From positions 1-36,247 of the forward strand of contig NZ_JALPNU010000032.1 of assembly GCF_030851345.1 (NCBI RefSeq): a stretch of DNA of 36,247 nucleotides, read 5' to 3'. Position 1 is the stretch's first letter; each line of letters starts with the position of its first letter. This document shows, piece by piece, positions 1 through 36,247 of the stretch. The notes under the pieces are model-generated. The model was given only the letters and a program-made list of their open reading frames with translations. It had not been told where the DNA came from and did no database searches. The stretch comes from Marinifilum sp. D714. GTDB lineage: Bacteria; Bacteroidota; Bacteroidia; Bacteroidales; Marinifilaceae. Both the position numbers and the translations under genes were made by a program.

Positions 1-143
1 TGATCTTAAATCAGTTTTTAACTATATTTGAAGAAAGGGTCAGACTAAACATCTAACCCTCTAAATTTCATTTACACACTTTGTGGGACAGTGTCGTAAA
101 ATGGGAAAATTATACCATAATTGATGGTTAAAATACATCGCAT

Positions 144-172
144 AAAAAAGCAGACCCATTTGAGCCTGCTTT
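144..172 (-). terminator. Rho-independent terminator of the TonB receptor/lipoprotein operon
   Basis: A hairpin with arms AAAGCAG (147-153) and CTGCTTT (166-172) lies 24 bp past the lipoprotein stop codon. On the minus strand it is followed by a run of six T (plus-strand A at 144-149). Bases 1-143 hold no gene or signal that I can support. Confidence 0.7.
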
Positions 173-195
173 CTTTATATTATTGTGAATCCAAA

Positions 196-2187
196 TTACA
201 ATTCAGCTTCGATCCATGACCAAGTTGAGATATCAACTTTAGAAGCATCTTTACCTGAATTCAATTCATACTTCTTAGTTTCTCCATCTAATAAAGTAGC
301 ATCTGCATCAGCTCCGTTAATCTGAACGTTAGCTAAAGCTCCACTATCTTTCATATCCAAATCAACAGCATAACCTTCCAGGTATAATCCTGTAATTGTT
401 GCACCAGAGGTACTTTTGAATTGAAGCGCAGTACCACCAACAGTTGAAATTGCAGTTACATTTTCGAATTGTGGGTTGTTGTTTACTTTATCACCTTCGA
501 ATGCAGTAGAAAATCCTTCAATAGTATGAGAAATGTAAGTGTTAGTTACTTTTCCGCTCCATCCTTCAGTCCAGTCTACTGAGTCATCTTCGTTGTTTTC
601 CAGGTACAGATTGCTTACTGAAACAGTTCCACCAAAGAACTCGATACCATCATCAGAACCGTTGATTACAGCTACATTTTCGATAGTAGTTGCAGAACCT
701 ACAGCGTATAATGAAACACCGTTGTACTGAGATTCTGAGTTAATTTGAGCACCTGTTCCTTTGATAACAAGGTGAGAAATAGAACCTGAATTATCATCAT
801 CAGTAGTACCACCATAAACAAAACCACCAACTTCAGCAACAGAGTTTGCACCAGCAGTTGTAGTAGCTTTACCGCAAATGGTTAATCCACCCCAGTCACC
901 TGGCTGACCTAGGTCAGAAGAAATTACAACTGGATTGTTAGCAGTTCCCTGGATATCAATAGTACCACCCATTAAAACAGCAATGTATACTTCAGTACCA
1001 CCTGCATCAGCGTGAATTTTGGTACCAGCAGGAATAGTTAATGAAGCACCGTCTTGTACAATATATGCACCAGTTAAACGGTATGATTTTGTAGCATCAA
1101 GTGTTACATCAGAATCAACATTACCCGATAGTTCTTCAACAACAGCAACGTCAGCATCAACCCATGTCCAAGCACTTGGATCAACGGTAGCAGGAGCGTT
1201 ATAACTATTAGCAGGATCAGCATTAACACCTTCAATTTGTACATTTGCTAAATCACCACCATCTTTCATATCGATACTTTTTGCGTAACCGCTTAATGAT
1301 AATCCAGTAATAGTAGCTCCAGAAGTACTCTTGAATTGAAGTGCTGTACCACCAACAGTAGAAACAGCAGTTAAGTTGATTAACTTAGGATTGTTGTTTA
1401 CTTTATCACCTTCAACAACAGTTGAGAAACCTGCGATAGTATGCTCTACATATGCATTTGTTACGGTTCCGTTCCATCCTTCAGTCCAATCAATTGCATC
1501 ATCTTCGTTGTTTTGTAAGAATAAGTTCTCAACAGAAACAGTTCCACCAAAGAACTCAACACCATCATCAGAACCATTGATTACTGCAACATTTTTAACT
1601 ACAGTGCTTGATCCTACAGCGTAGAAAGAAACACCATTATATTGTGACTCAGAGTTAATTTGAGCACCTGTACCTTTAATTACAAGGTTTTTGATATTAC
1701 CTGAATTATCATCATCATTAGTACCACCGTAAATAAAACCACCTACTTCGGCAACAGAATTTGGACCAGCAGTAGTAGTAGCTTTACCACAGATGGTTAA
1801 TCCACCCCAATCACCTGGCTGAGCAGCAGAAGATGTCATAACAACAGGAGTTGATTCAGTACCTTGAATATCAATCATACCGCCCATTAAAACTGCAATA
1901 TAAACATCAGTACCACCATTATCAGCGATAATTTCGGTACCAGCAGGAATTGTTAAAGTCATTCCATCAGGTACAATAAAAGAACCTGAAAGATCGTATT
2001 GAACAGATGCATCAAGAGTGTAATTCTCTGTTAACTGTCCATTCATAATACCATTTTGAAGATTTTCGATTACTTCTTCAACCACAGGTACTGGATCTGG
2101 TTCTGGATCATCATCATCAGAACAGCTTGTAAAGAAAGGCATTACTAAAATTGCCAAACCGAAAATTTTAATAGTTAATTTTTTCAT
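196..2187 (-). CDS. Surface lipoprotein with two tandem beta-helix-like domains
   Basis: The 663-residue product begins with a lipoprotein signal peptide; the lipobox ends FFTSC with Cys22 as the lipidation site, followed by an acidic SDDDD stretch of the kind linked to surface export in Bacteroidota. The rest is two copies of one ~305-residue domain, about residues 37-342 and 350-660. Landmarks such as LTIPAGT, QPGDWGGLTICGKATTTAG and GSDDG(V/I)EFFGG recur at a constant offset. The short hydrophobic turns with many Gly, Asn and Asp suggest a right-handed parallel beta-helix. It sits 45 bp downstream of the TonB-dependent receptor in the same operon, so it is probably the surface partner of that receptor. 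It is not a SusD homologue. The ligand is unknown; the shared PhoB-type box upstream of the operon suggests a phosphorus source. Confidence 0.85.
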   Translation of the reverse strand: MKKLTIKIFGLAILVMPFFTSCSDDDDPEPDPVPVVEEVIENLQNGIMNGQLTENYTLDASVQYDLSGSFIVPDGMTLTIPAGTEIIADNGGTDVYIAVLMGGMIDIQGTESTPVVMTSSAAQPGDWGGLTICGKATTTAGPNSVAEVGGFIYGGTNDDDNSGNIKNLVIKGTGAQINSESQYNGVSFYAVGSSTVVKNVAVINGSDDGVEFFGGTVSVENLFLQNNEDDAIDWTEGWNGTVTNAYVEHTIAGFSTVVEGDKVNNNPKLINLTAVSTVGGTALQFKSTSGATITGLSLSGYAKSIDMKDGGDLANVQIEGVNADPANSYNAPATVDPSAWTWVDADVAVVEELSGNVDSDVTLDATKSYRLTGAYIVQDGASLTIPAGTKIHADAGGTEVYIAVLMGGTIDIQGTANNPVVISSDLGQPGDWGGLTICGKATTTAGANSVAEVGGFVYGGTTDDDNSGSISHLVIKGTGAQINSESQYNGVSLYAVGSATTIENVAVINGSDDGIEFFGGTVSVSNLYLENNEDDSVDWTEGWSGKVTNTYISHTIEGFSTAFEGDKVNNNPQFENVTAISTVGGTALQFKSTSGATITGLYLEGYAVDLDMKDSGALANVQINGADADATLLDGETKKYELNSGKDASKVDISTWSWIEAEL

Positions 2188-2232
2188 TTTTGTTTTAATT
2201 TTTGAAATATAAAAAGTTATTTAGTTTACTTA

Positions 2233-5007
2233 CTATAAGTTGATTTTAACACCTAAACTAAGGCTGATGCCTTTTTTATAGGATTTTACAACCTCATTGG
2301 TAGAAGGATCTCCTGAAGTAGGATCTACTTTTTGAGTTTGCTCGATATCAGGATTTAGTAAGTTTTTACCTGATAGTTTCAAAGAGATACGATCTGATAA
2401 TTTTTTGCTAATTACCATATCAAGAGTTACAAATCCTTTCTCAATAATTTCATTGTTATAAAGTGTTGCAGAGTTTGCGAAACTTTCAGGAGCTCCAAGC
2501 GCATATATTTTATCCGATGAATAATTTCCTGATAAAGCTGCTTTGAATTCTTTTTCTTTTCGATTAGAGAAACTCAAAGTTCCATTCACGATAAAATCTG
2601 ATGCTCCTTGCAAGTCGGTTTCAGTTTTATTGTTGTATTGAAATTCTTCAAGTAGATCCTGGTTGAACCACATTTTTGTTGCATTCAGAATTAAATTTAA
2701 TTCCGGCATTTCTGTGGTTTCAGCTTTTATTAAAGCCATTCTGGTTTCAAACTCAAGGCCATATACATCAGCTTTATCTCCGGTATTTGCGAAATAGAAA
2801 TAGCCTGATGAACCTCTGGTTAATGCGAGGTTGATTGGATCATTAATCATTTTGTAGAAAGCAGAAACAGAAACAAGTTGTTTTGCAGTTGGGAACATTT
2901 CCCATTTTAAATCAAAATTGTAGTCATCAGAATTCATCAGGTTTGGATTACCTTTTGTAATTCGACCAGTAGGAGAGACATACTCAAATGGAGAAAGCTC
3001 TTTAAATTCTGGAAGTGTTATGGTTTTACTAAAAGCAAAACGAAGTGCACTCTTATCTGTTAATTGATATTTTAAATTAAGAGCAGGTAATATATTGTTG
3101 TAGTCATTTGAAATGCTCCCAATTCTTGTAGTTTGTGTTTCTAAATTAACGTAATTGGCAACGTCCCAATCTGCTTCAATCTTGTCCAGTTCATAACGAA
3201 ATCCAATATTACCTGATAACTTATTAATTTGAAATGTTGCATTTAAATATCCAGCGTAAACATCCAATGTAGCATTGAATAGGTCGGGCTTTCCAACTCT
3301 AAGTCTTAAATCAGTATTCAAGTTTCCATAAAGAGAAGTGTTTAGAAGAACATCATCTAATTCATTCACGTTTGGTACTTGAAATTGGGCTCCTTTTGCT
3401 CTAACACCAACGAACAAAGAGGTAAAATCTCTCTCTTTCATTCTAAAATCTCCACCAAAAGTAAATTTCAGTTTTCTATCATCGGTATCAATAAGTTTTA
3501 ATTCATCTTTTAAATAGCCGTTAATTTCAGTGTCTTTTATATACTGCTCTGATTTTCTTTGCTGATAATCACCAACGTGAGCAAACTGCACAGTATTGGC
3601 ATCAAGAATATTTACTTCGTTGCGAATACGATTAGGTTCTTCTGCTTTTATTGTGTTATAACCAACAGCCCAGTTTATTTTGTTATTTTCTCCAATTTTA
3701 TGAGATCCCAACAATTGGTTGATGAATAGAATTGTTTCTTTAAGATTTTGATCTCTTACAAAAGCACCTTCTTGTTGTGGATCCTGATCACGAACGAAAC
3801 CTTCGCCGTTTCCACCTTGTTCATAAAGTTCATCCTTTGTTTTATGAACATACAGAGTATTGAAATTAATACTGTGACTAGGATTTAGATCTAAAGTAAG
3901 GTTTAATAAACCAGTAGTATTTATTTTGGTTTCGTATTTCTCAGTGAAATTAAAAGAGTTATTTATATTATTCATACGAAAATTCTGGTATTCACCCTCC
4001 TGATGAGAAGATTCATTTTCGTGAGAAATAGTAGCAAATACAGAAAAGTCTTTTTCGAAAAGCTTGAATTTTTTACCAGCTAAAATTGAAAAGTCATACC
4101 CAATTGGAAATTCTCTTTTATCAGTGCTCCAACTCTGACTTGTTATTGCTTCTTCAGTATCATAAGGCTTATTGTAAAAGCCTAATGTCATGTCCTGATA
4201 ATTTTGAGTAGTTCTGAAATTATCAAAAATTCCGCTTTTTAAAACATTAGTATTGGCTTTTGTTGATAATCCAATACTAATTTTATCGCTAAAAGTTTTC
4301 GATACAATATCTACATTTCCAGAAGACTGATCAGCATAGTTTTCCGCTGAATAGGTTTTATTTATACTAACATTTTTAATTATGTCTGTGCCAAATAGAT
4401 TAAGGTCGATGTTTTTCTTTTCAACATCATCCGATGGAATTGGCAATCCATTCATGGTTGTTGAAAGGTATCTGTCACCCAACCCTCTTACATATACATC
4501 TCCGGATCCTTCGTTTTTGGTTACTCCTGAAATTTTCGAGGCAGCTGCAGCTGCATCCGATACGCCTTGAGTGGCCAATTCTTGTGCACCAATTGATTGT
4601 TTAATACCTACAGATTTTTTCTGATCGATAAGAAGCACAACTTCTGATTCTCTGTTTGCTTTGGCAACTACTTTAACATCTTCAAGAGCAACTGTTGATT
4701 CTCCCATTTCAAAATCAACAACCGCTGAATTGCCTTCAGCAACATTTACATTTTCTTTTGAAGAGGTTTCGTAAGAAATAAAGGAACATTTTATGGTTAC
4801 AGTTCCTATAGGAACATTAGTAATGGTATAATTACCATCAAAATCGGTTACAGTTCCTAATGTAGTTCCATCTACATAAACCGAAGCTCCAATTAATGCT
4901 TCACCGGTTTTTCCATCCTTCACATTTCCTGTAATGCTTCCCTTCTGCGCATATAAACCAAATGAAGAAAGAGTTAGTAATAAAACTAATAATACTTGTT
5001 TTGTCAT
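2233..5007 (-). CDS. TonB-dependent outer-membrane receptor with N-terminal carboxypeptidase-regulatory-like domain
   Basis: The 924-residue protein has a cleavable signal peptide (about 1-20, ending YAQ), then a carboxypeptidase-regulatory-like beta-sandwich (about 24-110; GSITGNVKDGKTGEALIGA, TDFDGNYTI). A plug domain follows (about 120-240; SKISGVTKNEGSGDVYVRGLG) and then a long beta-barrel ending in a hydrophobic strand (SLSLGVKINL). Length and order fit a complete TonB-dependent transporter. It is the first gene of a two-gene operon with the beta-helix lipoprotein, so it is not a SusC/SusD pair. It is divergent from the phoR-like gene. A Pho-box-like pair of half-sites at 5122-5143 lies about 115 bp upstream of the start codon, so induction under phosphate limitation is likely. 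The substrate cannot be read from sequence; phosphate esters, nucleic acid or polyphosphate are guesses. Confidence 0.93.
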   Translation of the reverse strand: MTKQVLLVLLLTLSSFGLYAQKGSITGNVKDGKTGEALIGASVYVDGTTLGTVTDFDGNYTITNVPIGTVTIKCSFISYETSSKENVNVAEGNSAVVDFEMGESTVALEDVKVVAKANRESEVVLLIDQKKSVGIKQSIGAQELATQGVSDAAAAASKISGVTKNEGSGDVYVRGLGDRYLSTTMNGLPIPSDDVEKKNIDLNLFGTDIIKNVSINKTYSAENYADQSSGNVDIVSKTFSDKISIGLSTKANTNVLKSGIFDNFRTTQNYQDMTLGFYNKPYDTEEAITSQSWSTDKREFPIGYDFSILAGKKFKLFEKDFSVFATISHENESSHQEGEYQNFRMNNINNSFNFTEKYETKINTTGLLNLTLDLNPSHSINFNTLYVHKTKDELYEQGGNGEGFVRDQDPQQEGAFVRDQNLKETILFINQLLGSHKIGENNKINWAVGYNTIKAEEPNRIRNEVNILDANTVQFAHVGDYQQRKSEQYIKDTEINGYLKDELKLIDTDDRKLKFTFGGDFRMKERDFTSLFVGVRAKGAQFQVPNVNELDDVLLNTSLYGNLNTDLRLRVGKPDLFNATLDVYAGYLNATFQINKLSGNIGFRYELDKIEADWDVANYVNLETQTTRIGSISNDYNNILPALNLKYQLTDKSALRFAFSKTITLPEFKELSPFEYVSPTGRITKGNPNLMNSDDYNFDLKWEMFPTAKQLVSVSAFYKMINDPINLALTRGSSGYFYFANTGDKADVYGLEFETRMALIKAETTEMPELNLILNATKMWFNQDLLEEFQYNNKTETDLQGASDFIVNGTLSFSNRKEKEFKAALSGNYSSDKIYALGAPESFANSATLYNNEIIEKGFVTLDMVISKKLSDRISLKLSGKNLLNPDIEQTQKVDPTSGDPSTNEVVKSYKKGISLSLGVKINL

Positions 5008-5101
5008 TTTTTTCCTTAATAAGTCAATACGATTTTTACTTTCAAATCACATTGCGATGTTAGGAATGATATATGATCAGAATAATAAGGTGGCTTTAAA
5101 T

Positions 5102-5189
5102 AAAAATTATAAAAATCGACTGCGATGTTAATTTCAAGTTAATGTCCTTGGGGTATGTTAAAGATATGTAAAAGCTGGGTTAAAACTCA
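5102..5189 (-). promoter_or_regulatory. PhoB-type operator and promoter region of the TonB receptor operon
   Basis: On the minus strand, ATTAAC-TTGAA-ATTAAC occupies 5143-5127: two identical half-sites exactly 11 bp apart. Seventeen bases further on is TAATTTTT (5109-5102), one mismatch from the Bacteroidota -7 element TAnnTTTG. Upstream on the minus strand are TTTAAC (5184-5179), TTTTAC (5173-5168) and TTTAAC (5162-5157), again with an 11-bp period, so an extended binding array is likely. The same spacing and core recur before phoR and the Pit gene. Confidence 0.6.
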
Positions 5190-5261
5190 CGAGCTAAGTA
5201 TAATTCCATTTTATTGTAACAGTCAGTACAATAGTTAGTAACAGACAATAATTACAATAAC

Positions 5262-5390
5262 ATGAAGGAAAAATTACACAATTATTACAACCTGCAATTC
5301 TTAAAAAAAACAGAAAAGAAGTTGATTTTTTACATGCAATTTTTAGCAAGTAAAATCTTTAAAAAAGTATTCTGTTTTTTACTTAAATAA
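5262..5390 (+). CDS. Possible small protein of 42 residues between the receptor and phoR
   Basis: An ATG-started frame of 42 codons (begins MKEKLHNYYN, ends KKVFCFLLK) fills part of the 545-bp divergent region. It is rich in Lys, Phe and Leu and could form an amphipathic helix. No clear ribosome binding site or promoter precedes it, and in such AT-rich DNA a frame this short can arise by chance. It also contains an 11-bp inverted repeat (5305-5315 with 5370-5380). Confidence 0.15.
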   Translation: MKEKLHNYYNLQFLKKTEKKLIFYMQFLASKIFKKVFCFLLK

Positions 5391-5427
5391 TATTCCTAAA
5401 TATTTAAAGCAATATTATTGAGGAAAT

Positions 5428-5514
5428 GTTAAGATTTAATTAAGATTCAAGCTTCTGAAATACAATAAGATTAACGAAAAGTTAACTTCTATTTCAGAAA
5501 ATATCCTACTTTTA
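5428..5514 (+). promoter_or_regulatory. Two PhoB-type boxes and promoter of the phoR-phoB operon
   Basis: ATTAAC-GAAAA-GTTAAC lies at 5470-5486: half-sites with an 11-bp period. Twenty bases after it is TACTTTTA (5507-5514), one mismatch from TAnnTTTG. The box therefore occupies the position of the -33 element, as Pho boxes replace the -35 element in Escherichia coli. A second, weaker pair, GTTAAG-ATTTA-ATTAAG (5428-5444), also with an 11-bp period, lies 42 bp upstream, close to four helical turns. This suggests autoregulation. Confidence 0.6.
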
Positions 5515-5552
5515 TTTAAATATTTGCAACGCATTATAAAGTGTGAAGTGCA

Positions 5553-6650
5553 ATGTTATTGACAGAACAAAAAAACTGGAAACATTTATTTTCAGGTAAG
5601 ATAAATAGAGAAATGAAAATTATTTCATCAACAAAAGTTAGTGTTTTTGTTAGTTTACTGGCTGGAGGTATAGTAATGGTATTCTGTGCCATATGTTTGT
5701 TATTTCCAATTCAGCCAAGCTATATCATATTATTCGGACTACTTTCTACATGGATTATTTATAACTTGAGTAAAGTTTTAGTAAACCGGTTTTTATACTC
5801 CAAAGTTAGGATGCTTTATAAAACCATTCATGATACTCAGGTAATTGATAAAGAACTTGGTGATAAAGTTAAAAGTACCGATATTTTAGCTGAGGCAGAA
5901 AAAGAGGTTAGAGAATGGAGTGAGCAAAGAGGTTCTTTGGTAGCACAGCTAAAAAAACAAGAAAAATTTAGGAAGGAATTTATTGGGAATGTATCACATG
6001 AACTTAAAACTCCTATTTTTAATATACAAGGATACATATTAACACTCCTTGATGGTGGTTTGGAAGATAAATCTATAAACCGAAACTATCTCGAAAGAAC
6101 CGAAAAGAGCATAAATAGAATGATTACCATCGTTAAGGATTTGGAGGTCATTTCTAAATTGGAATCGGGAGAGCTAAAGTTAATGTATGAAAGATTCAAT
6201 ATTACCGATTTAATAAATGAGGTTTTAGAAATGCAAGAAATGAGAGCCCATAAGAATGGAATAAAGCTCAACTTTATTCAACGTGTTGATGCTCCCAAAT
6301 TTGTATATGCCGATAAAAAGGAAATCTTTCAAGTTTTAAATAATTTAATAGTAAATTCGATAAAATACGGTAAAGATAAAGGGACCACCACTATTGAAGT
6401 GATGAGTATGGACAATAAAGCACTCATTGAAGTAAGAGATAATGGTATCGGAATTGAATCGGATAACTTACCGCGTATTTTCGAGCGATTTTTTAGAGTG
6501 GATAAAAGTAGAGCACGAAATATGGGCGGTTCGGGCTTAGGCCTTGCAATTGTTAAGCATATTATTGATGCTCACAATCAAAGTATAAATGTAAGCAGTA
6601 CTTATGGCGAAGGTACGAGTTTTACTTTTTCACTTGATAAATCAAAATAA
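5553..6650 (+). CDS. phoR: Sensor histidine kinase, PhoR-like
   Basis: The 365-residue inner-membrane kinase has two adjacent membrane helices (about 29-51 and 57-74) joined by a loop of only about six residues. There is thus no periplasmic sensor domain and no PAS domain. The HisKA dimerisation helix carries the phosphoacceptor His149 in NVSHELKTP. The ATPase domain shows the N box (NNLIVNSIKYG, 263-273), G1 (DNGIGI, 296-301), F box (FERFFRVD, 310-317) and G2 (GGSGLGLAIV, 325-334). The response regulator starts 24 bp downstream. A second ATG at codon 21 (5613) would also give a complete protein, and neither start has a clear ribosome binding site. The lack of a sensor domain fits PhoR kinases that read phosphate status through a transporter/PhoU complex. 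The name rests on this and on the Pho-box-like sites. Confidence 0.8.
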   Translation: MLLTEQKNWKHLFSGKINREMKIISSTKVSVFVSLLAGGIVMVFCAICLLFPIQPSYIILFGLLSTWIIYNLSKVLVNRFLYSKVRMLYKTIHDTQVIDKELGDKVKSTDILAEAEKEVREWSEQRGSLVAQLKKQEKFRKEFIGNVSHELKTPIFNIQGYILTLLDGGLEDKSINRNYLERTEKSINRMITIVKDLEVISKLESGELKLMYERFNITDLINEVLEMQEMRAHKNGIKLNFIQRVDAPKFVYADKKEIFQVLNNLIVNSIKYGKDKGTTTIEVMSMDNKALIEVRDNGIGIESDNLPRIFERFFRVDKSRARNMGGSGLGLAIVKHIIDAHNQSINVSSTYGEGTSFTFSLDKSK

Positions 6651-6674
6651 TAAGAACTAAACAACCAATACCAA

Positions 6675-7382
6675 ATGGAAAGTAGTAATTACAAAATTTT
6701 ATTGGTAGACGATGAGTCGGATATACTGGAATTCTTAAGTTACAATCTTAAAAAGGAAGGTTTCCAGGTGTCAACTGCCAGTGATGGTAAAGAGGCAATT
6801 GAAAAAGCTAAAAAATTTCATCCACATTTAATTATTTTAGATGTAATGATGCCGGAAATGGATGGAATCGAAACATGCGAAAAAATCAGAGCCTTGCCTG
6901 AATTTTCAGATGTACTGATTTCTTTCCTAACAGCAAGAGGAGAAGATTATTCTCAAATTGCAGGATTCGAAGCTGGAGCTGATGACTATATTAGTAAGCC
7001 AATAAAGCCAAAAGTATTTATTAGTCGCGTTAAAGCATTATTAAAAAGATCGGGGAGAGTTTCCGAAGAAGGAGGCAATGCGAATAATGGATTAATTACC
7101 ATAGGTAATATTTCAATTGACCGTGAGAGGTATTTAATTATCCAGGATGGAAAAGAATTCTCATTGCCACGAAAAGAATTTGAATTGTTGATTTTGTTGG
7201 TATCGCGTCCACAAAAAGTTTTCACTCGCGATGAGATTTATTCTTCAATTTGGGGAGAAAAAATTATTGTTGGAGATAGAACAATTGATGTTCATATCAG
7301 AAAACTTCGTGAGAAAATTGGTGATGATTACATCCAAACGGTAAAAGGTGTCGGTTATAAATTTGTTGATGCAGCAAATTAA
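6675..7382 (+). CDS. phoB: Response regulator, OmpR/PhoB family
   Basis: The 235-residue protein has a receiver domain (about 6-120) with acidic residues Asp12-Asp13, phosphoacceptor Asp56 in LIILDVMMPEMDG, Thr86 and Lys108. A winged-helix DNA-binding domain of OmpR type follows (about 135-235; LPRKEFELLILL, then DRTIDVHIRKLREKIG and VKGVGYKF). It is co-transcribed with the kinase. Winged-helix regulators of this class bind direct repeats with an 11-bp period, which is what is seen upstream of three transcription units here. The family assignment is certain. The phosphate role is inferred from those sites and from their position before a phosphate transporter. Confidence 0.85.
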   Translation: MESSNYKILLVDDESDILEFLSYNLKKEGFQVSTASDGKEAIEKAKKFHPHLIILDVMMPEMDGIETCEKIRALPEFSDVLISFLTARGEDYSQIAGFEAGADDYISKPIKPKVFISRVKALLKRSGRVSEEGGNANNGLITIGNISIDRERYLIIQDGKEFSLPRKEFELLILLVSRPQKVFTRDEIYSSIWGEKIIVGDRTIDVHIRKLREKIGDDYIQTVKGVGYKFVDAAN

Positions 7383-7483
7383 TCCATTCAAGATATTAGT
7401 AGATTAAGGATTAATGCCGATATACATTTAAAAGTCATTTAGAAACAAAGTGCATTAAATGGTTATTTTAAATGATAATTGTA

Positions 7484-8194
7484 TTAAGCATATGCCAAGG
7501 TAGCAATACTTACTTTGCTACCTTTTGCTTCTAAAATTGCATGTGCGCAGGCCTCCAATGTAGAACCAGTTGTTACTACATCATCAATCAATAAAATATG
7601 TTTGTTCTCAAACAGGTTGGTTTCATGTAGCTTGAATATATTATCAACATTTTCCCAACGCTCCAATTTGGATTTTTTGGTTTGCGATTGGGTATGAACT
7701 GAGCGATAAAGGTTTGTACCATTTACTTCTAGTTTCATAATTTCACGCATTCCATTGGCAATTACTTCTGCCTGATTGTATCCACGAATTTTCTTTTTTT
7801 TGGGATGCAATGGAACTGGAACAATAAGATCAATATCATCAAAGAACTTTGAATGTCTTAACTGGTGGGCAAGTTGCTTTCCAAGTTCAATACCGATATC
7901 AGTTCGGTGATGATACTTCAGTTTGTGAATTAATTTTTGAAATTTACTTCCTTTTGCAAAAGTAAAATAGGAAGATGCATATTCTATTTTTACTCTCCCC
8001 CAAAATAGAATCGAAACAGGATTGTTTTTTTGTAAATGAAAATCAGTTTTTGGAATTTGATACATACAGCGACTACAAATGGCAACTTCGTTTTTAAATA
8101 AAACATTGCCACACGACTGACAAATGTTGGGATAAAACAGATTGATAAAATCATCCCATAATCCAGATATCCTGCTGTTTAACTGAGAAATCAT
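7484..8194 (-). CDS. comF: ComF family phosphoribosyltransferase-like protein
   Basis: The 236-residue protein has an N-terminal four-cysteine zinc module (CQSC at 25-28, CSRC at 40-43). A type I phosphoribosyltransferase fold follows, with the PRPP-binding loop LLIDDVVTTGSTL near residue 200. ComF proteins are linked to DNA uptake and single-strand DNA handling in competent bacteria; in Bacteroidota they are near universal and their role is less clear. It is convergent with phoB and divergent from the 8421 gene. A good -7 element, TAGCTTTG, lies on the minus strand at 8268-8261, giving a leader of about 60 bases. Length and motifs are complete. Confidence 0.9.
   Translation of the reverse strand: MISQLNSRISGLWDDFINLFYPNICQSCGNVLFKNEVAICSRCMYQIPKTDFHLQKNNPVSILFWGRVKIEYASSYFTFAKGSKFQKLIHKLKYHHRTDIGIELGKQLAHQLRHSKFFDDIDLIVPVPLHPKKKKIRGYNQAEVIANGMREIMKLEVNGTNLYRSVHTQSQTKKSKLERWENVDNIFKLHETNLFENKHILLIDDVVTTGSTLEACAHAILEAKGSKVSIATLAYA
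7499..7526 (+). terminator. Probable phoB terminator embedded in the 3' end of comF
   Basis: A perfect 8-bp inverted repeat, GGTAGCAA (7499-7506) with TTGCTACC (7515-7522), is followed by TTTT on the plus strand. It lies 116 bp after the phoB stop but inside the last codons of the convergent comF gene, so the phoB transcript would overlap comF in antisense. Confidence 0.4.
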
Positions 8195-8260
8195 CCTTTT
8201 GTAATATTATCTCAATAAAAAGTTAACCAACACTTAAGGTTTTGATAAGCTTCTTCTAAT

Positions 8261-8289
8261 CAAAGCTAAAATAAGTCACCTTATTTTTG
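8261..8289. promoter_or_regulatory. Divergent overlapping promoters, comF and the 8421 gene
   Basis: TATTTTTG (8282-8289, plus) and TAGCTTTG (8268-8261, minus) both match TAnnTTTG and stand back to back, only 13 bp apart. The upstream part of each promoter would therefore overlap the other, so the two polymerases should exclude each other. Neither has a convincing TTTG at the right distance. Confidence 0.4.
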
Positions 8290-8303
8290 TAGTGTTAATC
8301 AAT

Positions 8304-8375
8304 ATGAATAAAAAATCAAATTTGATTTCAATTAAAGATAAACAAATTAAGTTCATTATTGAGAAAGAAATTTAA
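8304..8375 (+). CDS. Possible 23-codon upstream ORF
   Basis: An ATG frame of 23 codons (begins MNKKSNLISIK, ends IIEKEI) starts about 15 bases after the putative -7 element of the 8421 gene and ends 45 bases before its start codon. It may be a leader ORF. The AT-rich composition makes chance plausible. Confidence 0.12.
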   Translation: MNKKSNLISIKDKQIKFIIEKEI

Positions 8376-8420
8376 ATAAAGATTAGAGGATTTATTACTA
8401 AAACAAAAAATTTAGAAACA

Positions 8421-8792
8421 ATGAAAAAACTTGTTTTCCTTTTTATCGCATTAGTTGTTGTTGGACTACAAAGTCAGGCAATCAACGTAGTTACACCGAA
8501 TGGTGACAAAGAAATAGAAGCAACAGAATTGGCAACAATTGAAACAACTAGTCTATCAGGTGTAGTTTTGGATAACGAAACTGGTGAAGCATTGGTTGGA
8601 GTAGCTATCCGTTTCGAAGGATCAAAAGAAACAGTGTATACTGATTTTGATGGTAACTTTAAAATAGACAATGTAATTCCTGGCAAGTACAATGTTTTAT
8701 CTAGTTACATTTCGTACACTGATAATAAAATGAAAGAAGTAAATGTAAGCGGGAAGAACAATGTTATCCGCCTTGTACTAAAAAAGGACTAA
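8421..8792 (+). CDS. Exported free-standing carboxypeptidase-regulatory-like domain protein
   Basis: The 123-residue protein has a signal peptide (about 1-20, ending QSQA) and one carboxypeptidase-regulatory-like beta-sandwich (about 43-118; SLSGVVLDNETGEALVGVAI, TDFDGNFKI, GKYNVLSSYISY). This is the module usually found at the N-terminus of TonB-dependent receptors, here without plug or barrel. It ends with a normal stop codon, so it looks like a true small protein and not a truncated receptor. It is followed after 10 bp by the YwqK-like gene and is probably co-transcribed with it. No function is known to me. Periplasmic or outer-membrane association is expected. Confidence 0.8.
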   Translation: MKKLVFLFIALVVVGLQSQAINVVTPNGDKEIEATELATIETTSLSGVVLDNETGEALVGVAIRFEGSKETVYTDFDGNFKIDNVIPGKYNVLSSYISYTDNKMKEVNVSGKNNVIRLVLKKD

Positions 8793-8802
8793 TTAAGAGT
8801 AA

Positions 8803-9270
8803 ATGATAAAAAGACTTGGAGTAATTTTAGGCGTACTATTTTGCCTGATTGCGAATCACTCTTTTTCTCAAGCTATTGAAGAAGTAGAGGGATTATATTA
8901 CACTACAAAAGGAGATTTATACACCGGAACATATACAGAATTTTATGAGAGTGGTGTTAAAAGAATCGAAATGAATATTGAAGAAGGAAAGAGAAATGGT
9001 AAAATTACTCTCTACTTCGAAAATGAAAAAGTTCAGGAAGTTAGATCCTACGTAAAAGGTTTGATGGATGGAACCTGGATTACTTGGAATGATAAATCAG
9101 TTAAAATTGCCGAAGCAAATTACAAGAAGAATAAAAAGCACGGCAAGTGGTACATTTGGGACGACAATGGTGTAAAGCGCTATGAAATGGAGTATTACGA
9201 AGGAAAAAAAGTCGGAACATGGTCCATTTGGGATGCTGAAGGAAATTTAATTAAAGAACGGAAGTTTTAG
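8803..9270 (+). CDS. Exported YwqK/MORN-variant repeat protein
   Basis: The 155-residue product has a signal peptide (about 1-23, ending SFSQA). Consecutive repeats of about 20-23 residues follow, of the type YYEGKKVGTWSIWDAEGNLI; earlier copies are NIEEGKRNGKITLYFENEKV, YVKGLMDGTWITWNDKSV and NYKKNKKHGKWYIWDDNGV. These repeats form extended beta-hairpin stacks as in YwqK-family proteins. Databases often label that family as a toxin-antitoxin antitoxin; there is no toxin gene here and I would not use that name. It is second in an operon with the regulatory-like-domain protein. Its start overlaps the sequence TAAATGA, with an A/G-rich stretch just upstream. Confidence 0.8.
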   Translation: MIKRLGVILGVLFCLIANHSFSQAIEEVEGLYYTTKGDLYTGTYTEFYESGVKRIEMNIEEGKRNGKITLYFENEKVQEVRSYVKGLMDGTWITWNDKSVKIAEANYKKNKKHGKWYIWDDNGVKRYEMEYYEGKKVGTWSIWDAEGNLIKERKF

Positions 9271-9296
9271 TAAATTCAGATAATAGAAGTTCTCTT

Positions 9297-9333
9297 GAAA
9301 GTCGCTTAATTTTATTAGGCGGCTTTCTTTTTT
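9297..9333 (+). terminator. Rho-independent terminator after the YwqK-like gene
   Basis: GAAAGTCGC (9297-9305) pairs with GCGGCTTTC (9319-9327) with one G-T pair, and a run of six T follows at 9328-9333. It lies 26 bp after the stop codon. Confidence 0.8.
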
Positions 9334-9354
9334 ATACAATCTTTTTTAAATGCA

Positions 9355-9386
9355 TTTGATGCCATGTATATTTCTTAATAATTTTG
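9355..9386 (+). promoter_or_regulatory. Promoter of the TonB-like gene
   Basis: TTTG (9355-9358), a 20-bp spacer and TAATTTTG (9379-9386) match the Bacteroidota housekeeping promoter in full. Transcription should begin near 9392, giving a leader of about 43 bases. Confidence 0.6.
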
Positions 9387-9434
9387 AATAAGAATCGTTA
9401 ATATTGCAGAAGCTTTAAGAAATTACAGTAAAAA

Positions 9435-10259
9435 ATGAAGTCACTTTCTGAATTAGGAAAAATTGTTGTTGAGCAAATTAAAGAATTTGTTCCATTTGTG
9501 ATATCTGAATTCAGAGGTTTTTTAAAAAGGAACAAATATGGTGTGATGGGAACATTAGCCTTTCATATGATACTTTTGATACTTTTATTTTCTTTTAAAC
9601 TGCACACTAAGAGAGAGTTTCTAGAGGCTGAAATTTTCATAGATATTCCACAAGAAATAGTCGAACAGATCCTCGAAGAGAAGGAGGAAGAGATCAAAAA
9701 AGAGATCGAAGAAAAAAATTCTGAAATAAACGAAAGTGTAGACAAACTTCTGCGATCAATTGCCGTAAACCAAGACGTTAAAAAATCAAATTCCGATCCA
9801 AAACAAAAGGTGGAGGATATGATTGATGAGATTAAGAAGAATTTGGATGAGTATGGATCCGATGACAATTCCGAAGGCAATGATGGCTTAAACGAATATA
9901 AAAAGGATAGTTTAAGCATTGCTGAAGCCAGAGAAAAACAAAGAGTTTTGGATTCACTACAAAGTATAGAATATAGTGGTCCAAGTAGTGTTTATTATAG
10001 TCTCGAGGGACGTCATAAGATCTATTTACCCATTCCGGTTTTTAAATGTGAGGGTGAAGGTAAAATTGTTGTAAAAATCGGTGTTAGCCGTAGTGGAAGA
10101 GTAGTTGAATCTAAAATCGTAAAAGATCAATGCAGTGTTCAGGACGATTGTTTGTTTGAGGCTGCTTTGGATGCAACCAATCGATCAAGATTCAATGTAA
10201 GTACTACAAGTCCGCAAACTCAGATTGGAACAATTACCTACAACTTTGTAAAACAGTAA
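9435..10259 (+). CDS. TonB-like energy transducer family protein
   Basis: The 274-residue protein has an N-terminal cytoplasmic segment of about 35 residues, one membrane helix (about 36-54; LAFHMILLILLFSF), a long highly charged periplasmic region (about 60-175; EEKEEEIKKEIEEK, probable coiled coil) and a C-terminal TonB-like domain (about 190-274; PIPVFKCEGEGKIVVKIGVS). Cys204 and Cys233/Cys239 could form disulphides. The proline-rich spacer of classical TonB is missing and replaced by the charged helix; no exbB/exbD genes are adjacent. TonB proteins pass proton-motive force to outer-membrane receptors, but this divergent member could do something else. The GH16-like gene starts 100 bp downstream and may be co-transcribed. 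Confidence 0.75.
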   Translation: MKSLSELGKIVVEQIKEFVPFVISEFRGFLKRNKYGVMGTLAFHMILLILLFSFKLHTKREFLEAEIFIDIPQEIVEQILEEKEEEIKKEIEEKNSEINESVDKLLRSIAVNQDVKKSNSDPKQKVEDMIDEIKKNLDEYGSDDNSEGNDGLNEYKKDSLSIAEAREKQRVLDSLQSIEYSGPSSVYYSLEGRHKIYLPIPVFKCEGEGKIVVKIGVSRSGRVVESKIVKDQCSVQDDCLFEAALDATNRSRFNVSTTSPQTQIGTITYNFVKQ

Positions 10260-10359
10260 GAAACAACCGACATTCTTCTATTCACACTAATTCGGATTAT
10301 GATTATTTACCGATATTATTTAAATTGGCATTCGTTTTTATCCTAAAGAATTAAAAAAT

Positions 10360-11769
10360 ATGGGCTTTTTTTTAGCATCAAAACTTCGTAAGGCATCAAA
10401 TACTGTTGCTATCGAGAAAAAAAGAGATGAGCTTAGAAGTGATTTTGAAGAATTTGAACAATTTTCCAAATCGGATGAATTAAAGCAATTTAATGAACTT
10501 GAATTGTTGGTACTATCTGATGAATTCAAGAGAAATAAAAAAATGATAGAAGGCAAATCCTTTAAAAGGAGTGAGCTGTATCAGGAAGAGAGAGCTTTTA
10601 AAAAGTATCAGAAATCAAAAAAGTTTAAAACCTATTTTAGATTAAAAGACTCTTCAGAATTATCTACTTTTAATTTGGTTGCAGAATCAAAAGATTTGGC
10701 GCGCTTTAAAGAATTGGAAGCGCTTATGAAATCATCCAAACTAAATAAAAAGGAAAATGCTGAAGAAATTTCGGAATACAAAAGACTAAAAAGCTCTGCT
10801 AGATTAAAAGAGTATTTTAAGTTTAAAAAGTCCAAAGCATTAAAAATCTACAATGAGGTAGATAAATCATCCGATTTACAGAAATACTATCAACTTGAGG
10901 AAAGAATCAGCTCAGAAGAATTTAAAGAAGAGAAAGCATTTCTTTTGGACAAAAAACGATTCGAAAAAACAGAGGAGTTTAAGAAGCTTCAAGAGTATAA
11001 TAGCTTGAAATCTTCAGAGAAATTTGTAAAGTATTTCAAGTTAAAAAACAAAAATCCATTTGAAGAGATTAAGAAATGGGAATTAACTTTCTCAGATGAA
11101 TTTGATGCTGGAAATTTAGACTCCAATAAATGGATTACCCGTTATTATTGGGGAGACAAATTAATGGATAAAGGATATTCATTAGACTCGGACTTGCATA
11201 CTTTTACAGATGGTGAAAATGTTAAAATTTCAGGATCATCAGCTTGTTTGTTGGCAAAAAAAGAAGCAAAAGAAGGATTGGTATGGAATCCAAATTTAGG
11301 ATTTGTACCTAAAAAATTCGATTATACTTCAGCCATTATTAATACAGGTAATTCATTCCGCCAAAAGTTCGGAAGATTCGAAGCTAAAATTAAAGTGAAA
11401 AATCCTGCCCAGGTTCAGAATTCATTCTGGATGGTTGCAGACAAAAGCTTACCGCATATCGATATTTTTAAAACCTTTAATGGAGGAAAAATAATGAATG
11501 CTAATTTTTGGGGAAGTGAAAATTCTCCTCAAAAGAGTGAGTTCAAAGTAAAAGGAATTGATTTGAGTAAAGGATATTTTATATATTCACTTGATTGGAG
11601 TGCAAACGAATTGGTGTGGAAAATAAATGATGTGCCTGTAAAAACTCAAACAACAGGTGTTCCTCAAGATCCAATGTATCTGAATTTTAGTCTTGCAGTA
11701 AAAGAAGCAAGAAATGATTTGAATGCAGAAATGGAGATCGACTGGATACGATGCTATCAAAGAAAATAA
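10360..11769 (+). CDS. Charged-repeat protein fused to a GH16-like domain without catalytic glutamates
   Basis: The 469-residue protein has no signal peptide that I can see. Residues about 37-241 form three diverged repeats of 60-73 residues, aligned on (D)L-x2-F/Y-x-ELE and on a later K/E-Y-x2-LK-S-x2-LK-YFKLK block; they are rich in Lys, Glu and Phe and probably helical. Residues about 240-467 resemble the family 16 glycoside hydrolase/laminarinase jelly roll (LTFSDEFDAGNLDSNKW, GRFEAKIKV, YSLDWSANELVWKIND, MEIDWIRCYQ). The active-site strand of the family reads E-x-D-x-x-E. Here it is HIDIFK (366-371), so both glutamates are replaced and only Asp368 remains. A binding or structural role is more likely than hydrolysis. 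The upstream neighbour is the TonB-like gene; a terminator follows directly. Confidence 0.7.
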   Translation: MGFFLASKLRKASNTVAIEKKRDELRSDFEEFEQFSKSDELKQFNELELLVLSDEFKRNKKMIEGKSFKRSELYQEERAFKKYQKSKKFKTYFRLKDSSELSTFNLVAESKDLARFKELEALMKSSKLNKKENAEEISEYKRLKSSARLKEYFKFKKSKALKIYNEVDKSSDLQKYYQLEERISSEEFKEEKAFLLDKKRFEKTEEFKKLQEYNSLKSSEKFVKYFKLKNKNPFEEIKKWELTFSDEFDAGNLDSNKWITRYYWGDKLMDKGYSLDSDLHTFTDGENVKISGSSACLLAKKEAKEGLVWNPNLGFVPKKFDYTSAIINTGNSFRQKFGRFEAKIKVKNPAQVQNSFWMVADKSLPHIDIFKTFNGGKIMNANFWGSENSPQKSEFKVKGIDLSKGYFIYSLDWSANELVWKINDVPVKTQTTGVPQDPMYLNFSLAVKEARNDLNAEMEIDWIRCYQRK

Positions 11770-11776
11770 ATACAAT

Positions 11777-11804
11777 AAAAAAAGTGCCTTTCGGCACTTT
11801 TTTT
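11777..11804. terminator. Bidirectional terminator between convergent genes
   Basis: AAAGTGCC (11781-11788), a TTTC loop and GGCACTTT (11793-11800) form a perfect hairpin with A and T runs on both sides. It ends the GH16-like gene on the plus strand and the 11803 gene on the minus strand. Confidence 0.85.
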
Positions 11805-12396
11805 AGTTTAAGGATGTCCCTACGCTGAACACACTAAAGTAATTGTCGATGGAATCAGCCAGTTGGTCTTTTAAATCATCCAACTCTTGTTTTTCCATTT
11901 CATCTTCGTCCCAGTAGGTAAGAATGATGTTTAGATAATCCTTTATCTGTTCCGGAGAGGTTTCCAATCCCAAATCTTTTCGGAGCAAAACATTAAACTC
12001 GGCAAACCATAACAAAGCAATCTTGTGTTCGTGCACTGTTCCTTCAACAAAAGAACTTAGAGATTTAAATTCTAAAAACTTCCGAATGGTTAGTTCCGAA
12101 GCTAAATAGTACAGGCGCGTTCCAAGCTCCAAAAATTCTTTTTGAAGCCTTTTGAAGTTACTCTTGCTCTTTTTTTCGCACAAAATTTTCATAAAAAAAG
12201 CATTGATTCGAAGAAATTCTTCTCTCTTCTCATCAGAAGCAGGAAGTGAGTTTGTGGTTGATTCTTTCACTTCTGATTCAGCTTCTTCTTCTGTTGAATT
12301 TGTGGCAGCATTTCTCTTTTCCTGAATTAAAAAGGAAATAATGAAAGCAAGGGCAGCTAAGATTAAAATTTGTAGTATTACCGAGATGATTTCCAT
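11803..12396 (-). CDS. Unknown membrane-anchored helical protein
   Basis: I do not recognise this 197-residue protein. Residues about 4-24 form one membrane helix (ISVILQILILAALAFIISFLI). A polar acidic linker (about 25-60; EEEAESEVKE) and a helical domain (about 60-190) with conserved-looking aromatic and acidic residues (LWFAEFNVLLRKDLGLE, LTYWDEDEMEKQELDD) follow. The short N-terminus suggests the helical part is cytoplasmic. It lies alone between a bidirectional terminator and a 379-bp intergenic region. The 12397-12735 stretch upstream is AT-rich and holds no gene that I can support. Confidence 0.7.
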   Translation of the reverse strand: MEIISVILQILILAALAFIISFLIQEKRNAATNSTEEEAESEVKESTTNSLPASDEKREEFLRINAFFMKILCEKKSKSNFKRLQKEFLELGTRLYYLASELTIRKFLEFKSLSSFVEGTVHEHKIALLWFAEFNVLLRKDLGLETSPEQIKDYLNIILTYWDEDEMEKQELDDLKDQLADSIDNYFSVFSVGTSLN

Positions 12397-12735
12397 GTTT
12401 AAAGGTTTAGTGAATATGATTAATTTGGTTGATTGGAAATAACAAACTCATTTTTAAAAATTTACGAATTATTATGTTTTTGCCCAAAATCAGTTTGGTT
12501 CATTTTATTTATCATCGATTTTCGTGGATAAACAAATCATATTTAATGATGAAAAAATCATTTTAATTTTTAATAAATAATTGTATAAAATTATTTAAAT
12601 CAACATGTTATCAGTTGCGATTTAAGATACATGAAGATGATAAATTGTGAGTGAAATAAGCCATATATTTTATTTCAACAAATACATATTGTTTATATTG
12701 AGTAGATCTGAAAACACCATTATTATTAGGATAAT

Positions 12736-12761
12736 AAAAAGCCGACGATAAGTCGGCTTTT
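12736..12761 (-). terminator. Terminator of the efflux operon
   Basis: AAAAGCCGAC (12737-12746) and GTCGGCTTTT (12752-12761) form a perfect 10-bp stem with a 5-base loop, 14 bp past the RND stop codon. On the minus strand a short T run follows. Confidence 0.85.
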
Positions 12762-12775
12762 CTATATTGTTATAT

Positions 12776-15700
12776 CTATTTATTTCTTTGAGAAAAATCA
12801 TAAAATCGATGCTCAATTTGTGTTGAAAGTCGGAACATCACAGGTGCAATTACCAAAGTTAAAAAAGTTGCAACAGTTAATCCAAATATTACCGTCCATG
12901 ACATCGGCCCCCAAAAGGCAGTACTATCACTACCAAATGAAAGGTGTGGATCGAATTCACTCAAAAGAGAGAAGAAATCAAAATTCATTCCAACGGCAAG
13001 TGGTAGCAATCCAAGTACAGTTGTAATGGCTGTTAGTAATACCGGACGTAAACGAGTTTTTCCCGCTTGTGCAATACAATCAACCTCTTCTGCAGAACTA
13101 AGGTATTTTCTATCGGTCATATCGGTTTCACTAATCTTTCTCTTTCTTAGCAAATCAATATAATCCACCAGTACAATACCATTGTTAACAACGATTCCTG
13201 CAAGTGAAATGATACCAATTCCTGTCATCAAAATTACAAATGGCATTTGGAAAATACCCAAACCTAGGAAAACACCAATTGTACTAAAAAGTACTGTAAT
13301 CATGATAATAAGTGGCTTAATTGCAGAATTGAACTGCGAAACCAAAATTAAAGTAATTAAGGCCAAAGCAATCATTAATGCCTGGGTTAGGAATGCCTGA
13401 GTTTCCTCTTGCTCTTCTTGTTCTCCGGTAAGTTTATATGAATAACCTTTTGGCATTTCGAAATCAGCCAACAATTCTCTTACTCTTGTGTTAATGATAT
13501 TAGCATTAAACCCTTCTTTCACGTTCGAGTATATGGTAACAACACGCGTGTTTTCAATACGATTTATTCTTTCGTAGGTTGATCCGTAAGAGTAATTCGC
13601 TATGGCCGAAATAGGAATCTGAACCATTTTATTACTGATAGGACTCATTACACTAATTTTTTGATTCATCAATGCAGGTACATCATATCGGTATTTGTCA
13701 TTCAATCGAAGCATGATATCATATTCATCTTCTCCGTCTTTAAATTTAGAGACCTCTAATCCGTAGAGTGAATTACGTAATGCTCGAGCAACTTGATTTG
13801 TGGACAAACCAAAACGGCGAACCTTATCTCGGTCTATATTAATTAGCATTTCAGGTTTACCTTGATCCAAATCTAACTTCAACTCTTCAACACCTGGAAT
13901 TCTATCATCATCAATCAGGTGCTTCACGCGATTTGCCTGAATTAATAAATTTTCAAAATCATCTCCCGAAACCTCAATATTTATTGGGTAACCAACAGGA
14001 GGTCCCTGATCATCTTTTTCCACGAAAATTTTAGCACCTACAAAACCTTCAAAATTTGCAGTCAGTTTCTTCATAATTTCAGAAGTGCTAATGCCACCAC
14101 GATCTTTAAATTCAACAAATGAAATTGTTGTTAATGATTTGTTGGCCGCACGACTTGATTCAAACATTCCACCTTTACCAGAACCAACGTTGGTTGATTT
14201 TGATCGGATGATGTCCTCATATGGTTCCATGGTTTTATTCACAATTACCTCAACACGTTTGGTAAGTTCATTTGTTTTGTGGATATCTGTTCCTAAAGGC
14301 AATTCCATGGTTACATAAATGGATTTTGGATCATTATCCGGGAAGAAAACGAATAGTGGTTTTGTGCTAAAGTAGAACGCAATTGATAGGATCATTAGAA
14401 CAAATGTACCTACAAAGAACAAAAGAGGTCTGATTCCTTTTAATGCAAATCGCAGTGTTTTTTCGTATCTATTCTCAAGAATTACAAGCAATTTGGTTTG
14501 AAACCAGCGAGCAAATGGTTTTAAAGCAACCAGGTTGAACAAAACTATAACACCAATAAGCATTAAAAGATTGGCAATAAGGAAGGTTTCCAATACACCA
14601 AATATCTTCATGATATAGAATGGCAGAGATACAACAAGAAATGAACTTCCAATAAGAATGAATTTCTTTTTATTCATTTTTTTGTTCACATCATCAAGCT
14701 TTACAAAAGTTGCTGTAAATACAGGGTTAAGAATCAATGCAACAAACAATGAAGATGCCAATACAATAATCAATGTAATTGGAAGGTATTTCATAAACTC
14801 ACCCATTATTCCACCCCATAAAAGCAATGGGAAGAATGCAGCCAAAGTGGTTGCCGTTGATGAAATAATAGGACCAGCAATTTCACTCACACCTTTTTTG
14901 GTTGCTTCCAATTTTGATAAACCTTCTTCGTGCAGGCGGTATACGTTTTCGACTACCACAATGGCATTATCAACAAGCATACCCAATGCCAAAATCAAAG
15001 AGAACAATACCATTTGATTTACCGTGTAACCAATTTGGTTTAGGATGATGAAGGAAATTAACATTGACATAGGAATTGCCAAACCCGAGAACAATGCATT
15101 TCTTAATCCCATGAAAAGATAAAGAACGATTATTACCAGTAGCATACCCATGATTATAGAGTTCTCCAAATCGGCAACCTGACCACGAACATCTTCAGAG
15201 GTATCATCTGTTACGGTTACGATTAATCCCCTTGGAAGCGAACCATTTTCTTTTTCCTCACCAATAATTTTGTAAATGGCATCGGTTGCTGCCAATAAGT
15301 TTTCACCAGATTTTTTAGTAATTGATAAAGAAACTACAGGTTGGTTATTTAATCTCGAAATGGAAGAAAGTTCTTCATAACCATCTTCAACTTCAGCAAC
15401 ATCTTTCAGATACACTACTCTACCATTAGTAACTTTGACAATTGTGTTTTCAATTTGTTTCATGCTGGTATAGTCGGCACTTGTACGTATACTTCTTCTG
15501 GTATTATCAGTAATTAATGTACCAGCACTAACCGTTACGTTTTCATCGCTAATTGCCAATTCAATATCGTGGAAAGTAACACCGTTTGCTTCCATTTTGT
15601 GCAAATCGGCATTAATTTTAATTTCTCTTTCGTCGATACCTTTGATATCTGCCTCTGAAACTTCAGGAAGAGCTTCAAATTTATCTTGTAACTCTTCTGC

Positions 15701-16216
15701 AAACTCTTTTAAATCTTCTAAGCCAAAGTCACCCGAAAGGTTTACGTTTAGGATCGGAAAATCTGCAAAATCCACATCTTCAACAATTGGATCCGTATCC
15801 AAATCATCAGGCAGTTCGCTTAAGGATTTGTCAACCTTGTCTTTGGTGTCTTGAAGAGCTTGCTTAACAGGTACATCTGTGTTAAACTCTACCACAATTA
15901 AACTCATGTCTTCGTAAGAAGCTGAACTTAATTTCTTAACTCCCTTTAATGATTTTAATTCCTTCTCGATGGGTCTGGTAACCAGGTTTTCAATATCGAT
16001 AGGAGAATTTCCCGGATAAGGAGTTGTAATCATTATATTGGGTATCACAACTTCGGGGAAATATTCTCTTGGCATGCTTTGGTACGAGAACCATCCAAAA
16101 GCAATAAGAATGAAAGTCAGAATAAAAATGGAGTTTTTATTCTTTAACGCACCAAACGTGGGCTTAAACTCCCGCTGAACTTTCTCAGCAGAAGCATTAT
16201 CTTTTATATTATCCAT
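12776..16216 (-). CDS. RND efflux transporter permease, AcrB/HAE-type
   Basis: The 1146-residue inner-membrane pump has the RND layout: a first membrane helix near residues 30-48, a large periplasmic loop, helices near 350-510, a second loop, and C-terminal helices. In transmembrane helix 4 the proton-relay motif reads LGMLVDNAIVVVEN, with Asp416 followed by Asn417 where AcrB has Asp407-Asp408. The last gene-length segment (LSLAGIVVNNGIVLVDYIDLL region) matches TM10 of the family. It is somewhat longer than AcrB (about 1050), partly from extra loops and helices after the first transmembrane bundle (about 510-600). It is the fourth gene of the operon and starts 10 bp after the adaptor gene. 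Drugs, bile salts, lipids or metals are possible substrates; sequence alone does not decide. Confidence 0.93.
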   Translation of the reverse strand: MDNIKDNASAEKVQREFKPTFGALKNKNSIFILTFILIAFGWFSYQSMPREYFPEVVIPNIMITTPYPGNSPIDIENLVTRPIEKELKSLKGVKKLSSASYEDMSLIVVEFNTDVPVKQALQDTKDKVDKSLSELPDDLDTDPIVEDVDFADFPILNVNLSGDFGLEDLKEFAEELQDKFEALPEVSEADIKGIDEREIKINADLHKMEANGVTFHDIELAISDENVTVSAGTLITDNTRRSIRTSADYTSMKQIENTIVKVTNGRVVYLKDVAEVEDGYEELSSISRLNNQPVVSLSITKKSGENLLAATDAIYKIIGEEKENGSLPRGLIVTVTDDTSEDVRGQVADLENSIIMGMLLVIIVLYLFMGLRNALFSGLAIPMSMLISFIILNQIGYTVNQMVLFSLILALGMLVDNAIVVVENVYRLHEEGLSKLEATKKGVSEIAGPIISSTATTLAAFFPLLLWGGIMGEFMKYLPITLIIVLASSLFVALILNPVFTATFVKLDDVNKKMNKKKFILIGSSFLVVSLPFYIMKIFGVLETFLIANLLMLIGVIVLFNLVALKPFARWFQTKLLVILENRYEKTLRFALKGIRPLLFFVGTFVLMILSIAFYFSTKPLFVFFPDNDPKSIYVTMELPLGTDIHKTNELTKRVEVIVNKTMEPYEDIIRSKSTNVGSGKGGMFESSRAANKSLTTISFVEFKDRGGISTSEIMKKLTANFEGFVGAKIFVEKDDQGPPVGYPINIEVSGDDFENLLIQANRVKHLIDDDRIPGVEELKLDLDQGKPEMLINIDRDKVRRFGLSTNQVARALRNSLYGLEVSKFKDGEDEYDIMLRLNDKYRYDVPALMNQKISVMSPISNKMVQIPISAIANYSYGSTYERINRIENTRVVTIYSNVKEGFNANIINTRVRELLADFEMPKGYSYKLTGEQEEQEETQAFLTQALMIALALITLILVSQFNSAIKPLIIMITVLFSTIGVFLGLGIFQMPFVILMTGIGIISLAGIVVNNGIVLVDYIDLLRKRKISETDMTDRKYLSSAEEVDCIAQAGKTRLRPVLLTAITTVLGLLPLAVGMNFDFFSLLSEFDPHLSFGSDSTAFWGPMSWTVIFGLTVATFLTLVIAPVMFRLSTQIEHRFYDFSQRNK

Positions 16217-16226
16217 TTTCTGCGAA

Positions 16227-17348
16227 TTACTTTGTGCTAATTAGTGTTCCGTTTACAACTTGCGAATAACCTTCAGTAATGATTTTATCACCTAGTTGAA
16301 TTCCTGATTCAATTAAAGAAAGGTTGTTGTAGGTTTTTGCTATTTGGATGTAAGCTTTTACGGCAATTAAGTTTTCACCTTCTTTTTTAGCCACGTACAA
16401 ATAGCTGCCCTCAAAATCTTTCTTTACAATTATTGATGGAACTACAATGGCATTGTCAATTTCGTAATCTTTAATTTTAAGGACTGAAATTAGGTTTGGC
16501 TTAATTTTATGTCCCGGATTGTTCAGGTTAACACGAACTTTAAAACTTCTGTTTCCAGGATCAATAATATTTGAAGTACGATAAATCGATGCACTAGTAC
16601 GAAAGTTGATAGCAGGAAATTCTAATTCGGCCTTCTCGCCAGCTTTAATGTAGTTCAGGTAAGTTTCGGCAACATCGGCTTCAACATATACTTGATCGAT
16701 ATTTACCAATTGTGCAAAAGGAATGCTTGGTCCTGCCAACTCACCTTTCTTTTGGTGAATTTCATCGATAATACCATTAAATGGAGCAGTAATAATTGCC
16801 ATGTTTTTTTGAGCTTGCAATCCCTCAATTTTTCTTTCTAACGATTCTTTGCTTGATTTGGCTGTTAGGTATTCAATTTCGGAACCTATTTTTTGTTCCC
16901 AAAGTCTTTCCTGACGTTGATAAACAGTAGTTGCTAATGCTAAATTGGTTTTTGCTTCATCAATATTTCTTTGAATTTGAGCAGTATTTAATTTTCCAAT
17001 TACATCACCCTTTCTTACTTTTTGTCCTTCAACAACATCAATAGAAATGATGTTACCATTGGCCTCAGGAGTAATTGTGATATTCTTGTCAGCTTCAACA
17101 TTACCGGTTACCTGGATAAAATGTTCAAATTTAGAATTTGTGATTTCTGTAACAGCTACACTTACTGCTTCATCGGTATTGCTTTCGCTCCTAATTTCTT
17201 TTTCGAGTGCAGAGATTTTCTTTTTTAAAGTAGCAAATTCCGTTTTATATTTTTTCAATTGATCTTCCTTGCTCAATTCATTGTCTGCATTCTTGGCAGA
17301 ACATGCAAATAGTAGAGGAATAATTGTTGCAATTAATATTTTTTTCAT
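16227..17348 (-). CDS. RND efflux periplasmic adaptor (membrane fusion protein), lipoprotein
   Basis: The 373-residue protein has a lipoprotein signal (LLFACS, Cys16). A coiled-coil stretch (about 28-60) precedes a barrel-sandwich/lipoyl domain split by an alpha-helical hairpin (about 95-200; ITITPEANGNIISIDVVEGQKVRKGDVIGKL at its start, AIITAPFNGIIDEI at its end). Beta-barrel and membrane-proximal domains complete it. It bridges the RND pump and the TolC-like channel encoded on either side in the same operon. The gap to the TolC gene is 31 bp and to the pump gene 10 bp. Confidence 0.92.
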   Translation of the reverse strand: MKKILIATIIPLLFACSAKNADNELSKEDQLKKYKTEFATLKKKISALEKEIRSESNTDEAVSVAVTEITNSKFEHFIQVTGNVEADKNITITPEANGNIISIDVVEGQKVRKGDVIGKLNTAQIQRNIDEAKTNLALATTVYQRQERLWEQKIGSEIEYLTAKSSKESLERKIEGLQAQKNMAIITAPFNGIIDEIHQKKGELAGPSIPFAQLVNIDQVYVEADVAETYLNYIKAGEKAELEFPAINFRTSASIYRTSNIIDPGNRSFKVRVNLNNPGHKIKPNLISVLKIKDYEIDNAIVVPSIIVKKDFEGSYLYVAKKEGENLIAVKAYIQIAKTYNNLSLIESGIQLGDKIITEGYSQVVNGTLISTK

Positions 17349-17379
17349 CTGATTATGGTTTTTGTAGGATGTTTCTTAA

Positions 17380-18726
17380 TTATAATTTTCCAAGAGCCTT
17401 ATCAAAAGCAATTTTTGTACTCAGTAATACAAGTGTTGAATTAATGTAATTCGAATGTGCATCCAGGTATTGCTTTTCATTTTCCGACAATTCTGTGCTA
17501 GTCGAAATCCCTTCGTTAAATTTGATAATGGTTTTGTCGTATATTCTTTTAGCGATGCTTACAGCTTCCAGATTGTTTTCGTATGTTTCCTGTGCATTTA
17601 GCAAGTTCGAAAATGATAAGCTCAAATCCTTTTTTAGGTTTTGTTCTGTACTGGCCATATCATTTTCAATTTTCATGTATTCAATTCTTTGCTGCTTTAC
17701 TTTCGATCTTCTTTTACCTGCTGAAAAAATAGGCATACTTAAACGTAAACCAATAACTGAAGATTTAAACCATGGAACTTCTGATTTAAATACGTTTCGA
17801 AAATCTGTACTGGTATTTTTCCCACAATTGTAAAAAGCGGATATGGTTGGCAAATATTGAGCTTGCTCATTTCGAATCAGTAGTTTTTGCGATTTTAATT
17901 GTGTCTCCAAAATCCTATAATCAATATGAGAGGAAAAGTCATAACTACTTACTTCAGGAGTTGTTGAGCGTATTGGATCCACAAGGTTTTCAAGATTGTT
18001 GCTTAACTCAATTTTTTTCTCAATATCCATTCCCATGGTATATTTAAGAACAGTTAATGAAGTAGAAATGGCTCTTTTTGCATCTGACAATTGAGTTTTG
18101 TTTCGATTAAGATTCAATTTGATCTGATCTACATCCAATTCTTCGCGAAAACCATTTTCCCAATAGGCTTTGGTTTCGTTCAGTAACTTTTCATTGATGG
18201 CTAGATTTTCTTTTACGGTTTTATAATTGTCTTTGGCAACCAAAACGGCATAATAAGCCTGAGCAACTGCGTCTTTAATTTCAATTTCCGTTTTCTCTTT
18301 CTGATCTTTTGAAAGTTGCACGAAAACTTTAGCTGCCATTGTACCCACAATATACGAGCCGTCAAAAATTTTCTGATTCACACTAATTGAAGCAGTACTT
18401 CCATATTGCTGACCAAATTTTACAGGTGTATAACTTCCAGGTTCACCACCAAAAAATTCTGCAGGTAATAAAGACACAGCTACATCCAAATTGTTGCTAT
18501 AGTCTGCAGAAAAATCTACTTGTGGTAATCCATCGGCAATGGTTTCCCATACTTTTTTTCTAGCTACTTGTAGGTCATAATCGGTCCCCTTTACCGTATA
18601 TGAGTTTTCCAAAGCGTATTCTTGTGCTTCGGCAAGAGTGAAATTTATTTTGTCCTCAGTTTGAGCTTGTGTGGGATAACTGAACACAAGAAAAATCACT
18701 ACAAATGATAGTAGGATGTTTTTCAT
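17380..18726 (-). CDS. TolC-family outer-membrane efflux channel
   Basis: The 448-residue protein has a signal peptide (about 1-21, ending TQAQ), then two homologous halves with long helices typical of outer-membrane efflux proteins. Landmarks are FTLAEAQEYALENSYTVKG at the start of the first half, IKLNLNRNKTQLSDAKRAI, and NEGISTSTELSENEKQYLDA near the end. It forms the trimeric outer-membrane exit duct for the neighbouring RND pump. It is the second gene of the operon, 10 bp behind tetR. Confidence 0.92.
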   Translation of the reverse strand: MKNILLSFVVIFLVFSYPTQAQTEDKINFTLAEAQEYALENSYTVKGTDYDLQVARKKVWETIADGLPQVDFSADYSNNLDVAVSLLPAEFFGGEPGSYTPVKFGQQYGSTASISVNQKIFDGSYIVGTMAAKVFVQLSKDQKEKTEIEIKDAVAQAYYAVLVAKDNYKTVKENLAINEKLLNETKAYWENGFREELDVDQIKLNLNRNKTQLSDAKRAISTSLTVLKYTMGMDIEKKIELSNNLENLVDPIRSTTPEVSSYDFSSHIDYRILETQLKSQKLLIRNEQAQYLPTISAFYNCGKNTSTDFRNVFKSEVPWFKSSVIGLRLSMPIFSAGKRRSKVKQQRIEYMKIENDMASTEQNLKKDLSLSFSNLLNAQETYENNLEAVSIAKRIYDKTIIKFNEGISTSTELSENEKQYLDAHSNYINSTLVLLSTKIAFDKALGKL

Positions 18727-18736
18727 TATTTCTGAT

Positions 18737-19345
18737 CTATTTAAAATTATTTTTAACGTATTCTATTCCTTTAACTGTACAAACGCCATGTAAATGGTAA
18801 AGCCCTAGTTCTCGGTGATACTCAATATTTGAGATATCTTCTTTTTCGAGTATAAGATTATCCGATTCTGCCATATTCATATAAAAGCGAGCCATAGTTT
18901 TACTAATCCATTCTACATTGATTTCTGGTCGAAATAAACCTTCTTCTATTCCCTTTTCAAGATTTTGAGACAATTCATTTTGAAAGGTTGTAAGTTTTGC
19001 CAGGTGAAATTTGTTCCACAACTTTGGATAATATTTTCGCAAGTCATAGCGCATAGATTCGCATGAAATTGCTATCTGATTTACAATAAACTTGTAAAAT
19101 TCGATATACTGATCAATTGCATTTAAATGGCTGATTTCCTTCGATTGGAATGAAAAAAGTGGATGGTTAATTTGCCATTCCAAAGCTTGCTCAACCAAAT
19201 CGGACTTGTTTTTAAAGTGCTGATAAATGGTTTTTTTCGAGATGCCAAGTTTACTGGCAATATCATCCATGCTTACACTTTTTATTCCAAACTGAAAGAA
19301 CAACTCCCAACAAATTTCTATTATATCTGTTCTCTGATTTTTCAT
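18737..19345 (-). CDS. TetR/AcrR family regulator of the efflux operon
   Basis: The 202-residue protein has an N-terminal TetR helix-turn-helix domain (about 5-50; GIKSVSMDDIASKLGISKKTIYQHFKNKSDLV) and a helical ligand-binding domain. It is the first gene of the tetR-tolC-adaptor-pump operon, so it probably represses its own promoter and is released by a pump substrate. The ATG follows the promoter element TATCTTTG after only four bases (CTAG), so the message is probably leaderless. Confidence 0.9.
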   Translation of the reverse strand: MKNQRTDIIEICWELFFQFGIKSVSMDDIASKLGISKKTIYQHFKNKSDLVEQALEWQINHPLFSFQSKEISHLNAIDQYIEFYKFIVNQIAISCESMRYDLRKYYPKLWNKFHLAKLTTFQNELSQNLEKGIEEGLFRPEINVEWISKTMARFYMNMAESDNLILEKEDISNIEYHRELGLYHLHGVCTVKGIEYVKNNFK

Positions 19346-19349
19346 CTAG

Positions 19350-19383
19350 CAAAGATAATCACATAACACTGTGGAAACTCAAA
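19350..19383 (-). promoter_or_regulatory. Efflux-operon promoter giving a leaderless tetR message
   Basis: On the minus strand TTTG (19383-19380), a 22-bp spacer and TATCTTTG (19357-19350) match the Bacteroidota promoter. Only CTAG separates the -7 element from the tetR ATG, so transcription should start at or next to the start codon. Confidence 0.55.
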
Positions 19384-19625
19384 ATGTTCTTTAAGTTTCC
19401 TAATGTTTCTGTTAAATTTTGTTAACATTCAGCATTTCAACACTTCAAACTCATTTGATAAGCTAAAAATAGACTTATAAAAAAGCATATTAAGCCATAA
19501 ATAGGTAACCATTTCATTTTTATCGGTAAGTGGTATTTTTTATTCGGTTTTAACATTTTTCAAAAATTATTCCGATTTTATAATAAATTGAAGAATTTTA
19601 CGCTTTCTATTTAAAGCTATAACCT

Positions 19626-20486
19626 ATGAGAAAGTTAATTTTTTTATTCTTGGTAAGTACTTTCTATATATCAGCGGCATATGCTCAGGTGCCGTTAGTT
19701 GGAGGTGAGAGAATTGATTATTACAGTTCCTGGACAGATAGAGGTGCAAAAGTTGTTCCAATGGGCGAAATACACTTAAGTGCTTTGGCCAAAAGTAGGT
19801 ATGGTAATTATCCCAAAACTGAATTGAATTCAGAATTATTACTTTTTCCATTGGCGCCAAATATTGGATTTAAACATCAATGGTTTGGGAAGAATACCAT
19901 TTTATCTAGTCAGCATACCTTTTATTATCCCACTTTAGGATTAAAATGGGCAAAAAGTTCAGGTTTTAAGGATCAGATTCCCGAAACTGCTAATGTTCCG
20001 CATATATTCACATTCAGAAATGAATTGATATTAAGTCGAATACTTAATCCACAACCTGAAGATTGTTTTATTCGCACACCAGACTTGGTATTAACAGCTC
20101 GTGTTGGTTTCGATTTCTCATTAAAGGCAGGCGATGATAATTTTCCAAAGTTGGATTACTATTTCTTGTATCAACGATCGGGTTCTTACTACGATGATCA
20201 GAAAGTGTATTTTGCAGGATTAGAGTTGGCAGGAAATGTTTACCGAAATTTTAATTTTTCAATTTCGGCCGATTACTACAATATCGATTTTGGAGGAGAA
20301 TATGCAGTAGAGAGTCAAGGGAAAATACATTGGCATAAAAACAGTAAGTTTTCGGTATCGGCTGGATACAAAACTTATTATTTAAATAATGATACAAAAA
20401 CACAATTGTTCTTAATGCCTGTAGTCGATTTGGTATTCAAATTAAATCATCGTAAAAAACTGCAAAGGGGATTGTTCAAAAAATAA
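19626..20486 (+). CDS. Unknown exported, probably outer-membrane beta-barrel protein
   Basis: I do not recognise this family. The 286-residue product has a signal peptide (about 1-20, ending AYAQ). The rest is rich in aromatic and alternating polar/hydrophobic stretches (FNFSISADYYNIDFGG, KFSVSAGYKTYYL, QLFLMPVVDLVFKLN) that look like antiparallel barrel strands. It ends with a basic tail (LNHRKKLQRGLFKK), unlike the usual aromatic C-terminus of outer-membrane barrels, so a short periplasmic extension is possible. It is divergent from the efflux operon, with 280 bp between them, and convergent with the acyl-CoA ligase. Confidence 0.7.
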   Translation: MRKLIFLFLVSTFYISAAYAQVPLVGGERIDYYSSWTDRGAKVVPMGEIHLSALAKSRYGNYPKTELNSELLLFPLAPNIGFKHQWFGKNTILSSQHTFYYPTLGLKWAKSSGFKDQIPETANVPHIFTFRNELILSRILNPQPEDCFIRTPDLVLTARVGFDFSLKAGDDNFPKLDYYFLYQRSGSYYDDQKVYFAGLELAGNVYRNFNFSISADYYNIDFGGEYAVESQGKIHWHKNSKFSVSAGYKTYYLNNDTKTQLFLMPVVDLVFKLNHRKKLQRGLFKK

Positions 20487-20508
20487 GCCGATCTAAACAG
20501 ATCGGCTT
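20485..20508. terminator. Bidirectional terminator between convergent genes
   Basis: AAGCCGATCT (20485-20494), loop AAAC and AGATCGGCTT (20499-20508) make a perfect 10-bp stem with A/T runs on both sides. It serves the 19626 gene and the acyl-CoA ligase. Confidence 0.85.
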
Positions 20509-20514
20509 TCTTTA

Positions 20515-22173
20515 TTATTCGCGATACAAATTTGTATACAAATATCGTTTAATATTTCGCTTAGGAGTTTTCTTAAATTCTTCGGGGAACAGGATGATTC
20601 TCGAAACTTTCATGTAAGCCGGTAAATCCTTGTTAATAATCTGCTTGTCCTTATCTAAAGCTTGTTGAATTTCATCTTTATTCAATCCTTCGGCATCACA
20701 AGCTTCGTAATCAGGATAGATTAAAGCAATTAGTTTGTGATCTTTATCATCGGTAACAATACATTCCTGAACAAATGGCATATTGTTCAAAGCCGCTTCA
20801 ATTTCTTCGGGGTAAATGTTCTGTCCCGATGGTCCTAAAAGCATGTTTTTACTTCTACCACGTATATATATTGTATCGTCGGCATCAACTACTCCCAAAT
20901 CACCGGTACGTAACCAACCATCTTCGGTCATGGCCTCGGCAGTAGCTTCAGGATTTTTGTAGTAACCTTTCATTACATTATCACCTTTCACCTGAATTTC
21001 GCCAACCACTTTATTAGGATCTTTCGAATCGATACGAACCTGCATGCGATCAACTACCTCACCACATGAGTGAGAACGGAATTTTTGTGTAGGACTGTAA
21101 CTAATTAACGGACCACATTCTGTCATTCCATATCCAACAGTGAAAGGGAATTCGATTTTCTTCAGGAAATCTTCAACTTCTTTGTTTAAAGCAGCACCTC
21201 CAATAATTACCTCAATAAAATTACCTCCAAAGGTTTCGATCAATGAGGTTCTTATTTTCTTATAGATTTTCTTTTCCAACAAAGGAATCTTAAGCATTAG
21301 TTTTACCCTGCGGCTTTCCAATACTGGAAGAATTCTTTTCTTGTAGATTTTCTCCATAATCAGGGGAACCAAGCAAATGAGCTTTGGTTGTACATCCTGA
21401 AAAGCTTTGGTAATGATCTGTGGAGTAGGAACACGTGATAAAAATACCACATGACATCCACAGCAGAACTCGGTTAAGAATTCGAATAAACAACCGAATA
21501 CATGGGCCAATGGTAAAAATGAAACTACCTTATCTTGTGGTCTTAAATCAATATAATCAAAACCAATTTTTACGTTTGAGTACAAACTTTTAAAAGGCAA
21601 CATTACTCCTTTCGAAAATCCCGAAGTTCCTGAAGTATAAGAAAGAACAGCGATATCATCTTCTTTTGGATCGGCAAAGTTTAATTTGGCCTTACTTATT
21701 GCGATTTCCTTCGATTTTTTATTTGCTTTTTCTACTGCCTTATTTAGTTTATCGCATGATGAGCAAAGTGGTTCAAATTCTCCAAGAGAAATGATTCCCA
21801 TCAATTTTTTCATTTTGTCATCATCAATCTTATTGAAAATGTTTTCGGTGGCAAAAAGTAATTTCGACTCCGAATGAGTAACAATATGATGTATATCACT
21901 TGAGTTAAAATCAGGCAGAATAGGAACAATAACAGCACCATAAGTAAGGGTACCCAAATAGGTAACTGCCCAGTTGTTTAGGTTGCGACCTATAACGGCC
22001 ACCTTATCACCTTTTTTTATCCCTAGTTCTTTAAACAGAAAGTGCATCCATTGAATTCTTTGGGCTACTTCCTGAAATGTAATTGTATCTTTTTGGTAGT
22101 TTGTAAAAGCTGGATGTTCCCAGTTTTTCTGAATCGTTTCCTGAATGGAACTGACTAACTTATTTTGAATCAT
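20515..22173 (-). CDS. AMP-binding acyl-CoA ligase (long-chain fatty acid type)
   Basis: The 552-residue enzyme belongs to the adenylate-forming superfamily and would activate a carboxylate (probably a long-chain fatty acid) to acyl-AMP and then acyl-CoA. Motifs seen are the phosphate loop SYTSGTSGFSKGVM (about 178-191), GYGMTECGP, the GWLRTGDLG motif with its adenylate-binding Asp, the hinge region GRSKNMLLGPSGQNIYPEEIE, and Lys residues of TPKRNIKRYLY near the C-terminus in place of the more usual PKTxxGKIxR. The length is complete. It is monocistronic, and a dyad at 22191-22218 overlaps the probable promoter. Substrate specificity cannot be read from sequence. Confidence 0.88.
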   Translation of the reverse strand: MIQNKLVSSIQETIQKNWEHPAFTNYQKDTITFQEVAQRIQWMHFLFKELGIKKGDKVAVIGRNLNNWAVTYLGTLTYGAVIVPILPDFNSSDIHHIVTHSESKLLFATENIFNKIDDDKMKKLMGIISLGEFEPLCSSCDKLNKAVEKANKKSKEIAISKAKLNFADPKEDDIAVLSYTSGTSGFSKGVMLPFKSLYSNVKIGFDYIDLRPQDKVVSFLPLAHVFGCLFEFLTEFCCGCHVVFLSRVPTPQIITKAFQDVQPKLICLVPLIMEKIYKKRILPVLESRRVKLMLKIPLLEKKIYKKIRTSLIETFGGNFIEVIIGGAALNKEVEDFLKKIEFPFTVGYGMTECGPLISYSPTQKFRSHSCGEVVDRMQVRIDSKDPNKVVGEIQVKGDNVMKGYYKNPEATAEAMTEDGWLRTGDLGVVDADDTIYIRGRSKNMLLGPSGQNIYPEEIEAALNNMPFVQECIVTDDKDHKLIALIYPDYEACDAEGLNKDEIQQALDKDKQIINKDLPAYMKVSRIILFPEEFKKTPKRNIKRYLYTNLYRE

Positions 22174-22190
22174 TGATTTACTTTGATTGA

Positions 22191-22218
22191 TGCAAGATCT
22201 AAAGATAGTAATCTTGCA
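22191..22218 (-). promoter_or_regulatory. Operator-like dyad over the acyl-CoA ligase promoter
   Basis: TGCAAGAT (22191-22198) and ATCTTGCA (22211-22218) form a perfect 8-bp inverted repeat with a 12-bp spacer, 18 bp upstream of the start codon. TATCTTTA (minus strand, 22207-22200), one mismatch from TAnnTTTG, lies between the arms. This fits a repressor site, but an RNA hairpin in the leader is an alternative. Confidence 0.4.
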
Positions 22219-22370
22219 AAAAAATCATAAACCCGAAATATGTTATTTTCTAATCTTGGAGATAATGTTCCAGAAAATCAATTATTTATGAAATAGTAAA
22301 AAATCTGGAAAAAAATATTTATTAGCGCATTAAAGGGGGTTATATACTAATTGATGACTTTAGTAATGAT

Positions 22371-22766
22371 TCATTTTTTCGTAGGCAACTTCTTAAAGCT
22401 AGTATTTTGCAAATCTTTCTTTACTCTTGTACTTGGTCGAAACGCCATCTTTACCCCTTTAACATTGTAGCGACTAACTTTCTCTGGAGAGTCTGATCCT
22501 TCAGCATTAATATGCAATGAGAATGTGCCCAAATCACCTAGTTCAACAGAACAATTATCTTTTAAATAATGCGGAATTAAGCTGGTAAATGCTTCCAAAA
22601 CTCCAATTACATCAATGGTACTAAAGGTTGACATTTGAGAAATATCCTCAGCCAAATCTCTTAAATCCTTTTTGGCTCTTTTGGTAATTCTTGGATAATA
22701 AGGTTTACAATCTTCTTCCTTTTTACTAGGAGGAACTATTTTTACCACATTGTATTCAACACTCAT
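22371..22766 (-). CDS. HU-family DNA-binding protein
   Basis: The 131-residue protein belongs to the extended HU/IHF-like group common in Bacteroidota. After a charged N-terminal segment comes the helical dimerisation part (about 28-75; DLAEDISQMSTFSTIDVIGVLEAF). The beta-arm region follows (about 76-115; VELGDLGTFSLHINAEGSDS, with the GxLGTF-type signature), and then a basic tail (RPSTRVKKDLQ, KKLPTKK). It probably bends DNA as a dimer. It is monocistronic. Upstream lie three 22-bp direct repeats (22833-22898), which may control it. A possible -7 element, TAGTTTTA, is on the minus strand at 22811-22804. Confidence 0.82.
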   Translation of the reverse strand: MSVEYNVVKIVPPSKKEEDCKPYYPRITKRAKKDLRDLAEDISQMSTFSTIDVIGVLEAFTSLIPHYLKDNCSVELGDLGTFSLHINAEGSDSPEKVSRYNVKGVKMAFRPSTRVKKDLQNTSFKKLPTKK

Positions 22767-22832
22767 ACAGTATCTTTACTTTAAAATGAAATTAGGTTTT
22801 AATTAAAACTACCTTAAGTTATTAAAATTTGA

Positions 22833-22898
22833 GCATGGTAAAAAATAATTATTAGCATGGTGAAAGTTGATTATTACCATGGTAATAATTATAAAACC
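22833..22898. repeat. Three tandem 22-bp repeats with a 20-bp palindrome
   Basis: CATGGT occurs at 22834, 22856 and 22878, a constant 22-bp step. Units 1 (22833-22854) and 2 (22855-22876) are identical at 18 of 22 positions (GCATGGT...ATTATTA); unit 3 (22877-22898) keeps CCATGGT. The junction of units 2 and 3 forms a perfect 20-bp palindrome at 22870-22889 centred on CCATGG. It lies 67 bp upstream of the HU-like start and about 390 bp upstream of asnS. The remainder of the 22767-23131 stretch holds no gene that I can support. Confidence 0.75.
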
Positions 22899-23131
22899 TA
22901 AGTACGTTTAATTGCTTTTGTACGTAAGTTTTGTTTAAAAGCAAGGTATCTAATGTAATCAAACCCTTATTATAGGAATTGAATTGATAGATATACCGAT
23001 TTGCTAACTCTGATTTGAGGATTTACGAAAGCAGGTATTGTAATGTGGAATAAATGATATAGACAATAAATCTATTTCCTCTTTTTTTCAATTAATTAGC
23101 ACAGAGTAAACCGTATTGCAATCAATTTTTA

Positions 23132-23139
23132 TATTTTTG
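23132..23139 (+). promoter_or_regulatory. Probable asnS -7 element
   Basis: TATTTTTG matches TAnnTTTG. A TTG at 23116-23118 is too close (13 bp) to be a normal -33 element. The predicted start near 23145 would give asnS a leader of about 146 bases. Confidence 0.35.
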
Positions 23140-23169
23140 TAGTTCGATTTTGCGTAAAGTGATTTTTAG

Positions 23170-23265
23170 ATGCATTATCGTTCACAAATAGAAATATTTA
23201 GAATAAGTTATTCTTGTTTGAGAATGGGAATAACTGAGGGCTGTCAGCTTGGTGCTGCTAGCTAA
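23170..23265 (+). promoter_or_regulatory. asnS leader: 31-codon ORF ending in a stable hairpin
   Basis: An ATG frame of 31 codons (begins MHYRSQIEIF, ends GCQLGAAS) starts about 25 bases after the presumed transcription start. Its last codons form a hairpin: GGCTGTCAGC (23239-23248), loop TTGGT, GCTGCTAGCT (23254-23263), pairing at nine of ten positions with two G-U pairs. The stem includes the first base of the TAA stop and ends 28 bases before the asnS ATG. The segment is clearly more GC-rich than its surroundings. No Asn codon is in the ORF, so classical attenuation by Asn starvation is not supported. Confidence 0.35.
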
Positions 23266-23291
23266 AAAAGTCTCATTAAGTATTAATTAAA

Positions 23292-24737
23292 ATGGAACAG
23301 AAAAGAATTAAGATCAAAGAGCTGTTGGCTTCTGCAGAAGCAGGCAGTACGGTGAATGTGAAAGGATGGGTAAGAACAAAGCGCGGTAACAAGCAAATTA
23401 ATTTCGTGGCTTTAAATGATGGTTCTACTATTCAAAATCTTCAGGTAGTTGTTGATGTTCCTAATTTTAATGAGGACTTGTTGAAAAAAATCACAACTGG
23501 TGCAGCCATTTCGGTTGATGGAGAAATTATTGAATCGCAAGGTAGTGGACAATCTGTTGAGATTGCTGCTAAAAATATTGAGATTTTAGGTGTTGCTGAT
23601 CCTGAAAAGTATCCGTTACAACCTAAAAAACACTCTTTAGAGTTCTTAAGAGAAAAAGCGCATTTGCGTTTCCGCACCAATACATTTAGTGCAGTATTCC
23701 GTATTCGTCATGCAATGGCTTATGCAGTACATGAGTTCTTTAACAAGAAAGGATTCTACTACATGCATACTCCATTAATTACCGGTTCGGATGCCGAGGG
23801 TGCTGGCGAAATGTTTAGAGTATCAACTCTTGATCCTAAAAATCTGCCTTTAAACGAGGATGGAACAATCAACTATAAAGAAGATTTCTTTGGAAAAGAA
23901 ACCAACCTTACCGTTTCTGGTCAGCTAGAAGGTGAGTTGGGAGCTATGGCTTTGGGTGAGATTTACACTTTTGGTCCTACTTTCCGTGCCGAAAACTCAA
24001 ACACAACTCGTCACTTGGCTGAGTTCTGGATGATTGAGCCTGAAATGGCATTCTATGATATCAAAGATAACATGGATTTGGCTGAAGAATTCTTGAAGTA
24101 TATGATTAAATATGCTTTGGATAACTGTATGGATGACCTTCAATTCTTAAGCAAGCGCTTGCAAGAAGAAGAAAAAGGTTTAAAAGCAGAAGATCGTCAG
24201 ATGGAGTTGATCGAAAAATTGAAGTTTGTATTGGAGAACGACTTTGTTCGTTTGACTTATACTGAGGCTATTGATATTCTTCGTAACTCTAAGCCAAACA
24301 AGAAGAAGAAATTCCAGTACTTGATTGAAGGTTGGGGAGCTGACTTACAATCGGAGCATGAAAGATATTTGGTTGAGAAGAAATTCAAGAAACCAGTTAT
24401 CTTGATCGATTATCCTAAAGATATTAAGGCATTCTACATGAAGCAGAACGACGATGGAAAAACGGTTGCTGCAATGGATATCTTGTTCCCAGGAATTGGT
24501 GAAATTGTTGGTGGATCGCAACGTGAGGAAGATCTTGACAAATTAATGACCAGAATGAAAGAAATGGATGTTCCTGCTGAAGAAATGGATTGGTACTTGG
24601 ATACTCGTCGTTTCGGATCTGCAACTCACTCGGGTTTTGGTCTTGGTTTTGAAAGAATGATGTTGTTTGTTACTGGTATGGGTAACATCCGTGACGTAAT
24701 TCCGTTCCCAAGAACTCCAAAGAATGCAGAGTTCTAG
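23292..24737 (+). CDS. asnS: Asparaginyl-tRNA synthetase
   Basis: The 481-residue class II enzyme attaches asparagine to tRNA(Asn) in the cytoplasm. The N-terminal OB-fold anticodon-binding domain (about 10-105; [23 protein letters not shown]) is followed by the catalytic core: motif 1 near 135-165, motif 2 around [22 protein letters not shown], and motif 3 with GFGLGFERM near 450. [14 protein letters not shown] with Glu after the H-L-A stretch and the C-terminal [10 protein letters not shown] are typical of AsnS as opposed to AspS. It is complete and monocistronic, with its own terminator. Confidence 0.96.
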
Positions 24738-24806
24738 TAGAAATATCGATTAATTTGACGCTCTCACTCTCAGTGAGGGTATCGGTAAAAAGATATATAA
24801 TATATT

Positions 24807-24838
24807 AAGCCGTGTCACTTTTGTGATGCGGTTTTTTT
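24807..24838 (+). terminator. asnS terminator
   Basis: AAGCCGTGTCAC (24807-24818) pairs with GTGATGCGGTTT (24823-24834), with two adjacent G-U pairs, followed by a T run to 24838. A smaller hairpin at 24762-24780 has no T run. Confidence 0.75.
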
Positions 24839-24840
24839 AT

Positions 24841-25016
24841 AATTACGAATTAGCAATTACGATATTGTCTTGTTTTATGAATCAAGCACCAGAGGTGCGT
24901 CATCTTTGTAGCCCAGTTCATAGTGAGAGGAACGAACGAAGGGCTGGGAAAAAATATAAGAATAAAAATCGTCGCAACAGCATAGTAGAGATAAGAGTTT
25001 TGGTTTCCTGCGACGA
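24841..25016. repeat. REP-like cluster of short hairpins in a gene-free stretch
   Basis: The 24841-25285 interval has no credible gene. It opens with a redundant AATTACGAATT stretch (24841-24861). Then come a tight hairpin GCACC-AGA-GGTGC (24886-24898), an imperfect nested stem CCCAG/CTGGG (24912-24916 with 24944-24948) with inner GTTC/GAAC, and a perfect 8-bp inverted repeat TCGTCGCA/TGCGACGA (24969-24976 with 25009-25016). It resembles intergenic repeats seen in Bacteroidota genomes. From 25017 to 25285 I see only AT-rich sequence and possible decayed repeat fragments. Confidence 0.45.
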
Positions 25017-25285
25017 AAAAAGACATACCTATATATAATGTATACAAAACCTTAATACATCAAGAAGATCATCTGCGTCTTAATCAATAACCCCTTATGG
25101 GATTTATTCGTACCCCAAACTCAAGTCGGAGCAAGAAATTCACAACATTAAAAGCTGATAACTAAGAGCTGAATGTTGAGTGCTATTTACTTTAATCTTT
25201 TTTAACTTTTTCGTTTTGGCTTGATATTTGTGTGTTCAGCGCAGATTATGTATCTTGCTTCGACTAAACCAGAACACGAAACAGA

Positions 25286-26740
25286 ATGCTAAAGCAAAGT
25301 TTACAGCAAAAATTATTACAAAAGTTATCGCCTCAGCAAATACAGGTGATAAAGCTGTTGGAACTTCCAACTTTGCAGCTTGAGGAGAGAATTAAGAAGG
25401 AATTGGAAGAAAATCCGGTTCTTGAAGAAGGCGAAAAAGTAGAAGAGTTTCAAGATTCAGCCCAAACTGAAGATACAAACGATCGTGATACCGATAAAGA
25501 AGAATTTACTTTAGAGGATTACATGAACGACGAGGATATTCCATCCTATAAATTATCGGCACAAAATTATTCCAAAGACGATAAACACGAGGAAATTCCT
25601 TTTTCGGGAGGAACTACTTTCCACGAATTGTTGATTTCTCAGTTGGGATTGAGAATATTGGAACCTGAAAAAGCTGCGTTAACCGAATATCTGATTGGGA
25701 ATATCGATGAAGACGGATACCTAAGAAGAGATATTGACAGTATTGTTGATGACCTGGCTTTCTCAACAGGAATCGAAACTTCGTTCGAAGAGTTGGTAGA
25801 GCTACTTCGTGTTATTCAGGATTTCGATCCGGCAGGAGTAGGAGCCCGTGATTTACAAGAGTGTTTGTTGCTTCAGATATCCCGAAAGGGAAAACACAAC
25901 CCTGATGTAAAGTTGGCTCATCTTATCCTGAAAAAGCATTTCGACGAATTTACCAAGAAGCATTACGATAAAATTCAGAAGCGCGTTGGTGCCAACGATG
26001 AAGATTTTAAATGTGCAATTGATGAGATTCTAAAATTGAATCCAAAACCAGGAAGTGCTTTCAACAATCCAATGGTTAAAGCATCGCCAACCATTATTCC
26101 CGACTTTATTTTGGAGGAGGAAGATGGTGATTTGCGATTAAGCTTAAATGCACGTAATGTTCCGGAGTTGCACGTTAGTCGTACCTATTCTGAAATGATT
26201 CAGGATTATGCTGGCAACAAAAAGAACCAAAGCAAAGAGCAGAAAGATGCCGTAATGTTTGTAAAACAGAAGCTCGATTCTGCAAAATGGTTTATCGATG
26301 CCATCAAGCAACGTCAGAATACCTTGATGGTAACAATGAATGCAATCATTGAGTTTCAGCGAGAGTATTTCATTGAAGGTGATGAGAGAAAGTTGAAGCC
26401 AATGATTCTGAAAGATATTGCTGATATCACAGGATTGGATATTTCAACCATTTCTCGTGTGTCGAATTCGAAATACATTCAAACACATTTTGGTATTTTC
26501 TCGTTAAAATATTTCTTCTCGGAAGGTTTGCAAACCGATACCGGAGAGGAAGTTTCTACTCGTGAAATCAAGAAGATTCTTCAGGAGTGTGTAGACAATG
26601 AGGATAAGAAAAAGCCATTAACTGACGATAAGTTGGCTGCTATATTAAAAGAGAAATCATACAAAATTGCGCGTAGAACAGTGGCGAAATATCGCGAACA
26701 ATTAAATATTCCGGTTGCTCGATTAAGAAAAGAATTGTAA
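25286..26740 (+). CDS. rpoN: RNA polymerase sigma-54 factor
   Basis: The 484-residue protein has the N-terminal activator-interacting region I (about 1-50; LQQKLSPQQIQVIKLLELPTLQL, ELEENPVLEE), an acidic region II, the core-binding domain (about 100-290) and the DNA-binding domain with helix-turn-helix (DITGLDISTISRVSNSKYIQT). The RpoN box ARRTVAKYRE is at about 462-471. It directs polymerase to -24/-12 promoters and needs an AAA+ activator, none of which is encoded here. It is monocistronic and followed by a strong terminator. Confidence 0.96.
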   Translation: MLKQSLQQKLLQKLSPQQIQVIKLLELPTLQLEERIKKELEENPVLEEGEKVEEFQDSAQTEDTNDRDTDKEEFTLEDYMNDEDIPSYKLSAQNYSKDDKHEEIPFSGGTTFHELLISQLGLRILEPEKAALTEYLIGNIDEDGYLRRDIDSIVDDLAFSTGIETSFEELVELLRVIQDFDPAGVGARDLQECLLLQISRKGKHNPDVKLAHLILKKHFDEFTKKHYDKIQKRVGANDEDFKCAIDEILKLNPKPGSAFNNPMVKASPTIIPDFILEEEDGDLRLSLNARNVPELHVSRTYSEMIQDYAGNKKNQSKEQKDAVMFVKQKLDSAKWFIDAIKQRQNTLMVTMNAIIEFQREYFIEGDERKLKPMILKDIADITGLDISTISRVSNSKYIQTHFGIFSLKYFFSEGLQTDTGEEVSTREIKKILQECVDNEDKKKPLTDDKLAAILKEKSYKIARRTVAKYREQLNIPVARLRKEL

Positions 26741-26765
26741 AAAGAATTAATATATAATTCGAATT

Positions 26766-26799
26766 GGTGCAAAGACAATTATCTTTGCACCTTTCTTTT
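26766..26799 (+). terminator. rpoN terminator
   Basis: GGTGCAAAGA (26766-26775) and TCTTTGCACC (26782-26791) form a perfect 10-bp stem with a 6-base loop, followed by TTTCTTTT. Confidence 0.85.
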
Positions 26800-26854
26800 G
26801 TTAAAAGATTAGTTGGTTAAAGACTGATAATAAATAGTATAATTATAATAGAAT

Positions 26855-27466
26855 ATGAATCTTTCAAGAATAATTTCAGGAGTAGCGCACCCAATGTTAA
26901 TGCCTTTGTACTCCATTTTTGTAATATTTCACTCAGGCACTTTTCTTGATTTTACTCCACCTCAATTGATTCGTGTTATTTATCTGATAGTTGGAATTTC
27001 AACCATACTTCTTCCAATAAGTGTTCTTCCGCTTTTAAAGGCACAAAAATTTGTTTCGGATTATGGATTAAATGAAAGAAGAGAGAGAGTTGTACCATTG
27101 GCCTTTACCATTATTTTCTATGCATTGGGATTTTATCTTCTAATGAAATTTCCAATTACCAGAATTATAGCTCACTTACAATTGGCTGCAATTATTTCTA
27201 TTGGTGTAATTGCTTTAATTTCTACAAAATGGAAAATTAGTATTCACATGGCTGGTATTGGTGGATTTATTGGAATGGTATTAAGCTTTACCATTCTTTA
27301 TGCTGGTTCGTTAAGAGTATATTTTATGGCAGGGATTTTATTGGCAGGATTGTTAGGATATTCCCGATTAAAATTAAACCTGCACACTCCTTTGCAGGTA
27401 TATGCAGGTTTTATATTAGGTTTTGTTGTTATTTTTTCAACAGTAATGCTTCTTCAGCTTTATTGA
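26855..27466 (+). CDS. PAP2-like integral membrane protein
   Basis: The 203-residue protein has about six membrane helices. Its loops carry remnants of the PAP2 phosphatase signature: a basic cluster NERRERVVP (73-81) for motif 1, SIHMAG with His131 for motif 2, and SRLKLNLHTPLQV (170-182) for motif 3, with Arg171 and His177. The aspartate that normally partners the motif 3 histidine is Gln181. It may act on a lipid phosphate or be a diverged non-enzymatic relative. Its last codons overlap the end of the convergent SPOR gene by 7 bp. Confidence 0.65.
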   Translation: MNLSRIISGVAHPMLMPLYSIFVIFHSGTFLDFTPPQLIRVIYLIVGISTILLPISVLPLLKAQKFVSDYGLNERRERVVPLAFTIIFYALGFYLLMKFPITRIIAHLQLAAIISIGVIALISTKWKISIHMAGIGGFIGMVLSFTILYAGSLRVYFMAGILLAGLLGYSRLKLNLHTPLQVYAGFILGFVVIFSTVMLLQLY

Positions 27467-27879
27467 CGAAGCAACCATAAATCAGGTTTTTTATTTAGCT
27501 TTCTCAAGCGTTTTAATTCTTTTATTGCCGATTCTTTATTATTAAAGGATTGAAGTATTACCCTGTATTTTCCATTTTTTTCCAACACAATGGAAGGATA
27601 ACCTTTTTGATACAACCTGTCCTTAAAGGCATCGGCTTGTTTCTGATAATTGTAGCTGGCGGCAACAATATGATAGTCGAAAATTTCTCTGTTTTTGGCA
27701 ATTTCAGCACTACTTAATTTAGGTTCTGGCTTTTCAGGTGGCGGAGTTAACTCCGGAACCTGTCTTTTTGCTGTTTGTTCAACAACATTTTCCTTACTAA
27801 CAGTAGTAATCTTTTTCTCATCTTTACAGGATATCAGTAAAAGAAAAAGGGGAATGAATAGGTAGCTTAGTTTTGCCAT
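27460..27879 (-). CDS. SPOR-domain lipoprotein
   Basis: The 139-residue product has a lipoprotein signal (LFLLLISC, Cys18), a Pro/Lys/Glu-rich linker (PELTPPPEKPEPK) and a C-terminal SPOR domain (about 68-139; FDYHIVAASYNYQKQADAFKDRL, YRVILQSFNNKESAIKEL). SPOR domains bind peptidoglycan strands lacking stem peptides, typically at division sites. It lies 10 bp behind a paralogue (27890-28312) in the same operon; the two share layout but little linker sequence. It overlaps the end of the PAP2-like gene by 7 bp. Confidence 0.85.
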   Translation of the reverse strand: MAKLSYLFIPLFLLLISCKDEKKITTVSKENVVEQTAKRQVPELTPPPEKPEPKLSSAEIAKNREIFDYHIVAASYNYQKQADAFKDRLYQKGYPSIVLEKNGKYRVILQSFNNKESAIKELKRLRKLNKKPDLWLLRQ

Positions 27880-27889
27880 GTCCTAAAAA

Positions 27890-28312
27890 TTATCGTTTGA
27901 TATATAGCCAGGTGTCTTTGTGTTCTTCTGTTGCTCGAACCGATGCCAACTCCTGAAATGCTAGTTTTCTATCCGAAAAAGCTTTGTATGAAACTCTGAA
28001 GAATCCATTTTTTGCATTGTGAATGTCAGAAACATAACCATCCTTCTTTAATTTAGATTGAAGTTTCTCGGCATTTGTTCTGTTTTCAAAACTTGCAACA
28101 ATTAAAAAGTATTTGTTCGGAACTTTTTCCACAACAGGTTCCAATTTTTTCTTTTCAACAGGCTTTGGTGTAGGTTTTTTAACCTCTTTCTTTTTGGCAA
28201 CTTTTTTAGTTGTTTCTTTTTTTACTGGTTCTTTCGCCTCTTCCTTACAAGAACTTAAGCCAATTCCACATATTAGAACGGACAATAACAGTATTTTAGA
28301 TAGGTATTTCAT
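27890..28312 (-). CDS. SPOR-domain lipoprotein (first of a tandem pair)
   Basis: The 140-residue product has a lipoprotein signal (ICGIGLSSC, Cys22), a very Lys-rich linker (KKVAKKKEVKKPTPKP) and a SPOR domain (about 66-140; KYFLIVASFENRTNAEKLQSKL, FRVSYKAFSDRKLAFQEL). It is followed after 10 bp by the second SPOR gene. The pair probably arose by tandem duplication. Binding to septal peptidoglycan from the periplasmic side is the expected role. Confidence 0.85.
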   Translation of the reverse strand: MKYLSKILLLSVLICGIGLSSCKEEAKEPVKKETTKKVAKKKEVKKPTPKPVEKKKLEPVVEKVPNKYFLIVASFENRTNAEKLQSKLKKDGYVSDIHNAKNGFFRVSYKAFSDRKLAFQELASVRATEEHKDTWLYIKR

Positions 28313-28422
28313 ATTGCTAGCATTAATATAATATTAACAAATTTACAATTTTATTACTGATTTGAAGAATACTTTGTTTATTTGTTATAATGTTTAAAAA
28401 TTCAATATTATATATTATAATG

Positions 28423-28487
28423 CCGATCGATATTTGATATGCCATATCAATTTTTAAAAGATATGGTATCAATCAAATACAAATCGG
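28423..28487. promoter_or_regulatory. Long interrupted stem-loop upstream of mgsA
   Basis: Three successive arms pair in register: CCGAT (28423-28427) with ATCGG (28483-28487), TATTTGAT (28431-28438) with ATCAAATA (28472-28479), and CCATATC (28442-28448) with GATATGG (28460-28466). Small internal loops and an 11-base A/T loop separate them. Within it GATATGCCATATC is itself a near-palindrome. No T run follows, so it is not a terminator. It lies in the 316-bp divergent region between the SPOR pair and mgsA, about 140 bp before mgsA, otherwise AT-rich. Confidence 0.5.
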
Positions 28488-28569
28488 TGTTGTACTAATC
28501 AGAAAAATACAAAAAACTTAATGGAATAGATAGAGTTCTTTTAACAAATACGTTTTTTTTTTAATTACA

Positions 28570-28577
28570 TACACTTG
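28570..28577 (+). promoter_or_regulatory. Possible mgsA -7 element
   Basis: TACACTTG differs from TAnnTTTG at one position and would place transcription start about 45 bases before the mgsA ATG. A single TTTAAC half-site lies upstream at 28540-28545. Confidence 0.3.
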
Positions 28578-28628
28578 TATTACATCGAAGAATTAAAATA
28601 GAAGATCAAAATTTATAAGAGATTAGAT

Positions 28629-29021
28629 ATGGAAAGTAAAAAAACAATTGCTTTAGTAGCGCATAACGAGAAGAAGAGCGTAATGCTTGCGTGGGTAAAA
28701 AGACACCTTGATGAATTGAAGAAGCACAAGCTAATAGGGACGACAAATACTTCTGAAATATTAAACTCAGTGCTGGATCTTGAGGTTGAAGCTTTTGGGC
28801 ATGGACCTAATGGAGGTGATATTTTATTGGCGGCTCAAATTCTTGAAGGAAAGGTTGATGAAGTAATATTTTTAATAGATGCCGAAACACCTCATGGTCA
28901 CGAACATGACATACAAACGTTAATTAGAACTTGTGTAATTAACAATGTGCCAATGGCTTTAAATGTTGCTACTGCAGATTTTTTAGTTAAGCTTAATAAA
29001 GGTGAAGAAACAAAAAGTTAA
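28629..29021 (+). CDS. mgsA: Methylglyoxal synthase
   Basis: The 130-residue cytoplasmic enzyme converts dihydroxyacetone phosphate to methylglyoxal and free phosphate. Residues matching the E. coli enzyme are His12 (VAH), the phosphate-binding Thr stretch GTTNTS (37-42), Asp64 in GPNGGD, His91 and Asp94 (PHGHEHD), and the C-terminal NVATADF motif. The length is normal. In E. coli the enzyme is strongly inhibited by inorganic phosphate and works as a bypass that frees phosphate from sugar phosphates. Here it lies 87 bp upstream of a Pit phosphate transporter, with a Pho-box-like pair between them. Confidence 0.93.
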   Translation: MESKKTIALVAHNEKKSVMLAWVKRHLDELKKHKLIGTTNTSEILNSVLDLEVEAFGHGPNGGDILLAAQILEGKVDEVIFLIDAETPHGHEHDIQTLIRTCVINNVPMALNVATADFLVKLNKGEETKS

Positions 29022-29084
29022 CACAGAGTTAACACAAACGTAATAAAAACGAAACATTTTAGTCTCCATGTGTTAGTATGTTTG
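29017..29084 (+). promoter_or_regulatory. PhoB-type box and promoter of the Pit gene
   Basis: GTTAACACAGA (29017-29027) is followed directly by GTTAACACAAA (29028-29038): two 11-bp direct repeats identical at nine positions. The first overlaps the mgsA stop region. TATGTTTG (29077-29084), a full TAnnTTTG match, lies 43 bp after the second core and 24 bp before the ATG. The distance to the -7 element is larger than in the other two boxes, so the box may act from upstream. Confidence 0.6.
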
Positions 29085-29108
29085 CGATGAATTTACGAAC
29101 TTAATAAC

Positions 29109-31412
29109 ATGGAGAACTTTTATTTGTTAATTGTGGTAGTGCTATTTGCACTGGCCATTAGCGATCTTATCGTGGGCGTGAGTAATGACGCCGTTAATTT
29201 CCTAAACTCTGCATTCGGTTCTAAGGCTGCCCCACGTTGGGCAATCATGATTATTGCCAGCCTTGGGATTTTGGTAGGAGCAACTTTTTCGAGTGGTATG
29301 ATGGAAGTAGCTCGTAAAGGGATTTTCCACCCAGACCAATTCTACTTTGCAGAAATCATGATCATTTTTATTGCGGTAATGCTAACAGATATTATTCTGT
29401 TGGATTTTTACAACACCGTAGGTCTGCCAACTTCAACTACAGTTTCGATTGTATTTGAGTTGCTTGGAGCTGCTGTTGCGGTTGCCGTAGTTAAAATTAT
29501 GAACTCTGCGGATCAATCATTGCTTGATTTAGGAAGTTATATCAACTCAGCTAAAGCACTGGCAATTATTACCGGTATTCTGTTGAGTGTTGTTATCGCC
29601 TTCTTATCCGGTGCATTGGTGCAATGGGTAACACGATTGGTTTTCACGTACAAGTACGAGAAAACATTCAAGTATTTTGGTGCCATTTTCGGAGGTATTG
29701 CAATTACTGCGATTACTTATTTTATCCTGATTAAAGGTGCTAAAGGATCCTCTTTCATTACCAAAGATACTTTGGCTTGGATTAAATCTAACACTTTAAC
29801 CATTATTGGTGTTTCTTTTGTTGGTTGGACTGTTTTATTACAAGCTTTAGTTTGGTTTGTTCGTTTAAACATTCTTAAGGTGATTGTATTGGTAGGTACA
29901 TTTGCATTGGCAATGGCTTTTGCTGGTAACGACCTTGTAAACTTTATTGGTGTGCCATTGGCTGGTTTCAAATCGTTCCAGGCATTTGCTGCTAATCCAG
30001 GTACTGATCCTTATGGAATGACAATGGGTATTTTGAGTCAGAAAGTACAAACTGAAACTTACCTGTTGATAATTGCTGGTATTATTATGACCGTAACACT
30101 ATGGTTGTCTAAAAAAGCAAGAACAGTTACCGAGACGGAGATTGGCTTGAGTAGCCAAAATGAGGGAGACGAAAAATTTGGATCATCGTTCTTTGCACGT
30201 TTATTAGTTCGTCGTTCATTATCAGCGAACAGCAACTTCAAGCGCATGATGCCAGCAACGGTTCAGCAAGGTATTGCGAATCGATTTAGCAAACCGGAAG
30301 AAGTAGCTATTCCTGGAATAGATCCTAAGGATAAGCCTGCTTTCGATATGATTCGTGCATCGGTTAATCTTACAGTTGCTAGTATCTTGATTTCGATTGG
30401 TACTTCTTTGAAATTGCCTTTGTCTACAACTTATGTGACATTTATGGTAGCAATGGGTACTTCATTATCAGATAGAGCTTGGGGTAGAGATTCTGCTGTA
30501 TACCGTATTACTGGTGTACTTACCGTTATTGGTGGATGGTTCTTTACTGCCTTCAGTGCCTTTACAGCTGCATTTATTTTCGCTAACCTGATTAACTGGT
30601 TAGGTGGTATTGCAATTCTTGGACTGTTAATTCTTGCAGTAGTCTTTGTGGTTCGTTCTCACGTTTTCCACAAGAAAAAATCACAAGCTAAAGAGCAAGA
30701 GGTTACAGAAGATGAAGATACCATTATCATTAAAGGTGGAATTTTTGAACAATTGACTTTCGCAGTTTCTGGTATCACAGTTAAGATTCCTAATCTATAT
30801 GGCAAAATCATTAACGGACTGGCTTTTGAAGAGCGTTCTAAATTGAAGGAATGCAATAAAAAAGCTGGCAAGTTAGATAAGGAAGCGAAACAGATGAAAG
30901 ATCAGGTTCCTGCCATGATGAAGAAGCTGAGTGAAGATAGTATCGCAACAGGTCCTTTCTACGTTCAGTTGATTGATTACTTGCGTGAGATTGCACACTC
31001 GATGAGCTTTATTGCTGGTCCAGCTTTCGATTACGTTGATAATAATCACAAGACATTGATTAAGGAGCAGGTAAATGAATTAAATATCATTCAAACCAAG
31101 CTTGATGATTTCTTCAGAACAATTAACCGTTTGTTGAAAGACAGCAATTATGAAGTTGCTGAAATTGAAAATGCTCTTGAGAAACAAAAAGATTTGTTGA
31201 AATCAATTCGCAAGTTCAGAAAAGAGCAAATCAAGAGAATTAAAGCTGAAAAAGTTGGTACTAGAAATTCAGTTCTTTATTTAGGTATCCTGAATGAAAC
31301 CAAGAATCTAACTTTACACGCTGGAAATTTATTGAAAGCTTCAAGAGACTTCTCAGGTTTTAATGGTGAAGAAGTTGATTCAATTATTGAAGAAGACTCT
31401 TTGGAAGATTAA
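29109..31412 (+). CDS. Pit-type inorganic phosphate transporter with C-terminal PhoU-like helical domain
   Basis: The 767-residue inner-membrane protein belongs to the PHO4/Pit family, which imports phosphate (as metal phosphate) with protons or sodium. Both inverted signature motifs are present: VSNDAVNF (about 24-31) and AGNDLVNF (272-279). After a cytoplasmic loop and a second set of helices (including SLKLPLSTTYVTFMVAMGTSLSDRAWGRDSAVYRI), the last ~190 residues form a charged helical domain (about 575-755) of the DUF47/PhoU-like kind. This C-terminal fusion is longer than E. coli PitA (499 residues) and may gate transport. It probably has its own Pho-box promoter and ends at a strong terminator. 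Confidence 0.9.
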   Translation: MENFYLLIVVVLFALAISDLIVGVSNDAVNFLNSAFGSKAAPRWAIMIIASLGILVGATFSSGMMEVARKGIFHPDQFYFAEIMIIFIAVMLTDIILLDFYNTVGLPTSTTVSIVFELLGAAVAVAVVKIMNSADQSLLDLGSYINSAKALAIITGILLSVVIAFLSGALVQWVTRLVFTYKYEKTFKYFGAIFGGIAITAITYFILIKGAKGSSFITKDTLAWIKSNTLTIIGVSFVGWTVLLQALVWFVRLNILKVIVLVGTFALAMAFAGNDLVNFIGVPLAGFKSFQAFAANPGTDPYGMTMGILSQKVQTETYLLIIAGIIMTVTLWLSKKARTVTETEIGLSSQNEGDEKFGSSFFARLLVRRSLSANSNFKRMMPATVQQGIANRFSKPEEVAIPGIDPKDKPAFDMIRASVNLTVASILISIGTSLKLPLSTTYVTFMVAMGTSLSDRAWGRDSAVYRITGVLTVIGGWFFTAFSAFTAAFIFANLINWLGGIAILGLLILAVVFVVRSHVFHKKKSQAKEQEVTEDEDTIIIKGGIFEQLTFAVSGITVKIPNLYGKIINGLAFEERSKLKECNKKAGKLDKEAKQMKDQVPAMMKKLSEDSIATGPFYVQLIDYLREIAHSMSFIAGPAFDYVDNNHKTLIKEQVNELNIIQTKLDDFFRTINRLLKDSNYEVAEIENALEKQKDLLKSIRKFRKEQIKRIKAEKVGTRNSVLYLGILNETKNLTLHAGNLLKASRDFSGFNGEEVDSIIEEDSLED

Positions 31413-31433
31413 TTTAAATCATTAATAATATAG

Positions 31434-31460
31434 AAAGCCGGAATATTATATTCCGGCTTT
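31434..31460. terminator. Bidirectional terminator, Pit gene and sirtuin
   Basis: AAAGCCGGAATA (31434-31445) and TATTCCGGCTTT (31449-31460) form a perfect 12-bp stem with a 3-base loop, between convergent genes. Confidence 0.85.
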
Positions 31461-31483
31461 TGCTTTTTATAATGGAGTTCAAA

Positions 31484-32170
31484 TTATTTGAGTTCAAGAA
31501 TCTCGAAAAGTTTTTTCATTCCTACACTCGCTACTTCTGTTATAAATGTAATGTTGCGATTGGAGTGAACGGTGGGTTGATTCGGATCGATAATAAAAAT
31601 AGGAGTATTAGCAGGAGCATAATCAATTAAGCCAGCCGCAGGATAAACATTTAAAGAAGTACCTATTATTAATAAGATATCAGCTTGAGATACTATTTCA
31701 GCTGCTTCAGATATGGCAGGAACACTTTCGCCAAACCATACAATGTGCGGTCGAAGTGGTGATCCTTTTTCACATTTATCTTCTAAACCTAGTTCCCATT
31801 TATCAAGTTCATATACCAAACTTGAATCAACCGTACTACGTGCTTTTTTCAATTCGCCATGCAGATGAAGGATTTTTGAACTGCCAGCTCTTTCATGCAA
31901 ATCATCTACATTTTGGGTTACAATGTGAACATTGAAATGCTCTTCCAGCTTTTTTATAAGGTGATGTCCATGGTTGGGTTCACATTCAAACAACTGCTTT
32001 CTTCTTTCATTGTAAAACTGATGAACCAAATTGGGATTGTTATGCCATGCAGTAGGACTGGCAACTTCCATAACATCGTATTCTTTCCACAACCCTCCCA
32101 TATCGCGAAAAGTTCTGATACCACTTTCGGCACTCATACCTGCACCGCTTAATACAACTAGTTTTTTCAT
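31484..32170 (-). CDS. cobB: NAD-dependent protein deacylase, sirtuin (SIRT5/CobB-like)
   Basis: The 228-residue enzyme removes acyl groups from lysine using NAD. Visible motifs are the NAD-binding LSGAGMSAESGIRTFRD (7-23), TQNVDDLHERAG (85-96), catalytic His104 in LHLHG, and GTSLNVYPAAGL. Tyr53 and Arg56 (FYNER) match the Tyr/Arg pair that selects succinyl, malonyl and glutaryl lysine in SIRT5-type enzymes. The region that usually holds four zinc-binding cysteines (about 105-140) has only Cys133, so the zinc ribbon is missing. It follows the 32181 gene after 10 bp on the minus strand. Confidence 0.88.
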   Translation of the reverse strand: MKKLVVLSGAGMSAESGIRTFRDMGGLWKEYDVMEVASPTAWHNNPNLVHQFYNERRKQLFECEPNHGHHLIKKLEEHFNVHIVTQNVDDLHERAGSSKILHLHGELKKARSTVDSSLVYELDKWELGLEDKCEKGSPLRPHIVWFGESVPAISEAAEIVSQADILLIIGTSLNVYPAAGLIDYAPANTPIFIIDPNQPTVHSNRNITFITEVASVGMKKLFEILELK

Positions 32171-32180
32171 GAGTATAGAT

Positions 32181-33032
32181 TTATCGGGCTATTCGTTTAA
32201 AATCTTTTTCTAAAAATGAATCACTTTGTTTCTTTTTAATCATGTGATAGTCAAAATAATAAAAATCTGAATCGCTGGCACCAACCAATATCTTAAAACA
32301 TCTTGCTTTTGTTTTTGAGTTTTCAGGTCCCACTTTGTGAAGGAATACTACATTCTCTTTTTTACTATCAATTGCTTCTTCAACATCTTCTTTTGTAACA
32401 ATTTTTACCTTGCCTGGATAAACCTTATGGATTTTTGCCAAACTATTTACTTCTTTTTGTAATTCCTCTTTAATAAGGTAAAGTGTTTTGCCTTGAAGCA
32501 AGGATGCATTTTTATTGTAGTATTTTAATACGTTAGCCGATATAATTTGAGGGTTTTGACTGACCAATTTCACATGATTTTGCATGAACCTGATAAAACA
32601 AGGCAGTTTGTATGAATAAACATCTTCTTGCACATGTTTGTACGATAAAGGAACCGAGCATAAATCGGGCATGTTGGCAATTCTTTGTTGCTTACTGCCC
32701 ATAACAAGGCTTAGAAAATTATATCTGGCTTTGGTTTTATCTTTATTAAAAGTAACGATGCTATTAATAATAAAGGAATACTTGGGATCGAAGCGTTTTT
32801 TCTCGAATTCTTTATTCGAAATGAACCCAAATTCAGTAATGGTCCAATTGTTTTTTATTACATCTTTTATCCTAAAATTGTATTCGCTCATAGGATTATC
32901 ATCTAAAACAATTAGGGTTTTGGTTTTTGCAAAAGCTGAATAATCATTTGCTGTAGGCAGATGTTCTTGTGCTTTACCAATAAAGCTAAAAAGACAAATA
33001 AAAATTGCTGTGAGTAATAGTTGTTTCATCAT
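32181..33032 (-). CDS. Unknown exported protein
   Basis: I do not recognise the family of this 283-residue protein. It has a signal peptide (about 1-21, ending GKAQ), two adjacent Met codons as possible starts, and a mixed alpha/beta body with many Lys and Tyr residues. Stretches such as KTLIVLDDNPMSEYNFRI near the N-terminus and CFKILVGASDSDFYYFDYHM near the end look like core strands. It is first in a two-gene operon with the sirtuin, 10 bp apart. A periplasmic location is expected. No catalytic motif is obvious. Confidence 0.7.
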   Translation of the reverse strand: MMKQLLLTAIFICLFSFIGKAQEHLPTANDYSAFAKTKTLIVLDDNPMSEYNFRIKDVIKNNWTITEFGFISNKEFEKKRFDPKYSFIINSIVTFNKDKTKARYNFLSLVMGSKQQRIANMPDLCSVPLSYKHVQEDVYSYKLPCFIRFMQNHVKLVSQNPQIISANVLKYYNKNASLLQGKTLYLIKEELQKEVNSLAKIHKVYPGKVKIVTKEDVEEAIDSKKENVVFLHKVGPENSKTKARCFKILVGASDSDFYYFDYHMIKKKQSDSFLEKDFKRIAR

Positions 33033-33195
33033 TTCGATTTGTTAAAAATTCAAATTACGTATTGTAATGTACGATCTGAAAAAATAGGAATGCTAAAGTA
33101 TATGCTTATAAAACTAAGCATCCTTGATTATAGTATGTTTATTTTATTCAAATTTAAAAGTTTTCAATCGGTGAGCGAATATCAATCTTGTTTTC

Positions 33196-33203
33196 TATTT
33201 TTG
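33196..33203 (+). promoter_or_regulatory. Probable dnaG -7 element, near-leaderless start
   Basis: TATTTTTG matches TAnnTTTG and is followed by only five bases (TTCGT) before the ATG at 33209. If it is used, the dnaG message has almost no leader. No convincing TTTG lies 19-22 bp upstream. Confidence 0.35.
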
Positions 33204-33208
33204 TTCGT

Positions 33209-35164
33209 ATGATTGATCAGTCTACAATATCAAGAATTTTTGATGCTGCAGAGATATCTGAAGTGGTTTCGGATTTTGTTACTCTTAAGAGAAGAGGTGT
33301 AAACTTTTTGGGTTTATGTCCTTTTCACAACGAGAAAACTCCTTCATTTACAGTATCTCCAGCAAAAGGTATATATAAATGTTTTGGATGTGGTAAAGGG
33401 GGAAACTCTGTAAACTTCATCATGGAACACGAGCACCTCGATTATGTAGGTGCATTAAAATATCTGGCAAAGAAATACAATATTGATGTAATCGAACAGG
33501 AATTATCGCCAGAACAAGAGAAGCAGAAGAACGATAGGGAAAGTATGATGATCGTAAATTCTTTTGCCCAAAAAACTTTTACTCATAATTTGCATCAGAA
33601 TCCGCAGGGAATGGCTGTTGGAATGAGTTATTTAAGAGAGCGTGGTTTCCGTGACGACATCATTAAAAAGTTTCAGATTGGATTTTGTCTTGAAGAATGG
33701 GAAGCATTCTCGAAACAAGCTTTAGATAGTGGATACAAGAAGGAATATCTTGTAAAAACAGGTTTGAGTATTGATAAGGAGAACCGCTTAATTGATAGAT
33801 TTAAAGGAAGAGTAATTTTTCCGATTCATGGAATTGCGGGAAGAGTATTGGCCTTTGGAGGACGTACACTTCGAAATGATAAGAAAACGGCCAAGTATCT
33901 GAATTCTCCAGAATCCGAAGTATATCACAAAAGTAGAGTACTGTATGGTATTTTTCAGGCAAAGAAATCAATTGTTCAGAACGACAAGTGCTTTTTGGTT
34001 GAAGGATATACAGATGTAATATCTTTTCATCAGGCTGGAATAGAAAATGTTGTTGCATCTTCTGGTACTGCACTTACTCCAGATCAAATTCGTTTGATAA
34101 AAAGATTTACCAATAATGTTACCATTATATATGATGGTGACCCGGCTGGAATAAAAGCATCATTGCGAGGAATTGATTTGGTTTTGGAACAAGAGGTAAA
34201 TGCCAAAGTTTTGTTGTTGCCAGAAGGTGAAGATCCAGATTCATTCTCAAAAACGATGGGAGCAACTGAGCTTACCAACTATATCGAGCAAAACGAAACA
34301 GACTTTATCGTTTTTAAAACGAACCTGCTTTTAAAAGATGCACAGGATGATCCGGTAAAACGTGCAAACCTAATTATTGATATTGTTCGTTCCATTGCCA
34401 TAATTCCTGATGCTATTGTACGGTCAGTTTACGTGAGAGAATGTAGTGGTATTTTGAATGTGGATGAGCGAGTTTTATATACAGAGATTAATAAAATCAT
34501 TCACAAGCGTAAGGAGGAAGCCTGGAAAAGAAATCAACGACCTGATTTTAATGAACCTGAACCCGCTAAGAAAATGGCAGAAAATTCAGGCTTTTTAAGA
34601 TCGGGCAACGAATGTGACTTGGAAGAGCGTGCATTGGTTCGCTTTTTACTGAACTTTGGCTCCGAGGTATTATTCCGAGATAAGAACAAAAATGGCGAAG
34701 AGGTAATTACTCTGGTTGGTACATTTATTATATCTGAACTTCAAAAGGATGAACTGGAATCGATAAATCCATTATATCAGTTGGTATTTGATCAATACGG
34801 TTCAAACATGAATAACGCAGATTTTAATGCAAAAACTTTTTTCCGCGATCATACCAATGAAAAAGTAAGTCAGCTTGCCGCCGATATTTTAAGTGAACCT
34901 TACGAGGAAAGTAAAATCTGGACCAAAAATGGAAGTTTTGTAGAGTCTATAATTGAAAAATTAAAGGATTTGGTTCCTAAAATGGTGAACGAATACAAGG
35001 GCAAAAAGGTGAGAATCCTAATGAAGGAAGTTCTGGATGAGATGCAAAAAGCCCAGCAAACGGGTAATGCTGACCGAATGATGGAACTGATGCAACAAAA
35101 AATGGTGCTAGATCAGATAAAAAATGCTATTTCAAAAGAATTGGGAAATCGAACAATACTTTAA
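33209..35164 (+). CDS. dnaG: DNA primase
   Basis: The 651-residue enzyme makes RNA primers at the replication fork. The CHC2 zinc domain has Cys37, His40, Cys58 and Cys61 (LCPFH, CFGC). The RNA-polymerase core with TOPRIM fold follows (LVEGYTDVISFHQAGI, then IYDGDPAGIKA with the metal-binding Asp residues), and then a C-terminal helicase-binding region. I chose the ATG at 33209 (MIDQSTISRIFDAA), which matches the usual start of the family; a TTG seven codons upstream at 33188 would add MFSIFVR and overlap the promoter element. No rpoD or rpsU is adjacent. Confidence 0.95.
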   Translation: MIDQSTISRIFDAAEISEVVSDFVTLKRRGVNFLGLCPFHNEKTPSFTVSPAKGIYKCFGCGKGGNSVNFIMEHEHLDYVGALKYLAKKYNIDVIEQELSPEQEKQKNDRESMMIVNSFAQKTFTHNLHQNPQGMAVGMSYLRERGFRDDIIKKFQIGFCLEEWEAFSKQALDSGYKKEYLVKTGLSIDKENRLIDRFKGRVIFPIHGIAGRVLAFGGRTLRNDKKTAKYLNSPESEVYHKSRVLYGIFQAKKSIVQNDKCFLVEGYTDVISFHQAGIENVVASSGTALTPDQIRLIKRFTNNVTIIYDGDPAGIKASLRGIDLVLEQEVNAKVLLLPEGEDPDSFSKTMGATELTNYIEQNETDFIVFKTNLLLKDAQDDPVKRANLIIDIVRSIAIIPDAIVRSVYVRECSGILNVDERVLYTEINKIIHKRKEEAWKRNQRPDFNEPEPAKKMAENSGFLRSGNECDLEERALVRFLLNFGSEVLFRDKNKNGEEVITLVGTFIISELQKDELESINPLYQLVFDQYGSNMNNADFNAKTFFRDHTNEKVSQLAADILSEPYEESKIWTKNGSFVESIIEKLKDLVPKMVNEYKGKKVRILMKEVLDEMQKAQQTGNADRMMELMQQKMVLDQIKNAISKELGNRTIL

Positions 35165-35180
35165 ACTAATACTAACCAAA

Positions 35181-35216
35181 CTGTAATTGGTTTCCGTACT
35201 GCTTACAGTATACTTG
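35181..35216 (+). promoter_or_regulatory. Promoter with flanking operator dyad, NimA-like gene
   Basis: TTG (35187-35189), a 19-bp spacer and TATACTTG (35209-35216, one mismatch) form a promoter 12 bp before the ATG. ACTGTAA (35180-35186) and TTACAGT (35203-35209) are a perfect 7-bp inverted repeat that abuts both elements, as expected for a repressor site. AACCAA/TTGGTT (35174-35179 with 35187-35192) overlaps it. Confidence 0.45.
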
Positions 35217-35227
35217 ATAATAAAAGG

Positions 35228-35752
35228 ATGAGAACAATATTTATAGAAGACAAAACACAAATTGATGAAATTATTCGTTCATGTGAAATCTGTAATCTTG
35301 GAGTTATTGATACTGAAAACAGGCCATATGTTGTACCAATGAATTTTGGATACCATGATGGTTATATTTATATGCATGGCGCCGATTTTGGTAAGTTAAT
35401 AGATGCAATGAAAGCAAACCCACAAGTTTGTGTTACTTTTTGCACACCGGTAGAACTTGCTGCACAAGATGCTCATGTTGCATGTAGTTATAGAATGAAA
35501 GGAAAAAGTGTTGTTGCCCGAGGTAAAATTGAGTTCATTACCGATTACGATGAAAAAGTTGATGCACTAAATATACTTATGGCACAGTATACCGATCGTA
35601 AATTTACCTATAATTCCCCAGCAGTGAAAAATGTTGAAGTTTACAGGTTAAAACCGGAAGAACTAACTGCGAAGGAATTTGGAGCTCCACATGGAAACAA
35701 CTTCCCATGGCAAATTGAAAGAGATAGAAAAAAATCAATGAAAGACTTATAA
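35228..35752 (+). CDS. Pyridoxamine 5'-phosphate oxidase-like flavoprotein, NimA type
   Basis: The 174-residue protein has the FMN-binding split-barrel fold of the pyridoxamine phosphate oxidase superfamily. Landmarks are LGVIDTENRPYVVPMNFGY (24-42), GYIYMHGADFGKLIDAMKANPQVCVTF, YRMKGKSVVARGKIEFI and the C-terminal WQIERDRKK. NimA-like relatives reduce 5-nitroimidazoles in anaerobes, but most family members are of unknown function, so a resistance role should not be assumed. It is a short monocistronic unit with its own promoter, a dyad operator candidate and a terminator. Confidence 0.82.
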   Translation: MRTIFIEDKTQIDEIIRSCEICNLGVIDTENRPYVVPMNFGYHDGYIYMHGADFGKLIDAMKANPQVCVTFCTPVELAAQDAHVACSYRMKGKSVVARGKIEFITDYDEKVDALNILMAQYTDRKFTYNSPAVKNVEVYRLKPEELTAKEFGAPHGNNFPWQIERDRKKSMKDL

Positions 35753-35759
35753 ATACAGC

Positions 35760-35787
35760 AAGCCTTCTCGTTAGAGAGGGCTTTTTT
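35760..35787 (+). terminator. Terminator of the NimA-like gene
   Basis: AAGCCTTCTC (35760-35769) pairs with GAGAGGGCTT (35774-35783) with one G-U pair, loop GTTA, then a T run. It begins 8 bp after the stop codon. Confidence 0.8.
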
Positions 35788-35832
35788 AATATTCCTTAAC
35801 AAATGTTTTAAGAGCTTAACCAATTTGGATGC

Positions 35833-35927
35833 TACTTTTGAATCGACATATTTAAGTAGTTAAAATTTCGGTTAGAAACGAGAACTAAGGTTGGAACCAT
35901 CTCAAAAGTTTCAGCCTTATTTTTTTA
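35833..35927 (+). ncRNA. Candidate small RNA of about 80 bases
   Basis: TACTTTTG (35833-35840) matches TAnnTTTG, and a second terminator lies downstream with no gene between: AAGGTTGGAAC (35887-35897), a 10-base loop and GTTTCAGCCTT (35908-35918), 11 pairs with three G-U, then ATTTTTTT. A transcript from about 35846 to 35926 would have no coding potential. The -33 element is weak, so the promoter is the uncertain part. Confidence 0.35.
35887..35927 (+). terminator. Orphan Rho-independent terminator
   Basis: The 11-bp stem (35887-35897 with 35908-35918) followed by an extended T run lies 100 bp past the first terminator and before the tandem promoters. It ends the candidate small RNA or insulates the promoters downstream. 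Confidence 0.65.
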
Positions 35928-35992
35928 AAAAAATTTTTCCATCGGATCTTCAGTAAGTTAGCTTGTGTTGGTTAAAAAACTTGCGTTTTTGA

Positions 35993-36035
35993 TTTGGAAA
36001 GCTGGGAAAGTATGCTTTATCTTTGCAGCCGCTTT
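35993..36035 (+). promoter_or_regulatory. Strong promoter P1 of stable-RNA type
   Basis: TTTG (35993-35996), a 21-bp spacer and TATCTTTG (36018-36025) are a full promoter match, followed by CAGCCGCTTT. An A/T-rich tract at 35918-35938 could act as an upstream element. The same arrangement recurs 148 bp downstream. Confidence 0.7.
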
Positions 36036-36140
36036 ACAAAGGTAGGGCGATAGGGAAAACATGATGAAAAGGGTGGTTTAACCAGGATTTGGATTGGTGT
36101 TTTTTCATTTTGAAATTTTTAAAAGTTTTTTTCGAAAGTA

Positions 36141-36183
36141 TTTGGAATTGTAAAAGTAATTTATTTATCTTTGCAGCCGCTTT
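36141..36183 (+). promoter_or_regulatory. Strong promoter P2 of stable-RNA type
   Basis: TTTG (36141-36144), a 21-bp spacer and TATCTTTG (36166-36173) repeat P1 exactly in layout, and the 20 bases from 36164 are identical to those from 36016. The early transcribed regions are also similar (GGnAnGGCGAT). The pair probably drives an rRNA or other stable-RNA operon beyond the right edge. No RNA gene is visible before 36247. Confidence 0.7.
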
Positions 36184-36247
36184 TGATTGGGATGGCGATT
36201 CTTTGGAGCACTAGTATCTATGAGGCTTTCGAAAGGATTTAAATCTT

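Follow-up and report, generated by a model that had tools for sequence, protein, structure and literature searches.

The window analysed here, a stretch of 36,247 nucleotides that forms contig C31 of the 4.77-Mb genome of Marinifilum sp. D714, raises the question whether short direct repeats in front of three of its transcription units are operators of a phosphate-starvation regulon and, if so, which regulator binds them. The first-pass annotation had proposed a PhoB regulon, defined by the pattern RTTAAC-N5-RTTAAC before a TonB receptor operon, a divergent gene pair for a histidine kinase and its response regulator, and a gene for a Pit transporter, with the regulator of this pair acting as PhoB. 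The repeats indeed behave as expected for a Pho box of this lineage, whereas the assignment of the window regulator as PhoB was not upheld.

Repeats in the window

The features on which the analysis was based are as follows, the kinds of gene agreeing with those supposed in the first-pass annotation:

196..2187, minus strand: lipoprotein, second gene of the TonB operon, a tandem parallel beta-helix according to structure prediction
2233..5007, minus strand: TonB-dependent receptor (PF13715, PF07715, PF14905 and two more Pfam families)
5102..5109, minus strand: -7-like element TAATTTTT, putative TonB core promoter, a conserved block in the alignment of 16 loci
5127..5143, minus strand: box facing the TonB receptor, ATTAAC-TTGAA-ATTAAC (exact match)
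5157..5184, minus strand: second, three-unit TonB box, TTTAAC-CCAGC-TTTTAC-ATATC-TTTAAC (alignment of 16 loci)
5273..5289, minus strand: weak pair toward the TonB gene, TGTAAT-AATTG-TGTAAT (alignment of 16 loci)
5428..5444, plus strand: second 11-bp repeat, GTTAAG-ATTTA-ATTAAG (two-mismatch match, 42 bp upstream of the kinase box)
5470..5486, plus strand: box facing the histidine kinase gene, ATTAAC-GAAAA-GTTAAC (exact match)
5507..5514, plus strand: -7-like element TACTTTTA of the putative kinase promoter, 20 bp from the box
5553..6650, plus strand: PhoR-like histidine kinase, below the PhoR equivalog cut-offs
6675..7382, plus strand: OmpR/PhoB-type response regulator, scoring under the equivalog cut-off for PhoB
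29017..29044, plus strand: three-unit Pit box, GTTAAC-ACAGA-GTTAAC-ACAAA-CGTAAT (exact pair plus third unit)
29077..29084, plus strand: putative -7-like element TATGTTTG before the Pit gene, 32 bp from the box
29109..31412, plus strand: Pit/PHO4 phosphate transporter (PF01384, E 1.1e-22)

The exact pattern was found at 5127-5143 (minus), 5470-5486 (plus) and 29017-29033, with no other exact match in the window, as had been noted before, and 100 dinucleotide shuffles of the window contained 0.02 matches on average and one at most. Allowing up to two mismatches, we obtained 32 matches vs. 21.6 expected, a slight excess that was reached by five of the 100 shuffles. The exact motif is not over-abundant in the whole genome (6 rows vs. 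18 for the reversed control pattern). Five distinct exact sites were recorded there, three in the window and one each on contigs C50 and C39, and four of them precede phosphate-linked genes, the link being given by family for Pit and inferred for the TonB receptor, the kinase and the porin. Thus, the signal lies in the location of the sites and not in their number. The unraised genome total and the marginal two-mismatch excess would favour chance repeats in AT-rich intergenic DNA, but the shuffles, the period controls and the persistence of the boxes in different genera and families described below argue against such an origin, which we rejected from the position and conservation tests as extremely improbable. 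In the stretches of the own genome that were examined, pairs stand before 9 of 93 genes (six Pho candidates, a VOC gene and two Pit neighbours), a proportion that provides no fair background, the stretches having mostly been picked around matches. The VOC/glyoxalase-family gene (3707-4294 of stretch L007), which has no known phosphate role, is preceded by the exact site at C39:81571 within a three-unit run.

The region between the TonB receptor and the kinase is richer in half-sites than initially described, containing the three-unit run at 5157-5184 (minus), which sits 13 bp upstream of the first TonB box and had been overlooked, and the repeat at 5428-5444 (plus), both aligned in relatives. 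Of 22 kinase loci, 16 retain the divergent layout, and the remaining six include one that is truncated. All 16 divergent loci, own included, have TAAC units at 11 bp on the TonB side, vs. 0-3 of 16 at other periods, and these units are located 134-137 bp before the TonB start throughout. TTnAC triples at 11 bp occur in 11 of the 16 loci and at periods 7-10 and 12-16 in none, and the weak pair recurs in six of them at a constant position (-280 to -283). On the kinase side, the strict pair is present in 9 of 21 loci and the variant ATTAAT-N5-CTTAAC in more. In 11 aligned kinase rows from these 21 loci, which were selected by motif and show variation around the box rather than a retention rate, the core TACTTTTATTTAAATATT of the kinase promoter is unchanged and the repeat at 5428-5444 forms a conserved block whose second unit varies between TTAAG, TTAAA and TTAAT.

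The -7 consensus of Bacteroidota promoters is TAnnTTTG. We confirmed distances from the box to a -7-like element of 17 bp for the TonB gene and 20 bp for the kinase gene, as claimed, and found 32 bp for Pit. Each box had also been said to read toward its gene; this holds for the TonB (minus) and kinase (plus) boxes, whereas the Pit pair GTTAAC-N5-GTTAAC matches both strands, and therefore its two half-sites cannot show a direction. The third Pit unit (ACAAA-CGTAAT) reads toward the gene. The Pit protein shares 92-98% identity with its counterparts in seven Marinifilum genomes. The box before its gene is present across Marinifilum, Labilibaculum and Ancylomarina loci, even where the upstream sequence differs.

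The second gene of the TonB operon codes for a lipoprotein without a Pfam match, whose AlphaFold2 model (mean pLDDT 82.7, pTM 0.55) gave beta-helix enzymes as best Foldseek matches, with a low overall TM near 0.2. Homologues were obtained from all ten relatives fetched, five of them partial and one consisting of two overlapping matches to a shorter gene, and the gene stays beside the TonB gene in the relatives read. A possible link of such a system to phosphate comes from Flavobacterium johnsoniae, where the part of the report available (PMC8115612) describes a 'PhoBR operon' with a TonB transporter, which has three Pfam families of the window receptor, and a neighbouring IPR011050 lipoprotein. 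In the low-phosphate table of the same partial source, this transporter and lipoprotein have high values (8.02 and 9.91), PhoB is listed with 3.06, and PhoR (0.76, P 0.056) and OprP (-1.3) are not significantly induced.

Phosphate genes elsewhere in the genome

The pst operon, identified as pstSCAB-phoU-phoB-phoR from its Pfam families, is located on contig C105 and preceded by the four-unit run AGTAAC-GATTT-GTTAAC-ATTGC-TGTAAT-ATTCC-TGTAAC upstream of pstS. A second four-unit run lies about 300 bp before an MFS gene named glpT by eye, whose operon comprises MFS, GDPD, Porin_O_P and glycerophosphate-oxidase families. The consensus RTTAAC therefore proved too narrow, because the best boxes of the genome are built of three or four units, TTAAC being combined with GTAAC/GTAAT, and judged from these sites, the half-site is better described as nKTAAY. 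The pattern KTAAC-N6-KTAAC-N6-KTAAY yielded four rows in the own genome, every one of them at glpT, Pit or pstS, and a looser KTAAY three-unit pattern yielded ten, some without an evident phosphate gene. The weak three-unit matches C17:211880, C28:243334 and C94:126144 were discarded, as no phosphate gene was recognised there by eye.

The exact site on C50 precedes a porin cluster, consisting of a gene for a 343-aa barrel protein and, after it, two Porin_O_P genes, and reads on the strand opposite to the porin gene. Homologues of the 343-aa porin (38-43% identical) end just before pstS on the same strand in 12 family genomes. Two further observations concern the neighbourhood of phosphate genes. 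SIR2-family genes (PF02146) adjoin them twice, at 31484-32170 convergent with Pit and at 8591-9328 of stretch L012 divergent from pstS. A gene for a Na/Pi cotransporter with a PhoU domain (position 6061 of stretch L013) has a weak pair TTTAAC-ATTTG-CTTTAC at 5975-5991 with three mismatches, 70 bp before the gene and similar in type to the TTnAC units of the TonB promoter; we dropped it as a candidate, and three-mismatch matches in this stretch are no commoner than in shuffles (45 vs. 46 expected).

Profile models were built from collected sites and scanned against the own genome. The sequence-only model R1 was derived from 25 pst and Pit sites, including the own pst site and the Pit boxes of close relatives. 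It ranked the glpT site, which was not part of the training set, first (E 0.0024) and the pst site, which was, second (0.0062), followed by two sites inside genes (ranks 3 and 4), the porin site in fifth (0.27) and the Pit site in tenth place (3.8). The two-unit kinase and TonB boxes were absent among the matches listed (150 of 4199 candidates scored), and glpT is the only untrained success of this model. Model R2, derived from other families only, gave the own pst site 8.1 bits; its 23 genome rows contained no known pst, Pit or glpT site (150 of 4991 candidates scored), and two of them (5265-5289 and 5421-5443) fell within the TonB-kinase region of the window. We rejected R2 as a model, since it holds too little information and missed the known sites of the own genome.

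Conservation in the family, order and phylum

The upstream regions of pstS were compared in 29 family loci, leaving out L036, where the match is cut by a contig end. A strict three- or four-unit run was found in 16 of them and only a pair in 5, while the remaining 8 had no strict pair within 400 bp, by a pattern that barred units starting with C. Scanning the upstream regions on the forward strand for pairs at 11 bp gave 21 positive loci out of 29 for pst, 29 out of 36 for Pit, 9 out of 21 for the kinase and 14 out of 30 for the porin, vs. a mean of 0.6-1.1 and a maximum of 5 loci in shuffled upstream regions. Other forward periods were met in 0-6 loci, the exceptions being a period of 22 bp, in 22 pst and 12 Pit regions, and one of 21 bp, in 12 porin regions. 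On the reverse strand, 11-bp pairs were absent from the pst regions and present in 23 out of 36 regions for Pit, 10 out of 21 for the kinase and 6 out of 30 for the porin, and such pairs are expected because TTAA half-sites are near-palindromic. The loci of these period scans are often close kin, so their counts are not independent.

The three-unit pattern gave 67 rows in 56 family genomes, corresponding to 52 distinct sites, vs. 33 rows for the reversed control, 12 of which come from one genome. Phosphate genes account for 34 of the 52 sites (26 pstS, 7 Pit and 1 glpT) and 18 lie elsewhere. A site was assigned to pstS if it lay within 700 bp before the gene on its strand, one of the 26 (G023) being a weak PstS match; the seven Pit assignments were made by tblastn (three), from the own window (one) and via identical box sequence (three). 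Ten of the 18 other sites were read by their ORFs, and no phosphate gene was recognised by eye. The conservation that had been proposed as a check was borne out, the boxes being kept within the family at Pit, pst and TonB genes and those at pst also recurring in numerous other families of the order.

At the level of the order, we searched 295 genomes for PstC, obtained matches in 158 and read the best 30 loci; after dropping L245 and L246, where contig ends were too near, 28 usable pst loci from 21 families remained, own genome included. At least two units at 11 bp were present in 25 of these 28 loci and three in 14, whereas no other period gave a triple in more than one locus per set, and the reverse strand gave none at all. 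Pairs at other periods were seen in 0-5 loci per set, besides the double step of 22 bp in 9 loci of the first set, and some few among the 25 may accordingly have arisen by chance. The units in the 21 boxes from other genomes of the order are mostly of the TGTAAC or CTTAAC types. In the second set of 18 loci, 14 of 15 boxes have their start 49-207 bp ahead of the ORF that comes before pstS, and in those 14 loci this ORF is a homologue of the own 343-aa porin (36-43% identical by tblastn).

Across the phylum, PstS was detected at E <= 1e-40 in 21 of 247 genomes, own included. Forward 11-bp pairs were found in 6 of 23 other PstS loci, reverse pairs in none, and pairs at other periods in 0-4. TTAAC triples at 11 bp gave 57 rows in 40 of the 247 genomes vs. 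16 control rows. In 27 of 30 triple loci, an ORF of at least 190 aa begins 58-134 bp downstream, and the triple (loci L213-L242) looks like a general promoter-proximal operator. Among the 30 loci, ten contain a homologue of the TonB receptor from the window and three correspond to porin-pst or pstS loci. Two triples (L227 and L228) lie 73-74 bp upstream of homologues of the window regulator (58-59% identical). Eight further triples (L217, L218 and L220-L225) are flanked by an outer-membrane gene on one side and, on the other, by a different histidine kinase that shares only 27-31% identity with the kinase of the window; this indicates that other OmpR-type regulators may use similar boxes. It is conceivable, although rather improbable, that the box as a whole belongs to such a regulator, be it one for redox or envelope control or an ArcA-like one, and that the phosphate genes are incidental. 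This reading draws on the triples of other families next to non-PhoR kinases and on a motif from Riemerella anatipestifer that is reported as ArcA-like in the text available (PMC9603813). It is opposed by the family survey, where the rows outside pst, Pit and glpT (20) do not exceed those of the reversed control (33).

The phosphate-starvation reading is favoured by the form and position of the boxes, which are direct repeats of two or more units with an 11-bp period in front of genes for phosphate uptake (pst, Pit) and organophosphate uptake. From these positions, the period and the conservation, the box is very probably the Pho box of this lineage and a putative operator of its phosphate-starvation regulator.

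Known Pho boxes and the binding regulator

Among established systems, the PhoP box of Bacillus subtilis, which serves a Gram-positive regulator, consists of TTAACA-like repeats about 11 bp apart. The closest published match found is the cyanobacterial SphR box, described in the accessible part of the paper as an array of three or more 8-bp CTTAACCT repeats in tandem, separated by spacers of 3 bp and hence with an 11-bp period (PMC1906773). Boxes listed in that part, such as GTTAATCTtcaGTTAACCT, look much like those of Marinifilum (PMC1906773). The TTAAC core and the period of the SphR unit are matched in Marinifilum, while the first base and the trailing CT vary: the CT after TTAAC is dispensable, GTAAC/GTAAT units are mixed in, the number of units is two to four, and the organisms belong to different phyla. 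The PhoB box of E. coli shares the direct repeats of 11-nt units, with CTGTCAT as unit in the text available (PMC4415409), but such half-sites were not found in Marinifilum, whose half-sites are TTAAC/GTAAC and not TGTCA.

A Pho-box consensus for Bacteroidota was not recognised in a literature search from which subscription journals were mostly out of reach. In Bacteroides fragilis, EMSA showed binding of PhoB to a 512-bp fragment of the pst promoter, and low-phosphate pstC expression requires PhoB, according to the portion of the report at hand, and the terms consensus and motif have counts of 0 in its main text (PMC3547664). Putative Pho boxes were computed for plcP clusters of marine bacteria, the isolates including the flavobacterium Dokdonia, as far as the available text goes (PMC4796936). 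The nearest printed Bacteroidota motif found is TTTAACA, obtained by DAP-seq for a regulator called PhoP in R. anatipestifer (PMC9603813, available in part). This system resembles ours in phylum, TTTAAC core, autoregulation and binding to a TonB receptor promoter in EMSA, and differs by its 583 peaks, the ArcA-like motif and a connection to virulence and aerotolerance, as given in that text, which mentions neither an 11-bp repeat nor a phosphate box.

With respect to the binding protein, it is doubtful that the regulator encoded at 6675-7382 is the PhoB, as it stays below the cut-off and a canonical phoB-phoR pair is present in the pst operon on another contig. The pst-linked PhoB and PhoR pass the NCBIfam models NF053854 and NF053855 (306.4 over 270 and 653 over 500 bits), whereas the window pair fails both (213.1 under 270 and 152.8 under 500 bits), and the two regulators are 40% identical. 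Moreover, of 26 genomes in which the pst operon has a box, 9 lack an orthologue of the window kinase among the matches listed, and 8 of these 9 encode a PhoR-like kinase downstream of pstS, at a distance of about 6-7 kb. From the cut-off results and these nine genomes we infer that the boxes are bound mainly by the pst-linked PhoB and that the window pair is one of its targets, perhaps forming a second tier.

The boxes might conversely be bound chiefly by the window regulator as the working PhoB, controlling itself, the TonB operon and Pit. In line with this, its own operon promoter contains a box, as do the promoters of its homologues in L227 and L228 with their TTAAC triples, and the R. anatipestifer regulator with the TTTAACA motif also binds its own promoter in the text available (PMC9603813). 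In addition, the DNA-binding domain of the window regulator, compared with 70 PDB OmpR-type sequences, gave a match to the corresponding domain of E. coli PhoB (1gxp, E 4.9e-16), although not as best match. Given that this regulator fails the cut-off that the pst-linked one passes, and that the pst box persists in the nine genomes without a window kinase orthologue among the matches listed, we regard such a role as unlikely. By comparison, we are largely confident that the repeats are predicted Pho boxes of the phosphate-starvation response that are bound by the pst-linked PhoB.

As a working model for this preferred reading, the box would consist of two to four half-sites of about nKTAAY, with TTAAC as the strongest, at 11-bp steps that may let OmpR-family regulators line up head to tail along the same side of the helix. 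Under phosphate limitation, the pst-linked PhoR would phosphorylate the pst-linked PhoB (both encoded on C105), which would then bind the boxes and activate pstSCAB-phoU-phoBR, Pit, the glpT-GDPD-porin operon and the porin cluster. PhoB would presumably also activate the operon of the TonB receptor and the beta-helix lipoprotein and the second kinase-regulator pair of the window, making this pair a Pho target and a possible second-tier regulator.

A more far-reaching version can be put forward only tentatively. It assumes a phylum-wide TTAAC Pho box that is essentially the cyanobacterial one and a control in two tiers, in which the pst-linked PhoB would run the pst, Pit, glpT and porin genes together with the second PhoB-like pair, and this pair, sharing the box, would control the TonB/beta-helix lipoprotein system for organic phosphate. 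If this were true, the TTAAC box would be either ancestral or reached twice. For the organism itself, the predicted boxes would link a so far orphan TonB/beta-helix lipoprotein system to phosphate. The Bacteroidales are an important group in the gut and in the sea, and a definition of their Pho box would allow phosphate regulons to be read from sequence.
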